DNA of 64,000 bases from an uncultured Oscillospiraceae bacterium (GTDB lineage: Bacteria; Bacillota; Clostridia; Oscillospirales; Ruminococcaceae): contig CASGAN010000002.1 of NCBI GenBank assembly GCA_949299455.1, forward strand, positions 119,692 through 183,691, written 5' to 3'. Below are positions 1 to 64,000 of the stretch, one piece after another. Under the pieces are notes generated by a model. It ran no database searches. It was not told the DNA's origin and saw nothing but the letters and a program-made list of their open reading frames with translations. Position 1 is the stretch's first letter. The number at the start of each line of letters is the position of its first letter. The position numbers were made by a program, and so were the translations under genes.

Positions 1-794
1 AGCAGTGCATACGGCATCCGGAACAGCGTCATGGAAACAAAAAACAACGAACCCAAGATCAAAGCTTCCAAACACTGCCCAGTCAGGAAATTGGAAAAGG
101 TACGGTTGGTGAGTTCTCCGATGTGTGTCAGGCGGCCAAGCAGTTTTTCCTGATCATACGCAGTCAGTACACGCCGGAACTGACCTGCAAGCGTTTCTTT
201 CTGTGCAAGCAGATAAAACGCAAAGATAATGCCGAAGATCGCCTTTGCAGCACCGCCGAACAGCAGGGAAACAAAATGGAACAATCCGGTGGTCAGCAGG
301 GAGACTGAGCCGCCGAGCATTGAGAAAAACGACTCGATTGTTTTTTCAAGATTCAGGTTCAAAGACGAGGCCTGACCGGTGATTTCAGGGAGCTTTTGAT
401 TGATGTTGTTAAACAACTCTTCGATCTTGGTTAGAAACAGCGGAATTTGTGCGGAAATAGAGCTTGCGGTGCGAATCAGCTCCGGTACGATCAAAAAGAC
501 AAGAATGCCAAAAACGCCTAAAAAACATAAAAGAGTGAGCACCATTGCCGCGGGACGGCGCAGCTTTTGAGCGATTGGGTGCTTTGTGCTGGGCCAGAGA
601 TGGCGTTCAATGGCGCGCATCGGAACATTTAAAATAAACGCAATGCAGGCGCCGATTAAAAAGGGCGTAAACAGCGACAGCACCCAAAAAAATGTTGTTT
701 TTGCGGCGGAGAAATTTTCAAATACCCAGAATACCGCAACGCTGAATGTGATCAAAAGTGCAATACGAAGCATGTTTCGTCGATTGAGTTCCAT
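1..794 (-). CDS. AI-2E family transporter (YdbI/DUF20 type), C-terminus cut by window edge
   Basis: About 264 residues are visible, running off the left edge without a stop. The protein begins MELNRRNMLRIALLITFSV and has a hydrophobic helix at about 8-28, a pair of helices at about 35-60 and one at about 80-100. A long polar stretch rich in Asn/Gln/Glu follows (about 115-150), then more helices. This order, with the 'VPELIRTASSISAQIPLF' type segment, is that of the AI-2E exporter/permease family, integral membrane proteins of roughly 350-400 residues with uncertain substrates. No strong ribosome binding site precedes the ATG at 794. It is divergent from the hexosaminidase. Substrate cannot be inferred. 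Confidence 0.8.
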   Translation of the reverse strand, partial: MELNRRNMLRIALLITFSVAVFWVFENFSAAKTTFFWVLSLFTPFLIGACIAFILNVPMRAIERHLWPSTKHPIAQKLRRPAAMVLTLLCFLGVFGILVFLIVPELIRTASSISAQIPLFLTKIEELFNNINQKLPEITGQASSLNLNLEKTIESFFSMLGGSVSLLTTGLFHFVSLLFGGAAKAIFGIIFAFYLLAQKETLAGQFRRVLTAYDQEKLLGRLTHIGELTNRTFSNFLTGQCLEALILGSLFFVSMTLFRMPYAL

Positions 795-1045
795 GAGATC
801 ATTCGCTTTCTGTTTGAATTATTTTTAGTGTACCATATTTTGAAAAGAGAGAAAACATCTTTTTGTAAAAAGATGCAATTTTGAATTTACAAAAAAGATA
901 CGAATGAGCGGGAGATAAACATATTGTGATGCACCGGACTTCATTTATGCGGACAGGCAGACAGCATGGGTGAGAAGATGCAAAAAACAGGCGGAATCAA
1001 AGGAAATAAACAGCGGAAAATTCAAAAGATTCTCACAGGAACCTC

Positions 1046-1074
1046 TTGTCACAGCGGCACGGTTTGTGTATAAT
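1046..1074 (+). promoter_or_regulatory. sigma-A-type promoter of the GH20 gene
   Basis: TTGTCA (1046-1051), 17-nt spacer and TATAAT (1069-1074), followed by an AGAGGAGAG ribosome binding site and the ATG at 1107. The 795-1045 stretch between the divergent genes holds no convincing gene. It contains an inverted repeat (CTTTTTGTAAA and TTTACAAAAAAG, about 859-897) that could be an operator or a weak hairpin. Confidence 0.75.
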
Positions 1075-1106
1075 GAGGATAGTATATAGAGAGGAGAGAT
1101 CCTGTT

Positions 1107-2678
1107 ATGGTTAATCTCATTCCACAGCCGCTCCACGTGGACGAAAAAGTGGGCGGCGTGTTTTTTTCCAAAAAAACAGAGCTTTCGGGTGCATTTGCAG
1201 AGATTTTTGATGTGCTCAAAACAATGCTTCCGGAGGCAGAAGACGCAGAGGAAAACAAACTGACCTTTGCAGAGGACAAGACTGTTCCGGCAGAGGGTTA
1301 CCGCATTGCATGCGAAGCCGGTGACATCAAAATCACTGCTTCCGACAAAGCAGGCGCATTTTACGGCGTGATGACGCTTTTACAGCTGTGCGACGGTACA
1401 GACAGCTTTGATGCTGTCGAAATTGAGGATGCACCGCGTTATCATCACCGCGGATTCATGCTCGATTGTGCACGTCATTTCTGGACAGTGGACAAAATCA
1501 AACAGATTTTAGATGTCATGGCGAAAATCAAAATGAATATTTTCCACTGGCATTTGACAGAAGATCAGGGCTGGCGCATCGAGATCAAAAAGTATCCGCT
1601 GCTGACCGAAAAAGGCTCGATCCGCAAGAGCACCGCGCTTACCTTCACTGGCTATGAAGAACACAAAGAGCCGCGCGATTACACCGAATACGGCCGCGGT
1701 CTGTTCTATACACAGGACGAGGTGCGCGACGTGGTCTCTTATGCGGCAGAACGCCAGATCAACATTATCCCCGAAATCGATATGCCGGGTCACTTTGTGG
1801 CGGCAATCGCATGCTATCCGGAGCTTTCGTGCACCGGTGAGCAGGTTGAGGTTTCCGACCGCTGGGGTGTGCTTGACAACATTGCTTGCTGCGGCAAAGA
1901 GAATATCTACAATTTCGTGAAAGATATCATTGACGAGCTGTGCGAGCTGTTCCCGTATCCATATTTCCACATCGGCGGCGACGAAGTGCCGAAAGGTCAC
2001 TGGGAAGTTTGCCCGGCATGCCAGGCAAAGATCAAAGAGCTCGGTTTGAAAGATGAAAATGCATTGCAGGGTTACTTCAACAACGTCGTTTCTGACTACT
2101 TGAAATCCAAAGGCAAACACACCGTCGGCTGGAACGAGATTTTGGAGGCAAGTGAGAATCTTGACCGCAGCATCATTCCGCAGTGGTGGATTTTGATGGA
2201 AGGTTCAAACCGCGAGAAACAGTGGCTTGATGACGGCGGAAAAATGATTCTGTCGCTTGTGGACTATGTGTATATGGATCATCCGTATGCGATCCGTCCG
2301 CTCGAGAAAACATACAGCTACGGTCCGGAAACAATGGGCATCACCGATGACTCGAACGTGCTTGGTATCGAAGCACCGCAGTGGACTGAGTATATCCGCG
2401 ATGAGGAAAAATTGGATATGAACACCTATGCGCGTCTGCTTGCAATCGCAGAGGTTGCATGGACCGCGCCGGAGAATAAAGATTACGACGATTTTGAATC
2501 GCGTCTTGAGCATCTGCGCGAGTATTTCGCATCGATCGGTGCAGTGCTGGCACCGTCGTGGATTTACCGCGGCGACACACTCGGCGAAGTGCCGGAGGAA
2601 GAGCGCATCGAAGCAGGCTGGAAAGCATGGAGAGATGACTCCTACTTTGAAGTCAAGCTGATGAACCGCACAAACTAA
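1107..2678 (+). CDS. beta-N-acetylhexosaminidase, glycoside hydrolase family 20
   Basis: A 523-residue protein without a signal peptide, so probably cytoplasmic or acting on imported glycans. Residues 1-105 form the small alpha/beta GH20b-like domain. The catalytic (beta/alpha)8 barrel follows, with the 'HWHLTEDQGWRIEI' segment and HIGGDE (288-293). In this family the Asp-Glu pair orients the substrate acetamido group and acts as general acid for removal of terminal beta-GlcNAc/GalNAc. It stands alone between its own promoter and a terminator. Exact glycan (chitobiose, muropeptide or host N-glycan) is not readable from sequence. The ATG at 1107 is supported by a good ribosome binding site. 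Confidence 0.92.
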   Translation: MVNLIPQPLHVDEKVGGVFFSKKTELSGAFAEIFDVLKTMLPEAEDAEENKLTFAEDKTVPAEGYRIACEAGDIKITASDKAGAFYGVMTLLQLCDGTDSFDAVEIEDAPRYHHRGFMLDCARHFWTVDKIKQILDVMAKIKMNIFHWHLTEDQGWRIEIKKYPLLTEKGSIRKSTALTFTGYEEHKEPRDYTEYGRGLFYTQDEVRDVVSYAAERQINIIPEIDMPGHFVAAIACYPELSCTGEQVEVSDRWGVLDNIACCGKENIYNFVKDIIDELCELFPYPYFHIGGDEVPKGHWEVCPACQAKIKELGLKDENALQGYFNNVVSDYLKSKGKHTVGWNEILEASENLDRSIIPQWWILMEGSNREKQWLDDGGKMILSLVDYVYMDHPYAIRPLEKTYSYGPETMGITDDSNVLGIEAPQWTEYIRDEEKLDMNTYARLLAIAEVAWTAPENKDYDDFESRLEHLREYFASIGAVLAPSWIYRGDTLGEVPEEERIEAGWKAWRDDSYFEVKLMNRTN

Positions 2679-2695
2679 ATCGTTTCGCAGAAATA

Positions 2696-2728
2696 AAAAC
2701 GGATATCCTGTTTGGATATCCGTTTTTT
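2696..2728. terminator. bidirectional rho-independent terminator between convergent genes
   Basis: AAAACGGATATCC and its complement around a TGTTT loop, with A-run and T-run on either side. It serves the hexosaminidase on plus and the ABC permease on minus. Confidence 0.9.
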
Positions 2729-2733
2729 GTTGT

Positions 2734-5337
2734 TTAAAAGACTTCCGATGTGAGTGCCGAGACGATGTTTGCCTTTTTGACCTTTGAAGAAGCGTAGAGC
2801 ATTGTGAGACTTACGATGAAGAAGATGGTGCAGACAGCAATCAGAATCGGTACAATCGGCAGGAAGAACGGGAATGTAAAATCGTTCCGCAATACGCTGT
2901 ACATCAACGCACACAGTGCAATACTCACCGGCAGACCGTACAGCAGGGATTTTAATCCGTAAAAGACGCTTTCCAGGCGGATCATGCGGTTAAATCCCTT
3001 TTTCGTCATGCCGACGCTTCGGAGCATTGCAAATTCGCGTGTGCGAAGTGCAATACCGGTCGAAACGGTGTTGAACACGTTCGCAACCGTGACGAGTGCG
3101 ATAAGTGTGATGAATCCGTAGAAGAATACACTCATCAAATCGATCATGCGGCGGCTTGAACGCAGTTGCTCTGCAAGATCGTTGACGAAACCACGATATT
3201 TTCCGGCATAATTTTCATCGAGGATTTTTGTCAGTGCAGTAGAATCCGTGCTTTGAAACGATGTGAACTCGCAGGTGCGTTCATAAATATTGAAAGATTC
3301 AAGGCCATAGGGTTCGTTTTTAGGATCGAAAAGGAGCGTATGCGTGCTGTCATCGATGCTTTTCAAGAGGGTATCATACGTTTCTTTGGAAACGATCAGT
3401 GTCGGTAATTCCGAATTAGCGTCTACATGGAGTGGGCGCACATCGGTATAGGCGGCCAATGTGAGATCAATGCCCGGAATGGTTAAAATATGTTTCTCAT
3501 ACTCTCCTGTGGATGGGTTTTCTTCACCGTAGCCTTCGGCCCAAGCAAGCGGAAGCGTTTGCCCGATTTCCTCGGAAAAGGCATTCATTCGTATGCGCTT
3601 TTTTTCTTCATGGAAATAAATCTGTATGGGATTGACGACAATCGCGGCATTCGGCGCCTCCAAAATATCCGCCGGCAGGTTTGCCTCCTTGCAGTATTCA
3701 GCAAGACTTTGCTGATCAAGCGTTAAGAGCCTTAAATAAAATGAATCTTCGTCTGCATTTTTTTGTTTGCGCAATGATTTCATATCGTCGGAAAGTGCAT
3801 CGCCGTTTTCTGTATACAAAAAGATTTCGGATCCGTTCTGCATGCGAGTGACTGTGCTGAGCGTGCGCATTTCGCGCAGAACGTTGGGTGGAAGCGGTTC
3901 ATCTGCCCCCTGATAATGAGAGCGCTCATACACCACATCAGCCTGTATGTTGGGCCGTGTCATGGCGATCAGCTGTCCCATATAAGATGTAAACGTTGCG
4001 GTTGTCAAAAAGAGAACAATGCTCACCGTGAGCGAAAAAACGGTGGCGCGGTATCGTTTGGCATACCGTTTCAAGTTCTTGAGTGCGAGCGTGCCCTCGA
4101 AGCCAAACAGCTTTTCGATGAATTTCGGCGTTTTAACCTTCTTGGCACGAAGCTTGATGTCGGCGGTCTGACGGATGGCGTCGATTGGTGTGGTGCGTGC
4201 TGCACGTCTTGCCGGAATCCATGCAGACACAAGAATCGTCACGGTAGAGAACAGAACAGCGCCAAGCAGTGCCAGCGGAACGACCTTGACCTGCAGAGGC
4301 ACCGTCATGCCGAACGCTTCCATCATCCAGGGCGATATCGCCCAGAACGTGATGCCGATGCCCACAATGCCGCTGATAATGCCGATCGGGATGGCGATGG
4401 CACCGAGCACAAGCCCTTCAAAGAAAACAGCGTTGCGTTTTTGTTTGCGGGTGGCACCGATGCTTGCGAGCATGCCGAACTGACGGCTGCGCTCCGAAAC
4501 AGAGATCGAAAATGCGTTGTAGATGAGCATGATCGAAGCGGCAAAAATGATGAATCCCACAATGGCCACAGGAATCATCAGTGTTTCCATGATGCCGCTG
4601 TCGCCGAAGATTCCGCTGTGATAAAGCAGCGTGGTGTGCGTCTGTACACCGATTTCTTCGGGATAGTTTGAAAGGGTTTCATACAGCGAAGCGGGGAGCG
4701 GATCAATGTGGAACGTGAAGTTTTTTGCCGGCAGTGCCTCAAAATAGGCGGTTTCCTTAATGGCAAATGTAGTCAAACTGCGATTGAAAAAACCGACCAC
4801 AGTGAATGTTTCGGTTCGTGTGGGGGACAAGATCTGCTGTGTTGGATCATCCGGATTTTCGACTGCTTCGCCGATTGGCAGGGTGATGGTCTGCCCGATG
4901 GTAATCGGACGATCGCCCTGTACACGAAAATCTTCTTGTAAGATGATTTCGCCCGGTTTATTCGGAAGCCGTCCTTCGGAAGCCTTAATACCGTTTAACG
5001 ATAAGACATTTTCTTCACAAAAGATAATTGGTTCCGGAATTTTACTGCCGGTGTAGGCCTCAAATGATGTGTCCTCCTCTGTGCTTCGTCCGGCACGGTC
5101 GATTGAAAAGTCGGACTGTGCCCGTTTGATTTCTTCATTAGAAGCGTTCCGCAGAGAAACGTGCCAGTCGCCGCTGGAGTCAATTTCCTGCCGGTAGAAT
5201 AAATCGGAAAACGATGCCGAAAACGTCGACACGGCGGCGATCATGGCAGTCGACAAAATGATGCCGATGATCGTGACAATCGTGCGGCGTTTGTTCTGCC
5301 GGAGCATGTTTAGAGTGATTCGATTCATGATGTTCAT
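2734..5337 (-). CDS. ABC transporter permease with two FtsX domains
   Basis: An 867-residue membrane protein. TM1 lies at about 18-38, then a MacB-like extracytoplasmic domain (about 45-245), TM2-4 (about 255-375, FtsX domain 1), a cytoplasmic link and TM5 (about 432-455). A second large extracytoplasmic region (about 460-720) and three last helices (FtsX domain 2, ending near residue 860) complete it. Its ATG overlaps the ATPase stop (ATGA, 5334-5337), so the two are translationally coupled. With the kinase and regulator upstream, it probably exports or removes cell-wall-targeting peptides, or signals to the kinase. The topology (two ectodomains, about 8 helices) differs from classical BceB (ten helices, one ectodomain), so the substrate is open. 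Confidence 0.88.
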   Translation of the reverse strand: MNIMNRITLNMLRQNKRRTIVTIIGIILSTAMIAAVSTFSASFSDLFYRQEIDSSGDWHVSLRNASNEEIKRAQSDFSIDRAGRSTEEDTSFEAYTGSKIPEPIIFCEENVLSLNGIKASEGRLPNKPGEIILQEDFRVQGDRPITIGQTITLPIGEAVENPDDPTQQILSPTRTETFTVVGFFNRSLTTFAIKETAYFEALPAKNFTFHIDPLPASLYETLSNYPEEIGVQTHTTLLYHSGIFGDSGIMETLMIPVAIVGFIIFAASIMLIYNAFSISVSERSRQFGMLASIGATRKQKRNAVFFEGLVLGAIAIPIGIISGIVGIGITFWAISPWMMEAFGMTVPLQVKVVPLALLGAVLFSTVTILVSAWIPARRAARTTPIDAIRQTADIKLRAKKVKTPKFIEKLFGFEGTLALKNLKRYAKRYRATVFSLTVSIVLFLTTATFTSYMGQLIAMTRPNIQADVVYERSHYQGADEPLPPNVLREMRTLSTVTRMQNGSEIFLYTENGDALSDDMKSLRKQKNADEDSFYLRLLTLDQQSLAEYCKEANLPADILEAPNAAIVVNPIQIYFHEEKKRIRMNAFSEEIGQTLPLAWAEGYGEENPSTGEYEKHILTIPGIDLTLAAYTDVRPLHVDANSELPTLIVSKETYDTLLKSIDDSTHTLLFDPKNEPYGLESFNIYERTCEFTSFQSTDSTALTKILDENYAGKYRGFVNDLAEQLRSSRRMIDLMSVFFYGFITLIALVTVANVFNTVSTGIALRTREFAMLRSVGMTKKGFNRMIRLESVFYGLKSLLYGLPVSIALCALMYSVLRNDFTFPFFLPIVPILIAVCTIFFIVSLTMLYASSKVKKANIVSALTSEVF

Positions 5338-6020
5338 GCGCGAACCACCTCGTCCCGGGAAATTCTGCCGTCCTCGATAGCGATGATGCGGTCGGCCTGT
5401 AATGCGATGCGCTCGTCGTGGGTGATGACGATGAGTGTCTGATTCATTTCACGGTTGAAGTATTTTAACAGCTCGACGATTTCTGCGCTGTTTTTGCTGT
5501 CGAGGTTGCCGGTCGGTTCGTCTGCGAGTACGAGTGCGGGATGGTTGATGAGTGCGCGTCCGATGGAAACGCGCTGCTGCTGACCGCCGGAGAGCTGGTT
5601 TGGCAGATGATTCACACGGTTTTGAAGCGAGAGCATCGAAAGAAGTCCGGAAAGCTCCTGTTCATCGACCTTTCTGCCGTCCAATCGCAGCGGCAGCGTG
5701 ATGTTTTCTGCCACGGTGAGCACCGGAATCAGGTTGTAAAACTGATAAATGAGCCCGATCTGACGGCGGCGGAAAATGGCGAGGTTTGATTCATTTAATG
5801 CGTAGATGTCGTTGCCCTCAATGCGTACGGTGCCCGAGGTGGGACGGTCCACGCCGCCTAAAATGTGTAAAAGCGTCGATTTTCCCGAACCGGACGGTCC
5901 GACAATCGCAACAAATTCTCCTTTGGAAACGGAAAACGATACATCATCAAGTGCGCGTACAGCCGTATCACCTTTTCCGTAAATTTTCGTCAAATGTTCA
6001 ATCGTTAAAATTTCCATCAT
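5334..6020 (-). CDS. ABC transporter ATP-binding protein (LolD/BceA/MacB type)
   Basis: A 228-residue ATPase with Walker A GPSGSGKST near residues 38-46, Q-loop, signature LSGGQQQR, Walker B LVLADEPT and the D-loop SGNLDS-like sequence usual in the MacB/LolD/BceA group. Translation is placed at 6020 (ATGATGGAA) because AAAGGAGAT lies 7 nt upstream; an upstream in-frame start would have to lie inside the operator region. It energises the permease that overlaps it by 4 nt. A TGACA-N4-TGTCA palindrome precedes it at 6092-6105. Confidence 0.93.
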   Translation of the reverse strand: MMEILTIEHLTKIYGKGDTAVRALDDVSFSVSKGEFVAIVGPSGSGKSTLLHILGGVDRPTSGTVRIEGNDIYALNESNLAIFRRRQIGLIYQFYNLIPVLTVAENITLPLRLDGRKVDEQELSGLLSMLSLQNRVNHLPNQLSGGQQQRVSIGRALINHPALVLADEPTGNLDSKNSAEIVELLKYFNREMNQTLIVITHDERIALQADRIIAIEDGRISRDEVVRA

Positions 6021-6091
6021 CCGAAATCTCCTTTCGTTGTTGTTTGTCTTTATGATGCCGGTCGGGAATGACAGCCGCGTGACTTTGCGGA

Positions 6092-6105
6092 TGACAGTTT
6101 TGTCA
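6092..6105 (-). promoter_or_regulatory. response-regulator operator palindrome upstream of the ABC genes
   Basis: TGACAGTTTTGTCA, an inverted repeat TGACA-N4-TGTCA, about 72 nt before the ATPase start and overlapping the kinase stop codon (6103-6105). The same palindrome occurs before the regulator gene at 7862-7875. It fits the TNACA-N4-TGTNA form known for BceR-like regulators. Its spacing to a -10 box is not clear here. Confidence 0.65.
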
Positions 6106-7104
6106 TAATATGAGTTTGTAAAACCGCACAATGAACTGCGCGCCGGAATCGACGTTCTGTGCGGAAAGCTCGGCGTTTTGGCGGTTTAAAATTGCCTTCG
6201 AGAGCGCAAGTCCAATGCCGACGCTGTCGCTTTTGGCATCTTTTCCGCGGTAGAACCGTTCAAAAATATGCGGCAGATCTTCCGGTGTAAACCCGCTGCC
6301 CGTATCGGTGATGCATAGTTCAAAATGAAGCGGGTTGTTTGTGCATGACACTGTGACGGTTCCGCCGCTTGGTGTATGCTCGACGCAGTTCTTAATGAGA
6401 TTGGTGATCGCTTCGGCAGTCCAGCTTTTGTCACAGCAGAGAAGCGCGTCGGCCTGTCCGACCGTTTTGATCATCACATCTTTTAACTCCGCACGGATGG
6501 TAAGCGGTGAAACAGCGGCGTCAATCAGCGCGGCAGCCGGCACGTGCTCCTCGGCAAACAGTACTGCATCGGCATCTAACCGCGCCATTTTCAAAAGCGA
6601 TTCAATGAGCCACTGTGTTTTGGCAAGCGAGCGGTTGATTTCGCTTAAAAAGGTCTGCCGCTCCTGCTCGGGAAGTGACGGGGCTTCGAGCAGTTCTGCC
6701 ATTACCATCATGGAAGTGAGCGGCGTTTTTAACTGATGAGAGATATCGGCGAGGGCGTCGGCCAAATATTTTTTGTCCTTTTTCAAAAGTTCCGCCTGCT
6801 CGCGCAGCTGTACAGTCAGCTTGTACAGGTCATTTTTGAGCTTAGAAAGACTGCCTTCCTCGTTGTCGCGGATGTCTAAGTCATACTGTCCGTTTGCGAT
6901 TCGCCGCAGATACATGCACAGCTGATCGATTTTGCGGTTTGACTGCCATACGCCAAAGAGATAGAGGATGCTTGTAAGTCCTGCAAATCCTGCGCAGAAA
7001 AACAGAATCTCTGTCGAAGCGCCTAAAATAAGCAGCGAGAGAAGCAGGAATGCGGCGGCAAGCAGACAGAACAGAATCCCCCATTTGATATTTTTGTTTC
7101 TCAT
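6103..7104 (-). CDS. intramembrane-sensing sensor histidine kinase (BceS/VraS-like architecture)
   Basis: A 333-residue kinase starting at 7104 (ATGAGAAAC), behind AGGAGGGGACAC. Two hydrophobic helices (about 8-27 and 33-52) are joined by only a few residues, so there is no extracellular sensor; such kinases usually read the state of a partner ABC transporter. A HAMP-like linker follows, then the H-box 'DISHQLKTPLTS', N-box 'LIKNCVEHT', G1 'ITDTGSGF' and G2 'GIGLALS'. It sits 18 nt after the regulator gene in one operon, and the ABC transporter lies downstream. It should phosphorylate the neighbouring OmpR-type regulator. Confidence 0.9.
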   Translation of the reverse strand: MRNKNIKWGILFCLLAAAFLLLSLLILGASTEILFFCAGFAGLTSILYLFGVWQSNRKIDQLCMYLRRIANGQYDLDIRDNEEGSLSKLKNDLYKLTVQLREQAELLKKDKKYLADALADISHQLKTPLTSMMVMAELLEAPSLPEQERQTFLSEINRSLAKTQWLIESLLKMARLDADAVLFAEEHVPAAALIDAAVSPLTIRAELKDVMIKTVGQADALLCCDKSWTAEAITNLIKNCVEHTPSGGTVTVSCTNNPLHFELCITDTGSGFTPEDLPHIFERFYRGKDAKSDSVGIGLALSKAILNRQNAELSAQNVDSGAQFIVRFYKLIL

Positions 7105-7122
7105 GTGTCCCCTCCTCATATC

Positions 7123-7800
7123 TTATTGCTCACCGAACCGGTAGCCGAGTCCGCGGACAGTATGAATATAGCGGGGAGACTGCGGATCAGGCTCGATTTT
7201 TTCGCGCAGCCGTTTGATATAGACGGTGAGGGTGTTGTCGTTGACAAAGTCGCCCGCTGCGTCCCAGAGGTTTGAGAGAATCTGTCCGCGGGAGAGCACC
7301 TGCCCCTTGTGAGAGGCAAAAATGAGCAGCAGCCGGTATTCGAGCGAGGTGAGCAGCACTTCGTTTCCGGCACAGAACACACGCGCCTCATTTGTATAGA
7401 TCGTAAGATCGCCGACGGTAATCTGATTTTTCTGTGCTTCGCCGCCATAACGCCGCAAAACAGTGCGGATGCGGGACAGCAGCTCGCGCAGGCGAAACGG
7501 CTTTGTGATATAGTCGTCGGCGCCGATGTCAAGTCCCATGACGACATTGCCTTCATCGTCGCGTGCAGTGAGAAAAATGACCGGCGTGTCGCTTTTTTGT
7601 TTGATCTGTTTGCAGAGTGAAAAGCCGTCACCATCGGGGAGTGATACATCAAACAAACACAGTGCAAACGACTGGTTTTTGATGGCATCGGAAGCGGCAG
7701 AGAACGTCGGGCAGTGTATGACGTTATAGCCTTCTTGTGTGAGGGAATAGGTGAGGCCGGCCGCAATGACGCGGTCGTCTTCTACGAGCAGTAAATTCAA
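7123..7800 (-). CDS. OmpR-family response regulator
   Basis: A 225-residue protein: receiver domain (about 1-115) with the acidic 'VEDD' patch, phospho-acceptor Asp in 'LFDVSLPDGDG', and Lys in 'ITKPF'. A winged-helix Trans_reg_C domain follows (about 130-222). The start is TTG at 7800, chosen because AGGAGG lies 8 nt upstream and the protein then begins MNLLLVEDD as usual. First gene of the minus operon. It is the expected binder of the two TGACA-N4-TGTCA palindromes, so it probably regulates itself and the ABC transporter. Confidence 0.93.
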   Translation of the reverse strand: MNLLLVEDDRVIAAGLTYSLTQEGYNVIHCPTFSAASDAIKNQSFALCLFDVSLPDGDGFSLCKQIKQKSDTPVIFLTARDDEGNVVMGLDIGADDYITKPFRLRELLSRIRTVLRRYGGEAQKNQITVGDLTIYTNEARVFCAGNEVLLTSLEYRLLLIFASHKGQVLSRGQILSNLWDAAGDFVNDNTLTVYIKRLREKIEPDPQSPRYIHTVRGLGYRFGEQ

Positions 7801-7833
7801 GAAAGAGCCCTCCTTTTTGATTGGTTTGCATTT

Positions 7834-7875
7834 ATTATACTGGATTCCACACGGTTTTGCATGACAATTTTGTCA
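7834..7875 (-). promoter_or_regulatory. promoter and operator of the two-component operon
   Basis: On the minus strand the -10 box TATAAT lies at 7834-7839 and the -35 region is poor (TGCAAA/ATGCAA, about 7856-7862). The palindrome TGACAAAATTGTCA (7862-7875) abuts it directly, as expected for a promoter that needs an activator touching RNA polymerase. Inference: positive autoregulation by the response regulator. Confidence 0.7.
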
Positions 7876-7965
7876 CGCAAGTGCCGAAAAGAAGCGTTTT
7901 TTTCTTTGAAAAAAGCATGGTTTCGCGCGGAAAAATAAAAAAATAAATTTTTTTGATAAAAACGC

Positions 7966-7994
7966 TTGACATTCACAGATTCACATGGTATTAT
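7966..7994 (+). promoter_or_regulatory. strong sigma-A promoter of the tRNA-Arg/tRNA-Ala genes
   Basis: TTGACA (7966-7971), exactly 17 nt, TATTAT (7989-7994), 20 nt before the tRNA-Arg 5' end. Confidence 0.88.
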
Positions 7995-8014
7995 ATATGA
8001 GCACGTTAGGTGAT

Positions 8015-8091
8015 GCGCCGGTAGCTCAGCTGGATAGAGTGTTTGACTACGAATCAAAAGGTCGGGGGTTCGAATCCCTTCCGGCGTACCA
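8015..8091 (+). tRNA. tRNA-Arg (anticodon ACG)
   Basis: 77 nt with encoded CCA. The acceptor stem GCGCCGG pairs with CCGGCGT (one G-U), the anticodon stem is TTTGA/TCAAA around CTACGAA, and the T-arm carries GGTTCGAATCC. Anticodon ACG (read as ICG) decodes CGN arginine codons. Confidence 0.96.
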
Positions 8092-8122
8092 AGTCCCGAT
8101 ACAATGTATCGGGACTTTTTAC
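8091..8122 (+). terminator. hairpin with T-run between tRNA-Arg and tRNA-Ala
   Basis: AAGTCCCGATA, short loop, TATCGGGACTT followed by TTT, starting at the CCA of tRNA-Arg and ending 4-6 nt before tRNA-Ala. It looks like a terminator, but no separate promoter for tRNA-Ala is visible, so it may act as a processing hairpin or a partial terminator. Confidence 0.65.
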
Positions 8123-8125
8123 TTT

Positions 8126-8201
8126 GGGCCCGTAGCTCAGCTGGGAGAGCGCTGCGTTCGCAACGCAGAGGTCAAGAGTTCGATCCTCTCCGGGTCCACC
8201 A
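8126..8201 (+). tRNA. tRNA-Ala (anticodon CGC)
   Basis: 76 nt with encoded CCA. The acceptor stem GGGCCCG pairs with CGGGTCC and includes the G3-U70 pair, the alanine identity element. Anticodon arm CTGCG-TTCGCAA-CGCAG gives CGC, reading GCG. Confidence 0.96.
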
Positions 8202-8231
8202 GAAAGGTTGCATAAAATAGATGCAGCCACG

Positions 8232-8259
8232 AAAAACCTCGATTTTATCGAGGTTTTTT
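8232..8259 (+). terminator. terminator of the tRNA operon
   Basis: AAAAACCTCGA, TTTTA loop, TCGAGGTTTTTT, 31 nt after tRNA-Ala. Confidence 0.88.
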
Positions 8260-8364
8260 GCTATATATAGGCCCAAAAAACAATAGGGTTGACTCACAGA
8301 TGAAAAAGCCCTTTTTCGATGATTTTAGAGAGTTGAACTCTCGTACAACCGGATATAGAACCGC

Positions 8365-8437
8365 AAAGGCAGATAGATGAAAAATCTATCTGCCTTTTTT
8401 ACTGCCCGGAGTTTTGCAAAAGACTCCGGGCTTTTTT
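8365..8437 (+). terminator. two tandem terminator-like hairpins before the recombinase
   Basis: Hairpin 1 (8365-8400) has a 14-bp stem AAAGGCAGATAGAT with T-run. Hairpin 2 (8404-8437) pairs GCCCGGAGT with ACTCCGGGC, followed by TTTTTT. They insulate the recombinase from upstream transcription. Between 8260 and 8364 there is no gene; a palindrome GAGAGTT-G-AACTCTC lies at 8328-8342. Confidence 0.8.
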
Positions 8438-8463
8438 CATTTCACAAAAAGGAGAAAACCAAA

Positions 8464-10048
8464 ATGTATTTTAATCCCGCCGACACTCCTGCCGGAAGAT
8501 GCCACGAAAGTAAAACGGCAGCTCCGCACAGCAGCCTACTGCCGGGTATCCACGGATTCCGATGACCAGGAATTGAGTTTTGAGGCACAGGTAAACGCCT
8601 ATACCGACAAAATCATGAGCAATCCCGAATGGTCACTGGCTGGAATATTTGCTGACGAGGGCATCAGCGGCACGCAGGCATACAAGCGCAAGGATTTCAT
8701 GAAAATGATTCGGATGTGCCGTCAGGGAAAGATTGATCAGATCATCACCAAGTCGGTATCACGGTTTGCCCGCAACACGGTTGACTGCCTGACCTATATA
8801 CGCGAACTGAAAGCGCTGGGAATCCCTGTGATCTTCGAAAAGGAAGGTCTCAATACCATGCACATGACAAGTGAAATCTACATCAGCATGCATGGGATTT
8901 TTGCCCAGTCAGAGTCCGAATCTCTCAGCGGGAACGTCAAATGGGGCAAGCAAAAAAGTGCCGAAAAAGGCAATGTGGCGATCAGCTACAAGAATTTTCT
9001 CGGATACCGCCAGGGAGAGGACGGGAAACCGGAAATCGTGCCGGAAGAAGCGGATACAGTACAGTTCATCTATGAGCGGTATCTCGAAGGGGACAGTATC
9101 AGCCTGATCAAACAGAAGCTGGAAGAACAGCACATTCTGTCTCCGACCGGCAAGCAGACATGGAGCACCACAACGATCCAGTCCATCCTCCGGAATGAAA
9201 AGTATAAGGGGGATGCGCTGCTGTGCAAGACCTATGTGGCAGACTGCATCAGCAAGAAGAAATGCAAAAACACAGACCGGCCGCAATACTATGTACAGAA
9301 CAATCATCCGGCCATCATTCCGCGGGAAGTATTCGACCGCGTCCAGCAGGAAATGGCGAGGCGTTCCAGTCTCAACCGGAAAAAGCAGAAAGACGTAAAA
9401 ACCGAACTCGGAAAGTATTCCAGCAAATATGCCTTAACAGAACTGCTGGTCTGTGGAAAATGCGGCACCGCCTACCGCAGAGCCGTGTGGAGTAAAAATG
9501 GCAGGAAGAAAGCGGTGTGGCGCTGTATCAGCCGGATGGAGTACGGCAAGAAATACTGCCCTGACTCCCCAACCCTTGAAGAAACCGCCGTCCAGCGGGC
9601 TGTGGTCGATGCGATCCGGGAGGTCGTAAATGATGACGGATGTCAGGCTGCGCTCAAAAACCTGCAGCTTCACATACGAATGTTTTATGGTGCGGCTGAC
9701 GAGAACAGCATCGTAAATGACGAGATGAGGCTGGAACAGCTCAAAAGCATGGTCATGGAGATGGCAGGCAAAGATAACATCGCAGGTGAGGATTTCATCG
9801 CCCTGTCAAAAGAGATTGCTGAAGTCAAAATGGTTATTGCAGAAAAGAAAAAACGGCAAGTGGACGCAGGTGCGGATCAATCCAGAATGGACGAGGTGCT
9901 GGTAGCCCTCAATGCCCTGAAAAACCATCCGATAGATTTCGATGACACTGCCGCCAGACAACTGATCGACTGCATCAAAGTGCTTTCCAAGACCGAACTA
10001 CTGGTCATATTTAAAGGCGGAATTGAAAAAACAGTAGCGATGGAATGA
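8464..10048 (+). CDS. large serine recombinase (TnpX/TndX/Spo-integrase type), 5' end disturbed
   Basis: The continuous frame ending at 10048 encodes a resolvase catalytic domain with nucleophile Ser in 'YCRVSTDSDDQ' and the 'SVSRFARNTVDCL' segment. The recombinase DNA-binding domain, a zinc ribbon (CGKCG and later Cys residues) and a C-terminal coiled coil follow. Family members excise or integrate mobile DNA through short att sites. The only ATG with a good ribosome binding site (AAGGAG, ATG 8464) is one base out of frame with this reading frame, which begins in earnest at 'ILIPPTLLPED' (about 8468). In-frame alternatives are a TTG at 8414 inside a terminator hairpin. A 1-nt indel just after the start codon is the simplest reading, so activity is doubtful. 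No cargo genes are adjacent. Confidence 0.8.
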
Positions 10049-10199
10049 GGGATAGAAAATGATATATATACAAAGTTTTTTCATATGGCTATATACAAAA
10101 TCCCCTTTAATATGCTATAATAAAGACAAATCAATTGGGTTCGATCTTTGCGAGAGTTCAATCCTATATCGTGAGGGGTTCATTTTATGCTGCCCTTCC

Positions 10200-10240
10200 A
10201 AAAATCGACAAGTCCCGCCAGGGACTTGTCGATTTTTCTT
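10200..10240. terminator. bidirectional terminator after the recombinase
   Basis: A perfect 17-bp stem (10200-10216 with 10221-10237, AAAAATCGACAAGTCCC) around GCCA. Confidence 0.9.
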
Positions 10241-10316
10241 TTCCCGATTCACGAATTGATTTTTGAAAGCGAGGAGCAATGGGAAATCGTGAAGAAGTGC
10301 GACGTGCATAGATAAA

Positions 10317-10332
10317 ACCGGGCGTGCCCGGT
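10317..10332. repeat. palindrome copy 1 of a short dispersed repeat
   Basis: ACCGGGCGTGCCCGGT, preceded by CGTGCATAGATAAA. A second copy with compensating changes on both arms lies at 11165-11180 on the other side of the acetyltransferase gene. The rest of 10240-10520 has no gene; two TTATCATAAG words (about 10371 and 10463) are also seen. Confidence 0.6.
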
Positions 10333-10524
10333 GCGGTCGGCAGTTCGCGCACCGCAGGTTTTTCTTTTGCTTATCATAAGGTGCCCGCGGCGGAAGTTAG
10401 GGAATCGTCGGGTGTAATCCGTTGAGTCTGGAGCTAATTTCGTGCTCCCGGCTCTTTTTTATTTATCATAAGAGTGCTCGTGTGAGAACCATGCGGATCT
10501 AAGTAGTTTGTCAGAGCCGATAAA

Positions 10525-10553
10525 TTGACAGTGAATTCCCCTGATGATATACT
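10525..10553 (+). promoter_or_regulatory. promoter of the GNAT gene
   Basis: TTGACA (10525-10530), 17-nt spacer, TATACT (10548-10553), about 45 nt before the ATG. Confidence 0.85.
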
Positions 10554-10597
10554 GAAACTGCAATACAGCAAGTCGGAATTTGACGGAGGGAAACAGT

Positions 10598-11095
10598 ATG
10601 AATTATCGGATACGGCGCGTAAATAAAGAAGATGCCGCCGCCCTTGCAATGATTCAAACAACCAGTTGGAAAACGGCATTTCGCGGTATCCTCTCGGATA
10701 GTGATTTAGAAAGACTCACAGACATAAAAAAGGCTGCTTCCATGTATCAGCGTTTACTGGATGAGGGAATAGGCAATGGGTATATCGGCGAAGTAGACGG
10801 GAAAGCCCACTGTATGGCTTATTGGGACAGCGCAAGAGATGCAGATATGCCGCAATATGCGGAGATCATTTGTATTCACAGCCTTCCGAATAATTGGCGA
10901 AAAGGCTTTGGCGGACAAATGATGGATCGAATTCTTTCTGATATTTCGCAGGCGGGCTTTCAGAAAGTCATGCTGTGGGTGTTTACGGAGAATTTGCGCG
11001 CCAGGGCATTTTATGAAGCAAAGGGTTTCCATCCAACAAATAAAACGAAACCATCCTTTGGGACAACGGAAATCTGCTATGAAAAAGAAATATGA
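10598..11095 (+). CDS. GNAT-family N-acetyltransferase
   Basis: A 165-residue single-domain acetyltransferase beginning MNYRIRRVNKEDAAAL, typical of the GNAT beta1-alpha1 start. The acetyl-CoA motif A is represented by 'SLPNNWRKGFGGQMMDR' near residues 97-113, and motif B by 'VFTENLRARAFYEAKGF' with the usual late Tyr. ATG 10598 follows GGAGGGAAACAGT. It has its own promoter and is bracketed by two related palindromes (10317 and 11165). Acceptor substrate is unknown. Confidence 0.9.
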   Translation: MNYRIRRVNKEDAAALAMIQTTSWKTAFRGILSDSDLERLTDIKKAASMYQRLLDEGIGNGYIGEVDGKAHCMAYWDSARDADMPQYAEIICIHSLPNNWRKGFGGQMMDRILSDISQAGFQKVMLWVFTENLRARAFYEAKGFHPTNKTKPSFGTTEICYEKEI

Positions 11096-11164
11096 TTGAG
11101 AAATTTCGCAATATTTTATTTTCATAAAATATCCTGTTTAGGAGAAATGGCGTGCGCGGATAAA

Positions 11165-11180
11165 ACCAGGCGCGCCTGGT
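11165..11180. repeat. palindrome copy 2, abutting the guaA promoter
   Basis: ACCAGGCGCGCCTGGT preceded by CGTGCGCGGATAAA. It ends directly before the guaA -35 box. Arms differ from copy 1 at mirrored positions, so base pairing is conserved. Confidence 0.6.
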
Positions 11181-11181
11181 A

Positions 11182-11210
11182 TTGAAAAACGAGGATTGAT
11201 ACGGTATAAT
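11182..11210 (+). promoter_or_regulatory. guaA promoter
   Basis: TTGAAA (11182-11187), 17 nt, TATAAT (11205-11210). The leader is about 50 nt with no room for a purine riboswitch. Confidence 0.85.
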
Positions 11211-11265
11211 AGCTTTGAAAACGGGGAAAATTCCCGAACAAACAGGAAAAAACGGAGGAACTGCC

Positions 11266-12555
11266 ATGAAACAGGATATGATTGTTGTCTTGGATCTCGG
11301 AAGCGAAGAAAACCCGAAGATTGCCCGTGAAATCCGTGCACTCGGCGTTTACAGCGAGATTCATCCCCATGATATTACCAAAGCAGAGCTTGACGCACTG
11401 CCGAACGTCAAAGGCATCATCTTAAACGGAGGTAAAAACCGTGTTGTCGATGGTGTGGAGATCGACGTTTCAGACGAAGTCTATAACTATTCCGTACCGG
11501 TGCTCTCGGTTGACCACAAAGGCGGCGAGCCGTGGCCGCAGGACGACGATGCCCGCACAGAAAAACTGCGTGCATTTTTGTTTGACACCTGCGGTGTACA
11601 GGCAAACTGGAATATGGAAAACTTCATTGCCGATCAGATCGAACTGATCCGTCGTCAGGTCGGCGACGGAAAAGTGCTGCTGGCGCTTTCCGGCGGTGTC
11701 GATTCTTCCGTTGTTGCCGCACTGCTCATTAAAGCAATCGGCAAACAGCTTACCTGCGTCCATGTAAACCATGGTTTGCTGCGTCAGGGTGAGCCGGAGC
11801 AGGTTGTACGTGTGTTCCGCGATGAGATGGACGCAAACCTTGTATATGTCGATGCGGTTGATCGTTTCCTCGATAAACTGGCAGGTGTTGCAGATCCGGA
11901 GCAGAAACGTAAAATCATCGGTGCAGAGTTTATCCGTGTCTTTGAGGAAGAGGCACGCAAACTGTCGGGTGTTTCGTTCCTTGGACAGGGCACCATTTAT
12001 CCGGACATCATCGAAAGTGGTACAAAGACCGTGAAAGTGGTTAAATCCCATCATAACGTCGGCGGTCTGCCGGAGGATCTTGACTTTGAACTCGTCGAGC
12101 CGCTCAAAATGCTGTTTAAAGACGAGGTTCGCGCATGCGGTGCAGCACTGGGCTTGCCGGATAACATGGTATATCGTCAGCCGTTCCCGGGTCCGGGCTT
12201 GGGCGTTCGTTGCCTTGGTGCAATCACACGCGACCGTTTGGAGGCTGTTCGTGCTTCCGATGCGATCCTGCGTGAGGAGTTTGCGGCAGCAGGCCTCGAG
12301 GGAAAGGTTTGGCAGTATTTCACCGTTGTGCCGGATATCAAATCGGTTGGCGTCCGCGAGGGCAAACGTGCGGACGAGTGGCCGGTGATTCTGCGTGCGG
12401 TCAACACGATCGATGCAATGACAGCGGAGATTGAAGAGATTCCGTATGCGCTGCTCAAAAAGATCACTGCACGAATCACCAGCGAGGTACCGGGTGTGAA
12501 CCGTGTGCTTTACGATTTGACACCGAAACCGACTGGTACCATCGAATGGGAGTAA
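11266..12555 (+). CDS. guaA: GMP synthase with an incomplete glutamine amidotransferase domain
   Basis: A 429-residue protein starting at 11266 (GGAGGAACTGCC-ATG). The synthetase half is complete: PP-loop SGGVDSS (142-148), the XMP-binding region and the C-terminal dimerisation domain ending PTGTIEWE. It converts XMP and ATP to GMP once supplied with ammonia. Normal GuaA is about 510 residues with a class I glutaminase of about 190 residues. Here the N-terminal domain jumps from 'VPVLSVD' (about residues 78-83) straight to 'LRAFLFDTCG'. The nucleophile motif (GICYG) and the HPE triad are absent, and Asp 83 stands where Cys is expected. The frame is unbroken, so this is not a simple frameshift. 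It may be ammonia-dependent or use another glutaminase. Confidence 0.92.
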   Translation: MKQDMIVVLDLGSEENPKIAREIRALGVYSEIHPHDITKAELDALPNVKGIILNGGKNRVVDGVEIDVSDEVYNYSVPVLSVDHKGGEPWPQDDDARTEKLRAFLFDTCGVQANWNMENFIADQIELIRRQVGDGKVLLALSGGVDSSVVAALLIKAIGKQLTCVHVNHGLLRQGEPEQVVRVFRDEMDANLVYVDAVDRFLDKLAGVADPEQKRKIIGAEFIRVFEEEARKLSGVSFLGQGTIYPDIIESGTKTVKVVKSHHNVGGLPEDLDFELVEPLKMLFKDEVRACGAALGLPDNMVYRQPFPGPGLGVRCLGAITRDRLEAVRASDAILREEFAAAGLEGKVWQYFTVVPDIKSVGVREGKRADEWPVILRAVNTIDAMTAEIEEIPYALLKKITARITSEVPGVNRVLYDLTPKPTGTIEWE

Positions 12556-12581
12556 GCTGAGCAATTTTTATTGATAATAAA

Positions 12582-12628
12582 CGACAAAGAAGCGATCAGG
12601 ATGAAAATTCTGGTCGCTTCTTTGTCGT
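12582..12628 (+). terminator. guaA terminator
   Basis: CGACAAAGAAGCGA(T)CAG pairs with CTGGTCGCTTCTTTGTCG around an A-rich loop. Confidence 0.85.
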
Positions 12629-13367
12629 AATCGATTATTTTACTGATCTAACAAGAAGTTGAAATATTATGCGCAACCGCTTCAAATTTGCGCTGGATGA
12701 CAGCAGGAAATCTCGGTAAGCTTTTTTGACACAGGCCCGTATTTGTTCCATCATTGTGGATTCTCTGTCCGATCAGATCGTCACTGTTTATATATAGAAA
12801 ACAGTTATAAAGCGATAAAATATATACTATGAATATTTAAAATACTACATTAAGATTTATATTATTTGCGTTGCATATCTTACACAGGGCAAACGTATTG
12901 AGCATATACTGCAATGTATGCCAGTCAAAAAGGACGAAAATCATTCACTTAGAAGCTTAGAATCAATACAATGATTTTATTAAAAATAGTAGAAATCGAA
13001 ACCGTTCTAAAACAAATAGCGTGAAGAGATACAGATTGCAGTTGACTACATGCATATTGATAAGTGTAGCGTTGCGTTTGCGTTTTTATGTATAGCAGCG
13101 GTATCTCGGATTCAAATCGGATTTTTGAAAATGAAATTTACGTTAAATGCATATAGTAAATCAGTTGATTTTTTTGATATGTTATGGTATAAATTTTTAT
13201 ATAAAGTATGTATTTACTACGTTTTTTAAAAAACGAAATGTAAAATTATTCCTATTATACAAGTTTGCTTAAATCACTCAATCATATTAGGGATCGGTTT
13301 GTTTTAGGTCATAACCATTGGATGGTTAAGGTACATCGTGGTGGACATGATAAAGGAGTGATTCACT
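12629..13367. other. 740-nt AT-rich intergenic region without a recognisable gene
   Basis: No convincing coding sequence. A 39-codon minus-strand open stretch (about 12640-12760) has no recognisable product and may be a decayed remnant. AT content is higher than in the flanks. A small hairpin (AACCAT-TGG-ATGGTT, about 13314-13328) lies upstream of the cyclase start. No riboswitch was recognised. Confidence 0.5.
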
Positions 13368-14918
13368 GTGAAAACACCGTGGAGAATAAAGCCGCTTCAG
13401 AAGGATTTTATTGAACAGGCTGTCGCGATCAATCAAAAGTTTTTGCGCATTGGTGCAATGGTTGTGGTCGTTGTTGGGCTTTTTCATATGATGCGCGCAT
13501 TCCTTTTTACAACTATGGAGCTCACAACACTGAACGACCAGATTTATTTTGGATTTTATCTGTTCAGTTTTGTTTGCGGCGTTATCTTTTTAATACTTGA
13601 ATATTGTGTAAAACTATCATTAAAGATGCGGTATCGTATGTATATGATCAGCAGCGTTCTGATTTTATACTGTCATATGACTTTCAACATATACAACCTG
13701 TACCATAGAGGAATATCAAGCTGTCTTGTTATTATTATAGCGATGGCGTTCTTTTGTGGTCTGACCATGCTGAAGCCCATTAGTACGCTTGTGAATCTAG
13801 GGTGCAGTTATCTGATTTTTCTGATGCATTTAATCGTTGTATCCTATTGGAGCCAAATCGTTGCCTTTTCGGTTGTTGCGTGTTTGTGTATGCTGATTTA
13901 TTTGAATCGCTATCGATATCTTTGTTTGGAAATTACGCAGATGAAAAGGCTCGACGGGATGCGGCAGGAACTGACAGATGTAAAGCGTGATTTTCGGTTG
14001 TCAACGGAGCAATATGCGCTGATTCAGGAAAAAGGAAAATATATTACATTTGAATGGGATATTCGTGAAGATTGGATTCGTTTTTCGAAAGAGTGGAATG
14101 AGGTGTTTGGAGAGCCAGAGGATATTCCGGATTTTTCAAAATATATCAATAGCTTGCGCGTGATTTCTGATTCATTGAAATCGGATTTGATTCAATGTCT
14201 TGAAAACGTCAAAAGCGGCATTAACTTTCAAAAGTATGAATTGTTATTGCCAACACAGAGCGGCAAAAGTGAATGGTTTGAACTGCGTGTCGTCACACAG
14301 GTGAACACACAGGGGGTGCCAGCGTTTGGAATCGGAATGCTTTCAAATATTACAGATCAAAAACAAAAAATCAGCCAATTGGAACAAGAAATCCATATGG
14401 ATTTGTTTGCTGGTGTTTTAAATAAAGCGGCAATTGAGTCCTATGGACAAAGAAAGATAAAAGAGCTTCCAAACGGAAAAATTTTGGCGATTCTTATTTT
14501 GGACATGGATGATTTTAAAGGAATCAATGACCGATTTGGTCATCCGGTGGGAGATTATGTTTTAAAAGAAGTGGCAAAAATTATGCGCCAGAAAGCGCCG
14601 GTGGGTGCAAGAGTCGGACGCATCGGCGGTGATGAGTTTATTGTTTTGTTCCTAACGGATTGCTTGGAAGAATTTTGTGTGTATGCGCGTAAGCTGATCG
14701 ATATGGTTTTGCACATCGAATGGAATGGCGCCTGTATTGGAGCAAGCTGCAGCATTGGGATTTCTGCAGCAGATTCATGCGAGTGGGATTATGCCAAATT
14801 GTATCAGACGGCAGACAGCGCGCTGTATCGGGCGAAGCGAAAAGGTAAGCATCAGATCTGTTGTCAGATAGAAAATTGCCGGCAGGATCGTGTGCAGCCA
14901 GAATGTATAACGGTTTAA
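13368..14918 (+). CDS. membrane-bound diguanylate cyclase (GGDEF)
   Basis: A 516-residue protein starting at GTG 13368 behind AAAGGAG. About six hydrophobic helices occupy residues 22-180, probably a membrane sensor module. A PAS-like segment follows (about 215-325, 'YITFEWDIREDWIRFSKEW'). The GGDEF domain (about 340-500) has an intact GGDEF (420-424) and 'DMDDFKGINDRFGH', so synthesis of cyclic di-GMP from GTP is expected. The RxxD inhibitory site normally found five residues before GGDEF is absent (PVGA there), so product inhibition is unlikely. An EAL phosphodiesterase follows on the same strand. Confidence 0.9.
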   Translation: MKTPWRIKPLQKDFIEQAVAINQKFLRIGAMVVVVVGLFHMMRAFLFTTMELTTLNDQIYFGFYLFSFVCGVIFLILEYCVKLSLKMRYRMYMISSVLILYCHMTFNIYNLYHRGISSCLVIIIAMAFFCGLTMLKPISTLVNLGCSYLIFLMHLIVVSYWSQIVAFSVVACLCMLIYLNRYRYLCLEITQMKRLDGMRQELTDVKRDFRLSTEQYALIQEKGKYITFEWDIREDWIRFSKEWNEVFGEPEDIPDFSKYINSLRVISDSLKSDLIQCLENVKSGINFQKYELLLPTQSGKSEWFELRVVTQVNTQGVPAFGIGMLSNITDQKQKISQLEQEIHMDLFAGVLNKAAIESYGQRKIKELPNGKILAILILDMDDFKGINDRFGHPVGDYVLKEVAKIMRQKAPVGARVGRIGGDEFIVLFLTDCLEEFCVYARKLIDMVLHIEWNGACIGASCSIGISAADSCEWDYAKLYQTADSALYRAKRKGKHQICCQIENCRQDRVQPECITV

Positions 14919-15281
14919 ATCCGGTCTTAAAAAATGGAAATGAGTAAAGTCGCAGAAAAACGGTGAAGTAACGCGATTATGATCGCTAAGCTGCAAAAAA
15001 TGGGTGTGTTGATTGCACGGCAGTTTTTTCAGCTTTTTATTTAAGATGATTTTATAAGTGAAATCGATTGTGAGTCAATCAGTATTTCGAAAAGCTCCAT
15101 TAGTCGTACAGGGAAACATCATGGCCTCATGGCGGAATTTTTTTACTGTTAGAATGACAAACAGAAGACAAAACTTTGCGTATCAGCAATATTTGTGGTA
15201 ATATAAAAATAGAGAATTTGTTTGAAGAACCGACACAAATGCATCAGCATGCGGCCGGTATGCGAAGTGCAGGAGGCAGTC
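14919..15281. other. intergenic region between cyclase and phosphodiesterase genes
   Basis: No gene seen. A weak hairpin-plus-T-run candidate lies near 14991-15040 (CTGC...GCAG-TTTTTT). A plausible promoter for the EAL gene is TTTGCG, 18 nt, TAATAT ending near 15204. The two c-di-GMP genes are therefore probably transcribed separately. Confidence 0.45.
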
Positions 15282-17555
15282 ATGGATGAAAAGAAGTTGA
15301 AAAAGCAGCTTGTTCGGATGAGTGCTGCTGTAATTACCGTGAGCATGATACTGTGTGTTGCGGTATTTGGTGTTTTAACATATGTTTTAGATGCTGCACA
15401 TGACGCGGATCATGTGCAGATGAAAGCAGAGGCATTGGAATATGAAAGCCGGATCTTAAAGCAGATTGACAAGAATTTTCAAATTTTAAATACGATGGCG
15501 AAATCATATGAGATCAGCGGGATTATAAAAGATTTTGATGAGTTGGAGAAATCCATTTCTGAAGCCAATCGCGTCAATTCGTTTGTCAGCGTGTTTTACC
15601 TTCCGATAGAGGGAACGGGTATTTTTGACCTATACGGTCAGGACACTTACCGTAACTTTACACTTGAGGATTGCAGCCCACAGACGAAAGAAACGATTCT
15701 TCGGGCACAGCAGGGTGAACAAGCGGTATCGAATATGTTTGAGAGTATGGCATATGACGGAAGAATCTTTATTTACAGTGTACCGGTGTATGAAAACGGA
15801 GAAATTATCGGTGTGCTTTCCGCAGGTGATACGCTGGAGATTTTTGAAGATATCGTAAACGGCAATTTTGTCATGAATGGTGAGGGATATGTTCATCTGC
15901 TGAATGAAAATGGGGATTTTTTGGTTCGTTCGGAAAATACGATCGTAAAAGAAAATATAAATACGATTTTTGACGGATCGTATTTGACAGGCGAAACAAA
16001 ACGAAAAACATTAGATGCGCTTTCGAATCAAGAGTCGATATATGGAGATTTTGAATATCGCGGCGAGCAATGTCACTTTTATATCGAGCCGATGGGGTTA
16101 AACGGCTGGAACCTGTTTTGTGTCGATAAATTGTGGGGATCGACATTGTCTTTCGGACGGATTATTTTCATAGTGGCCGGTGTTTTCTTTTCCGTTTTAA
16201 TCATTTTGCTGGCGTTTATGTTCTATGCTTACTATAGATTTCGGAAAAATGCAGCTTTGCTGCTTCATTTTGCGTATTTTGATACGGTGACAGGTGCCAG
16301 AAATACACTGAAATTTGATCATGACCTTCAGGAGTTTACCAAAAAGCATAAGGAATACAGTATTGTTGCGTTGAACATCCACAATTTCAAAGGGATCAAT
16401 GATCTGTTTGGAAAAAATCAGGGTGACAGGGTGCTGTGCTATCTTAAAAAAGTGATTGAAGATCATTTAAATGATGAAGAATTGTTCTGCCGTGATTCGG
16501 GCGATCTATTTTATTTATTGCTGACAGAGACTGACCGGACGGTTATCAAAGAACGCTTGGAAGCAATCATCGGGCAGGTCAAACAGGAGTCTTCTCATGC
16601 GGAATACAGCTATGAAATCTCACTGTACGCTGGGGTGGCAGTGGAAAAAGATCGTGAAAAGGCACTGGTGGCTTTGCAAGGTATCCGTCAAAAGCATCAT
16701 ATCAATATTACATTTTATGATGAAGAGCTGCATGAAAAGCTTCGGAAAAGAGGAGAAATTGAATCTTATATGCAGCTGGCACTTGAAAATCGTGAGTTTA
16801 AGCTGTTTTTACAGCCCAAAAATGATTTGAAAAACGATGAAATCATTGGCGCAGAAGCGCTTGTGCGCTGGCAGAAGCCGGACGGATCATATCGGTATCC
16901 CAATGAATTTATTCCGCTGTTTGAGGAGAACGGTTTTTGTATTAAGCTGGATATGTATATGTTGGAGCGGGTGTGTGAACAAATCCGCGCATGGATTGAC
17001 AGCGGGATCGAGCCAATTCCGATTTCTGTGAATCAATCAAAGATGTTGTTTGCAAACGGAAACTATCCGGAAGTGCTGACACAGCTCGTGAATCGCTATC
17101 AGATTCCGCCTTCGCTGATTACACTTGAAATTCTCGAAAGAACTGCGGTGGATGATTTTGAGCAAATCAGCAGTCAGATTGATGTTTTGCGCAGTAAGGG
17201 ATTTAAAGTGTCCATGGATGATTTCGGGAGCGGATATTCTTCGCTGAATATGCTATATCAGCTGAATGTTGATGAATTAAAACTTGATCGCGGTTTTTTG
17301 CGACAAACGTCGCACGATGATAATGATCGCCGTCTGATCATATTGGAACAAATTATTTCGTTTGCGAAAAAGCTTGGTGTTTCGACGGTTGCAGAGGGAA
17401 TTGAGACACAGCTGGATAAAGATACAATGGTGAAGCTGGCGTGTGATTACGGACAAGGATATTTTTATGAGCGTCCAATCAGTGCAGAGGAATTCAGCGA
17501 ACGGTATATGGCCATTCGTGTGAAGAAAAATCGCGGATCATCTGATAAAAAGTAG
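15282..17555 (+). CDS. cyclic-di-GMP phosphodiesterase with degenerate GGDEF and EAL domains
   Basis: A 757-residue protein starting at ATG 15282 (AGGAGGCAGTC before it). TM1 (about 12-34), a Cache-like extracytoplasmic sensor (about 35-285) and TM2 (about 298-322) come first. A GGDEF fold whose signature is DSGDLF (405-410), so without cyclase activity but perhaps GTP-binding, follows. The EAL domain (about 500-745) has E525-A-L, 'SVNQSKMLF', 'MDDFGSGYSS' and 'STVAEGIET', the metal- and substrate-binding residues of active phosphodiesterases. It likely opposes the cyclase next door in response to an external ligand. Confidence 0.92.
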   Translation: MDEKKLKKQLVRMSAAVITVSMILCVAVFGVLTYVLDAAHDADHVQMKAEALEYESRILKQIDKNFQILNTMAKSYEISGIIKDFDELEKSISEANRVNSFVSVFYLPIEGTGIFDLYGQDTYRNFTLEDCSPQTKETILRAQQGEQAVSNMFESMAYDGRIFIYSVPVYENGEIIGVLSAGDTLEIFEDIVNGNFVMNGEGYVHLLNENGDFLVRSENTIVKENINTIFDGSYLTGETKRKTLDALSNQESIYGDFEYRGEQCHFYIEPMGLNGWNLFCVDKLWGSTLSFGRIIFIVAGVFFSVLIILLAFMFYAYYRFRKNAALLLHFAYFDTVTGARNTLKFDHDLQEFTKKHKEYSIVALNIHNFKGINDLFGKNQGDRVLCYLKKVIEDHLNDEELFCRDSGDLFYLLLTETDRTVIKERLEAIIGQVKQESSHAEYSYEISLYAGVAVEKDREKALVALQGIRQKHHINITFYDEELHEKLRKRGEIESYMQLALENREFKLFLQPKNDLKNDEIIGAEALVRWQKPDGSYRYPNEFIPLFEENGFCIKLDMYMLERVCEQIRAWIDSGIEPIPISVNQSKMLFANGNYPEVLTQLVNRYQIPPSLITLEILERTAVDDFEQISSQIDVLRSKGFKVSMDDFGSGYSSLNMLYQLNVDELKLDRGFLRQTSHDDNDRRLIILEQIISFAKKLGVSTVAEGIETQLDKDTMVKLACDYGQGYFYERPISAEEFSERYMAIRVKKNRGSSDKK

Positions 17556-17660
17556 AAGCTATTAACAAAAAATACGCCGGATCATCGAATGAATTCGTTG
17601 AAACATTCGATGATCTGTGCTATACTAACATTGAAGACAGGCAGCAGAGGGGTGGATCAG

Positions 17661-18545
17661 ATGAAGGGAAAATGGATTGTATGTTTGACGCTGTTGTGTA
17701 TGTGCTTGTTTACATTGCCGGTGTCAGCAGATATGGGACCGAAACCGTCTGTGACCCTGAATTTTACAGGGATCGACACGCCTTGTTATGCAACGCTTCT
17801 GTCAGAAGAAGCGACCACAGGGCCATATTCCGTTTGTGCTCCATCAAAAGAAAATGCCATGTATCAGCCGACCGATCCGGATTATGAGATCTATCAAGCA
17901 TTTGTCTCGTACCGGGATGCTGACGGGTACTACTTTTTGCAATACATGGGTGCTTGTTCAGATGAAACGCCGTTTGTTTGGGGGTATTATCCGCCGCAGA
18001 CGTTCAAAATACTGTTGTATTTTCCGCAGACTGACCGGTTTGCGGTGAGCAGTCTCATCTATGAGCGGGATGCATTCCACAGTCACTATACGGTCAAGGT
18101 TGAAAATGAGTCGATTCAGCAAGTTGTTTCCGAACAGGCTGTCACAACACAGCGTATTTACCGAACAATCAAGGAGATTGGTACACTTGTTGTGCGTATG
18201 GCACTGACGATTGCGATTGAAATTGGGATAGCGTTTGTGTTCGGATATCGGAAGAAGCAGCAAATTCTGCTGATCGTTGGTGTCAATATTGTCACACAGC
18301 TGATGTTGAATGCATTGCTTTTGCTTGTCAATCATACGGCTGGCGGCGCGTGGGCAATGGTTCTGTACCTGCCGGTGGAATGTTTGATTTTCCTGATTGA
18401 AGCGGCAGTTTATGTGTTTGCGATCGATCATCTGGTTAAGCAGGAGCGGGAGATGCATCGGGCGATCTGGTTTGCGATTTGTGCAAATGCTGCATCGTTT
18501 ATGATTGGGTTCGGTGTATCATACGTCATTCCGTGGATTGGATAA
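17661..18545 (+). CDS. secreted/membrane protein with DMGPKPS motif, function unknown
   Basis: A 294-residue protein starting at ATG 17661 (AGGGG 8 nt upstream). A signal peptide (1-22, ending PVSA) is followed at once by DMGPKPS, a motif I associate with a recurring uncharacterised Clostridia family. An extracytoplasmic domain of about 150 residues follows, then about four hydrophobic helices (roughly 175-290). Not assignable to a function. It follows the EAL gene by 105 nt on the same strand and could be co-transcribed. It ends at a strong terminator. Confidence 0.75.
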   Translation: MKGKWIVCLTLLCMCLFTLPVSADMGPKPSVTLNFTGIDTPCYATLLSEEATTGPYSVCAPSKENAMYQPTDPDYEIYQAFVSYRDADGYYFLQYMGACSDETPFVWGYYPPQTFKILLYFPQTDRFAVSSLIYERDAFHSHYTVKVENESIQQVVSEQAVTTQRIYRTIKEIGTLVVRMALTIAIEIGIAFVFGYRKKQQILLIVGVNIVTQLMLNALLLLVNHTAGGAWAMVLYLPVECLIFLIEAAVYVFAIDHLVKQEREMHRAIWFAICANAASFMIGFGVSYVIPWIG

Positions 18546-18546
18546 T

Positions 18547-18582
18547 AAAAAAACTGCGGCGCTTTATGCGCCGCAGTTTTTG
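18547..18582. terminator. bidirectional terminator
   Basis: AAAAACTGCGGCGC, TTTAT loop, GCGCCGCAGTTTTT between convergent genes. Confidence 0.92.
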
Positions 18583-18594
18583 TTTGCGGATCTG

Positions 18595-19986
18595 TTATTT
18601 ATTCGATAAGTACTCGTCGATGGCTTTTGCTGCTTTTTTGCCGGCACCCATTGCCAGAATGACGGTTGCCGCACCGGTCACTGCGTCGCCGCCGGCATAA
18701 ATGCCCTCACGGGAGGTAAGACCTGTTTCTTCCTCAGCAACAATGCAGCCGCGGCGGTTCGTTTCGAGTCCTTTGGTGGTCGAACGAATCAGCGGGTTCG
18801 GCGATGTGCCGATTGCCATGATGACACAGTCTGCGTCCATGACAAAGTCGCTGCCTTCGATCACAACCGGGCTGCGGCGGCCGGAAGCGTCCGGTTCGCC
18901 AAGCTCCATTTTCACACAGCGCATGCCGCAGACTGCTTTATTTTCGTCACCGATGATTTCAACCGGGTTGGTGAGCATATCAAAGATGACGCCTTCTTCC
19001 ATCGCGTGTTCGATTTCCTCGCGGCGGGCAGGCATTTCTTCGAGCGAACGGCGGTAGACAATATGTACTTCTTCCGCGCCCAAACGCATTGCACAGCGTG
19101 CCGCATCCATTGCAACGTTGCCGCCGCCGACGACTGCGACCTTTTTCGCATGCTGAATCGGGGTGTCAGCGCCTTCGCGGTATGCTTTCATCAGGTTTGT
19201 ACGGGTCAAGAACTCGTTTGCGGAATAAACGCCGTTTAAGTTTTCACCTGGGATCTTCATAAAGCGCGGCAGTCCGGCGCCGGAGCCAATGAATGCAGCT
19301 TCAAAGCCGTATTCGTCGAACAGCTCATCGATGGAGAGCACCTTGCCGATGACCATGTTGGTCTGTACATGCACGCCGAGTGCTTTTAAATTGTCGATTT
19401 CTTTTTGTACGATCGCTTTCGGCAGACGGAATTCCGGAATGCCGTATACCAGCACGCCGCCGGCTGTGTGAAGCGCTTCAAATACCGTCACGTCATAGCC
19501 GGCTTTCTGCAAATCGCCTGCGCAGGTGAGACCGGCAGGACCTGCACCGATGACAGCGACTTTTTTGCCGTTGGAGATCGGTTTTTTGACGGCTTCGGTG
19601 CTGTGTGCCATGTGCCAGTCTGCGACAAAACGCTCAAGCCGGCCGATTGCAACCGGCTCGCCTTTGATGCCGCGGACGCATTTCGATTCACACTGTGTTT
19701 CCTGCGGGCACACACGTCCGCAAACCGCCGGAAGCGAGCTCGATTTCGACAGAATGTCATAAGCAGCGGCAAAATCGCGTTCTTTCACCTTTTCGATGAA
19801 TGCAGGAATGTCGATGCACACCGGACATCCCGACACACACGGTTTATGTTTGCAGTTTAAGCAGCGGTTTGCTTCGTCAACCGCCTGTTCTTCTGTATAG
19901 CCGAGCGCGACCTCGTCAAAGTTGCGGCTGCGCACTTTCGGGTCCTGCACCGGCATTTCATTTTTGGTAAGCGACATATTCGGCAT
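18595..19986 (-). CDS. nfnB: NADH-dependent ferredoxin:NADP+ oxidoreductase large subunit (NfnB/SudA; GltA-like)
   Basis: A 463-residue flavoprotein. The N-terminus holds two Cys clusters, 'CLNCKHKPCVSGCPVCI' and 'CGRVCPQETQCESKC', for [4Fe-4S] clusters. Two dinucleotide-binding folds follow (GAGPAGL near 146, GGGNVAMDAA near 286). Alone this would be called a glutamate synthase small subunit. The partner gene 2 nt upstream encodes the FNR-like small subunit, and this pair is the NfnAB flavin-based electron-bifurcating transhydrogenase of anaerobes (NADH plus reduced ferredoxin with 2 NADP+). No GltB is nearby, supporting Nfn. Confidence 0.88.
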   Translation of the reverse strand: MPNMSLTKNEMPVQDPKVRSRNFDEVALGYTEEQAVDEANRCLNCKHKPCVSGCPVCIDIPAFIEKVKERDFAAAYDILSKSSSLPAVCGRVCPQETQCESKCVRGIKGEPVAIGRLERFVADWHMAHSTEAVKKPISNGKKVAVIGAGPAGLTCAGDLQKAGYDVTVFEALHTAGGVLVYGIPEFRLPKAIVQKEIDNLKALGVHVQTNMVIGKVLSIDELFDEYGFEAAFIGSGAGLPRFMKIPGENLNGVYSANEFLTRTNLMKAYREGADTPIQHAKKVAVVGGGNVAMDAARCAMRLGAEEVHIVYRRSLEEMPARREEIEHAMEEGVIFDMLTNPVEIIGDENKAVCGMRCVKMELGEPDASGRRSPVVIEGSDFVMDADCVIMAIGTSPNPLIRSTTKGLETNRRGCIVAEEETGLTSREGIYAGGDAVTGAATVILAMGAGKKAAKAIDEYLSNK

Positions 19987-19988
19987 GA

Positions 19989-20828
19989 TCAGTTGACCCC
20001 CTTAAACAGGTTGCAAGTTTCCTCGCGTTTTTTTGCTTCAAACGGGCGGTACATCGCACCGCGCTGCATTGCCTCGTCAAAATCAACGAGATGGCCGTCA
20101 AAATCCGGACCGTCGACGCAGGCGAATTTTGTCTCGCCGCCGACAGTCAAGCGGCAGCCGCCGCACATGCCGGTGCCGTCGATCATGATCGGGTTCATGC
20201 TGACAACCGTTTTGATGCCGTATTCTTTTGTGAGTTTGCAGACGAATTTCATCATGATCAGTGGTCCGATTGCAATGACTTCGTCATACTGCTCACCGCT
20301 TTCAATGAGTGCTTTGAGCGCGTCGGTGACAAGGCCTTTGTCGCCGTAGGAGCCGTCGTCTGTCACGAGCACATAGCGGTCGCTTACTGCGCGGAAGTCG
20401 TCTTCCAAAATGACAAGATCTTTGTTCCGGAAGCCTACAACCGAGTGGACCTCAGCGCCCAGCTCGTGAAGCTTTTTCGCAACCGGGTAAGCGATTGCAC
20501 AGCCCACGCCGCCGCCGATCACTGCCACTTTTTTGAGTCCCTCAACATGGGAAGCAGTGCCCAAAGGACCTGCAAAGTCGCACAGGCAGTCGCCTTCGTT
20601 TAAATGGTTCAGTTTTTCGGTGGTTGCACCGACAATCTGAAAAATGATGGTAACCGTTCCGGCTTCGCGGTCATAGTCGGCAACGGTCAGCGGAATGCGT
20701 TCGCCGTCTTCGTCGACGCGGAGAATGACAAACTGACCGGGCTGTGCTTTTTTCGCAATCAGCGGTGCATCAATGACCATGCGGGTGACCGTCGGATTGA
20801 GTGATTCTTTTTTGACAATCGTATACAT
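19989..20828 (-). CDS. nfnA: NADH-dependent ferredoxin:NADP+ oxidoreductase small subunit (NfnA/SudB)
   Basis: A 279-residue FNR-like protein: FAD-binding beta barrel (about 1-95, 'IPLTVADYD'), NAD-binding domain with 'VAVIGGGVGCAIAYPVAKKL' (about 105-124) and a C-terminal [2Fe-2S] site (GTGMCGGCRLTV and KFACVDGPDFDG). The same fold occurs in PyrK, but the pairing with a GltA-like subunit points to Nfn. First gene of a two-gene operon. Its upstream region has no Rex-like site, unlike the alcohol dehydrogenase next door. Confidence 0.88.
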   Translation of the reverse strand: MYTIVKKESLNPTVTRMVIDAPLIAKKAQPGQFVILRVDEDGERIPLTVADYDREAGTVTIIFQIVGATTEKLNHLNEGDCLCDFAGPLGTASHVEGLKKVAVIGGGVGCAIAYPVAKKLHELGAEVHSVVGFRNKDLVILEDDFRAVSDRYVLVTDDGSYGDKGLVTDALKALIESGEQYDEVIAIGPLIMMKFVCKLTKEYGIKTVVSMNPIMIDGTGMCGGCRLTVGGETKFACVDGPDFDGHLVDFDEAMQRGAMYRPFEAKKREETCNLFKGVN

Positions 20829-20868
20829 GATGTTTCACCGTATTTCTTTCATAAAATTCAAGATAAAA

Positions 20869-20907
20869 TGAATAATAAGGGACAGTATACACCGTCCCTT
20901 ATTATAT
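20869..20907. terminator. hairpin between adh and nfnA
   Basis: AATAATAAGGGAC pairs with GTCCCTTATTAT. It terminates the alcohol dehydrogenase transcript on the minus strand. Confidence 0.8.
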
Positions 20908-20973
20908 TATGCCGCGCAAAGACGGGTTTGTAAAGCGTTTTTTGCAAAAACAAACGCAAAATCCTGCATATTT

Positions 20974-22164
20974 TTAAAAATCGACAGGCAGATCGTAGTA
21001 GCACGCGGACAAAAGACGCTCCATGTCCTCCTGTGACGGAATCCGCGGGTTCGAACCGGTGCAGGCATCGCTGATTGCGAGTGCGGCAACGTCGTGAAGT
21101 TTTGCTTTGAATTCCTCTTCGGGCACCATGCCGTTTTCATATTCTTTGATGCACGACGGAATGTTCAGCCGGCGGTTATAGTCGCAGATCAGTTCGCACA
21201 GTGCGTCGACCTGTTCTTTGACGGTTGGGCGGCTTAAGCCAAGTGCCGATGCAATCTCGCCATATCGTTTTGCGGCCTCTTCGTTTTTCGCATTGTACTG
21301 AATGACCTTGGGCAGATACATTGCGTTTGCACAGCCGTGAACGATGTGACCGTTTTCGTAAGCCGCGCCTGTTTTGTGTGCCATGGAATGGACGATGCCG
21401 AGCAGTGCGTTCGAAAATGCCATGCCTGCCAAGCATTGTGCGTAGTGCATGGCTTCGCGTGCATCGTGGTCACCTTCGTACGAATCGGCAAGCGAAGCGA
21501 CAATCATCTGGATTGCTTTGAGCGCAAGCGGATCGGTGAACGGTGAGTGCGCAGTCGATACATATGCTTCGATTGCGTGGGTAAGTGCGTCCATACCGGT
21601 GTGTGCCGTCAGCTTTTTGGGCATTGTCTCGGCGAGATCCGGATCAACGATTGCGATATCCGGCGTGATATTGAAGTCAGCCAGCGGATATTTGACGCCT
21701 TTTTGGTAATCGGTGATGACGGAGAATGCGGTCACCTCGGTTGCAGTGCCCGATGTCGACGGAATGGCTAAGAATTTCGCTTTTTGGCGCAGTGTCGGAA
21801 ATGCAAACGGTGTGATGAGATCTTCGAACTTGGTGTTTGGATATTCGTAAAATGCCCACATTGCCTTTGCAGCATCAATCGGAGAACCGCCGCCGATTGC
21901 GACAATCCAGTCCGGCTCAAATTCTTGCATGACAGCCGCGCCGCGCAGGACGGTTTCGACCGACGGATCGGGTTCTACCCCCTCAAAGAGACGTGTTTCG
22001 ATGCCTGCTTCTTTTAAGTTGTCAAGCACACGATCCAAAAAGCCGAACCGTTTCATCGAACCGCCGCCGACCACAACGACCGCGCGTTTTCCGGACAGTG
22101 TTTTTAATGTGTCAAGTGTTCCCCGGCCAAAGTAAATGTCACGGGGGAGAGTGAAACGAGCCAT
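20974..22164 (-). CDS. iron-containing (group III) alcohol dehydrogenase
   Basis: A 396-residue protein starting MARFTLPRDIYFGRGTLDTL. The NAD-binding 'VVVGGGSMKRFG' and 'AIGGGSPIDAAKAMW' segments, the 'IPSTSGTATEVTAFSVI' loop and the metal-binding 'HAIEAYVSTAHSPF', 'GIVHSMAHKTGA' and 'HGCANAMYLP' histidines are those of the Fe-ADH family (butanol/ethanol or 1,3-propanediol dehydrogenases). It re-oxidises NAD(P)H during fermentation. AAAGGAGGG precedes the ATG. A Rex-like operator lies 50 nt upstream, consistent with induction when NADH is high. Confidence 0.93.
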   Translation of the reverse strand: MARFTLPRDIYFGRGTLDTLKTLSGKRAVVVVGGGSMKRFGFLDRVLDNLKEAGIETRLFEGVEPDPSVETVLRGAAVMQEFEPDWIVAIGGGSPIDAAKAMWAFYEYPNTKFEDLITPFAFPTLRQKAKFLAIPSTSGTATEVTAFSVITDYQKGVKYPLADFNITPDIAIVDPDLAETMPKKLTAHTGMDALTHAIEAYVSTAHSPFTDPLALKAIQMIVASLADSYEGDHDAREAMHYAQCLAGMAFSNALLGIVHSMAHKTGAAYENGHIVHGCANAMYLPKVIQYNAKNEEAAKRYGEIASALGLSRPTVKEQVDALCELICDYNRRLNIPSCIKEYENGMVPEEEFKAKLHDVAALAISDACTGSNPRIPSQEDMERLLSACYYDLPVDF

Positions 22165-22213
22165 AAAAAACCCTCCTTTATGGGCAGAAACTTTAAATAA
22201 GTAACAACTGAAG

Positions 22214-22231
22214 TTGTGAATCTTTTCACAC
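22214..22231. promoter_or_regulatory. Rex-like redox operator
   Basis: TTGTGAATCTTTTCACAC matches the Rex box TTGTGAA-N4-TTCACAA at all but the last base. It sits between the divergent alcohol dehydrogenase and LysR genes. Rex represses fermentative dehydrogenases when the NADH/NAD+ ratio is low. Confidence 0.7.
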
Positions 22232-22244
22232 TTTTATTTTATCA

Positions 22245-22290
22245 TTGTTTTTAAAAAGCGGGTAATGTATAATTGTGATATCTGATATCA
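22245..22290 (+). promoter_or_regulatory. LysR gene promoter with overlapping palindrome
   Basis: TTGTTT (22245-22250), 17 nt, TATAAT (22268-22273). The palindrome TGATATC-T-GATATCA (22276-22290) lies just downstream, around the expected transcription start, a possible autoregulatory site. Confidence 0.65.
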
Positions 22291-22322
22291 ATGAAAAGAA
22301 TAACGCGGAAGGAGGCGGCTTT

Positions 22323-23252
22323 TTGAATTTTCAGCAGCTTCGCTATGTGGTGGAAATCGAGCGAACCGGTTCGATTTCCAAAGCGGCAAAAAATCTGTTC
22401 ATGGGACAGCCGAACTTGAGCAAGGCAGTCAAAGATCTTGAAAATGAGATTCGCATCACCATTTTCAAACGGACGGCACACGGGGTGGAACCGACGCCGA
22501 TGGGCGAGCAGTTTCTCTCCTATGCGCGCACGATCCTTTCCCAGATGGACGAGCTTGAATCGCTTTATAAATCGGACGGACAGGAGTCACTGCAAATGAC
22601 GGTGAGCGTTCCGCGTGCAAGTTATATCGCATCGGCATTTACGTCTTTTTTGGATCGGGTGCCGTCGGATACCGCGCTTGAAGTCCATTTTAAGGAAACG
22701 AATGCGATGACCGCCATCAGCGATGTGGCAGGCGGAGAATCTGCGTTCGGCATCATCCGGGTACAGAATGCCCACGAGGAATATTTTTCTTCCTATTTAA
22801 AAAGCCTCAAACTGGAGTTTTCCACACTGTGGGAATTTCGGATGTGCCTTTTGATGGCGAACAACCATCCGCTTGCACACGCGTCTGTGATTCCGTATCA
22901 TGTGCTCGACGGATATCCTGAAATTGTGCACGGTGACATTCAGGTGCCGACGATTTCGTTTTCGCAGATCAACCGCGACGCCGTATTAAAAGGAAAGAAA
23001 AAGCGGATTTACGTGTATGACCGCGGCAGTCAGCTGTCCCTTTTGCAGAATTTGTCGGGCAGTTATATGTGGGTGTCGCCGGTTCCGTTTGACTTTTTAA
23101 GCGAGCACGGGCTCGTGATGAAAGAGTGTCCCATGGCGGACAAGATGAACAAGGATTTAGTGATCCACCGACCGCGTCATTTGTTTACCGGCGCTGAACA
23201 GGAGTTTTTGGATACCGTGCGCCGGCTGACATCGCAGATGGTGGAAGCATAG
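22323..23252 (+). CDS. LysR-family transcriptional regulator
   Basis: A 309-residue regulator. The start is TTG at 22323, because GGAAGGAGG lies just upstream and the protein then begins with the usual 'NFQQLRYVVEIERTGSISKAA' helix-turn-helix (about 1-60). A periplasmic-binding-protein-like effector domain follows. It is divergent from the Fe-alcohol dehydrogenase and 18 nt before proC, so proC is probably co-transcribed and either neighbour may be its target. Effector unknown. Confidence 0.92.
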   Translation: MNFQQLRYVVEIERTGSISKAAKNLFMGQPNLSKAVKDLENEIRITIFKRTAHGVEPTPMGEQFLSYARTILSQMDELESLYKSDGQESLQMTVSVPRASYIASAFTSFLDRVPSDTALEVHFKETNAMTAISDVAGGESAFGIIRVQNAHEEYFSSYLKSLKLEFSTLWEFRMCLLMANNHPLAHASVIPYHVLDGYPEIVHGDIQVPTISFSQINRDAVLKGKKKRIYVYDRGSQLSLLQNLSGSYMWVSPVPFDFLSEHGLVMKECPMADKMNKDLVIHRPRHLFTGAEQEFLDTVRRLTSQMVEA

Positions 23253-23270
23253 AGAGGAGAGTTTGGCAGG

Positions 23271-24047
23271 ATGAAGATCGGATTTATCGGATTTGGCAAT
23301 ATGGCACAGGCGATTGTGCAGGGGCTGATTGCGGCGAATGCTGTTTCACCGGACGAAATCTTTGCGTGTGCCGCACATTACGAAAAACTCAAAACAAATG
23401 CTGCGTCGTTTGGTATTCATGCCGAAGAATCGGCAAAGGCAGTGGCAGAACAGGCGGATATGGTGGTCATTGCAGTAAAACCGTATCAGATCGAAGCGGT
23501 GATCGAACCGATCAAAGAACTGCTTCTTACAAAAATCGTCGTGTCGATTGCGGCAGGACGGCCATTTTCGTGGTATGAGCAGGTGCTTTTGCCCGGTACA
23601 CACCACATCAGCACGATCCCGAATACGCCGGTGTCCGTTTGTGAGGGCATCTTTGTCTGTGAGCAGACGCATTCACTCACCGAGGACGAATGGAACGCAT
23701 TCTGCAATCTGTTTTCGGCGATTGCACTGATTGAATCGGTCGATTCCGACCATCTTTCGATTGCGGGAACGTTAAGCGGCTGTGCACCGGCATATACAGC
23801 AATGTATATCGAAGCGCTTGCCGATGCGGCAGTCAAACACGGCGTTGCCCGTCAGACGGCATACCGCCTTGCCGCACAGATGGTCGTCGGCACCGGTACC
23901 TTACAGCTTTCCACCGGTGCGCATCCGGGTGCAATGAAGGATGCTGTCTGCTCACCGGGCGGAACAACGATCAAAGGCGTTGCCGCGCTTGAGGAAAACG
24001 GCTTCCGTAATGCCGTCATCAAAGCGATTGATGCCGCAGAAAGCTGA
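23271..24047 (+). CDS. proC: pyrroline-5-carboxylate reductase
   Basis: A 258-residue Rossmann protein starting MKIGFIGFGNMAQAIVQGL with the NADPH-binding GFGNMA. 'VSIAAGRPFSWYEQVL', 'IPNTPVSVCEGI' and the C-terminal 'HPGAMKDAVCSPGGTTIKGVAALE' signature follow, the last forming the P5C site of ProC. It catalyses the last step of proline synthesis (P5C to proline). No proA/proB in the window. Terminator follows at 24072. Confidence 0.95.
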   Translation: MKIGFIGFGNMAQAIVQGLIAANAVSPDEIFACAAHYEKLKTNAASFGIHAEESAKAVAEQADMVVIAVKPYQIEAVIEPIKELLLTKIVVSIAAGRPFSWYEQVLLPGTHHISTIPNTPVSVCEGIFVCEQTHSLTEDEWNAFCNLFSAIALIESVDSDHLSIAGTLSGCAPAYTAMYIEALADAAVKHGVARQTAYRLAAQMVVGTGTLQLSTGAHPGAMKDAVCSPGGTTIKGVAALEENGFRNAVIKAIDAAES

Positions 24048-24071
24048 ACGGCTTTCGGTGGAATATACGAG

Positions 24072-24098
24072 AAAAAGCCCGCTTTTGCGGGCTTTTTT
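24072..24098 (+). terminator. proC terminator
   Basis: AAAAAGCCCGC, TTTT loop, GCGGGCTTTTTTT. Confidence 0.92.
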
Positions 24099-24207
24099 TA
24101 TCAAAACAGAAAATGAAACAAAGAATGAGAAACAGAGCGTTTTGGAGCATTTTAAAGAGAAATCGAGAGAATGAGGTGTGTAAATTAAAAAAACAGACTT
24201 TTTGTTC

Positions 24208-24236
24208 TTGACAAGGAGGTCCGATGCCGATATAAT
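24208..24236 (+). promoter_or_regulatory. rplM-rpsI promoter
   Basis: Consensus TTGACA (24208-24213), 17 nt, TATAAT (24231-24236). Only about 30 nt of leader, too short for an L13-type leader structure. Confidence 0.93.
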
Positions 24237-24272
24237 AGGGAGCATGCTGAATAAATATTGGAGGTTCCTATT

Positions 24273-24698
24273 ATGTCTACTACAATGGCAAAAGCACAGA
24301 CAAGCCGGAAATGGTATGTCCTCGATGCAACCGATGTGCCGCTGGGCCGTCTTGCTGTGAAAGCCGCTGTTTTGCTGCGCGGCAAACATAAACCGGATTT
24401 CACCCCGAACGTTGACTGCGGCGATCACGTCATCGTTGTCAATGCTGCTAAAGCAGTGCTCACCGGCAACAAACTTCGCAACAAAAAATATTATCATCAC
24501 ACCGGCTGGATCGGCAACATGAAAGTCGTCTCCGCTTCCGACATGATGAAAAACAATCCGGAAAAAGCAATGACTCTGGCAATCAAAGGCATGCTGCCGG
24601 ATACCGTTTTGGGCAGAACACAGCTGCGCCGCCTGCGTGTATACGCTGGTGCTGACCACAGCCACGCTGCACAGAAACCGGAAGTTTCCCCGTTTTAA
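24273..24698 (+). CDS. rplM: 50S ribosomal protein L13
   Basis: 141 residues; ATG 24273 is preceded by TGGAGG. Diagnostic segments are 'RKWYVLDATDVPLGRLA', 'DCGDHVIVVNAAK' and 'KKYYHHTGWIGNMK', ending near 'LRVYAGADHSH'. It assembles early on 23S rRNA. Co-transcribed with rpsI 38 nt downstream, the standard bacterial pair. Confidence 0.98.
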   Translation: MSTTMAKAQTSRKWYVLDATDVPLGRLAVKAAVLLRGKHKPDFTPNVDCGDHVIVVNAAKAVLTGNKLRNKKYYHHTGWIGNMKVVSASDMMKNNPEKAMTLAIKGMLPDTVLGRTQLRRLRVYAGADHSHAAQKPEVSPF

Positions 24699-24736
24699 TT
24701 CTTGAACTTTTAAAATAACATTAGGAGGCAATTCAG

Positions 24737-25135
24737 ATGTACGAATCTCGTCCATATTTCTATGGCACCGGAAGAAGAAAAAGCTCTGTTGCAAGAGTTC
24801 GCGTATATGCCGGCGAAGGCAAAATCACCATCAACGGCAGAGACATTGACGATTACTTCGGCCTTGAGACACTCAAACTCATTGTAAATCAGCCGCTCGA
24901 GCTGACCGAAACCGTCGGCAAATTTGACATCGTCTGCACCGTTGCAGGCGGCGGCGTAACCGGCCAGGCTGGCGCAATCCGTCACGGCCTGTCCCGCGCA
25001 CTGCTGCAGTACAGCGAGGAACTGCGCCCGCTGCTCAAAAAAGCTGGCTTCCTCACTCGTGACCCGAGAATGAAAGAGCGTAAAAAATACGGCCTCAAAG
25101 CTGCACGCCGCGCTCCGCAGTTCTCCAAACGTTAA
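24737..25135 (+). CDS. rpsI: 30S ribosomal protein S9
   Basis: 132 residues beginning [20 protein letters not shown], with '[19 protein letters not shown]' and the basic C-terminus '[17 protein letters not shown]', whose last Arg/Lys contact P-site tRNA. AGGAGGCAATTCAG precedes the ATG. Confidence 0.98.
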
Positions 25136-25154
25136 TCGAATTTTATCGTTTTTC

Positions 25155-25191
25155 AAAAAAGATTCAACCACTTGCGGTTTGAATCTTTTTT
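25155..25191 (+). terminator. rplM-rpsI terminator
   Basis: AAAAAAGATTCAA...TTTGAATCTTTTTT with a CACTTGCG-type loop. Confidence 0.85.
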
Positions 25192-25222
25192 GTTTATTGG
25201 TGTGAAAATAAAGGAGATCAAT

Positions 25223-26074
25223 ATGGAATCAAAGCATCCGACAAACAAAGCGGCGTTTTGGCTGCTTCGAATTGTGCAGGGCGCGCTCATCGGCGTCGGT
25301 GCAGTATTGCCGGGCATTTCGGGCGGCATTCTGTGTGTCGTGTTTGGTATTTACAAGCCGGTGATGGAGCTTTTGTCGAATCCGATCCGCCGGTTCCGCA
25401 CGCATGTGCCGCCGCTGCTGCCTGTGCTCATTGGCGTGGCAGTTGGATTTTTGGGTATTGCAAAACTGCTTGCCTTTTTCCTTGAAACATATCCTGCAGC
25501 GTCGGTTTGCGCGTTTGCAGGCATGATTATCGGTATGCTTCCCGATTTGTTCAAAGAAGCCGGTCAAAAAGGCCGCTCGAAAGGGTCGTGGATTTCGCTT
25601 TGCATTGCAGGCGCGGCATTGCTTGCATTGCTGCTTAGTCTTCGTGCATTCGAGGTGGAAATTGCACCGAATGTCGGCTGGTATTTGTTCTGCGGTTTTT
25701 GCCTGGCGCTGAGCATCATTGTACCGGGTATGAGCTTTTCGACACTGCTGATGCCGATGGGACTGTATACACCGTTTGTCGCAGCACTCGGCGGCTTTAA
25801 CTTCGGTGTCATCGCTGTTGCAGGTGTTGGTGCAGTCGTTACGGTTGCACTCCTCTCGAAAGCAGTGAACCACCTGTTTGAACGGTACTATTCGTTTGCA
25901 TTCCATGCGATCATCGGTATTGTGATTGCATCCACACTGATGATTCTGCCGTATCAGAGCTTTGTTTCTTCGCCGGCGGCATGCATTGTGAACATTGTCT
26001 GCCTTGTCTGCGGTGTGTTGTTTGCATGGGCGCTCGGCCGGTTCAACAGCCGCTTTTCCAAAGAGGACGCATAA
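25223..26074 (+). CDS. DUF368 membrane protein, PopT-type polyprenyl-phosphate translocase
   Basis: A 283-residue polytopic protein; ATG 25223 follows AAAGGAG. The N-terminal 'GALIGVGAVLPGISGGILCV' and the mid-protein repeat 'ALSIIVPGMSFSTLLMPMG' are the paired PG(I/M)S loops that define DUF368; about eight to nine helices. DUF368 proteins (PopT) have been shown to recycle undecaprenyl phosphate across the membrane for envelope polymers. Followed 17 nt later by an HExxH protein in what looks like one transcript, and then by the glycosylation island, whose enzymes would depend on the same lipid carrier. Confidence 0.9.
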   Translation: MESKHPTNKAAFWLLRIVQGALIGVGAVLPGISGGILCVVFGIYKPVMELLSNPIRRFRTHVPPLLPVLIGVAVGFLGIAKLLAFFLETYPAASVCAFAGMIIGMLPDLFKEAGQKGRSKGSWISLCIAGAALLALLLSLRAFEVEIAPNVGWYLFCGFCLALSIIVPGMSFSTLLMPMGLYTPFVAALGGFNFGVIAVAGVGAVVTVALLSKAVNHLFERYYSFAFHAIIGIVIASTLMILPYQSFVSSPAACIVNIVCLVCGVLFAWALGRFNSRFSKEDA

Positions 26075-26091
26075 CAGGGAGGGACGTATAT

Positions 26092-26859
26092 ATGAAACTC
26101 ACATTCAAAACGCCTGGCGCCGCATACAGTATCGAGAGCATGGCGCAGTTTCTTGCGGAGCCTGGGCAGGCAAACTGGGCAGAAATGTTTTTTGTCTTTT
26201 ATCCGCAGCTTGACCGAAAAAAGCTGCTTTCCGGAACGAAAGCGCAACGGCAGCGTCATCTGACTGAGGTGGTAACGGCGGAATACGCGTCACAGGAATC
26301 GGAAATGATGCAAAAACAGGCGTTCTATCAGGCGCATTGGAATGCGCACGAAGCGGAGATTCAAACTGCGTTTTCGGAAATTTTTTCGCTTGACTTGACC
26401 GGACAGTTTGACGATATGACGGCGAATATCACACTCAATCCGATTTGTCCGCGGTATCTTTCGGCGCATTCGTTTGACGTGTTTTCCAAAAACAGTCCGT
26501 CCGGTGCGCTTGGCATGGCATTGCATGAGATCACGCATTTTCTCTGGTTTGATGTCTGGGCAGAGGTGTTCGGCGAGAAATCCCCCGAAGAGTATGAAAC
26601 GCCGCATCTTCCGTGGATTTTCAGCGAGATGGCGGTTGATCCGATTTTAAAAGGGGACAAGCGGCTGTATGCACTCGACCCGTATTCACAAAATGAGGGC
26701 AGCGCGTATGAATGCTTTTATACGATGCAGATTGCGGGAGTACCGATTTTGCAGACGCTCGGCGAATGGTATCAAAATATGCCGATCCGCGAATTTATGA
26801 AAACGGGATTTTCCTTTTGCCAGGCGCATGAAGCGGAAATTCGCGCACAGATGATATAA
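26092..26859 (+). CDS. HExxH putative zinc peptidase, function unknown
   Basis: A 255-residue soluble protein starting at ATG 26092 behind GGAGGGACG. 'LGMALHEITHFLWFDVW' holds the HEITH zinc motif, and a later 'WIFSEMAVDPIL' offers a possible third Glu ligand, suggesting a gluzincin-like fold. No signal peptide. I do not recognise the family; substrate unknown. Its last eight codons and stop lie within the left 36-bp repeat of the adjacent island. Its natural terminator was apparently split by that event, only the left arm (AAAAAAGACCTCGT) remaining here. Confidence 0.75.
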   Translation: MKLTFKTPGAAYSIESMAQFLAEPGQANWAEMFFVFYPQLDRKKLLSGTKAQRQRHLTEVVTAEYASQESEMMQKQAFYQAHWNAHEAEIQTAFSEIFSLDLTGQFDDMTANITLNPICPRYLSAHSFDVFSKNSPSGALGMALHEITHFLWFDVWAEVFGEKSPEEYETPHLPWIFSEMAVDPILKGDKRLYALDPYSQNEGSAYECFYTMQIAGVPILQTLGEWYQNMPIREFMKTGFSFCQAHEAEIRAQMI

Positions 26860-26871
26860 AAAAGACCTCGT
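26836..26871 (+). repeat. left 36-bp direct repeat of the glycosylation island
   Basis: It begins GAAATTCGCGCACAGATG and ends GACCTCGT. 35 of 36 bases equal 31150-31185 (only the base after TTCGC differs). It covers the 3' end of the HExxH gene and the left arm of a terminator. Confidence 0.9.
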
Positions 26872-27250
26872 TGAAAAGTCTAACATGCTTAAAACATAAA
26901 CAACTTGACAGGACGTTACCAGAACAGGGATCAGACTTTTTGGGTGATGCTTGTTTCACGTAAAAAGCAGTAGATAATCTTACGGGATATATGTGTCATA
27001 TTAGTTTCTATCACTTTTAAGATCAAGTATATATGAAGTAAGTCGTTATATCTTGAAGATTTAGAAAAAACAGCTTTCTAGTATAGCGTTTTAATCGTTG
27101 ACATTAGTGCGTGAAACTGGGACCTTCATTGCTGAATCGTTTATATTTATTGTTCGTGTTTTTCGTTTGATAAACTAACGATCAACAGCTTGTTTAGTTG
27201 AAGTGGGTTATTTATTATGATACAATTAAAATATATTGAGGAGTGAAAAA
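26872..27250. other. AT-rich left end of the island, no gene
   Basis: No coding sequence was recognised. Base composition drops sharply at 26872. The promoter of the island operon lies at its end. No integrase, inverted terminal repeats or transposase remnant seen. Confidence 0.5.
27198..27226 (+). promoter_or_regulatory. promoter of the glycosylation operon
   Basis: TTGAAG (27198-27203), 17 nt, TACAAT (27221-27226), then a GAGGAG ribosome binding site. Confidence 0.75.
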
Positions 27251-27676
27251 ATGGGGAAAATTTGTACAATTTTGAAATCTCAGATTTTGTCTCACAAAGC
27301 TTTTCTTTTATATGGTATCATCAGCGTTTTTGTTACACTTATTGATGTCTTAACGTGTCGTATATGCGAAATATGGATTTCTTCTGTTACTGCAAATACC
27401 GTTGGTGTTATTACAGGATTTGTCATACAGTACTTTCTTACTGCACGACATGTTTATAACAAAAATAATATAAAATCTTTTATTGTATTTTTATGGACTT
27501 TCTTTGTCGGACTTATATTCGCTAATTCGATCGTATATGTTTTCCGTACCTTTGTGTTCAGCGGGTCTGACAGCAGTCTGGCATTTTTAGTGAGTAAGGG
27601 GTTTTCCATTGTTTTACCATTTTTCCTGATGTATTTTCTCAGAAAAAAATTTATGCCCGTTGCAAATAACAATTAA
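27251..27676 (+). CDS. GtrA-like membrane protein (putative lipid-linked sugar flippase)
   Basis: A 141-residue protein starting at ATG 27251 (GAGGAG 7 nt upstream). Four hydrophobic helices (about 15-37, 45-65, 78-98, 108-130) with 'GVITGFVIQYFLTARHVY', as in GtrA family proteins. These are thought to flip undecaprenyl-phosphate-linked sugars in three-component glycosylation systems. First gene of a tightly packed AT-rich operon with a GT2 and a polytopic glycosyltransferase, the same set of roles as gtrA-gtrB-gtr(type). Confidence 0.82.
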   Translation: MGKICTILKSQILSHKAFLLYGIISVFVTLIDVLTCRICEIWISSVTANTVGVITGFVIQYFLTARHVYNKNNIKSFIVFLWTFFVGLIFANSIVYVFRTFVFSGSDSSLAFLVSKGFSIVLPFFLMYFLRKKFMPVANNN

Positions 27677-27689
27677 GGAGAGAAAATGA

Positions 27690-28469
27690 ATGAAAAAGAT
27701 TTTTGCAATTCTGCCTTGTTACAATGAAGAACTGAACATAGGCGCTTTAATCGGTGAATGGAATCAGCAGAAAGATGCTCTTTACGAAGAAGGATATGAT
27801 CTTAAAGTCGTAGGAATTGATGATTGCAGTCGCGATCATACAAAAGATGTCATATCACAAAAGGCAGATACATATGAAAATGTTACACTTTTGCCTCATG
27901 AAACAAATAAAGGTCTTTGTGGTGGACTGAATTCTGCAATTTCTTATTTCCTTAAAAACGGCCAAAAGGGTGATTTGATGGTTCTTATGGATGGAGACAA
28001 CACTCATAATCCTGTCTATGTCCATGATATGCTTGAAAAATTACTTGCAGAGTCAAAAGACTGTGTGATTGCCTCAAGATATTGTTCTGCATCAAATATT
28101 GTAGGTGTTGCTGCGCACCGCGAATTCATGAGCGATATGGCTAAACATTATTACAGCATGGTATTAAAAGTACCGAACGTCAAAGACTATACTTGTGGTT
28201 ACCGCATGTATACCTATAATATTATTGAAAAACTTGTCAGCGAATTTGGGGAAGATCCGATCATTGAGAAAAGTTTTGCCTGCATGATGGAACTGCTGTA
28301 TAAATTATATATTGTCGGTGCACAATTTGGTGAAGTTGGTTTTGAACTGAGATATGACAATAAAAAAGGCGAAAGTAAAATGCATGTCATTACCACAATG
28401 AAAAAAAGTCTTACAACCGCCCTCAAACTCAAACACATCAATAAAAAAAGGAATCACGCAAAATGCTGA
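27690..28469 (+). CDS. GT2 family (DPM1/GtrB-like) glycosyltransferase
   Basis: A 259-residue GT-A enzyme with 'AILPCYNEELNIGALI' at the N-terminus and DxD-type 'LMVLMDGDNTHNP' near residues 97-109. 'IASRYCSASNIVGVA' is typical of polyprenyl-phosphate hexosyl transferases. Unlike GtrB it lacks C-terminal membrane helices, so it would act as a peripheral enzyme, probably moving a sugar from UDP/GDP to undecaprenyl phosphate. AAGGAG precedes the ATG at 27690. It overlaps the next gene by 7 nt. Confidence 0.88.
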   Translation: MKKIFAILPCYNEELNIGALIGEWNQQKDALYEEGYDLKVVGIDDCSRDHTKDVISQKADTYENVTLLPHETNKGLCGGLNSAISYFLKNGQKGDLMVLMDGDNTHNPVYVHDMLEKLLAESKDCVIASRYCSASNIVGVAAHREFMSDMAKHYYSMVLKVPNVKDYTCGYRMYTYNIIEKLVSEFGEDPIIEKSFACMMELLYKLYIVGAQFGEVGFELRYDNKKGESKMHVITTMKKSLTTALKLKHINKKRNHAKC

Positions 28470-30007
28470 ATAAATTAAAACGCCATTCTATTCCTATTAT
28501 CTTTTTACTTGGTGTCGCCTGTGTGTTTTCTTTTTCTACCTTTTTCTGTTTTTATTCAAAGGAAACATTCGGTCACGATGCTGGAATATTTGCTTATATT
28601 GGATATGCAATAACACAGGGAAAACCGTTATATACGGGTGCATGGGACAATAAGGGACCATTACTTTATATCATTGATGCATTGGGAATTCTTATCAATT
28701 ATCGATATGGTATTTTTATTCTTGAAATTACTGCTCTTTTTGCTACATTGCTGTCGATGTATAAAACAGCTTTATTCTTTGTTCCGCGTTATGTTGCTGC
28801 CATCTGTGCTGTACTTGCTTTTATGCCGCTTACTACGGCGCTGCAAGGCGGAAATCTCTCAGAAGAATGGGCATTGCCGTTTACTACTATTGCTTTCTAT
28901 TTTATTGTTAAATTTTTCTGCAATCATTATGCTTTAAAAAAATATGAAATGATGATCGTCGGTGCTTGTGTCGCAGCAATCATTCTTTTAAGACTCAATA
29001 TTATCATGTTTATTGCAGTTGCTGTTCTCGGTGTTATTATTGTTCTTGTCAAAACAAAGCAAATAAAAACACTGTTGAATGTCACATTGTTTGCGTTGTT
29101 AGGCTTTTTTATTTTTCTTGCACCATTTGTCATCTATCTTATTCTAACCAATTCTCTTTCTGCTTGTCTTGAAACAGCCTACTTCGGAACACTTGGGTCG
29201 TTTTCTCAAATTACAAAAATGCAGCTGCTCATCAACATCTCTGCAATGATATTCAGATTTATCGAAAGCGGCGGATTTTTTATCATTATTTTGTTTGTAG
29301 CAATTTTCCCCTTTTATGTTTATAAAACAAAAGGGCAGGACAGTGTTTTGAAAACTTTACTGTTCATTTGTTTTTTTGGTCTTTTTGCGACCTTGATCGG
29401 CAATTCTGTTTCTGGTGCAGACCATATGCATTATTTCATGTGTTTTATCCCGGTAATGCTCCTTCCGACTGTATGGTTTTCAAAAGCAATCTATTCATTT
29501 TTCTGTACCAACCGTGTAAAGACATTCAGTGCAACTGCTGCAGTTGCAGCCTTTGCATTTATTATTTCGATGAATTCAATACCGGTTCTCAGAAGCAATA
29601 TTATCAACAATCTTCGCGATGGTACAGATTCTTATTTAAGTGCTCAATGTATGAAAGTCAGCGACTACGTTAAAGCACATTCATCACCTGATGATACTGT
29701 CCAATTGATCGGTGATGCAACCGCTGTCACCTCATATTATAGGGCGAAACGAATTGCAGCATCAAATTATTTTTACTATGCGAATGGACGTTTTTCAGAA
29801 GAGGCTAGAAAAACATTTGCAAACGAAATATTTAAAGATATCAAAGAAAATCGTCCAGCAATTGTTATGTTTACGAATAAAGATAAGTTTCAAGATTTCA
29901 CACAATGTCTTGATTATCCCGATGATTTTACAAAGTATCTTGAAGAGCATTATACGATTGATGAAAATGATTTTTCGTATGTCACATACTTGCGGATTGG
30001 AGGTTAA
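28463..30007 (+). CDS. polytopic GT39/83-like glycosyltransferase
   Basis: A 514-residue membrane protein with about ten to eleven helices. The first external loop has 'GHDAGIFAYIGYAITQGKP' and 'AWDNKGPLLYIIDALG'. The acidic residues and the WDxKGP pattern are typical of GT-C enzymes (PMT/ArnT/Gtr type) that take sugars from lipid carriers outside the membrane. A soluble C-terminal segment (about 395-514) follows. It overlaps the GT2 gene and is 6 nt from the epimerase. Probable role: attaching the sugar to a surface polymer. Acceptor unknown. Confidence 0.82.
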   Translation: MLNKLKRHSIPIIFLLGVACVFSFSTFFCFYSKETFGHDAGIFAYIGYAITQGKPLYTGAWDNKGPLLYIIDALGILINYRYGIFILEITALFATLLSMYKTALFFVPRYVAAICAVLAFMPLTTALQGGNLSEEWALPFTTIAFYFIVKFFCNHYALKKYEMMIVGACVAAIILLRLNIIMFIAVAVLGVIIVLVKTKQIKTLLNVTLFALLGFFIFLAPFVIYLILTNSLSACLETAYFGTLGSFSQITKMQLLINISAMIFRFIESGGFFIIILFVAIFPFYVYKTKGQDSVLKTLLFICFFGLFATLIGNSVSGADHMHYFMCFIPVMLLPTVWFSKAIYSFFCTNRVKTFSATAAVAAFAFIISMNSIPVLRSNIINNLRDGTDSYLSAQCMKVSDYVKAHSSPDDTVQLIGDATAVTSYYRAKRIAASNYFYYANGRFSEEARKTFANEIFKDIKENRPAIVMFTNKDKFQDFTQCLDYPDDFTKYLEEHYTIDENDFSYVTYLRIGG

Positions 30008-30013
30008 TATCCG

Positions 30014-31108
30014 ATGAAAAAAATTATGCTTGTGTTCGGAACACGCCCGGAAGCCATCAAAATGTGTCCGCTTGTCAATGAGCTGAAGTCACGTGAAAAT
30101 ATTAAAACAATTGTATGTGTTACCGGTCAGCATCGCCAAATGCTTGATCAGGTTCTAAAAGCCTTTTCTGTTGTCCCGGATTATGACTTGTCTATTATGA
30201 AGGACCGGCAAACCCTTTTTGACATTACCTCCGGAATACTCAATCGAATTAAATCCGTTTTAGAGGAAGCAGCTCCCGATATTGTATTGGTTCATGGAGA
30301 TACTTCTACCACATTCGCAACAGCTCTTGCTTGCTTTTATATGCAAATTCCGGTAGGACATGTTGAAGCCGGTCTCCGTACATATGATATTTATTCTCCC
30401 TATCCGGAGGAATTTAACCGGCAAGCTGTAGGTATTATCGCAAAATATCATTTTGCTCCCACTAAACTTGCACACGATAATCTTGTGCGTGAAGGAAAAT
30501 CAGAAGAAAATATTTATATTACCGGCAACACTGCTATTGATGCACTTAAAACCACCGTTATGGAGAACTATTCTTCTGATGCGCTTGAGTGGGCAAACGG
30601 AAGTCGATTGATTCTTATAACTGCGCATAGACGAGAAAATCTCGGTGAACCGATGCATAACATGTTTAGAGCAATCAGACGTATCATTGAAGAGCATCCG
30701 GATGTTAAGGCGATTTATCCCATTCATATGAATCCTGTTGTAAGGAAAGCTGCTGATGAAGAACTTGGCGGATGCGACAGAATTCATATCATTCCGCCAC
30801 TCGATGTTCTTGATTTTCATAATTACATGGCAAGAAGCTTTATGATTCTGACTGACAGCGGTGGTATACAGGAAGAAGCTCCGGCGCTGGGCAAGCCGGT
30901 TCTCGTAATGCGTGACACAACAGAACGTCCGGAAGGAATTGAGGCTGGAACGTTGAAACTGGTTGGAACAGACGAACAAGTCATTTATGATAATTTTAAA
31001 ACGCTTCTTGAAAATAAAGAAGTTTATGATGCAATGGCACATGCAAGCAATCCATACGGAGATGGTTTCGCTTGTAAGCGAATTGCGGATATTCTTGTTG
31101 CTGAATGA
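30014..31108 (+). CDS. wecB: UDP-N-acetylglucosamine 2-epimerase (non-hydrolysing)
   Basis: A 364-residue enzyme (also called mnaA) starting MKKIMLVFGTRPEAIKMCPL. Family signatures: 'CVTGQHRQMLDQVL', 'VLVHGDTSTTFA', 'VGHVEAGLRTYDIYSPYPEE', 'ITAHRRENLGEP' and 'LTDSGGIQEEAPALGKPVL'. It interconverts UDP-GlcNAc and UDP-ManNAc. Last gene of the island operon, implying that a ManNAc-type sugar is made or used by the cassette. This is inference, since a second epimerase may exist elsewhere. Confidence 0.95.
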   Translation: MKKIMLVFGTRPEAIKMCPLVNELKSRENIKTIVCVTGQHRQMLDQVLKAFSVVPDYDLSIMKDRQTLFDITSGILNRIKSVLEEAAPDIVLVHGDTSTTFATALACFYMQIPVGHVEAGLRTYDIYSPYPEEFNRQAVGIIAKYHFAPTKLAHDNLVREGKSEENIYITGNTAIDALKTTVMENYSSDALEWANGSRLILITAHRRENLGEPMHNMFRAIRRIIEEHPDVKAIYPIHMNPVVRKAADEELGGCDRIHIIPPLDVLDFHNYMARSFMILTDSGGIQEEAPALGKPVLVMRDTTERPEGIEAGTLKLVGTDEQVIYDNFKTLLENKEVYDAMAHASNPYGDGFACKRIADILVAE

Positions 31109-31149
31109 AGTGAAGTATATAAACCGTAAAAAAAATTATGATATTCACA

Positions 31150-31185
31150 GAAATTCGCACACAGATGATATAAAAAAGACCTCGT
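31150..31185 (+). repeat. right 36-bp direct repeat of the glycosylation island
   Basis: Matches 26836-26871 at 35 of 36 positions, including a translatable copy of the last codons of the HExxH gene although no gene precedes it here. It continues into the full terminator. Confidence 0.9.
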
Positions 31186-31205
31186 CAGCTGACGAGGTCT
31201 TTTTT
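31172..31205. terminator. perfectly palindromic bidirectional terminator
   Basis: AAAAAAGACCTCGTCA and its exact complement around GC, with T-run. It serves the island operon (plus) and spoVA (minus). It is probably the original terminator of the HExxH gene. Confidence 0.92.
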
Positions 31206-31573
31206 TATGATTTATCATGCGAATGAAAGAGAAGTGCTACCAAAACAGCAAGCAGCATCGCCGCCGTAATACCGCCGCTTGATGCACACAGCCCGCCGGT
31301 CAGTGCACCAATGAGCCCTTCGTTGTCGACGGCTTCTCTCACACCGTTTGCAAGTGAATAGCCAAACCCGGTCAGCGGAACGGTCGCGCCTGCACCGGCA
31401 AATTTGACAAGCGGCTCATATAGTCCGATGCCGCCTAAAATCACACCGGATACGACAAATGACACAAGAATCCGCGCCGGTGTGAGCTTTGTGTAATCGA
31501 TCAAAATTTGTCCGATGGCACACAGCAGCCCGCCGACAACAAACGCTTTGATACAGTCTGTTAGCAGTTCCAT
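31205..31573 (-). CDS. spoVAE: stage V sporulation protein AE
   Basis: A 122-residue membrane protein starting at ATG 31573 (AAAGGAGG upstream). Helices and the glycine-rich 'FAGAGATVPLTGFGYSLANGV' match SpoVAE(b), which with SpoVAC forms the dipicolinic acid/Ca channel of spores. 13-nt overlap with spoVAD. A paralogous 'YAGAGTLVPITGFANAV' stretch occurs in SpoVAC. Confidence 0.93.
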   Translation of the reverse strand: MELLTDCIKAFVVGGLLCAIGQILIDYTKLTPARILVSFVVSGVILGGIGLYEPLVKFAGAGATVPLTGFGYSLANGVREAVDNEGLIGALTGGLCASSGGITAAMLLAVLVALLFHSHDKS

Positions 31574-32592
31574 GAAATATCCTCCTTTGAAGCAGTCAGC
31601 AAAACGGCATGCGAAATGCCGGGAATCGATTCGCCCTGCTGAATGCTTGTCGTTGACATGAGCGCGCCTGTTGCCGCAAACAGTACGCGGTGAAGCCGGC
31701 GGCTTTTTAGCCCGCTTAAAATATACGAGCACAGCACGGACGCACTGCATCCGCAGCCGGATCCGCCTGCGTGAACATCCTGACTTTCACGATTGAAGAT
31801 CATCTTGCCGCAGTCGTTGTGGACCGGTTCAATCTGAAATTGTTCCATTCGCAAAAGCTCGCACAGCAGCGATGAGCCGACAAACCCGAGATCCCCCGTT
31901 AAAATCAAATCATAATCATTCGGTGCGGTTTTTGTTGCAGACAAAAACCGCTTGATTGTGTCGGCGGCGGCAGGCGCCATGGCAGCACCCATGTTGTTGA
32001 CGTCGGTAATCCCGAGATCCCGGATGCGTCCGGCTGTGACTGCCGCTACATAAGGACCGTCACCTTCTGCACAAACGAGCGCGGCGCCTGCACCGGTCAC
32101 CGTCCATTGTGCGGTTGGCGTACGTACACCGCCGTATTCCAGCGGAAAGCGGAATTGACGTTCCGCCGAGCAGAAGTGGGAGGATGTGACGGCGAGTGCA
32201 CGCGAAACAGCGCCTGAGGCCGTCATCAATGAGGCGAGTACGAGTGATTCAGCCATCGTGGAGCATGCGCCGTACAGTCCGAACAGCGGAATGCCCAAAT
32301 CACGCAGTCCGTACGTCGAGCCGATGCACTGATTTAAAAGATCGCCCGCAAACAACAGCGAAACATCCTCCGGCGCACAATTTGCCTTTTTGAGCGTACG
32401 GGTGACTGCCTCGGTTTGCAGCCGGCTTTCCGCCTGTTCCCAGGTGTTTTGGCCTAACTTTGTATCGGTGAAAATATGGTCAAAATAACTGCTAAGCGGA
32501 CCTTCGCCCTCTTTTTTTCCCACAACTGCCGAAAACGCATTGATCGATGGCGGCGAATCAAAAATAAATACGCCGCGTTCTAATTGCTTCAT
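31561..32592 (-). CDS. spoVAD: stage V sporulation protein AD
   Basis: A 343-residue thiolase-fold protein. 'LFAGDLLNQCIGSTYGLRDL' and 'FGLYGACSTMAESLVLASL' match SpoVAD, which binds dipicolinic acid during uptake into the forespore. The enzymatic thiolase role is lost in this family. Middle gene of spoVACDE. Confidence 0.95.
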   Translation of the reverse strand: MKQLERGVFIFDSPPSINAFSAVVGKKEGEGPLSSYFDHIFTDTKLGQNTWEQAESRLQTEAVTRTLKKANCAPEDVSLLFAGDLLNQCIGSTYGLRDLGIPLFGLYGACSTMAESLVLASLMTASGAVSRALAVTSSHFCSAERQFRFPLEYGGVRTPTAQWTVTGAGAALVCAEGDGPYVAAVTAGRIRDLGITDVNNMGAAMAPAAADTIKRFLSATKTAPNDYDLILTGDLGFVGSSLLCELLRMEQFQIEPVHNDCGKMIFNRESQDVHAGGSGCGCSASVLCSYILSGLKSRRLHRVLFAATGALMSTTSIQQGESIPGISHAVLLTASKEDISWNC

Positions 32593-32610
32593 GTTCTGTT
32601 TGCTCCTTTG

Positions 32611-33057
32611 TTAAAATGCTGCGGTGAAAAGCCAGTAAATCACGCCGTAAATGACGGATGCAATCGTTCCGTATGCGATGACAGGACCGGCGATGATGAA
32701 AATTTTTGCACCGACGCCTAAAATAAATCCCTCGGATTTAAACTCAAGTGCAGGGGAAACGACGGCGTTTGCAAAGCCGGTGATGGGCACAAGTGTGCCG
32801 GCACCGGCGTATTTTGCGATGTTGTCATAGATGCCGAGTCCCGTCAGCAGTGCGGACAGTGCAACAAGCGATGCGGCGACAAGCGTGGCAGTGTGTGTTT
32901 GGCTGATATCGAGCGACAAAAACCAGGTGCGCAGCAGCTGTCCGACTGTACAGATCGCACCGCCGATCAAAAATGCCTGGATAATCGTTTTAGGAGATTT
33001 GGATTTTGGGCTTGCCCGTTTTACGAGTGTGTCATATTGCGTGGGAGAAAGATTCAT
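32611..33057 (-). CDS. spoVAC: stage V sporulation protein AC
   Basis: A 148-residue membrane protein; ATG 33057 behind AAAAGGAG. About four helices with 'IQAFLIGGAICTVGQLL' and 'YAGAGTLVPITGFANAVVS'. In Bacillus SpoVAC is a mechanosensitive channel releasing dipicolinate at germination. First gene of the three-gene operon, which lies behind a forespore-type promoter. Confidence 0.93.
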   Translation of the reverse strand: MNLSPTQYDTLVKRASPKSKSPKTIIQAFLIGGAICTVGQLLRTWFLSLDISQTHTATLVAASLVALSALLTGLGIYDNIAKYAGAGTLVPITGFANAVVSPALEFKSEGFILGVGAKIFIIAGPVIAYGTIASVIYGVIYWLFTAAF

Positions 33058-33084
33058 ACCGGCACTCCTTTTTTGTTTTATTGG

Positions 33085-33113
33085 TAGTATCGGCAAAATC
33101 TTTGCGCCTATGC
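33085..33113 (-). promoter_or_regulatory. sigma-G/F-like forespore promoter of spoVAC-AD-AE
   Basis: On the minus strand GCATA (33109-33113), 17 nt, GATACTA (33085-33091), against the consensus GHATR-N17/18-CATWHTA: one mismatch in twelve. No sigma-A boxes are seen. spoVA operons are sigma-G dependent in known spore formers. Confidence 0.7.
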
Positions 33114-33178
33114 ACGGCATGAAGCGAACGTTTGATGCATATAAGTAAAACAGCTTATCTTCGGAAAGGGGAACGGAT

Positions 33179-33880
33179 ATGAAACGAATCGGGATGCTTG
33201 TCGCCATGCTGCTCTGTGTGACAGTGCTGTTTGGCGGATGCGGCGGTGCAGATGCCGCGCTGTATGAGGAGGTGAAAACAGTACTTTCGGGTGTGCAGTC
33301 GCTGACAGGCGGCGAATGTGCACTTTCGGTGTCGTACGAGGAACCGCATAACAGCGGCGCGTATACAGGGACATTTGTGTTTTTGCGGCAGGAATCAGGA
33401 GCACTTTCTTACTGTCAGACACAGCTCGATCAAAATGACCAAGTGGTGTTCTGCGAGTTTTCGGACGGCGAAAAGGCAGAACAGTGGATGATCGGTCAGG
33501 GATGGCGTGCGGTTTCGCACGAACCGTATACGGATACGATGCGTCATCCGTATTTGCAGATGCTGTCTGCGCAGTATGAGCGCGCAGAGATCCGCGAGAT
33601 TCAAAAACAGGTGGATGCAAGCGGTATTTGCTATACTCTGCATATGGATGCAGGCAAAGTGACGAAAAAACAGTATGCAAACGATACTGCCGCAGTTGCG
33701 GTCAAAGAACAGACGATTATACTCCAAGTCAATACAGACGGGCAGCTTACATCGTATGAGGAGAACACAACGCTCACCGAATCGCAGATTGATTCTTCCT
33801 ACAGCGTGCATGTAAATCTCACAAAGCACAACGGCATCACAGAAGTAAAAAAGCCACAGCTGCGTGAGAAGTTTTACTGA
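33179..33880 (+). CDS. lipoprotein of unknown function
   Basis: A 233-residue protein. Signal peptide MKRIGMLVAMLLCVTVLFGG followed by a lipobox Cys (LFGGC) near residue 21, so anchored to the outer leaflet. The rest is a soluble beta-rich domain ('NNTLTESQIDSSYSVHVNLT'-like end) resembling outer-membrane-lipoprotein-carrier-like folds only loosely. GGAAAGGGGAACGGAT precedes the ATG. Divergent from spoVA. No function assigned. Confidence 0.75.
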   Translation: MKRIGMLVAMLLCVTVLFGGCGGADAALYEEVKTVLSGVQSLTGGECALSVSYEEPHNSGAYTGTFVFLRQESGALSYCQTQLDQNDQVVFCEFSDGEKAEQWMIGQGWRAVSHEPYTDTMRHPYLQMLSAQYERAEIREIQKQVDASGICYTLHMDAGKVTKKQYANDTAAVAVKEQTIILQVNTDGQLTSYEENTTLTESQIDSSYSVHVNLTKHNGITEVKKPQLREKFY

Positions 33881-33881
33881 T

Positions 33882-33911
33882 TTGACGAACCGGATGATGC
33901 CGTGATACAAT
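33882..33911 (+). promoter_or_regulatory. promoter of the SDR gene
   Basis: TTGACG (33882-33887), 18 nt, extended -10 TGATACAAT (TACAAT 33906-33911). Confidence 0.75.
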
Positions 33912-33937
33912 GGGGAAAAACGAAACGAGGCGGCAAT

Positions 33938-34663
33938 GTGGCACAAAAAACAGTTTTGATCATCGGCGGGTCGCGCGGCATCGGTGCGGCGGCATCATCC
34001 CTTTTTTATGAAAACGGGTATCAGGTGGGGATTACATACAACAAGTCGAAAGAAGCGGCACAAACGCTTTGTACGGCGCATCCCGGCATGGAAGCGTTTT
34101 TCTGCGATGTGGAGTCGGAGGCGTCCGTGCAGGAGGCAGTTGCGCAGATGACGGCGACGTTTGGGAAAATCGACGTGCTCATCAACAACGCCGGCATCGC
34201 ACTCATGAAGCTGTTTACCGACACGACATCGGCGGAGTGGGAGCGGATGTTCTGCGTCAATGTGACCGGTGCCTATTATGCGTGCAAAGCGGTATTGCCG
34301 CAGATGATCCGCCGCCAAAGCGGCCGGATCATCAACGTATCCTCGATGTGGGGACAGACGGGTGCGTCGTGCGAAGTGGCATATTCCGCATCAAAGGCCG
34401 CGGTGATCGGATTCACCAAAGCACTTGCCAAAGAGGTGGGGCTTTCGGGCATCACGGTCAACTGTGTGGCGCCCGGTGTTATCGATACCGATATGAACGC
34501 GGCACTCACAGAGGAAGATCGTGCCGCACTGTGCGAGGAAACGCCGCTTGCACGAATCGGTTCGGCAAGAGAGGCGGCCGGAGCCATGCTGTTTTTGGCA
34601 GGCGAGCACGCAAGCTTTATCACCGGTCAGGTGATCGCGCCAAACGGCGGTATTGTCATCTAA
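33938..34663 (+). CDS. SDR-family oxidoreductase (FabG-like)
   Basis: A 241-residue short-chain dehydrogenase starting at GTG 33938, supported by a GAGGCGG ribosome binding site. Cofactor loop 'GGSRGIG', 'NNAGIA', catalytic Ser in 'INVSSMWGQTG' and YSASK (Tyr and Lys), then 'PGVIDTDMN'. An NADP(H)-dependent 3-oxoacyl-ACP reductase activity is the usual annotation. Standing alone, outside a fab cluster, its substrate is uncertain. Confidence 0.9.
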   Translation: MAQKTVLIIGGSRGIGAAASSLFYENGYQVGITYNKSKEAAQTLCTAHPGMEAFFCDVESEASVQEAVAQMTATFGKIDVLINNAGIALMKLFTDTTSAEWERMFCVNVTGAYYACKAVLPQMIRRQSGRIINVSSMWGQTGASCEVAYSASKAAVIGFTKALAKEVGLSGITVNCVAPGVIDTDMNAALTEEDRAALCEETPLARIGSAREAAGAMLFLAGEHASFITGQVIAPNGGIVI

Positions 34664-34667
34664 AAAG

Positions 34668-34701
34668 AAAAAAGAACGCTTCAGCCGAAGCGTTCTTTTT
34701 T
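34668..34701. terminator. bidirectional terminator
   Basis: AAAAAAGAACGCTTC, AGCC, GAAGCGTTCTTTTTT between convergent genes. Confidence 0.92.
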
Positions 34702-34702
34702 G

Positions 34703-35158
34703 TTATGTCCGGATTTGCTTTTCCATGCGGTAGTGGGGAAGTCCTACTTCCATGAACGGCTCGCCCACTGTTTGATAGCCGAGCATCTGATAAAAATGGA
34801 CGGCAGTCATACGGGAGTCGAGCACAAGCTGCGAAAATGTAAGCGTTCGCGCTTCTTCCTCCGCATAGAGCATCATCTGATGGCCGATGCCTTTGCCGCG
34901 CTCGTCCGGCGCGATCACAACCTGGCGCATGCGTGCGCGCGTATCGGTTTCGGGTGTGATGATGCAGCAGCCGATCAGCTTGTTTTGGCGGTAGACGCCG
35001 ATATGGTGGTCGAACACCTCCCGCGAAAGGTCCTCGTCAAACAGACAAAGTCCGATCGGCACGCGCATGTATGCATTCCGAAAGGAAAGCATTTCCCGGT
35101 ATTCAGCGCTGTCATGCCGGATGGGTTTAAAAAGAATGTCATTCATTGGTGTACTCAT
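34703..35158 (-). CDS. GNAT-family N-acetyltransferase
   Basis: A 151-residue protein. The acetyl-CoA site is 'MRQVVIAPDERGKGIGHQMM' (about 79-98), a classic motif A, and the C-terminal part reads 'AVHFYQMLGYQTVGEPFMEVG' as in ElaA/YjcF-like members. Start 35158 overlaps the VanY stop by 4 nt (ATGA), implying coupling in the pflA-vanY-GNAT operon. Acceptor unknown. Confidence 0.9.
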   Translation of the reverse strand: MSTPMNDILFKPIRHDSAEYREMLSFRNAYMRVPIGLCLFDEDLSREVFDHHIGVYRQNKLIGCCIITPETDTRARMRQVVIAPDERGKGIGHQMMLYAEEEARTLTFSQLVLDSRMTAVHFYQMLGYQTVGEPFMEVGLPHYRMEKQIRT

Positions 35159-35931
35159 CGTCCCGCCTCTTGCAGTAAAGTGATATATTCTTCCAAACAA
35201 AGACCGTGTTCTTTCATATATGCCGCATGTTCCGTTCCGACATAGCGGTAGTGCCACGGTTCATAGTTAATCTGTGTGATGTCGGTTTTGTCTTCCGGAT
35301 AGCGCAGAACAAAGCCGTATTCTGTGCAGTGTTCGACGAGCCATGCATAGCCGTCGGTCTTTGCAAATCGGTCATCCAGCGTGTAGACATCGCGCTGGTA
35401 TTCCTCTGTTAAAATATCGAGTGCCAATCCGCTGTGGTGTTCGCTGTGGCCGGGTTCTGTGTAGTATTCGCGCGTTTTTGCTTCGGCCTCTTCGCGGGAC
35501 ATGCCCTGCTGCATATATTTGTTGATGTTGCTCTCGTAATATGTTTTTTGCAGGGAAACGGGACGATATCCTGAGCGCAGGAACAGATGAATGCCGTCTT
35601 TTTCGGCGTCGGTTACCATCTGGCGGTATTGCTCAGCGATGCGTTCGTCTATTTTCTGACCGTCAAACGAAGCAAACGACAACGGAAGATCTTCGTCAAT
35701 TTTGTTCTGCGGTTCGGGATTTAACAGAATCAGGTTCCAGTCGGACAAGCTGCCTGCTGGGAGCGTATCCTGCTCCTGTTCAGGCGAGGATTCTGTGACA
35801 GCAGAGCTGTCTGTCGAAACGGAAGATTCCGGGTTTGAAACGGCGGGAACTTCCGTGCAGCCTGCAAGCAGGACAGAACACAGTGCGAGTGCGGCAGCGG
35901 TGAGTCGAAAACGATTAAAGCGGCAGTCCAT
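35155..35931 (-). CDS. VanY-family D-alanyl-D-alanine carboxypeptidase, lipoprotein
   Basis: A 258-residue protein. Signal peptide and lipobox 'SVLLAGC' near residue 24, a Ser/Glu-rich linker, then the M15B zinc peptidase domain with 'RSGYRPVSLQ', 'GHSEHHSGLALDI' (His and Asp ligands) and 'EPWHYRYVG' (catalytic Glu, third His). It trims the terminal D-Ala of peptidoglycan stem peptides outside the membrane. ATG 35931 lies inside the end of pflA (17-nt overlap), with AGGAGG 12 nt upstream. No vanX/vanH nearby, so this is wall maintenance rather than a resistance cluster. Confidence 0.92.
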   Translation of the reverse strand: MDCRFNRFRLTAAALALCSVLLAGCTEVPAVSNPESSVSTDSSAVTESSPEQEQDTLPAGSLSDWNLILLNPEPQNKIDEDLPLSFASFDGQKIDERIAEQYRQMVTDAEKDGIHLFLRSGYRPVSLQKTYYESNINKYMQQGMSREEAEAKTREYYTEPGHSEHHSGLALDILTEEYQRDVYTLDDRFAKTDGYAWLVEHCTEYGFVLRYPEDKTDITQINYEPWHYRYVGTEHAAYMKEHGLCLEEYITLLQEAGR

Positions 35932-36640
35932 AAGAGCGCAAAACCTCCTTTGCATGTGAAACGTCCTCTGCGGACGGCGGGGATACTTCTTTTAATGTGT
36001 AAGGGCGGTCGATTGTTTCCCATTTATATTCGCCCATTTTGTGGAACGGATTGATTTCCACACGTTCGATGCACGAAAACGACGCAAGCGTTTCTCCCAT
36101 TTTATGAAGCTTTTCGTCCGATAATGTGTAGCCCGGAAGCAGGACGTGCCGAATCCAGACCGGTTTCTTCGTTTCTTCGCAGTAGGAGAGCAATGCGAGC
36201 GCGTTTTCGTTTGTCTGGCCGGTGAGCGTTTTGCAGTCTTCTGCGTCAATGTCTTTGATGTCGAGCAGAATCAGATCTGCGGCATCGATCGTGTCACGGC
36301 AAGTCGAAAGCGGTACAGCGCCCGAAGTATCGACGGCGGTGTGGAGTCCTTCTTGCTTGCAGCGCAGGAGAATTTCCCTGCAAAATGCGGGCTGCATGAG
36401 CGGTTCTCCGCCGGAAATGGTGACACCGCCGTTTTTGATGAAATTTTTATATTCACAGATGGTCGAAACAACCGCCTCGGCAGAGGTGAGCGTGCCGTCT
36501 GTTTTGATCCACGTGTCGGGATTGTGACAGTATAAGCATCGGAGCGGACAACCGGACACAAACACGACAAACCGCACGCCCGGGCCGTCTACAGCGCCGA
36601 AGCTCTCATATGAATGGATATAACCCTGTATTTCTGCCAT
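35915..36640 (-). CDS. pflA: pyruvate formate-lyase-activating enzyme (radical SAM)
   Basis: A 241-residue enzyme. 'CPLRCLYCHNPDTW' holds the CxxxCxxC [4Fe-4S] site (about 30-37), and 'GGVTISGGEPLMQPAF' is the SAM-binding GGE. It generates the glycyl radical on PflB for anaerobic pyruvate cleavage. pflB is not adjacent, unusual but not rare. The start is at 36640 behind TGAGG. Leads an operon with vanY and a GNAT gene, functionally unrelated as far as can be seen. Confidence 0.94.
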   Translation of the reverse strand: MAEIQGYIHSYESFGAVDGPGVRFVVFVSGCPLRCLYCHNPDTWIKTDGTLTSAEAVVSTICEYKNFIKNGGVTISGGEPLMQPAFCREILLRCKQEGLHTAVDTSGAVPLSTCRDTIDAADLILLDIKDIDAEDCKTLTGQTNENALALLSYCEETKKPVWIRHVLLPGYTLSDEKLHKMGETLASFSCIERVEINPFHKMGEYKWETIDRPYTLKEVSPPSAEDVSHAKEVLRSYGLPL

Positions 36641-36670
36641 AGAAAAGACCTCATTTCATTGTTCTGCTTC

Positions 36671-36700
36671 ATTATAATACACAAACGGTGCAAAAGACAA
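36671..36700 (-). promoter_or_regulatory. pflA operon promoter
   Basis: Minus strand TTGTCT (36695-36700), 18 nt, TATAAT (36671-36676). Confidence 0.8.
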
Positions 36701-36781
36701 CTTTTTTCATCGAAACACGGAAAACAAAGGCGTATTCATAAAAAAGAAACAAAATGAAGCAGAAAAACAGGCCATTAGGGG

Positions 36782-36836
36782 TTGCAAAACAACGAGAATA
36801 TGATATAATGGTTACAAACAGGTTACAAAATGTAAT
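36782..36836 (+). promoter_or_regulatory. promoter with WalR-like tandem repeat before the M23 hydrolase
   Basis: TTGCAA (36782-36787), 16 nt, TATAAT (36804-36809). Directly after the -10 box come GGTTAC-N5-GGTTAC (36810-36826) and TGTAAT (36831-36836). WalR boxes are TGTWAH-N5-TGTWAH; each half here has one mismatch in the first base. Position over the start site suggests repression or complex control. Confidence 0.65.
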
Positions 36837-36883
36837 AATTCAATCGGGAATCCGATACAGATATAACAGGAGCATTTGTTGTT

Positions 36884-38596
36884 ATGAAAAAGAAAAATCA
36901 GGCAGATTATATTGATGTGCTGCTGACACATTTCTTGAATGGAATGATGGCGGTTGGCACGTTTTTGATGTCGTTTTTTATACTGAGCAAACGTGCGGCA
37001 GCTGTGGTATATCAAAAGGTTCTGCGCACGCCGGTGCTTTTAATCAAGCATTTCTTCTTAAAGCTTCGCAAGCGGGAGTCGATGCTGTATCAAAAATGGC
37101 TCAAAACCATTTATGGTATGCGCCGGTTTGGCCGTTCGATGGTGAACGTGATTCGTGCAGGCTATCGCGCACACCCTGAAAAACCGGTCGTTTATCGGGT
37201 GGGATCCTCTGTTTCCGCATTTTTTCATGCGGCACGCCGTCATGTGAATCTTGTATTCAAAGCACTCAACTACCTGGTGCCGGCAGCGGCAGCAGTGGTG
37301 TTTGTGTTTGTTGTGCAGTATACATTTTCGCTTAATTTTGCGATCGGTGTTCAGTATAACGGCCAGCATCTTGGATATATTCAGGATGAATCGGTGTTCC
37401 AGGAAACTGAGGCAAAAATTCAGTCGCGTCTGATTTATCAATCGGAGGATCAGGAGCTTTCGTATGATCCGACGTTCACGCTGGCGATTGTGCCGACCGG
37501 CTCGCTTATGACAAGCACAGAGCTTACAGATACCATCATCAGTGCATCCGGCACGGATGTTGTGGAAGCGACGGGTCTTATCATCGACGGAACGTTCGTC
37601 GGTGCGGTAAAAGATATTTCCAGCGTCAAAGAACATCTCGACAGCAAGCTCGCAGCGGCAAAGGAGTCAGAAAATGACCGTGTTGAATTTACCAAAACGG
37701 TTGAGATGGAAGAAGGACTCTATTTTAAAAGCAATGTCGTTTCCTCTGACGATTTGATTACACTTCTTGACTCAAACACAAAAGTCGACCGGTATTATAC
37801 CGTGCAGGAGGGCGATGCGCCGCTTTCCATTGCAGAGAAAAACGATGTGACACTCAACGAACTGGTGGCGCTTAATCCGGATATTCTCACAAACTGTCCG
37901 ATCGGCAGAAGCGTGCTTGTGAATAAATCAGAAAGCTATCTGCCAGTCAAACGGATTATAACTGTTTCGTATGAAGAGTCGATTGCGTATTCGACCGAAT
38001 ATGTCGAAACCTCTTCGCTGTATAAAGGACAAAAACAGACAAAAACATCCGGCAAAAACGGAAGCCAGACGATTACAGCCGATATTTCCTATGTTGACGG
38101 CGTGGAAGTCGGACGTGAAATTCTTTCGACCGTTGTGACAGCACAGCCGGTCAATGAAGTGATTCTGAAAGGAACTGCATCGCTGCCGAGTATTTCGGGC
38201 GGCGGCGGAAACCCGTCGAAATACGGTCTGATCTGGCCGACCTCCGGCCCGGGACGGTATGTTTCGTCACCGTACGGCGGTTCGAGAAACCACAAAGCAA
38301 TTGACATCTGCTACTATGGCGGCGCATATGGAAAAACGATTGTGGCCGCACATTCGGGTGTCGTGACATATGCAGGCTGGAAACCTTCCTATGGCTATGT
38401 TGTATTCATTCAAAGCGGATCGGTGACGACAGTATATGGTCACTGTTCGAAGCTGGCAGTGTCCACAGGACAAACCGTGTCGCAGGGACAGTATATCGCG
38501 AATATCGGAAACACCGGCTATTCCTTTGGTGCACATGTCCACTTTGAGGTACGCATCAACGGCACACATGTGAACCCTGCACTGTATTTGCCGTAA
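36884..38596 (+). CDS. cell-wall endopeptidase with LysM, G5 and M23 domains
   Basis: A 570-residue protein. A Lys/Arg-rich N-terminus with a hydrophobic helix (about 17-38) and a second (about 132-152) anchor it to the membrane. A mixed extracytoplasmic region follows, then LysM (about 304-350, 'YTVQEGDAPLSIAEKNDVTL'), G5 (about 352-430) and an M23 lysostaphin-type domain. The last carries zinc ligands in 'NHKAIDIC' and 'AHVHFEVR' (about 465-570). It cleaves peptide cross-links of peptidoglycan. Promoter carries a WalR-like box, fitting a wall hydrolase. Confidence 0.93.
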   Translation: MKKKNQADYIDVLLTHFLNGMMAVGTFLMSFFILSKRAAAVVYQKVLRTPVLLIKHFFLKLRKRESMLYQKWLKTIYGMRRFGRSMVNVIRAGYRAHPEKPVVYRVGSSVSAFFHAARRHVNLVFKALNYLVPAAAAVVFVFVVQYTFSLNFAIGVQYNGQHLGYIQDESVFQETEAKIQSRLIYQSEDQELSYDPTFTLAIVPTGSLMTSTELTDTIISASGTDVVEATGLIIDGTFVGAVKDISSVKEHLDSKLAAAKESENDRVEFTKTVEMEEGLYFKSNVVSSDDLITLLDSNTKVDRYYTVQEGDAPLSIAEKNDVTLNELVALNPDILTNCPIGRSVLVNKSESYLPVKRIITVSYEESIAYSTEYVETSSLYKGQKQTKTSGKNGSQTITADISYVDGVEVGREILSTVVTAQPVNEVILKGTASLPSISGGGGNPSKYGLIWPTSGPGRYVSSPYGGSRNHKAIDICYYGGAYGKTIVAAHSGVVTYAGWKPSYGYVVFIQSGSVTTVYGHCSKLAVSTGQTVSQGQYIANIGNTGYSFGAHVHFEVRINGTHVNPALYLP

Positions 38597-38638
38597 TAAA
38601 CAATAGAACAATTCATTTTGCCTTTCATTATCATTGAG

Positions 38639-38672
38639 AGCGCCCGCTGCACGGCACGGGCGCTTTTCTTTT
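38639..38672. terminator. terminator between the M23 gene and the LCP-like gene
   Basis: AGCGCCCG, loop, CGGGCGCTTTT. Confidence 0.85.
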
Positions 38673-38674
38673 TC

Positions 38675-39532
38675 TTATGAAGCAGGCGATAAGACCGCTT
38701 TTGCAGCAGAAAGTGCCGATTCATCCGGGTAGACTGCCATGATTTCCGGATGGTGTGCGCCGTCAACGGCGATCGGTTCATTGACTGTGAAGACACCGCC
38801 GGTGAAATACGACTGACGCAAAAGAAGATCATAGCGGGTAAGCGTCGTTTCGCATTCTGAGAAAATGAGCGAAGAGAACGATTCATACGAATGTTTTACA
38901 GCTTGTATGCAAGTGGGTAGAATGCGGCTTGTCCATTCAGTCTGCGCTTTTATGTCGGGAAGCGCATCGCCGCCTGTTTGAAAGAGAAGCGCCGAAAGCT
39001 TTCGGCCGGAAAGCTGCTGTTCGCCGGGATAAAACTGTTCTTCCCCGATCGTAAAGGCGGAGGAAATCGTGCATGAAATGCCTCCGCCCGCATCGAGCAG
39101 GGCGGAAAGCCCTTCTTGATCGGTACGCAGATAGCGGTCGGGTTCATGACCCGTCAGCTCGGCGATCGCGCGCCGCAGACCGAGAATGCCGCCGTACGAA
39201 TAATGACCGGCAAGTGTATCGGTGCGGTCAAGCGAGGTACACAGAAGATACGGAGAAAACAGAATCGTGTCAAACTGTTTCTTTGCAGGTTCATAGGAAA
39301 ACAGTGCCAAAAAAGCAGGCGGATCGGAAACGGTGGGGGAAGCGATCATCAAGAGGGAAAGCGATTCCTCTTCTGTGGCGGCAAGCGGCTGTGCGGCGGG
39401 CTGTTCGGTTTCCTGCTCCCGTGTGAGCGGCAGCCAGACTGCCAGCAGAAGCACAAGGACAGTGCCGAGCGTCACCAGTGTGACACACAGAGAGATCAAA
39501 AACAGCTGCGTGCTGCGTTTGGGTTGATGCAT
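38675..39532 (-). CDS. divergent LytR-CpsA-Psr-like membrane protein
   Basis: A 285-residue protein with one N-terminal helix (about 11-33) and an external domain. Its order of blocks, 'SLLMIASPTVSDPPAFLALF', 'DTILFSPYLLC', 'HYSYGGILGLRRAIAELTG' and 'YLRTDQEGLSALLDAGGGI', follows the LCP fold that attaches glycopolymers to peptidoglycan. The Arg/Asp of the usual IPRD motif is replaced (FSPYLLC), so catalysis is doubtful. AAGGAG precedes ATG 39532. Could be a regulatory or inactive paralogue. Confidence 0.6.
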   Translation of the reverse strand: MHQPKRSTQLFLISLCVTLVTLGTVLVLLLAVWLPLTREQETEQPAAQPLAATEEESLSLLMIASPTVSDPPAFLALFSYEPAKKQFDTILFSPYLLCTSLDRTDTLAGHYSYGGILGLRRAIAELTGHEPDRYLRTDQEGLSALLDAGGGISCTISSAFTIGEEQFYPGEQQLSGRKLSALLFQTGGDALPDIKAQTEWTSRILPTCIQAVKHSYESFSSLIFSECETTLTRYDLLLRQSYFTGGVFTVNEPIAVDGAHHPEIMAVYPDESALSAAKAVLSPAS

Positions 39533-39601
39533 AGCGCGTGGCTCCTTGTTTGTTGTTTTTTCATTATAGTATCGTCGGGATTGGCTGTTTCATTCATTTG
39601 T

Positions 39602-39631
39602 TTGTTCATTTGCGTCATTGTGTGGTATAAT
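39602..39631 (+). promoter_or_regulatory. promoter of the HAD gene
   Basis: TTGTTC (39602-39607), 18 nt, TATAAT (39626-39631). Confidence 0.7.
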
Positions 39632-39668
39632 AATGCTTAGAAACATGAATGAATAAAGGAGAACCCGA

Positions 39669-40331
39669 ATGGATACAAACAAGAAAGCTGTCTTATTTGA
39701 TTTAGACGGAACACTCATCGATTCAAAACCCGGCATTTTTAATGCGATTGACTATACGATGGAACAATTACATCTGCCGATGCTTTCCGAGGAAACAAAA
39801 GACCGTTTTATCGGTCCGTCCATTGGTACGTCGTTTCGTGACGTGTGCGGCTTTGATGAGGAAACGGTGCAGACGGCGATCACACTGTTCCGCACTTACT
39901 ATAAAGCGCAGGGAATGTTTGAATGTGCGCTGTATCCGCAGCTTGATGCGCTGATCCGGTTGCTTCGCAGTCAGGGGAAAATGATTGCACTGGCAACGAA
40001 AAAGCCGGAAGTGTTTGCGATTGAGATTTTGAAAAAGCTTGGCATTTTCGAGCTGTTCGACGTCGTGTGCGGCGCTGATTATGCGGATACCTCGGCGCAC
40101 AAAACGTATATCATCGAACGTGCGGCGAAGGCGTGCGGCTGTCCGAAGGAAGCATGTGTGCTATTGGGCGATACACGGTTTGACTGCATCGGTGCAGGTG
40201 AGGCCGGTATCGAATGCATCGGCGTGTCCTATGGATACGGCACGGGGGAAGAACTGCGGGAACATGGTGCTGTTTCGATTGCCGCGGATGCGAACGAATT
40301 GGCGCATCTGCTCTGCGGTGTGTCATTGTGA
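39669..40331 (+). CDS. HAD-family hydrolase (phosphoglycolate phosphatase-like)
   Basis: A 220-residue protein with HAD motif I 'LFDLDGTLIDS' (both Asp), cap domain about 15-85, motif II 'LATKKP', motif III Lys in the 'SAHKTYIIERA' region and motif IV 'LLGDTRFDCIGAGEAG'. Similar to Gph/PpaX-type phosphatases. Substrate uncertain. AAAGGAG precedes the ATG, and a terminator follows. Confidence 0.92.
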   Translation: MDTNKKAVLFDLDGTLIDSKPGIFNAIDYTMEQLHLPMLSEETKDRFIGPSIGTSFRDVCGFDEETVQTAITLFRTYYKAQGMFECALYPQLDALIRLLRSQGKMIALATKKPEVFAIEILKKLGIFELFDVVCGADYADTSAHKTYIIERAAKACGCPKEACVLLGDTRFDCIGAGEAGIECIGVSYGYGTGEELREHGAVSIAADANELAHLLCGVSL

Positions 40332-40366
40332 GAATACAATTTGTAATATTTGTTTTATATAATACA

Positions 40367-40404
40367 AATAGCAGTGTGCATAAATACGCACACTGCTATT
40401 TTTT
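40367..40404. terminator. bidirectional terminator
   Basis: AAATAGCAGTGTG...CACACTGCTATTTTTT between convergent genes. Confidence 0.9.
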
Positions 40405-40419
40405 CATGATGTGATTTGA

Positions 40420-41226
40420 TTAAAATAGCTTTGCACCGGTTTTTGGATCGGTCGGATAGGAGGCGGAACGCGGTTTTCCGTCGGTGGATGGATGCGCCGG
40501 TGCCTGGTCGGGATAACCCCAGCCATCCACACCGCTGCGCCGCAGTGCGCCGAACATGCGATATGTGAATCCGCGGTCAGTACGTTCCCGTTCGCGCAGA
40601 AACTCTTTCATATCCTGTCGGGAGGTGACACCGTCTGCCGGACATACGCTTTTGACAACCGGAAGCTCAGCGCGTTTGACTGCCGCCGCAACATCTTTTT
40701 CCGGTGCAAAGACGAGCGGACGAATCATCGTGAGATCTTTGCGGGAAAGATAGGTCACCGGTGCAAAACAGCCGATGCGGCCTTCGTTGAACAAGTTCAT
40801 CATGAACGTTTCCACCACATCGTTATAGTGGTGACCGAGCGCCAGCTTGTTGCAGCCGAATTCTTTTGCGGCGTCGTGCAGTGCACCGCGGCGCAGTCTT
40901 GCGCACAGCGCGCACGGATGCTTTTCTTTGCGCAGATCAAACACGATTTCGCCGATTTGCGTGCGCAGAATATGATATTCGATGTCGAGTTTTTTGCAAA
41001 GCTCTTCAATCGGGGAATAGTCGGTTTGCTGTCCGCCGAATCCAGGATCTAATGTGATGGCGACGATGGTATAGTCGATGCCGATGAACCGTCTGAGCAT
41101 CGAAAGTCCGGTTAAGAGTGCGACGGAGTCTTTTCCGCCGGAAACACCGACAGCAACCCGGTCGCCGTTTTCGATCATTTTAAATTCTGTGATGGCTTTT
41201 CGCATATAGCCGATGACACGCTGCAT
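40420..41226 (-). CDS. TtcA/TtuA-family tRNA thiolation ATPase
   Basis: A 268-residue PP-loop ATP pyrophosphatase: 'VAVGVSGGKDSVALLTGL' (about 24-41), CxxC 'CALCARLRRGALHD' (about 105-118) and 'LALGHHYNDVVETFMMNLF', as in tRNA 2-thiocytidine/2-thiouridine synthases. The C-terminal 40 residues (Pro/Ser-rich) are extra. Its ATG lies inside the end of the VanZ-like gene (52-nt overlap). Which tRNA base is thiolated cannot be read from sequence. Confidence 0.88.
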   Translation of the reverse strand: MQRVIGYMRKAITEFKMIENGDRVAVGVSGGKDSVALLTGLSMLRRFIGIDYTIVAITLDPGFGGQQTDYSPIEELCKKLDIEYHILRTQIGEIVFDLRKEKHPCALCARLRRGALHDAAKEFGCNKLALGHHYNDVVETFMMNLFNEGRIGCFAPVTYLSRKDLTMIRPLVFAPEKDVAAAVKRAELPVVKSVCPADGVTSRQDMKEFLRERERTDRGFTYRMFGALRRSGVDGWGYPDQAPAHPSTDGKPRSASYPTDPKTGAKLF

Positions 41227-41675
41227 GAAATTTGATTCCTTTCTTTTTTCTTTGTGATAAAACGAATGAGAAGCCGGCAGAGGAAAAAGGCGGCAAGCAC
41301 ACCGGCCATATCAATGAGAACATCCTGCACACAGCCGGCTCTCCCCGGGACAAATGTTTGAATCCATTCGTCGCACACCGCCCACGCAGTGCCGATAAAC
41401 AGGACACTCAGATCAAACGGCCGGAGCAGCAGGCGGTATTGGTGTGCCGACACGCACAGAAGTGCGGAGAAGACAAAATATTCCGACACATGTGCCGCCT
41501 TTCGCACAAGGACGGAGAGTACATCGTGAGAAATGGGGAGAACCCGCTGCAAAAACGAAACAATCCCGTCGCTTAACTGTCCGGAGTCGGTTCCGGTTTT
41601 TGATGACTGCCAGAAAATGAACAAGCCCCACAGCAATGCGACCAGCGGAATGAGTACGCGTTTTCTGTTTTGCAT
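41175..41675 (-). CDS. VanZ-family membrane protein
   Basis: A 166-residue protein with four helices. 'VRKAAHVSEYFVFSALL' and 'DEWIQTFVPGRAGCVQDVLID' are the conserved VanZ blocks (H-x2-E-Y and DE-x2-Q). VanZ-like proteins give low-level teicoplanin tolerance in some settings, but mostly have unknown envelope roles. It starts 2 nt after the AraC gene stop and overlaps the TtcA-like gene, so all three are one operon. Confidence 0.9.
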   Translation of the reverse strand: MQNRKRVLIPLVALLWGLFIFWQSSKTGTDSGQLSDGIVSFLQRVLPISHDVLSVLVRKAAHVSEYFVFSALLCVSAHQYRLLLRPFDLSVLFIGTAWAVCDEWIQTFVPGRAGCVQDVLIDMAGVLAAFFLCRLLIRFITKKKERNQISCSVSSAICEKPSQNLK

Positions 41676-41677
41676 CG

Positions 41678-42532
41678 TCAGTTTCCTCGTTTTTTCGAGA
41701 ATTTTTTGCGGTATTGTTTCGGCGTACAGCCCTCGTACCGCTTGAACAAAATCGCATAGTAGGAAGCGGACGAAAAGTGGTAATCGAACGCAATGTCGGC
41801 AAATGGCTTCTGCGTTTTGACAAGTGATGTTTTCGAATGCTCAATTTTCGCGCGCAGGATGTATTCTTTGGGAGAAAAGCCGATCTGACGCTCAAACTCT
41901 TCGGAAAACGATGCGACGGAGCGGTGCGTTTGATCGCAGAGCTGTTCGATGTCGATTGCTTCGTGCAGATGCGTCATGATATACTGCTTTGCACGGTCGA
42001 TGTCGGGCGAGAGAATCTGTGCTGCTTTCGGCGCTTCAAACAGCGACAGCAGTGCATAGACAAACAGCGCCTGCCCTTTGATGTAAGAGACGGTGTCGCC
42101 GCGCAAAAGCAGTTTAAAGCTTTCCTGAAACGACGAAAATACCGCCGGAGAAATGCAGAACAGTCTTGTCTGGCAGGAAGAAAGCTTAAACTGAACAAAA
42201 TCGCTGATTTGCTGCGGCAGATTGAGCAAGTTGCCCTCTGCGTTCAGCTGAAACCACAGCAGTTCGCCGCTTGTTTTGGTAGGACGATCGGCAAAGTGCG
42301 ATTCATTCGGGCGCACAAAAAACGCGTTGTTTTCATAAATCGTATAGTCCACGCCGTCGGCGTGAAAACAGCGCACACCGTCTGACAGCAGCACGATCTC
42401 ATATTTGTCCTTGTGGCTGTGCGGAATCAGCGGCAGCGCCGCGTCTGTGCCGCTGCTCCGGCCAAATGCGGGAACACCCTGCATGTGATGTTCCTGCTGT
42501 GTGAGCACCGTGCGGAATGATTGTGATTTCAT
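41678..42532 (-). CDS. AraC-family transcriptional regulator
   Basis: A 284-residue protein: cupin-type sensing domain (about 20-160, 'HSHKDKYEIVLLSDGVRCFH') and two helix-turn-helices at the C-terminus (about 185-280, 'SVASFSEEFERQIGFSPKEY' and 'FADIAFDYHFSSASYYAILF'). Likely a sugar-responsive activator. ATG 42532 follows GCAGGAGG. Leads the operon with VanZ-like and TtcA-like genes; target unknown. Confidence 0.92.
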   Translation of the reverse strand: MKSQSFRTVLTQQEHHMQGVPAFGRSSGTDAALPLIPHSHKDKYEIVLLSDGVRCFHADGVDYTIYENNAFFVRPNESHFADRPTKTSGELLWFQLNAEGNLLNLPQQISDFVQFKLSSCQTRLFCISPAVFSSFQESFKLLLRGDTVSYIKGQALFVYALLSLFEAPKAAQILSPDIDRAKQYIMTHLHEAIDIEQLCDQTHRSVASFSEEFERQIGFSPKEYILRAKIEHSKTSLVKTQKPFADIAFDYHFSSASYYAILFKRYEGCTPKQYRKKFSKKRGN

Positions 42533-42623
42533 AGGATCAAAACCTCCTGCCAAAACAAAGATGTGCGTATTTCTTTATCATATCGTTTTTTTGAAAAAAA
42601 CGCAACGGGTTACGCACAAAAAC

Positions 42624-42655
42624 AAAAAATCCCGCACATGATGTGCGGGATTTTT
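42624..42655. terminator. nhaC terminator
   Basis: AAAAAATCCCGCACAT, GA, ATGTGCGGGATTTTT. Confidence 0.9.
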
Positions 42656-42665
42656 GATGCGGTGA

Positions 42666-44207
42666 TTATTTTTTGTCAGAAGCCATTCGCTTGCCGAATA
42701 CAAAATAGCCAAGCACAACGAGCGCCGCCGAAACAATGAGCGGAATCCACGGAGAGGAAAGGAATCCCATGCACAGATAGCCGATACAGCACGCACCTGC
42801 CACCAGTGTTGCATATGGCATCTGGGAGGCGACGTGATTTAAGTGCGGACAGCCTGCACCTGTGGACGAAAGAATCGTCGTGTCGGAAATCGGGGAGATG
42901 TGGTCGCCGTAGACAGCGCCGGCCAAAATTGCACCGAAAATCGGAATCAGCAGGTGACTGGTCGAATCGGTGACGCAGATTGCAGAGCCGATCGGAATGA
43001 GCAGCGCCATGGTACCCCACGAGGTGCCGGTTGCGAATCCCAAAAAGCCTGCGACAACAAACAGAATGACCGGAAGGACAAAAATCGGGAATTGGTTGTC
43101 GTTGACGACATGTCCGACAAATCCGCCGGTGTTGAGGTGGTCGATGTCACAGATACCGCCGATGGTCCATGCGAGAATCAGAATGATGTACGCCGGAACC
43201 ATGGATTTGACGCCGGTAGTGATGGCGCCCATGAATTGACGGAACGAAAGCACGCGGCGCGGCAGATAAAACAGCAGGGTAAAGATCAGTGTCAGCGTGC
43301 CGCCCAGAACGAGCGAGAGCGATGCATCCGTGTTGCCGATGGCTTCAAACGGGGAAATGCCCTGACCGCTGAATGCGCCGCCGGTATACAGCATAGCGAT
43401 GATCGTGAACACGATGAGTGCCAGAATCGGCAGAACAAGGTCGATGACCTTTCCGTTTTTGCGGACTTCCATCTGACCGAGGCTTTCTGCGTCTGCATCC
43501 GATTCATTTGCACCGAGATCATTTTCCATCATTGCGGCACGTTCGAATTTTGCCATGGAGCCGAATTCCCGTTTGCCGCCACAGACGATTATAATCATCA
43601 GAATGGTGCACAGTGCGTACAGGTTGTAGGGAATTGTCTGGATAAACGCGGTCATACCGTTTTCCACACCGGAATTTTGCATATAGGTGGCAACAGAAGC
43701 GCCCCAGCTTGAAATCGGTGCGATGATGCAGATCGGTGCCGCTGTTGCGTCGAGCAGGTAGGAAAGCTTTGCGCGGGAAATGCGGAATTTGTCGGTGACC
43801 GGCCGCATGACAGTGCCGACGGTCAGACAGTTAAAGTAGTCGTCAATAAAGATCAGACAACCGAGCGCGCTTGTTGCAAGCGAAGCACCGGTGCGCGATT
43901 TGATTTTGGTGGATGCCCATTTGCCGTATGCGTTGGAGCCGCCCGCCATGGTGACGATCACGACAATCGCGCCCAAAAGGCCAAGGAAAATCAGAATGTT
44001 TGCGTTGTCGCCCATTTTAGTACCCATGACCTCAAACGTGGTGGTGAGCATATTGACCGGGTTAAAATGAGAGAAAATGAGCGCACCGGTGAAGATACCG
44101 ATGAGCAAAGAAGAAATGACTTCTTTTGTGGTGAGTGCAAGGAGAATTGCAATTACCGGAGGCAGAATGGAGAGCCATCCTGCGTTTGGTGCAAGCAGTG
44201 CTTCCAT
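42666..44207 (-). CDS. NhaC-family Na+/H+ antiporter
   Basis: A 513-residue membrane protein with about 11-12 helices. 'ALGCLIFIDDYFNCLTVGTV', 'DATAAPICIIAPISSWGAS', 'FLGFATGTSWGTMALLIPIG' and 'GDHISPISDTTILSSTGAG' are the conserved NhaC/YuiF/MleN-type segments, with Asp and Ser/Thr residues in broken helices. Some relatives exchange malate/lactate or amino acids with Na+/H+, so the substrate is open. Divergent from a ROK-like regulator. Confidence 0.9.
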   Translation of the reverse strand: MEALLAPNAGWLSILPPVIAILLALTTKEVISSLLIGIFTGALIFSHFNPVNMLTTTFEVMGTKMGDNANILIFLGLLGAIVVIVTMAGGSNAYGKWASTKIKSRTGASLATSALGCLIFIDDYFNCLTVGTVMRPVTDKFRISRAKLSYLLDATAAPICIIAPISSWGASVATYMQNSGVENGMTAFIQTIPYNLYALCTILMIIIVCGGKREFGSMAKFERAAMMENDLGANESDADAESLGQMEVRKNGKVIDLVLPILALIVFTIIAMLYTGGAFSGQGISPFEAIGNTDASLSLVLGGTLTLIFTLLFYLPRRVLSFRQFMGAITTGVKSMVPAYIILILAWTIGGICDIDHLNTGGFVGHVVNDNQFPIFVLPVILFVVAGFLGFATGTSWGTMALLIPIGSAICVTDSTSHLLIPIFGAILAGAVYGDHISPISDTTILSSTGAGCPHLNHVASQMPYATLVAGACCIGYLCMGFLSSPWIPLIVSAALVVLGYFVFGKRMASDKK

Positions 44208-44410
44208 AAAAAGAAACCAACCTTTCTATTCGTAAAATGTGACGTATATATGAACATATTATAACAAACCAACACGAAAAATCAATCAAAAAACGACAAG
44301 TTGGGCTGAATCTGAACAGGAATTCAGTGTGAAGATGTATATAATTCATTTTCTGTCCATAAAAAGCGCGGTGAAATCCGCTATACTAAATAAAAAAGGA
44401 AGGTGCGCAG
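44208..44410. promoter_or_regulatory. divergent control region nhaC / ROK-like gene
   Basis: A TATAAT -10 for nhaC on the minus strand (about 44259-44264) and TATACT (about 44381) for the ROK gene are visible; -35 boxes are weak. The inverted repeat CTGAAT-N10/11-ATTCAG (about 44307-44329) lies between and could be an operator. Confidence 0.45.
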
Positions 44411-45406
44411 ATGAATACCCCTATCAATCATCGATTGGATACCAAAACGAAAAGCCGAGTCGATATTTTAAACTGTATTCGGCATTATAAAGCATGCTCG
44501 CGGGTGGATATTGCCTCCTGTCTGGGAATTGCGAAGTCGCTTGTGACCGTTTTGACGAACGAGATGATTAAAGAAGGGATTCTCTCGGAGTGTGGCGAAA
44601 GCGCATTTCAGACACAAAAGCGCGGCAGGCGAAAAGTACTTTTGAAAATCGATGAAAACTATCGCTTGGTATTTGGCGCAGTGATCGAAAAAGAAGGGAT
44701 CACCGTCGGGCTTACCAATTTAAACGGAGATTCGCTGGAAAAACGCCGGATGCCGCTTGGAACTACATACCGCGAAACGCTGTCGCAGATTGTATCGGCG
44801 GTTGAGCAGATTTGCAGAGAAAACTACATTGTATTAAAGCGTGTGCTTGGTATCGGCGTGTGTTTAAGTGACAATGCGGCCGATTTGGTTGAGGGAGCGG
44901 GCAGTGCCGAGCGGCTGACGCGGTTAAAGCGTGATTTGTCCCATGCGCTGACGATTCCGATTATTACCTCGCGCACCGTTTCGGGAATGCTGATTGCACA
45001 GCGGCTGTTCGGCGGAAGCAATATGCGGCACGCGGCGCTTGTGCGCTGCTGCGGCCAGACAACAGAGGTTGGTATCTTGGTAAACGGCAAGCCGTACAGC
45101 GGCAGCCGCGGACTGGTTGCTGCGCAAACGGATGAAAATGAACCGGCGATCGATCCGGTGCATAAATCGGCACAGACTGCCGCAGTATGTGCCGGCGTAC
45201 TGGACCCCGAAAAAATGCTGTTTGGCGGAACGCTCATTTTAGCTGAGGAGACATTCCGGGCGGTTGCCGATGAAATGCAGCAGCTGCTTGGAAGAAAGCT
45301 TCCCTGCGAGCGGGCATTTGCAACAGAGGAACGGATTTATCTTGCCGGATGTGCGATTGCGGTGGAACGGTGCTTCTATTTGGACAGCACGTGGGATGTG
45401 GCATAA
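44411..45406 (+). CDS. ROK-family-like transcriptional regulator without kinase motifs
   Basis: A 331-residue protein. An N-terminal winged helix (about 12-75, 'CSRVDIASCLGIAKSLVTVL') and a ROK-like fold follow, as in NagC/XylR repressors. The phosphate-binding DxGGT motif (here 'GAVIEKEGITVGLTNLNGD') and the CxCGxxGC zinc motif are both missing, so it is neither a kinase nor a typical zinc-structured ROK repressor. AAGGAAGG precedes the ATG. Divergent from the antiporter, its likely target. Confidence 0.82.
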   Translation: MNTPINHRLDTKTKSRVDILNCIRHYKACSRVDIASCLGIAKSLVTVLTNEMIKEGILSECGESAFQTQKRGRRKVLLKIDENYRLVFGAVIEKEGITVGLTNLNGDSLEKRRMPLGTTYRETLSQIVSAVEQICRENYIVLKRVLGIGVCLSDNAADLVEGAGSAERLTRLKRDLSHALTIPIITSRTVSGMLIAQRLFGGSNMRHAALVRCCGQTTEVGILVNGKPYSGSRGLVAAQTDENEPAIDPVHKSAQTAAVCAGVLDPEKMLFGGTLILAEETFRAVADEMQQLLGRKLPCERAFATEERIYLAGCAIAVERCFYLDSTWDVA

Positions 45407-45413
45407 TAAAAAG

Positions 45414-45444
45414 AAACCGGGCGGAAAATTTCCGCCCGGTTTTT
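45414..45444. terminator. bidirectional terminator
   Basis: AAACCGGGCGGAAA, TTTCCGCCCGGTTTTT. Confidence 0.92.
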
Positions 45445-45468
45445 CATATTGAAGAAAGAAAATGGGAG

Positions 45469-45840
45469 TTAAAGATCCTCCTGCGGATCGTAGGCATACC
45501 GAAAATTGATACCAGGAGATGTAACGGAAAGATAGATAAAATCATGATCTGTTTGATTGGTAACGCCATGAATGTCTCCTTCTGCAAATCGAACAACATC
45601 TCCTTCTGAAAAAACTTTTGTTTTCTCGTTTTCGAGCAGCAAAATGCCTGTTCCTGAAAGAGCGACCCATATTTGTTCGGAAGTATCATGACTGTGCCGG
45701 CCGTTGGTTTTGCCCGGATGAACATACACCTTCGTGATCGTTACGCGCTTTGAGGATGAATTTTCGTTCCACAGTAATTGATGGGAATCCTGAAAATCTG
45801 ATTTTAAAACAACAATCGACTCTTTGTTGATGTATTCCAT
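45469..45840 (-). CDS. small cupin-domain protein
   Basis: A 123-residue single cupin. Motif 1 is 'VHPGKTNGRHSHDTSEQIWV' (His-His-Glu metal ligands) and motif 2 'DIHGVTNQTDHDFIY'. The second of two close ATGs (45840) is preferred, since AGGAGG lies 7 nt before it but only 1 nt before the first. Similar small cupins are isomerases, dioxygenases or sugar-binding proteins; function unassigned. No clear promoter between it and the tRNA-Lys terminator. Confidence 0.85.
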   Translation of the reverse strand: MEYINKESIVVLKSDFQDSHQLLWNENSSSKRVTITKVYVHPGKTNGRHSHDTSEQIWVALSGTGILLLENEKTKVFSEGDVVRFAEGDIHGVTNQTDHDFIYLSVTSPGINFRYAYDPQEDL

Positions 45841-45874
45841 AGTCATGCCTCCTGAATGTATTTTTATAATAATT

Positions 45875-45911
45875 AAAAATCCCGAACACAGTCCTGCGTT
45901 CGGGATTTTTT
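45875..45911. terminator. tRNA-Lys terminator
   Basis: AAAAATCCCGAAC, loop ACAGTCCTGC, GTTCGGGATTTTTT; 2 nt from the tRNA 3' end on the minus strand. Confidence 0.88.
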
Positions 45912-45912
45912 C

Positions 45913-45988
45913 TGGTGATCCACCGGAGATTCGAACTCCGGACCCTTTGATTAAAAGTCAAATGCTCTGCCAGCTGAGCTAGTGGATC
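45913..45988 (-). tRNA. tRNA-Lys (anticodon TTT)
   Basis: 76 nt with encoded CCA. Perfect acceptor stem GATCCAC/GTGGATC, anticodon arm TTTGA-CTTTTAA-TCAAA, T-arm CCGGAGTTCGAATCTCCGG. Confidence 0.97.
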
Positions 45989-46058
45989 ATGCGTTTATAT
46001 GAACTCGAGATTCGGAATTTGCTTTGTTTTGTTTGCCCCGTCTCTCGAGTGCTTGTTT

Positions 46059-46087
46059 ATTATAGCAGATGGAAATCAGGATGTCAA
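46059..46087 (-). promoter_or_regulatory. tRNA-Lys promoter
   Basis: Minus strand consensus TTGACA (46082-46087), 17 nt, TATAAT (46059-46064). The roughly 60-nt 5' extension contains ACTCGAGA...TCTCGAGT arms (about 46005-46050) that could fold into a processing stem. Confidence 0.92.
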
Positions 46088-46131
46088 CACCTTTTTTCGA
46101 TTTTTTTATTTTTTTTTGCGAAATGTTTTAA

Positions 46132-46160
46132 TTGCGGGAAAAACGCCTGTATGATATAAT
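46132..46160 (+). promoter_or_regulatory. lepA promoter
   Basis: TTGCGG (46132-46137), 17 nt, TATAAT (46155-46160), divergent from the tRNA-Lys promoter. Confidence 0.75.
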
Positions 46161-46235
46161 AATAAAGATCATGAAAACCCGCGTCATAAGGGAGTTTTCC
46201 CGTGTTGGCGCAAATTATACAAAGAGGTGAGATGT

Positions 46236-48044
46236 TTGTCGGACAGACAAAATAAAATCCGCAATTTCAGTATTATCGCGCATATCGACCACGGAAAGAG
46301 TACGCTTGCAGACCGTATGCTCGAGCTTACCAGTGCAGTCGAAAACCGTGAGATGGAAGAACAGCTTTTAGATAATATGGATATCGAACGCGAGCGCGGC
46401 ATTACCATCAAAGCCCGCGCCGTTACGATTGAGTATAAAGCACAGGACGGCGAAACGTATCAGCTCAACCTGATCGACACACCCGGCCATGTCGACTTTA
46501 ACTATGAGGTATCCCGTTCGCTTGCAGCGTGCGAGGGCGCCATTCTGGTAGTCGACGCATCGCAGGGTGTCGAGGCGCAGACGCTTGCCAATACGTATCT
46601 TGCAATCGATCACGATTTAGAGGTTGTGCCGGTTGTGAATAAAATCGACCTGCCGGCGGCTGATCCGGATACTGTGTGTCAGGAAATCGAGGATGTCATC
46701 GGCATTCCTGCAATGGATGCACCGCGTATCTCCGCAAAAACGGGCGTGAATATCGCTTCGGTGCTTGAAGCAGTTGTGCGGGACGTGCCGCCGCCGTCGG
46801 GCGACGAGAATGCACCGTTCAAAGCGCTCATCTTCGATTCCTATTACGACAGCTATAAAGGCGTTATCGTCTATATCCGCGTGATGGACGGCGAGCTTCA
46901 TGTGGGCGACACCATCCGGATGATGGCATCGGGCGGTGAATATACCGTCACAGAGCTTGGTTATATGGGTGCAAAAACATCCATCCCGCGCGAGGGACTG
47001 TATGCAGGTGAGGTTGGCTATATTGCGGCAAGTATTAAGGATATCGGCGATACGCGCGTGGGCGATACGGTAACACGTGCCGATCGTCCGGCGGCAGAAC
47101 CGCTCCCAGGCTATAAAAAAGTCAATCCGATGGTGTTTTCCGGTATTTATCCGGCGGACGGTGCAAAATATCAGGATCTGCGCGATGCACTGACGAAACT
47201 TCAGTTAAATGATGCGTCGCTCACGTTCGAGCCGGAAACGTCGATTGCGCTCGGATTTGGTTTCCGCTGCGGCTTCTTGGGCCTTTTGCATATGGAAATT
47301 ATCCAGGAACGGTTAGAGCGTGAATTTAACCTTGATCTCATCACGACTGCACCGTCGGTTGTGTACCGGCTGACGCTGACAAACGGTGAGGTGCAGATGA
47401 TCGACAACCCGACCAACTATCCGGACGCTGCACTGATCGCGCAGGCAGAGGAGCCGTTTGTCAAAGCGAACATTTTGACGCCGAACGAATTTGTCGGTAA
47501 CATCATGGAGCTTTGCCAGAACCGCCGCGGTATCTTTAAGGATATGAAATATCTCGATGTCACCCGCGTCGAAATGCACTATGAACTGCCGCTCAACGAG
47601 ATTGTGTACGACTTTTTTGACGCACTCAAATCGAGAACGCGCGGTTATGCGTCGTTTGACTACGAGCTGTCCGGTTTTGTGCAGTCGAAGCTTGTCAAAC
47701 TCGACATCCTCTTAAACGGCGAGATCGTCGACGCGCTGTCGTTTATCGTTCATGCGGACAAGGCGTATGAGCGCGGCAGACGCATTGCAGAGAAATTAAA
47801 GGACAACATTCCGCGCCAACTGTTCGAAGTGCCGATTCAGGCGGCAATCGGCGGAAAGATCATCGCGCGCGAAACCGTCAAGGCAATGCGCAAGGACGTG
47901 CTTGCAAAATGTTACGGCGGCGATATTACCCGAAAGAAAAAGCTGCTTGAAAAGCAGAAAGAGGGCAAAAAGCGGATGCGTTCGCTCGGCAGTGTCGAAG
48001 TGCCGCAGGAAGCATTCATGGCAGTGCTCAAACTCGACGAATAA
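46236..48044 (+). CDS. lepA: elongation factor 4 (LepA GTPase)
   Basis: A 602-residue translational GTPase. The start is TTG at 46236, giving [20 protein letters not shown] as in other LepA proteins, with AGAGGTG 6 nt upstream. G1 [10 protein letters not shown]3 DTPGHVDF, G4 NKIDLP, then EF-G-like domains and the LepA-specific C-terminus ending '[20 protein letters not shown]'. It back-translocates or remodels stalled ribosomes. Monocistronic, with its own terminator. Confidence 0.97.
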
Positions 48045-48056
48045 AGAGAAAAGACA

Positions 48057-48101
48057 AAACGGAAGCGTGGTTTGCAGATGCAGATGATGCTTCCGTTTTT
48101 T
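48057..48101 (+). terminator. lepA terminator
   Basis: AAAACGGAAGC and GCTTCCGTTTTTT around a 23-nt loop. Confidence 0.78.
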
Positions 48102-48188
48102 ATCGATGGGATTCACAGAAAATAAGGTGTATGACGTGAGAAAAGATGACATAAAATAGAAAAACACAGCGCGCCTAATGCAGCTGAC

Positions 48189-48217
48189 TTGACAGTTTTT
48201 GTGATTCGTTATACAAT
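48189..48217 (+). promoter_or_regulatory. RNase J promoter
   Basis: TTGACA (48189-48194), 17 nt, TACAAT (48212-48217). It produces an unusually long leader of about 220-250 nt. Confidence 0.88.
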
Positions 48218-48231
48218 AATAACTACAGTAG

Positions 48232-48390
48232 ATGTACGGAGAAACTGTAAAAAAAGAAACAGCTGCCGAGGCAAAGAGATCGGATGAAAAAGAAAAACGG
48301 CAGGCAGCCACAGAACAACATCATCTTGTTCCCGTTTCTTTTGATTTCACACAACGAAAAACGAATACATATTCCGGATACCGACTTTGA
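48232..48390 (+). other. 52-codon open frame in the RNase J leader, doubtful
   Basis: ATG at 48232 opens a charged 52-residue frame (MYGETVKKETAAEAKRSDEK...) ending TGA at 48390, in the same frame as RNase J downstream. No ribosome binding site precedes it. It could be a leader peptide or chance. Confidence 0.25.
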
Positions 48391-48471
48391 TTTTTCAATA
48401 TATAAGGTCGGCTTTGGTAGTTGTACCTTTTTATCCGGACGATGAACAAAACCGAAGTGAGGGAACTGACA

Positions 48472-50388
48472 TTGCGCAAGAATTACGCATCATTTAATGA
48501 AAACGACGGAATGGCACCGTCTGAACAAAAACAAACCAAAAAGCGTTCACCGCGTGTGCCGAACGGAAAACGCGCATTCAAGCCGCTGAATCCGGAGGCG
48601 CTTTTGGCAGATTTGCAGCGGGAACAGGCAGGCGAACCGCAGAGAAAAACACAGACTGCGAACAAAAAACAGAACAGACCGTCTGCACCGCGGAAGAATA
48701 CACGCCGCACACCGCAAAGACAGGCGAAAAAACCGCCGATCAATATCATTCCATTGGGCGGACTCAATGAGATCGGCAAGAATATGACCGTGTATGAATG
48801 CTGCGGCGATATGTTTATCATCGACTGCGGATTGGCATTCCCGGATGCGGATATGCTGGGCGTTGATCTGGTGATTCCGGATTTTTCATATGTTGAACAG
48901 AATATCGATAAAATCCGCGGCATTGTGATTACCCACGGACATGAGGATCATATCGGTGCGATCCCGTATCTGCTTAAACGCGTTTCGCTTCCGATTTATG
49001 CGTCACCGCTTGCAATCGGACTGATTAAAGGCAAGCTCAAAGAGCACGGTCTTTTGAATCAGGCGAAGCTGTTTGTCGTCAACCCGCGTGATACCATCCA
49101 GATGGGATGCATGAAGGTTGAGTTTATCCATATGAATCACTCGATTCCGGACGCAATGGGCATTGTTGTCCATTCGCCGGCAGGCATCGTGGTGCATACG
49201 GGCGACTTTAAGATCGACTATACCCCGATCGAGGGCGGCGTGACCGACCTTGCACGTTTGGCTGAGCTTGGCGAAAAAGGCGTGCTGTGTCTGTTGTCTG
49301 ATTCGACGAACGCGGAGCGTCCCGGATCTACACCGAGTGAGCGGAAAGTCGGCCGTTCATTTGAAGGATTGTTTACCAATGCAGAAGGACGCCGCATCAT
49401 CATCGCGTCGTTCTCTTCGAATATTCACCGCATTCAGCAGATTATCACGGTGGCGGAAAAATTCGGCCGCAAAGTGGCAGTTTCCGGCAGAAGTATGGAA
49501 AATGTCGTGTCGGTTGCAGTGGAGCTTGGCTATTTAAGCGTTCCGGAAGGACTGCTCGTTGACATCGACACGATTTCCCGCTATCCGCAGGAAAAGGTGG
49601 TCGTGATTACAACAGGAAGCCAGGGCGAGCCGATGAGTGCGCTGTCCCGTATGGCAACAGGCGATCACCGCAAGGTGAATGTCACCGCACAGGATTTCAT
49701 CATCATCTCTGCAACGCCGATTCCCGGCAACGAAAAGCACGTCACCCGTGTGGTCAATGATTTGTTAAAGCTCGGCGCAGAGGTCGTATATGAAGCGATG
49801 TACGAAGTGCACGTTTCGGGACACGCCTGCCAAGATGAATTAGCACTCGTCATGACGATGACCAGACCGAAATTTTTCATGCCGATTCACGGTGAATTCA
49901 AGCACTTGAAAGCAAGCGCAAAGCTTGCAAAAACGATGGGCATTGAGCCGTCTCACGTCATGATCAGTGACATCGGTCAGGTGATTACCGTGTCGGAGGA
50001 TGGCATCAGCCAAACAGGCACCGTGCCGTCGGGACGTGTGCTCGTGGATGGACTGGGTGTGGGCGATGTCGGCGCAATCGTTCTGCGCGATCGTCAGCAT
50101 CTTGCAAAAGACGGCTTGATTATTGTGGTCATCACAATGGAGAGTTTGACCGGTACCCTGCTTGCAGGACCGGATATTGTATCGCGCGGATTTGTGTATG
50201 TGCGCGAAGCGGAGGAGCTCATGACCGAAGCGAAACAGGTGGTCAAGAATATTTTGGATCAGTGTTTGGATTCGGGAATCCGCGATTGGAGCACCATTAA
50301 AATGAACGTCCGTGACGGACTTTCGAATTATATCTATAAAAAGACAAAACGCGGCCCGATGATTCTGCCGATCATCACAGAGGTGTAA
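48472..50388 (+). CDS. rnj: ribonuclease J
   Basis: About 638 residues. Metallo-beta-lactamase core with 'VITHGHEDHIGAIPYLL' (HxHxDH zinc site), 'HMNHSIPDAMGIVVHSPAG', beta-CASP domain ('DSTNAERPGSTPSE', 'SGRSMENV') and C-terminal domain. It acts as endonuclease and 5'-3' exonuclease on mRNA. A basic, Pro-rich N-terminal extension of roughly 90 residues precedes the catalytic domain. Start: TTG 48472 has GAGG 9-10 nt upstream; ATG 48442 without a ribosome binding site is the alternative. gdpP follows after 24 nt. Confidence 0.95.
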   Translation: MRKNYASFNENDGMAPSEQKQTKKRSPRVPNGKRAFKPLNPEALLADLQREQAGEPQRKTQTANKKQNRPSAPRKNTRRTPQRQAKKPPINIIPLGGLNEIGKNMTVYECCGDMFIIDCGLAFPDADMLGVDLVIPDFSYVEQNIDKIRGIVITHGHEDHIGAIPYLLKRVSLPIYASPLAIGLIKGKLKEHGLLNQAKLFVVNPRDTIQMGCMKVEFIHMNHSIPDAMGIVVHSPAGIVVHTGDFKIDYTPIEGGVTDLARLAELGEKGVLCLLSDSTNAERPGSTPSERKVGRSFEGLFTNAEGRRIIIASFSSNIHRIQQIITVAEKFGRKVAVSGRSMENVVSVAVELGYLSVPEGLLVDIDTISRYPQEKVVVITTGSQGEPMSALSRMATGDHRKVNVTAQDFIIISATPIPGNEKHVTRVVNDLLKLGAEVVYEAMYEVHVSGHACQDELALVMTMTRPKFFMPIHGEFKHLKASAKLAKTMGIEPSHVMISDIGQVITVSEDGISQTGTVPSGRVLVDGLGVGDVGAIVLRDRQHLAKDGLIIVVITMESLTGTLLAGPDIVSRGFVYVREAEELMTEAKQVVKNILDQCLDSGIRDWSTIKMNVRDGLSNYIYKKTKRGPMILPIITEV

Positions 50389-50412
50389 CAGGTGCCGCAA
50401 GGGGGCTTTTTT

Positions 50413-52407
50413 ATGAAGCAAAAACGATTTTGGCTCATCAGACCATTATATGCACTGCTTATTTTGATGACACTCGTGCTGTGGGGTCTGTTGTTTTTGG
50501 CGGATTGGCGGCTGTTTTTGATCACAGCGCCGTTTGTTATCGTCGTGGATACGATTGCGGCGATCAAAATCTTCCGGATTCAGCAGGACCTGCGCAAGTC
50601 GATGTCCTCGATCGGCAAAATGCTGTCTGATTCACAGGAAACAGGACTGCTGTATTTCCCCATGCCCGTGCTTTTTTCAACAGAGGCGGGGGAGATTGTT
50701 TGGTATAACGAGATGTTTCGTTCGGTGGTGCTCCATGACGGTGATGATATTTTCGGTTATGGATTAAGCTACCTGTTTCCGGATTCACCTGAGGATATTG
50801 CTGAAAACGGTCCGCGCATGATCGGCTGTCAGGGTGGATTTTATCAGACATTCTGCATGAAAACGGCCGGCCCCCAATCGTTTTATGCGATGTATTTTGT
50901 GGATGTGACAAGGCTTGAAAACAAGCGGCGCGAAGAGGAGAAAAAGCGTCCTGTCATTTTGTCCATGCTGATTGATAACTACGAAGAAACCATTAACCGT
51001 GAACCGGAGAGCAACAAATTAAAGCTGTTAAACGATGTACGCAATACCATTCAGGAATTTGCGGATAAAACAAGCGGATTTATCCGCCGGGTTGACCATG
51101 ACCGCTACGTCATGGTGGTTGAGAGCCAGGATCTTGACAAAATGCGGCGCAATCGCTTCCAAATTCTTGACCAAGTGCGCATGGTGGAAACGGAGAACCG
51201 CACGCCGGTTACATTGTCAATCGGTGTTTCGCGTGTGACGGATAATATGAAGCATGCCGAGAATGAAGCGCGCCAGGCGCTTGAAATGGCGCTCGGACGC
51301 GGCGGTGATCAGGTTGCCATCAAAACAGACGGCGGATACGAGTTCTTCGGCGGCTTTTCAAAGGGTGTCGAAAAACAGACAAAGGTCAAAACGCGTATCG
51401 TGGCATCCGCACTTGCAGAGCTTGTCAAAGCCAGCAGCAATGTGCTGGTGATGGGACATAAATTCGCCGATCTGGATGCGCTCGGTTCTGCGATTGGCAT
51501 GGCGAAAGCGGTGCGCTGTCTTGGGAAAAATTCTGCGATCGTGCTGGATTCGAGACGCAATCTTGCGGATGTGCTCGTGCAGCGGCTGGTTGAGCACAAG
51601 GAACAGGATTTGATCTGTCTGCCGGATGTGGCACGCGACCTTGTGAATGAGAAAACACTGCTGATTATCGTGGATACGCATACGCAGGATCTGATTGAGA
51701 GCCCGGCGATTTATGAGGCGTGCAAGCAGGTGGTTGTCATTGACCATCACCGGAAAATGGTCAACCATATTCAAAATGCGGTGATCTTTTACCATGAGCC
51801 GTTTGCGTCGAGTGCGTCTGAAATGGTGACAGAGCTGATTCAGTATTTAGGCGATGCATGCAGACTCGGCCGCATGGAAGCAGAAGCGCTTTTGGCAGGC
51901 ATTATGCTCGATACAAAGAGTTTCGTCGTCAAAACGGGCGTGCGCACGTTTGAAGCAGCGGCGTATTTAAGACGGCTCGGTGCAGATACCGTTTCGGTCA
52001 ATCAGTTGTTTGCTTCGACGATTGAGTCGTATCGCCGGCGGACACAGATCGTGTCGAACGCGGAGATTGTCAAGGGCTGTAACTGTGCGATTTCGGTGTG
52101 CGATTTTGCAGCGGATGATATGCGCGTGATCGCACCGCAGGCGGCAGATGAACTTTTGAATATCAACGGAGTGAAAGCTTCGTTTGTATTATATCAGGAA
52201 AACGGAAATGTCAATATTTCCGCACGCTCCATGGGCGCGTTTAACGTGCAGGTCATCATGGAACAGCTTGGCGGCGGCGGACATCATACAATGGCCGGCG
52301 CGCAGATCAAAGATACCGAATGTCATTTGGTACGAACAAAGCTGGCGGCGATTATTGAAGAATACGTTGCCGAACAAGAGAAAAAGGAAAGAAAGGCGGA
52401 AGCATAG
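50413..52407 (+). CDS. gdpP: cyclic-di-AMP phosphodiesterase GdpP
   Basis: A 664-residue protein with two N-terminal helices (about 9-50), a PAS-like domain (about 75-150) and a degenerate GGDEF domain (about 165-300). The DHH/DHHA1 phosphoesterase follows: '[13 protein letters not shown]', '[10 protein letters not shown]' and '[12 protein letters not shown]'. It hydrolyses c-di-AMP to pApA and so tunes potassium and wall homeostasis. ATG 50413 follows AAGGGGG. The rplI ATG lies 1 nt after its stop, a common gdpP-rplI-dnaB arrangement. Confidence 0.96.
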
Positions 52408-52408
52408 A

Positions 52409-52858
52409 ATGCAGGTTATTTTAAAACAGGATGTCAAAGGAACCGGAAAAGCAGGCGAGCTTGTGAAGGTATCCGACGGATATGCAAAAAACTTTTTATT
52501 AAAACGCGGACTGGCTGTAGAGGCAAGCGCTGCGGCGATGAACGAGAAAAAAACAAAAGATGAGGCAGCAGCACACCACGCACAGGTTGCACTTGATGAG
52601 GCAAAAGCGGCTGCAGCACAGATCGACGGCAAAACGATCACCGTATTTGCAAAAGCAGGCACAGGCGGCCGGCTGTTCGGCGCTGTGACAGCAAAAGAAA
52701 TTGCGGATGCGGCAAACGAGCAGTTTCAATTGAATCTCAACAAAAAGAAGATTTCGGTGAAATCGGATATCAAGACGTTTGGCGAGTACACCTGCGAAGT
52801 CAAACTTCACACAGGTGTGACCGCGACACTGAATGTGAGTGTCAAAGAAGCACAATAA
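52409..52858 (+). CDS. rplI: 50S ribosomal protein L9
   Basis: A 149-residue protein: [20 protein letters not shown], '[16 protein letters not shown]', a long Ala/Lys helix and the C-terminal domain '[13 protein letters not shown]'. ATG immediately after the gdpP stop; coupled translation likely. Confidence 0.97.
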
Positions 52859-52870
52859 CAACCGAAAGAG

Positions 52871-52901
52871 AGCCTGTCCCGGCGGATAGGCTTATTTTTC
52901 G
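52871..52901 (+). terminator. weak terminator between rplI and dnaB
   Basis: AGCCTGTCC, CGGC, GGATAGGCT then ATTTTT. Probably partial, since dnaB has no clear promoter of its own. Confidence 0.55.
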
Positions 52902-52933
52902 TTTTTGGGGTGTTCAAAAAAGGAGGCGTTTGC

Positions 52934-54301
52934 ATGGAGCAGCAAAACACCATCACGGCCGAAACGCTTGAAAATCTGCCGTACAGCTTAGAGGCGGAGC
53001 AGTCCGTACTCGGTGCGCTTTTGCTTGAACCAGATCGGATTGCAGTGGTGCTTGAGCAGGTTTCGCGTCCGGAGATGTTTTACAGAAGACAGCATCAGGA
53101 ATTGTTTTCGATCCTCATTGGCATGTTTAACCTAAGCCGCACGATCGATTTTATTACAGTGCTTGATGAGGTTGTGCGCGGCGAGGTGTTCGACAGCGCG
53201 GAAAATGCGAAGCTTTATCTGGTGCAGCTGATGGAGATTGTGCCGACAACGGCAAATCTGTCGGAATACTGCCGGATTGTGAAAGAAAAGTATTATCTGC
53301 GGTCGCTGATTACGGCATGCGGCGACATTGTGGCACGTGCGCGCGACGGTGAATATGCGGCGGAGCAGGTGCTTGAATATGCGGAACAGCGCGTCTATGA
53401 TATCCGTCAGGGAAGAGATGACACCGCGCTTGCGAAGATGGATTCCGTTATTATCGAAACGTATGACCGGCTTTTGAAAATGACCGGTGAGGATAAAGAG
53501 CAGTACTTGGGCCTGCGCAGCGGATTTTCGCAGCTTGATAAGATGCTCGGCGGTTTAAACCGCTCCGACCTGATTTTGCTGGCGGCACGTCCGGGCATGG
53601 GTAAATCGAGTTTTGCGATGAACGTCGCACTTAACGTGGCAAGACGGTATCCGCAGAAGGAAGTCGTCATGTTTTCACTCGAGATGTCGAACGAACAGCT
53701 CGTTTCGCGTGCAATGTCGTCCGAGGCGCGAATCGAAAGCCATAAGCTTCGTGTGGGACAGTTGACCGCCGACGAATGGGTTCAGCTTGCGAGCTGTGCG
53801 GATGTGTTAAGCCGGATGAACTTCTATTTCAGCGATGCGGCAGGCGTCACGGTCAACGATATCAAAGCGCGGCTGATGCGGCTTAAGAACTTAGGGCTCG
53901 TCGTTATCGACTATTTGCAGCTTATGTCGACCGGCAAGCGGTCGGAAAACCGCGTGCAGGAAATTTCCCAGCTCACGCGTGGCTTAAAAATCATGGCGAA
54001 AGAACTTGACGTGCCGATTCTGCTTCTTTCTCAGCTTTCCCGTGCGGCAGAACAGCGTCAGGGACACAAACCGATGCTCTCCGATCTGCGTGACTCCGGT
54101 TCAATCGAGCAGGATGCCGATATTGTTCTGTTTTTGTACCGCGAGGATTATTACGAGGAAGATACAGAAGACCGCAACGACGCACAGTGCATCGTTGCGA
54201 AAAACCGTCATGGTTCTACCGGTGATGTGGATCTGCGCTGGATTGGTCAGTACACTCGGTTTGAAGATGTGGAGAAATACCGCGATGAACCACCCATGTG
54301 A
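52934..54301 (+). CDS. dnaB: replicative DNA helicase DnaB
   Basis: A 455-residue protein. N-terminal collar domain (about 15-115, 'LPYSLEAEQSVLGALLLEPD') and RecA-like helicase with Walker A 'ARPGMGKSSF', Walker B 'LVVIDYLQLM', 'LLLSQLSRAAEQR' and 'DLRDSGSIEQDADIVLFLYR'. Unwinds DNA at the fork (DnaC in Bacillus nomenclature). ATG 52934 behind AGGAGGCGTTTGC. Its last 17 nt overlap tilS. Confidence 0.97.
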   Translation: MEQQNTITAETLENLPYSLEAEQSVLGALLLEPDRIAVVLEQVSRPEMFYRRQHQELFSILIGMFNLSRTIDFITVLDEVVRGEVFDSAENAKLYLVQLMEIVPTTANLSEYCRIVKEKYYLRSLITACGDIVARARDGEYAAEQVLEYAEQRVYDIRQGRDDTALAKMDSVIIETYDRLLKMTGEDKEQYLGLRSGFSQLDKMLGGLNRSDLILLAARPGMGKSSFAMNVALNVARRYPQKEVVMFSLEMSNEQLVSRAMSSEARIESHKLRVGQLTADEWVQLASCADVLSRMNFYFSDAAGVTVNDIKARLMRLKNLGLVVIDYLQLMSTGKRSENRVQEISQLTRGLKIMAKELDVPILLLSQLSRAAEQRQGHKPMLSDLRDSGSIEQDADIVLFLYREDYYEEDTEDRNDAQCIVAKNRHGSTGDVDLRWIGQYTRFEDVEKYRDEPPM

Positions 54302-55628
54302 GCAGGCAGTCAGACAAAGCGGTGCAAAGCCGTGTGACGGTGTCGTCGTGGGCGTTTCGGGCGGTGCAGATTCGAGTGCGCTGCTGCATGCGCTCGTTCG
54401 ATGCGGATATCAGGTCACGGTGTGCCATGTCAATCATCGTTTGCGCGGCGAAGAATCCGATGCGGATGCACAGTTTGTAAAAGAGCGGTGCAAAGCATAT
54501 GACGTGCCGTATTTTGAACGGTGTGCAGACGTCGCTCAGCTTGCAAAAGAGCAAAAATGCACCGTGGAGGAAGCAGGCCGGCTTGTGCGGTATTCGTTTT
54601 TTGAAGAAATCCGGCAGAAAACGGGTGCCAAGTTCATCATGACGGCGCATACCAAAAACGATCAGGTCGAAACGGTGCTGTACCGGATGGCGCGCGGCAC
54701 CGGACTGCACGGCTTGTGCGGGATTCCGAAAAAACGCGGAGTGATTCTGCGGCCGTTTTTATCGGTGACGCGCGAGGAGATTGAAGCGTATTGCCGGGAT
54801 GAACAGATTGCATACCGGACCGATTCGACGAACAAGATGACCGTTTATGCGCGAAACCGCGTGCGGCACGAGGTGATCCCGGCGCTTTGCACGGTGCATC
54901 CCGGCGCAGTGCAGGCGATTGCGCGGATGACACAGTCGTTATCGATTGATGAGGACTATTTAAGTCTTCAGACAGCAAAGCGGCTTTCTGCCATGCGCAT
55001 GGCAAACGGGAAATATGACTGCCGCAGTCTTGTGCATGAGCATCCGGCAATCGTACGGCGCGCAGCGCTTGCGATTTTAAACGAAACAGGCGCGGGCGAG
55101 AGTGAGATTCTCTGCGAACGGCTTTGCGCGCTGTTTTCGATGGCATCCGGCAGCATGACCGCACAAAACGGTGTTTGCTTTTTTATCCGCCGCGGTGTGC
55201 TGACTGTTGGCGAATGCATACCCGCTTCGCCCTATGCATTTACGCTGTCACCGGGGATGACAGCCAATACGCCGTATGGCACGGTGCGGTGTGAGAAAAT
55301 GACGCGTGATGACGCAGATGTATACCAAAAAGTTTATAAAAATTTATTATATCTTGCACTTGACTATGATACAATAAAGGGACAGATCACACTGCGAAGC
55401 CGTGCAGACGGCGACCGGTTTTGCTCTGCGAAAACGGGTGTGACCAAAAAGATCAAAAAGCTGTTTTCGGAGGCGGGATTTACACCGCTTGAAAAATCGG
55501 CAGTACCGATTGTCTGCGATGAAACCGGCGTGATCGGTGTGACTGGCTTTGGTGCAAAAAAAGGAATGGAAGTAAGCGGTGACACAACAAATGTCCTGCT
55601 TTTTATCATTGACAAAACGGAGGAATGA
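54285..55628 (+). CDS. tilS: tRNA(Ile)-lysidine synthase
   Basis: A 447-residue enzyme. PP-loop 'VVVGVSGGADSSALLHAL' (about 22-39), 'CHVNHRLRGEESDADAQFV' and 'TAHTKNDQVETVLYRMARG', then the TilS-specific C-terminal domain. It converts C34 of tRNA-Ile(CAU) to lysidine so that it reads AUA. ATG 54285 lies within the end of dnaB. hpt follows after 3 nt, the classic tilS-hpt-ftsH order. Confidence 0.95.
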   Translation: MNHPCEQAVRQSGAKPCDGVVVGVSGGADSSALLHALVRCGYQVTVCHVNHRLRGEESDADAQFVKERCKAYDVPYFERCADVAQLAKEQKCTVEEAGRLVRYSFFEEIRQKTGAKFIMTAHTKNDQVETVLYRMARGTGLHGLCGIPKKRGVILRPFLSVTREEIEAYCRDEQIAYRTDSTNKMTVYARNRVRHEVIPALCTVHPGAVQAIARMTQSLSIDEDYLSLQTAKRLSAMRMANGKYDCRSLVHEHPAIVRRAALAILNETGAGESEILCERLCALFSMASGSMTAQNGVCFFIRRGVLTVGECIPASPYAFTLSPGMTANTPYGTVRCEKMTRDDADVYQKVYKNLLYLALDYDTIKGQITLRSRADGDRFCSAKTGVTKKIKKLFSEAGFTPLEKSAVPIVCDETGVIGVTGFGAKKGMEVSGDTTNVLLFIIDKTEE

Positions 55629-55631
55629 CAG

Positions 55632-56171
55632 GTGGAAAACGATATCTTAAACGTACTCATTTCAAAAGAAGAGCTTGCAAAAAAAGTGCAGGAAATCGGT
55701 GCACAGATCAGCAAAGACTATGAGGGCAAAAATCTGATGATGGTCAGTGTGCTCAAAGGTTCTGTTGTGTTTATGGCAGACTTGATGCGTGCAGTGACCG
55801 TTCCGGCGGAGATCGACTTTATGAGCGTTTCGAGCTATGGCTCGGGTGCCAAAACAAGCGGCGTTGTCAAAATCATCAAAGACTTGGACATCGAGCTTGC
55901 CGGCCGCGATCTTTTGATCGTCGAGGACATTTTGGACTCCGGTTTGACCCTTTCGTATATCAAAAAAATTCTGTTGGAGCGCGGACCGCGTTCGATCAAA
56001 ATCTGCACACTGCTTGATAAGCCGGAGCGCCGCAAAGCAGATATTTTTGCAGATTACAGCGGATTTGAGGTGCCGGACGAATTTGTGGTGGGTTATGGCC
56101 TCGATTTTGCGGAAAAATACAGAAACCTTCCGTATATCGGTGTATTAAAACCGTCGGTATACGAAAAATAA
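55632..56171 (+). CDS. hpt: hypoxanthine phosphoribosyltransferase
   Basis: A 179-residue enzyme starting with GTG 55632 (GGAGGAATGACAG upstream). PRPP motif '[19 protein letters not shown]', '[18 protein letters not shown]' and C-terminal '[20 protein letters not shown]'. Salvages hypoxanthine/guanine to IMP/GMP. This salvage route could lessen dependence on the unusual GuaA in the same window. Confidence 0.97.
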
Positions 56172-56194
56172 CAAACACAAGGGAGTGGATTTGA

Positions 56195-58147
56195 TTGCAG
56201 AATAAAAGAAAGACCATCTTTATCTATCTTGGTCTGATTGTTGCATTGATGCTCGGTGTTTATATGATGTCGTCGATGGTCAAACCGACCGGCGGCGACA
56301 CGTATCAATATTCGGATGTCGTCTATCTGTTCAAAGACGGATTGGTTGAGGAATACTCACTCGATTTGGGCAGCGGACAGATCGAAATGAAAATCGATAT
56401 GGACAATCCGAAAGCCGAATCAATCAAAGCAACGGCCACAGATAAAGATGGAAACAAGTATGTCAAAACGCAGGTGGCATACGTTACGAAATTCTTGGAA
56501 GACATTGATCCGTATGTGGAGCAGTACAACATCGACAATGCCGGCGAGGAAATGAAATACCAGTATATCGCGCCGACCGATACGTCGTGGATTTTTCCGC
56601 TGATTTCGATTTTGGTGACCGTGGGACTGCTGGTACTCTTGTTTTTCATGTTCTCTCGTCAGGCAGGCGGCGGAAAAATCAATCAGTTCAGCAAGGCTGG
56701 CGCGAAAACACTGCAGTCGGGCAAAAAGACAACGTTTGCCGAGGTTGCGGGTGCCGATGAGGAAAAAGAAGAATTAAACGAGATTGTACAGTTCTTAAAA
56801 CATCCGGACCGCTTCAACAGTTTGGGTGCACGCATTCCGAAAGGTGTGCTGCTTGTAGGCCCTCCGGGTACCGGTAAAACGCTGCTTGCAAGAGCTGTTG
56901 CAGGCGAGGCAGGCGTGCCGTTTTATTCGATTTCCGGTTCGGACTTTGTGGAAATGTTCGTCGGCGTCGGCGCATCGCGTGTGCGTGACTTGTTCTCGAC
57001 TGCAAAGAAAAATGCACCGGCAATCGTGTTCATCGATGAGATCGACGCGGTCGGCCGTCAGCGCGGCGCAGGACTCGGCGGCGGTCATGATGAACGCGAG
57101 CAGACATTAAACCAGCTGCTCGTTGAAATGGACGGCTTTGGCGAAAACGAAGGCGTTATCATCATTGCGGCAACCAACCGCCGTGATGTACTCGATCCGG
57201 CATTGCTGCGTCCGGGTCGTTTTGACCGTCAGGTTGTTGTCGGCTATCCGGATGTCAAAGGCCGTGAGGAAATTCTCAAAGTGCATGCACGCAATAAACC
57301 GCTTGGCTTTGATGTGGATTTGAACAAAATCGCACGTACCACCGCGGGCTTTACCGGTGCGGATCTTGAAAACCTGTTGAATGAGGCGGCATTGCTTGCG
57401 GCAAAGAATAAACGCATGGCAATTACTGAGGAAGATATCGAAGCAGCAACCATTAAAGTGGTGGCTGGTCCGGAAAAACGGTCACACAAGATCAATGATC
57501 ACGATAAAAAAATCACAGCATACCACGAGGCCGGTCACGCTGTTGTCACCTACTACTGTGAAACACAGGATAAAGTGCACGAGGTGTCGATCATTCCGCG
57601 TGGTATGGCGGCGGGCTATACAATGAGCCTTCCGGCGGATGATCAGATGCATATGTCGCGCCGCAAGATGGTGGAAAACCTCGTCACATTGCTGGGCGGC
57701 CGTGCAGCAGAGGAAACAGCGCTTGATGACATCTGCACCGGCGCGTCGAACGATATTGAACGTGCAACACGCATTGCGCGCGAAATGGTGACACGTTACG
57801 GCTTCAGTGAAAAACTCGGCCCGATCGTCTACGGCGAGCCGGAGGGTGAAGTCTTCCTGGGCAGAGATTTCGGCCATCAGCGCAATTATTCCGAAGAAGT
57901 TGCACAGCAGATTGACGAAGAAATCCGCAAGCTGATTGACGATGCATACGATCAGGCAAAATCGCTGCTTGCAGCGCACAGAGACCAGCTTGACCGTGTT
58001 GCAGTTTATCTGATTGAAAACGAAAAGATCAACGGCGATACGTTTGAAAAACTGATGCGCGGCGAATTGGATGCACAGGCTGCATCTGCAGAGGAACCGC
58101 AGGATGATTCTGCTGATTCCGACGCTGAGCAGGCGAGCGAAGAATAA
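56195..58147 (+). CDS. ftsH: ATP-dependent zinc metalloprotease FtsH
   Basis: A 650-residue membrane protease starting with TTG 56195 behind GGGAGTGG. TM1 about 7-27, external domain, TM2 about 128-150, AAA+ module with '[19 protein letters not shown]', Walker B '[12 protein letters not shown]', SRH '[14 protein letters not shown]', and zinc site '[13 protein letters not shown]' (HEAGH). Acidic C-terminal tail. Degrades membrane and regulatory proteins. Terminator follows. Confidence 0.97.
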
Positions 58148-58170
58148 ATGCGCCGATTCAAAACAGAACA

Positions 58171-58203
58171 AAAATACCGGGGTTTCTTACCCCGGTATTT
58201 TAT
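58171..58203 (+). terminator. ftsH terminator
   Basis: AAAATACCGGGG, TTTCTTA, CCCCGGTATTTTATT. Confidence 0.88.
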
Positions 58204-58238
58204 TGTGCATAAAAAGAAAGTAAGTTTTAGCAAAACGC

Positions 58239-58267
58239 TTGACATATCGGTGAAAATATGATAAATT
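58239..58267 (+). promoter_or_regulatory. promoter of a possible orphan small RNA
   Basis: TTGACA (58239-58244), 17 nt, TAAATT (58262-58267). No coding gene lies downstream on this strand before a strong terminator. Confidence 0.65.
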
Positions 58268-58274
58268 ATACACA

Positions 58275-58430
58275 TTGAATCTGTTTGAAAAGAAAAGATT
58301 GCAAAAGTGCTTATTCGAATATCGGAATTTCATATATTGGCTTTTGATTGGGTATTCTTTTAAGGGGAGAGAAACAGAAGGCCTTTCATATGATAAAACA
58401 CGGTTTGAGATTTCCTCAAACCGTGTTTTT
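58275..58430 (+). ncRNA. candidate small RNA of about 155 nt, unassigned
   Basis: A promoter (58239-58267) and a terminator (58395-58430, 15-bp stem AAAACACGGTTTGAG) enclose a stretch with no supported reading frame. It has a purine-rich AAGGGGAGAG segment near 58362. Not recognised as 6S, tmRNA, RNase P or SRP RNA. It lies between ftsH and rny. Confidence 0.4.
58395..58430 (+). terminator. terminator of the candidate small RNA
   Basis: AAAACACGGTTTGAG, ATTTC, CTCAAACCGTGTTTTT. Confidence 0.88.
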
Positions 58431-58446
58431 AATTTATTGGCATAAC

Positions 58447-58482
58447 AAAACCCGGTCGAAATTGATTCCGACCGGGTTGTTT
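58447..58482. terminator. rny terminator
   Basis: AAAACCCGGTCG...CGACCGGGTTGTTTT, adjacent to the rny stop on the minus strand. Confidence 0.85.
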
Positions 58483-58484
58483 TC

Positions 58485-60050
58485 TTATTTTGCGTATTCG
58501 ATTGCGCGGCTTTCGCGGATCAAGTGAACTTTGATCTGACCCGGATAGTCGAGCTCGTTTTCGATACGGGATGCAATCTCACGTGCAACGACGATCATGC
58601 GCTCATCCTTGATATCCTCCGGACGAACCATAATGCGGATTTCGCGGCCTGCCTGGATTGCAAACGATTTTTCAACACCCTCATACGAACATGCGATTTC
58701 TTCAAGCTTCTGCAGTCGTTTGATGTAGTTTTCGAGGTTTTCGCGGCGTGCAGCAGGACGTGCAGCGGAAATTGCATCTGCAGCCTGTACCAGTGCGTCA
58801 ATCACGGTCTTGATTTCGACATCGCCGTGATGTGCCTGAATTGCGTGAATGACCTGTGCGTTCTCTTTGAACTTGCGGCAGACTTCCACGCCGATCTCAA
58901 CGTGCGAGCCTTCGATTTCGTGGTTTAACGCCTTGCCGATATCGTGCAGAAGACCTGCGCGGCGTGTGAGATTTGCGTCAACACCCAGCTCGCTTGCCAT
59001 GATGCCTGCAAGATACGACACTTCAATGGAGTGGTTCAAAACGTTCTGGCCATAACTTGTGCGGTAGCGCAGACGGCCGAGAAGTTTGACGATTTCATTG
59101 TGGATGCCGTGGACGTTTGTTTCCATGACAGCACGCTCGCCCTCCGCTTTGATGCGCTGATCGACTTCGCGTTTTGCTTTTTCGACCATCTCTTCAATGC
59201 GGGTCGGATGAATGCGTCCGTCCTGAATCAGGCGCTCCAGCGCGATTTTTGCAATTTCGCGGCGAACCGGATCGAAGCAGGACAGTGTGATTGCTTCAGG
59301 CGTGTCGTCGATAATCAGATCGACGCCGGTCAGCGTTTCGATTGCGCGGATGTTGCGGCCCTCGCGGCCAATAATGCGGCCTTTCATTTCGTCGTTCGGC
59401 AGTGTTACAACAGAAACGGTTGCCTCGGACACCTGATCGGCAGCGCAGCGGCTGATGGCAAGTGAAATATATTCACGCGCCTTTTCTTCACATTCTTCTT
59501 TTAATTGTTGCTCATAATTTGAAATACGGACGGCTTTTTCGTGCGTAAGCTCATCCTGTAAGCTTTCTAATAACTGTTCTTTTGCCTGTTCGGCGGTCAA
59601 TCCGGAGATGCGCTCCAAATTGTCAATCTGGCTGTTTTTAATGCGCTCAGCCTCCTGCAGTTTTTCATCTGCACTGCGCAGTTTCTTTTGCAAAAGCTCG
59701 TCTTTTGCTTCGAGTGCGTCCATCTTTTTGTCGAGTGTTTCCTCTTTCTGCACCAGGCGGCGTTCCTGGCGGGAAACCTCGTTTCTCCGCTCTTTGATTT
59801 CACGGTCTGCATCGGTCCGCAGTTTGTGAATCTCATCTTTTGCCTCGATGATGGTTTCTTTCTTTTTTGTGTCGGCAGCGTGATAAGCGTCTTCTACAAT
59901 TTTTTTCGCCTGTTCCTCTGCGCTGCCGATCTCAGCTTCAGCGATTTTTTTTCTATAACGAATGCCCAGCTTAAAAGCAATCAGTCCAAAAATAACACCG
60001 GATGCAAGAAACGAGATGACGCAGTATAAAATCGTCATCAATGGATCCAT
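58485..60050 (-). CDS. rny: ribonuclease Y
   Basis: A 521-residue protein: N-terminal membrane helix (about 5-28), a long coiled coil (about 30-200), KH domain ('[20 protein letters not shown]') and HD domain with '[16 protein letters not shown]'. Membrane-bound endoribonuclease that starts mRNA decay. Own promoter at 60168-60196 and a leader of about 110 nt. Confidence 0.97.
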
Positions 60051-60167
60051 GAAAAAATAAAACCTCCTTTTTCATAATAAATAATGATACTGTTGTTTGT
60101 TTTTTTAAAAAAGAACATAGAAAGATATTTCAGTACTTTGAAAGTTATCAGTTCGCTACATTTAAAT

Positions 60168-60196
60168 ATTTTAACGGATTTTGTTCATTAAGTCAA
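60168..60196 (-). promoter_or_regulatory. rny promoter
   Basis: Minus strand TTGACT (60191-60196), 17 nt, TAAAAT (60168-60173). Confidence 0.8.
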
Positions 60197-60318
60197 GAGA
60201 AAACGGCCTCAGACGATGTGTTTTTGTGTATGATTTTGACGATTTGGTGTCATAGCATGTTTCGCGGATGGATTGTGCCGCACAAAGCGCCAAACCGCCG
60301 TTTTTTGCGCAAAAAACG

Positions 60319-60348
60319 TTGACAAAACACTGGGGATTGTGCTACAAT
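60319..60348 (+). promoter_or_regulatory. promoter of rpmG-secE-nusG-rplK-rplA
   Basis: TTGACA (60319-60324), 18 nt, TACAAT (60343-60348). About 97 nt of leader with small GC-rich hairpins. Confidence 0.88.
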
Positions 60349-60451
60349 AAACATACCTCGAATGGGGTTTATTTTTTTGTGCCCGTTTTTCGGGAGCTGC
60401 CCCTCAAGAGGGAGGCAAAAATTATTCCGTAGTAAGCAGGAGGTGCCGATA

Positions 60452-60601
60452 ATGAGAGTTAAAATTACATTAGCTTGCACAGAGTGCAAACAGCGTAATT
60501 ACGACACAGTCAAAAACAAGAAAAACGATCCTGACAGACTGGAAATGACAAAATACTGCCGTTTCTGCAGGAAACACACCACTCACAAAGAGACGAAGTA
60601 A
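60452..60601 (+). CDS. rpmG: 50S ribosomal protein L33
   Basis: A 49-residue protein, [19 protein letters not shown], with two CxxC pairs (CTEC, CRFC), the zinc-binding form. ATG 60452 behind GCAGGAGG. First gene of the secE-nusG-rplKA transcript. Confidence 0.97.
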
Positions 60602-60619
60602 CGGAAGGTGGAAAGTATC

Positions 60620-60871
60620 ATGTCGAACGAAAAAACCACCCAGGCAAAACCGGAAAAAGCAAAATCGAACAAGGCAAAAAAGCCTTCCTTTTTTTCAAAG
60701 GTTGGTCGTTACTTCAGAGATCTTAAAAGTGAATTCAAAAAGATCGTTTGGCCGAGCAAAAAGCAGATTATCAACAACACGGTTGTCGTTTTGATCTGCA
60801 TGGCAATCACAGGCGTTGCAATCTGGATTTTGGACTGGGCATTTATCAATTTGTTTGCCCTGATCTATTAA
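60620..60871 (+). CDS. secE: preprotein translocase subunit SecE
   Basis: An 83-residue protein. Lys-rich N-terminus, the 'YFRDLKSEFKKIVWPSKKQI' amphipathic segment diagnostic of SecE, and one membrane helix (about 57-78). Stabilises SecY. ATG 60620 with AAGGTGG upstream. Confidence 0.96.
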   Translation: MSNEKTTQAKPEKAKSNKAKKPSFFSKVGRYFRDLKSEFKKIVWPSKKQIINNTVVVLICMAITGVAIWILDWAFINLFALIY

Positions 60872-60896
60872 AACCCATTTCGGAAGGACGGATATC

Positions 60897-61418
60897 ATGT
60901 CTGAAACCGCAAAGTGGTATGTCATTCACACCTATTCCGGATATGAGAACAAGGTGGCGAATAACATTGAAACCGCCGTTGAAAATCAAAACCTGCGGGA
61001 TTTGATCGAAGAAGTCTGCGTACCGACAGAAAAGGTATTGGAGCTTCGGGATGACGGCAAAGAACGGGAAGTGGAACGGAAGATTTTTCCGGGCTATGTT
61101 CTTGTCAAAATGATCTTAACCGATGATTCCTGGTATGTCATCCGCAACATCCGCGGTGTGACCGGATTTGTCGGCCCTGGTTCCAAACCGGTTCCGCTTT
61201 CCGAAAAGGAAGTTGCGGCGCTCGGTGTGGAGAAGGTCCACGTGGAAGTCAACTACAAAGAAGGCGACAGCGTCCGCGTTGTGTCCGGTCCGCTTGAAGG
61301 CTTCAGCGGTGTGGTTGATGCAGTGGACATCGAACGCAATATTGTGACCATCACAGTATCGATGTTCGGACGCGACAATCAGGTGGAGCTTGCGCTCAAT
61401 CAGGTTGCCGCTGTGTAA
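60897..61418 (+). CDS. nusG: transcription termination/antitermination factor NusG
   Basis: A 173-residue protein. NGN domain 'AKWYVIHTYSGYENKVANNI', 'FPGYVLVKMILTDDSWYVIR', 'VTGFVGPGSKPVPLS' and a C-terminal KOW domain 'GDSVRVVSGPLEGFSGVVD'. Binds RNA polymerase and couples transcription with translation. Confidence 0.97.
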   Translation: MSETAKWYVIHTYSGYENKVANNIETAVENQNLRDLIEEVCVPTEKVLELRDDGKEREVERKIFPGYVLVKMILTDDSWYVIRNIRGVTGFVGPGSKPVPLSEKEVAALGVEKVHVEVNYKEGDSVRVVSGPLEGFSGVVDAVDIERNIVTITVSMFGRDNQVELALNQVAAV

Positions 61419-61502
61419 CAAAGGCAGAGTTTCTGTCTGCACGGGTTTTCGTGCAAGCGCGCCCTGTTTTTTTTAAGGAATGGTAACGGGACAGGGGCGT
61501 TC

Positions 61503-61536
61503 GTGGGAGGAACCGCTTGGTTCCGCCGTTTACCAC
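61503..61536 (+). promoter_or_regulatory. L1-binding-site-like RNA element before rplK
   Basis: Transcript GUGG-GA-GGAAC, a small loop, GUUCC, an asymmetric 3' bulge GCCGUUUA, then CCAC. An almost identical architecture recurs before rplA at 61992-62019. It resembles the L1 stalk of 23S rRNA and L1-bound mRNAs (lower stem, 5' GA bulge, larger 3' bulge). Probable feedback site for ribosomal protein L1. Confidence 0.6.
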
Positions 61537-61555
61537 AATTTTTGGAGGTGCAATT

Positions 61556-61981
61556 ATGGCGCAGAAAGTTACAGGTTATATTAAACTTCAGATTCCGGCT
61601 GGCAAAGCAACTCCGGCACCGCCTGTAGGTCCGGCTTTGGGTCAGCACGGCGTCAACATCATGGCGTTTACAAAGGATTTTAACGAGCGTACAAAGAACG
61701 ACATCGGTCTTCTCATTCCGGTGGTCATCACAGTATATGCTGACCGTTCTTTCACCTTTGTGACCAAAACTCCGCCGGCAGCAGTTTTGATCAAAAAAGC
61801 TTGCGGCATTGACAGCGGTTCGGGCGTGCCGAACAAAACAAAGGTTGCAAAAATCACCAGAGAGCAGGTTAAACAGATCGCAGAGCAGAAAATGCCTGAT
61901 TTGAACGCTGGCAGCATTGAAGCCGCTATGAGCATGGTGGCTGGCACAGCACGTTCCATGGGCGTTGAAGTTGTCGACTAA
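61556..61981 (+). CDS. rplK: 50S ribosomal protein L11
   Basis: A 141-residue protein, [20 protein letters not shown], with '[21 protein letters not shown]' type N-terminal domain and the rRNA-binding C-terminal domain. ATG 61556 behind TTTGGAGG. Precedes rplA. Confidence 0.98.
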
Positions 61982-61991
61982 ACGACCCCTG

Positions 61992-62019
61992 GTGGGAGGA
62001 ACATTCCGCTATCGACCAC
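61992..62019 (+). promoter_or_regulatory. second L1-binding-site-like RNA element, before rplA
   Basis: GUGG-GA-GGA, ACAU, UCC, 3' bulge GCUAUCGA, CCAC. Bulge residues agree with the first copy as GCYRUYKA. It lies just before the rplA ribosome binding site (62024-62030), so protein binding could block initiation. Confidence 0.6.
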
Positions 62020-62040
62020 GTTAAGGGAGGAAAATTGATA

Positions 62041-62736
62041 ATGAAACACGGTAAAAAATATATCGAAAGTGCGAAACTGATCGACCGCTCCAAAGCATAC
62101 GACACAATGGAAGCATTGGAACTGGCAGTTTCCACAGCAAAAGCAAAATTTGATGAAACAGTGGAGCTCCACGTCAGACTGGGCGTTGACTCCCGTCACG
62201 CTGACCAGCAGGTCCGCGGCGCTGTCGTTCTTCCGAACGGCACCGGTAAAACCGTTCGCGTTTTGGCACTGTGCAAAGGCGACAACGTTGAGGCTGCAAA
62301 AGCAGCTGGCGCTGAGTACGCAGGCAGCGACGAGTTCGTTCAGAAAATTCAGGGCGAAGGCTGGATGGAATTTGACGTCGTCATCGCAACCCCGGATATG
62401 ATGGGCGTTGTTGGCCGTCTTGGTAAAATCCTCGGCCCGCGCGGCTTGATGCCGTCCCCGAAAGCCGGCACAGTTACTCCGGATGTTGCAAAAGCAGTCA
62501 CCGAAGCAAAAGCTGGTAAAATCGAGTACCGTCTCGACAAAACAAACATCATTCACTGCCCGATCGGCAAAGTTTCGTTTGGCGCCCAAAAACTGAGCGA
62601 AAACCTGGAAACACTGATGGGTGCAATTGTCAAAGCAAAACCGGCTGCTGCAAAAGGCCAGTATCTGAAATCCTGCGCTTTGACCACAACCATGGGTCCG
62701 AGCGTAAAACTGAACACCGCAAAATATGGTGTTTAA
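62041..62736 (+). CDS. rplA: 50S ribosomal protein L1
   Basis: A 231-residue protein, [20 protein letters not shown], with '[20 protein letters not shown]' and '[20 protein letters not shown]'. ATG 62041 behind AGGGAGG. In many bacteria L1 represses its own operon, consistent with the two upstream RNA elements. Confidence 0.98.
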
Positions 62737-62739
62737 TGC

Positions 62740-62768
62740 TTGACAAACGCGTAAACTTGTTGTAATAT
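62740..62768 (+). promoter_or_regulatory. rplJ-rplL promoter
   Basis: TTGACA (62740-62745), 17 nt, TAATAT (62763-62768), immediately after rplA. Confidence 0.88.
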
Positions 62769-62775
62769 AGTAGAT

Positions 62776-62917
62776 GCTGTTTATTCTTTAAGACAGCAGG
62801 TGTGCGTTGCACATAATGGGTTATCCCGCCTGCCGAGGGAATGCGTCAGATTTTTTAGCTATCGCAAGATCAATGATGATGCCCTTTCCCTGTCTTTTGG
62901 GAGAGGGCTTTGTTTTT
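62776..62917 (+). ncRNA. ribosomal protein L10 leader with attenuator
   Basis: AGACAGCAGGTG (62791) and CCTGCCGAGG (62829) form the conserved L10-leader core. A rho-independent hairpin, GCCCTTTCCC and GGGAGAGGGC with T-run (62881-62917), follows before the rplJ ribosome binding site. Known role: the L10(L12)4 complex binds and shuts off rplJL. Confidence 0.88.
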
Positions 62918-62963
62918 AGGAATAGCAGCATTTCATAGTATTCCGATGAAATGAGGTGAATCC

Positions 62964-63467
62964 ATGCCAAGTGCAGAATTACTCAAACAGAAAGAGCAAT
63001 ATGTCAAAGAACTGACTGAGAAACTCAAAGGCTCTGCAGCAGGCGTTTTGGTGGATTACAAAGGCATCACTGTTGCTGATGACACCAAACTGCGTAAAGA
63101 GTTCAGAGAAGCAGGCGTTCATTACACTGTTGTGAAAAACACAATGCTGCGTTTTGCTGCAAAAGAAGCAGGTCTTGAGGGCCTGATTCCGGTGCTCGAA
63201 GGCACAACCGCTCTCGCACTGTGCGAAGAGGATCCGGTTGCTCCGGCAAAAATCGCTGCAAAATATGCTGATTCCATCAAAAACTGCTTCACAATCAAAG
63301 GCGGTTTCATGGACGGCGAAGTGCTCGACGCTGCAAAAGTTGTTGCAGTCGGCAAACTTCCGTCGAAAGATCAGCTCATGGCACAGCTCGTCAGCGTACT
63401 CACCGGCAATATCCGTGGTATGGCTGTTGCGCTTAATGCAATCGCGGAGCAGAAAGAATCCGCATAA
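62964..63467 (+). CDS. rplJ: 50S ribosomal protein L10
   Basis: A 167-residue protein, MPSAELLKQKEQYVKELTEK, with 'AGVLVDYKGITVADDTKLRK' and 'YTVVKNTMLRFAAKEAGLEG'. The C-terminal helix binds L7/L12. Ribosome binding site GAGGTG. Controlled by the leader upstream. Confidence 0.98.
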   Translation: MPSAELLKQKEQYVKELTEKLKGSAAGVLVDYKGITVADDTKLRKEFREAGVHYTVVKNTMLRFAAKEAGLEGLIPVLEGTTALALCEEDPVAPAKIAAKYADSIKNCFTIKGGFMDGEVLDAAKVVAVGKLPSKDQLMAQLVSVLTGNIRGMAVALNAIAEQKESA

Positions 63468-63497
63468 TTGACAAAAATTAAATGGAGGTAAATTATC

Positions 63498-63872
63498 ATG
63501 GCTTCTGAGAAAATCACAAAATTTATTGAAGACATCAAAGCACTGACCGTTCTCGAACTGAACGAACTCGTAAAAGCAATCGAAGAGGAGTTTGGCGTTT
63601 CCGCAGCAGCTCCGGTTATGGTTGCAGGCGCTGCAGCAGCAGCTCCGGCTGAAGAAGAGAAAACCGAATTTGACGTTATCCTGGCTGACGCTGGCGCAAG
63701 CAAAATGGGCGTTATCAAACTGGTGAAAGACATCACTGGTCTGGGCCTGAAAGACGCAAAAGCTCTGGTTGACGAAGCTCCGAAACCGATCAAAGAGGGC
63801 GTTTCCAAAGCTGACGCTGAGGACATCAAAAAGAAACTCGAAGAAGCAGGCGCAAAAGTCGAAATCAAATAA
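63498..63872 (+). CDS. rplL: 50S ribosomal protein L7/L12
   Basis: A 124-residue protein: N-terminal dimerisation segment '[20 protein letters not shown]', an Ala/Pro hinge and the C-terminal domain '[20 protein letters not shown]'. Recruits translation factors. rpoB is expected downstream of the window. Confidence 0.98.
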
Positions 63873-63908
63873 GAGATTTCTTTTATCAAAAAAGCACACG
63901 GTTTTAAG

Positions 63909-63952
63909 CGCGGTGAGATAAGAAAACAAGCAAAAACCCTTATATCATCGCG
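63909..63952 (+). promoter_or_regulatory. imperfect hairpin downstream of rplL
   Basis: CGCGGTGAGATAAG pairs with CTTATATCATCGCG (12-13 of 14) around a 16-nt loop. There is no T-run right behind it, so it is more likely a processing stem or attenuator part of the rplL-rpoB spacer than a full terminator. Confidence 0.45.
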
Positions 63953-64000
63953 TTTATGGACAGCGGGCAAACAGGTTACAAGTGAATAACCAAGCAAAAG

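Follow-up and report, generated by a model that had tools for sequence, protein, structure and literature searches.

The question raised by this locus is how a distinctly AT-rich four-gene operon came to sit between a putative metallopeptidase gene and the terminator that follows that gene in relatives. We analysed a window of 64,000 nucleotides from an uncultured Oscillospiraceae bacterium, in which the relevant features are as follows.

25172-26074, + strand: gene for a PopT/DUF368-like polyprenyl-phosphate transporter, upstream of the target gene (NCBIfam NF052563, E 1.2e-25; 90.6 bits, far under the cut-off of 400)
26092-26859, + strand: target gene, putative HExxH metallopeptidase, 255 aa (HExxH seen by eye in the translation; no family matched in Pfam, NCBIfam or PHROG)
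26836-26871, + strand: left repeat copy, made up of the HExxH gene's final 8 codons (stop included) and the left terminator arm; no terminator fold
26872-27250, + strand: left end of the island, non-coding and AT-rich (GC 0.317)
27251-27676, + strand: small GtrA-like membrane protein of 141 aa, presumably a flippase for lipid-linked sugars (PF04138)
27690-28469, + strand: GtrB-like family 2 glycosyltransferase, 259 aa (PF00535, phrog_841, 5mlz)
28463-30007, + strand: membrane protein, 514 aa, presumed GT-C type transferase (from a remote homologue's PMT_2 match)
30014-31108, + strand: WecB, non-hydrolysing UDP-GlcNAc 2-epimerase, 364 aa (TIGR00236)
31150-31185, + strand: right repeat copy, one mismatch to the left copy
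31172-31205, no strand assigned: complete palindromic terminator, now between the island operon (+) and spoVAE (-)
31205-31606, - strand: spoVAE, convergent neighbour and right border of the empty site in relatives (TIGR02839, 145.7 bits, cut-off 131.1)

The two copies of the 36-bp direct repeat are located and matched as the first-pass annotation had reported, and similarity breaks off sharply on either side of both. Their single mismatch (G/A, position 10 of 36) is A in the right copy and G in the left copy and in both relatives described below. The right copy continues into the entire hairpin, AAAAAAGACCTCGTCAGCTGACGAGGTCTTTTTT (31172-31205), and folding bore out the earlier claim that only this copy carries the full terminator (-22.1 kcal/mol, z -7.0; the left copy gives -1.6 kcal/mol, z +0.4). 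An 80-nt query across the left junction gave seven matches in the bacterium's own genome; because only two were strong and these are the two repeat copies (the remaining five had E values of 1 or 1.87), the repeat pair is beyond chance. No inverted repeat within the 36-mer scored above zero, in a test made powerless by an uninformative shuffle count.

The segment between the repeats measures 4.28 kb and its GC content is 0.363 versus 0.480 for the window, which agrees with its earlier description as distinctly AT-rich. Third-position GC is 0.295-0.323 in the four island genes versus 0.562 in the HExxH gene. All four frames are uninterrupted and packed as in an operon, with a gap of 13 bp, an overlap of 7 bp and a gap of 6 bp. 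The non-coding left end contains only short frames on inspection by eye, and has no significant relative in eight genomes of the genus (best other match, E 0.02).

Profile searches assigned the island proteins with differing strength. WecB scored 517.5 bits against TIGR00236, above the curated equivalog cut-off of 210.15. The GtrB-like protein matched PF00535 (E 8.2e-23; 81.6 bits, cut-off 23.3; a family-level assignment only), phrog_841 'GtrB-like O-antigen conversion' (E 1.2e-22) and, among solved structures, dolichol monophosphate mannose synthase (5mlz, E 3.7e-9); judged by its sequence and at family level, it belongs with the polyprenyl-phosphate GT-A glycosyltransferases. The GtrA-like protein matched PF04138 with E 1.1e-4 and 22.8 bits, under the 26.1-bit cut-off. 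The 514-aa membrane protein has no Pfam, NCBIfam or PHROG match of its own; PMT_2 (PF13231) was matched by one of its four remote homologues (E 2e-5), that is by one of five aligned proteins, the window's own not being that one. A profile search of solved structures returned nothing under E 0.09 for this protein, and its single-sequence structure model (mean pLDDT 44.5) was too poor for structure search. As cargo, the genes resemble a surface-glycosylation cassette of the gtrA/gtrB/membrane-transferase type, with wecB added. No recombinase, conjugation, transposase or phage gene was found among the four genes by profile searches, upholding the earlier statement that no recombinase lies inside, and neither these genes nor the flanking ones examined include int or a phage gene.

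Eight genomes of the genus were searched, and three hold the HExxH gene: the bacterium's own, Merdimmobilis hominis An559 and a Clostridia MAG, the orthologues in the two congeners showing 91% and 89% identity. The first-pass annotation had called for a comparison with relatives, and in both congeners (2/2) the HExxH gene is followed by the complete terminator and then by spoVAE. Aligned segments of the own genome and each of these relatives overlap by 36 bp, and the island flanks are 92-93% identical to genome G001. Relative to the sequences of the two congeners, the AT-rich four-gene operon separates the HExxH gene from its terminator and leaves the gene itself intact. Since the insertion is clean and the site is empty in two relatives, the 36 bp can be taken for a duplicated piece of the target and not for a chance match, and by parsimony we infer that the island is a gain in this lineage. 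The annotation's further suggestion, that recombination between the repeats would restore a gene-terminator unit, matches the arrangement in both congeners. No relative with other cargo at the HExxH 3′ site was found. Among the five genus genomes lacking the HExxH gene, the DNA after spoVAE differs in the three that were read (L084-L086), and the search motif had no match in the other two (L087 and L088). Across the family the gene has matches in 8 of 396 genomes, five of them at 25-41% identity; the sequence after these five looks different by eye and is uninformative on the insertion site.

The best fit, which we hold with middling confidence, is an integrase-type site-specific island that lacks its recombinase and resembles a CIME. 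The insertion would have occurred by integrase-type site-specific recombination, with the 36 bp as attL/attR core, and the recombinase would have acted in trans or disappeared along with the remainder of a larger element. The leftover island would no longer move alone, and could be lost by recombination between its repeats. Counting for this reading are the empty site in 2/2 congeners, a repeat that covers a gene's 3′ end, the foreign base composition, and a gene order shared with phage gtr clusters together with the match of the GT2 enzyme to the phage GtrB family; the mismatch also sits where the right copy would be element-derived, although it can equally be a later mutation. An excerpt of PMC5704250 gives a repeat length of 8-60 bp for tyrosine-recombinase elements, a range that includes 36 bp, and states that 3′ ends are often used.

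CIMEs, remnants of ICEs or IMEs studied in streptococci, keep their att sites and have lost their recombination and transfer genes, and the classical ones span 1.2-13 kb with cargo, according to the part of PMC7563491 available. The island is alike in its size, in its intact target gene, in the short att-like direct repeats that flank cargo at a gene 3′ end with an empty site in relatives, and in having no recombination, transfer or conjugation genes inside. It differs in being single rather than in tandem with an ICE or IME, and in having a repeat that extends into half a terminator. No related functional element or parent ICE or IME with the same 36-bp core was matched in the own genome, in viral contigs (where a 29-nt degenerate pattern from the repeat was used, with hits in 0 contigs) or in the stretches around five integrases.

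These five are the tyrosine integrases of the own genome, which were covered by a search for a trans-acting enzyme together with a serine recombinase at 8.4-10 kb. In 97,290 bases around the integrases the best ungapped match was 22 of 36, and the scan also took in one further 20-kb stretch, of C10. A trans-acting tyrosine integrase still in the genome was rejected, no matching site being present in the stretches around all five. The serine recombinase, which the first-pass annotation had put forward as a possible actor, was rejected because nothing ties it to the 36-bp repeat and the genome contains no third strong match; the gene lies beside tRNA genes in a 2.1-kb segment absent from M. hominis. 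The lack of a recombinase inside and of a matching site near the five integrases counts against the integrase-type island, as do the lack of other cargo at the site and the empty result in viral contigs.

A donor was sought through the cargo. The 514-aa protein has remote relatives only, with matches in 19 of 247 family genomes including the own (22-33% identity in the others) and none in viral contigs; at E 1e-20 the own genome was the single match among 394 genomes of the order, and seven of 391 genomes of the class matched, the own among them (others 22-30%), the order and class sets overlapping. With island DNA as query, 15 of 148 genomes of the family matched, the own among them and the longer matches falling within wecB, and WecB relatives at 65-83% identity occur in four other genomes. 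The GtrA and GT2 proteins had no match inside 12 fetched loci.

If the assignments hold, WecB would make UDP-ManNAc, the GtrB-like enzyme would load a sugar on polyprenyl phosphate, GtrA would flip the loaded sugar and the 514-aa membrane protein would transfer it to a surface glycan, the whole forming a module like those of serotype conversion that uses the target's intact terminator. The gtr clusters of temperate phages have the order gtrA-gtrB-large membrane protein and adjoin int-attP, as described in a portion of PMC3851460. The island shares this gene order and a GtrB-family enzyme; it differs in having no int, attP or phage genes beside it, an added wecB and a third gene without a PHROG match. 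Gram-positive multi-component transmembrane glycosylation systems of the CsbB/GtcA/YfhO type likewise combine a GT2 enzyme, a GtrA-like protein and a large membrane protein, whereas in the island the GtrA match falls under the curated cut-off and the GT-C type of the membrane protein is presumed. The locus would then present a putative surface-glycosylation module gained as one block, borrowing its neighbour's terminator, with a gene related to the recycling of polyprenyl phosphate a short way upstream.

A recombinase-free, illegitimate insertion with target duplication is unlikely on our estimate, yet it is a serious rival because of a second insert in the own genome and of repeat-flanked segments in congeners. 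Here template switching or homology-facilitated illegitimate recombination would have joined incoming DNA at the terminator region, stalled or broken at the time, and copying would have resumed 36 bp behind its departure point, giving a duplication of arbitrary length and no att site. A direct-repeat scan of 1,464,861 of the 2,222,014 bases of the own genome passed five isolated pairs, with six clusters of like-spaced pairs set aside; five of these clusters lie in two arrays of related genes, and the sixth (C2:90919/93990) is a diverged repeat of its own. The second insert (C1:81204-82810; 1,409 bp, GC 0.37) is bounded by two exact copies, each of 99 bp, of the 5′ end of ksgA, is recombinase-free and is empty in both relatives, with 99-bp overlaps. 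Its unrelated 5′ end and its repeats, longer than the quoted att cores, count against the integrase-type island. The claim of site-specific integration was retained in part: the empty sites support insertion into a gene-terminator unit, site-specificity has behind it neither a recombinase inside nor a third strong repeat match in the genome nor a match closer than 22 of 36 around the five integrases, and the notion of one specific site is weakened by this second case.

The congener segments, recognised by their flanking repeats and with no empty site seen, are AT-rich and have repeats of 33, 35, 64 and 157 bp, with a strong hairpin in each; the 99-bp repeat itself, by contrast, has none (z +0.7 and +0.3 on its two strands), which speaks against the illegitimate route, as does the fact that 36 bp at a gene 3′ end is ordinary for integrases. 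Twelve segments of G000 are absent from the G001 pieces, five without overlap and seven with overlaps of 2, 5, 7, 15, 36, 85 and 99 bp, a spread rather than one fixed length that favours a recombinase-free origin; several of the twelve may, however, reflect loss from G001, the 85-bp overlap falls within an array of related genes and two C19 rows overlap each other. No end motif common to five segments exceeded chance (9 bp reached in 3 of 90 comparisons, versus 13 of 500 shuffles), which again counts against an integrase. Published variable segments also flanked by direct repeats and lacking mobile-element genes (10-18% in four data sets, in the accessible part of PMC2884548) lend the illegitimate route support, with the difference that most of their repeats are shorter than 30 bp. 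Among other cases, G005 C66 was rejected as a simple insertion, the order of its pieces reading better as a tandem duplication. The G000 C4 segment is common to G001, and G005 aligns on its right side only, with no empty site seen. At the G001 guaA case the own genome has another sequence after guaA, at a contig end, and this sequence looks transposase-bearing by eye.

In a broader form, doubtful in our view, small AT-rich recombinase-free cassettes would enter genomes of the genus repeatedly, duplicating tens to about 150 bp of target, mostly at terminators; a switch of replication template at the terminator hairpin is one example of how. On this view the 36-bp island would exemplify a general, recombinase-free way of acquiring genes, not an integrase island in decay, and, if the 99-bp and congener cases share its mechanism, they would offer a way to study recombinase-free acquisition of small gene blocks.

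It is improbable that ordinary homologous recombination brought in the operon with both repeats from an older insertion in an unsampled strain, whether of this species or of a sister species. It conflicts with no result, the flank identity to G001 being silent on the donor, but it merely shifts the origin elsewhere, and the right copy is one base off the left copy and two off the M. hominis site. An insertion-sequence or DDE-transposon origin was rejected, given the 36-bp duplication, the lack of an inverted repeat linking the ends and the lack of a transposase in the four genes. Very improbable is an ancestral island lost precisely in both M. hominis and the MAG, since, even if deletion between the 36-bp repeats would yield exactly the observed empty site, two parallel losses are required, neither G001 nor G005 has a match to the 514-aa gene, the left end has no significant match in the other seven genus genomes and the composition is foreign. 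G005 nonetheless holds a wecB relative elsewhere in its genome.

As the first-pass annotation had described, the island is delimited by 36-bp direct repeats at 26836-26871 and 31150-31185, which are identical at 35 of 36 positions. The repeats have sharp borders on both sides. The left copy takes in the final codons of the HExxH gene (reading frame 26092-26859; putative metallopeptidase) and the left arm of a terminator, and the complete hairpin was found at the right copy alone, in agreement with RNA folding (right -22.1 kcal/mol, z -7.0; left -1.6 kcal/mol, z +0.4). The AT-rich character ascribed to the cargo was also borne out (GC 0.363 vs 0.480 for the window), and third-position GC was 0.295-0.323 in the island genes compared with 0.562 in the HExxH gene. 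Querying the own genome with 80 nt spanning the left junction returned seven matches; the strong ones were the two known places, and the remaining five had E values of 1 or 1.87.

The proposal of insertion at the HExxH gene predicted an empty site in relatives, and this was found in both Merdimmobilis hominis An559 (G001) and the Clostridia MAG E0_DM bin205 (G005), where a complete terminator comes directly after the HExxH gene, and then the convergent spoVAE. The terminator of M. hominis differs at one base near the loop, and in the MAG the stem has diverged. Alignments to each relative consisted of two segments, meeting at window 26871/31150 for M. hominis and at 26872/31150 for the MAG, with a 36-bp overlap in the relative's contig in both cases. 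The HExxH gene is present in three of eight genus genomes (own genome counted), and matches occur in 8 of 396 family genomes, the close ones being confined to the same three. Because both relatives are empty and the cargo is foreign in composition, parsimony favours a gain in the window's lineage, short of proof. The single base differing between the repeat copies is A in the right copy and G in the left copy, M. hominis and the MAG; this fits an element-derived right copy, and equally a later mutation in DNA no longer coding.

A direct-repeat scan of the own genome (1,464,861 of its 2,222,014 bases; spacing 0.4-20 kb) left five isolated pairs, including that of the island, after removal of six clusters with like spacing (five in two related-gene arrays, and one the diverged pair C2:90919/93990). 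Around this last pair, C2:90919-94160 has two diverged repeat pairs of like spacing (73 and 60 bp) flanking about 3 kb, with two genes that by eye look DUF2961-like and serine-hydrolase-like. The own-genome scan also detected identical 99-base copies at C1:81204 and C1:82712 (segment C1:81204-82810), containing the 5' end of a gene identified by eye as ksgA and the DNA upstream of it, and having no strong hairpin. Between them lie 1,409 bp with a GC of 0.37 and two small genes without Pfam match; a distant copy of this cargo is located downstream of pfl in the MAG. Both relatives are empty at the ksgA site, with aligned segments overlapping by 99 bp (G001 150160-150258; G005 973-1071). Since the 99-bp copies are identical while the relatives' single copies differ from them (two differences in G001, four in G005), the alignments indicate that the duplication is recent, or else homogenised.

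When four M. hominis contigs (564,146 bases) were compared with the retrieved portion of the own genome, and nested matches and those below 150 bp or 80% identity were dropped, 29 neighbouring collinear pairs remained: the extra segment was in the own genome in 12 and in M. hominis in five, and the other 12 were left out. Overlaps of at least 12 bp were found for 4/12 own-genome segments (85, 15, 99 and 36 bp, the 85-bp one within a related-gene array) and for 1/5 M. hominis segments (14 bp); two of the 12 own-genome rows, both on contig C19, overlap one another. Three of these 12 segments were AT-rich (GC <=0.39), namely the 36- and 99-bp-repeat inserts and one without a repeat, and among the rest some may be M. 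hominis deletions.

The insertion of the island is real. We give about an even chance to the reading that the 36-bp case is an integrase-type island lacking its recombinase. Known biology would cover it, because integrase-type flanking repeats span 8-60 bp and are often at 3' ends (excerpts of PMC5704250), and because CIMEs (cis-mobilizable elements; remnants with cargo and without recombinase) are known and judged very prevalent in streptococci (excerpts of PMC7563491). As first annotated, the four island genes do not include a recombinase. The own genome encodes five tyrosine integrases, and in the 97,290 bases around them the best site resembling the repeat matched at 22/36 positions; a 29-nt pattern derived from the repeat matched no viral contig.

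Insertion with target duplication and without any recombinase is a serious rival, though we think it rather improbable; it is raised by the second insertion in the own genome, at ksgA, and by the spread of repeat lengths. Presence/absence segments between repeats are already known, accounting for 10-18% of the variable segments across four data sets, mostly with repeats <30 bp (from the part of PMC2884548 consulted). A narrow literature search found no paper on gene cassettes at terminators, and novelty of the pattern is not claimed; the island is of moderate interest, greater if the recurrent repeat-flanked pattern holds. The large serine recombinase at 8.4-10 kb, whose CcrB- and XisF-like matches both fall under the cut-offs, was rejected as the inserter for want of any link to the 36-bp site. 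It lies in a 2.1-kb segment (window 8202-10331) that adjoins two tRNA genes and is absent from M. hominis. Elsewhere M. hominis has about 74 kb of other DNA at window 12556-15850, and 12.5 kb, beside a tRNA gene, at 45463-45912.

The repeat scan of the relatives (621,323 bases of G001 and G005) gave 12 isolated pairs past the filter, with seven clusters removed. Seven of the 12 enclose DNA with GC <=0.39; three of these are in one repetitive stretch, and the other four, for which no empty site was shown, have repeats that all contain a strong hairpin (33 bp, z -7.1; 64 bp, z -4.5; 35 bp, z -6.6; 157 bp, z -8.1 for the terminator part). Three cases are as follows.

G001 C45:16371-19471: 33-bp exact repeat, the terminator after guaA, flanking 3.0 kb with GC 0.38
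G000 C4:5661-6736 (own genome) and G001 C2:36854-37926: 35-37-bp terminator-like copies around an AT-rich 1.0-kb segment common to both species
G005 C66:3288-5600: 157-bp repeat with 11 mismatches, the pfl end plus terminator, with relatives of the ksgA-island cargo after each copy

By eye, the guaA segment carries two polysaccharide O-acetylation-like genes and the segment common to both species one lipoprotein-like gene (no Pfam match). A strong hairpin (z -7.9) is also present in the 35-bp repeat on contig C4 of the own genome. For the 157-bp case, the arrangement reads better as a tandem duplication.

Within the island, gene 1 has a weak GtrA match under the curated cut-off, and gene 2 encodes a family 2 glycosyltransferase that matches the phage GtrB family and has dolichol monophosphate mannose synthase as a solved-structure relative. 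Gene 3 encodes a 514-aa membrane protein whose relatives are all remote, and of four such relatives one has a PMT_2 match; searches of 247 genomes of the family, 394 of the order and 391 of the class (overlapping sets) gave no close relative, and its structure model was of too low quality for use. Gene 4 is WecB, well over the cut-off. By these assignments the cargo looks like a multi-component transmembrane glycosylation module of the kind described in the sections of PMC8035078 consulted, with the sugar-nucleotide enzyme as an extra; UDP-ManNAc would feed the module. The order gtrA-gtrB-third gene is also that of phage serotype-conversion clusters, which adjoin int-attP (PMC3851460, in part). 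In all three species the HExxH gene is directly downstream of a PopT/DUF368-like gene (window 25172-26859), whose family match is far below the equivalog cut-off. A presumed polyprenyl-phosphate-using island thus landed beside a presumed polyprenyl-phosphate recycler, possibly by coincidence.
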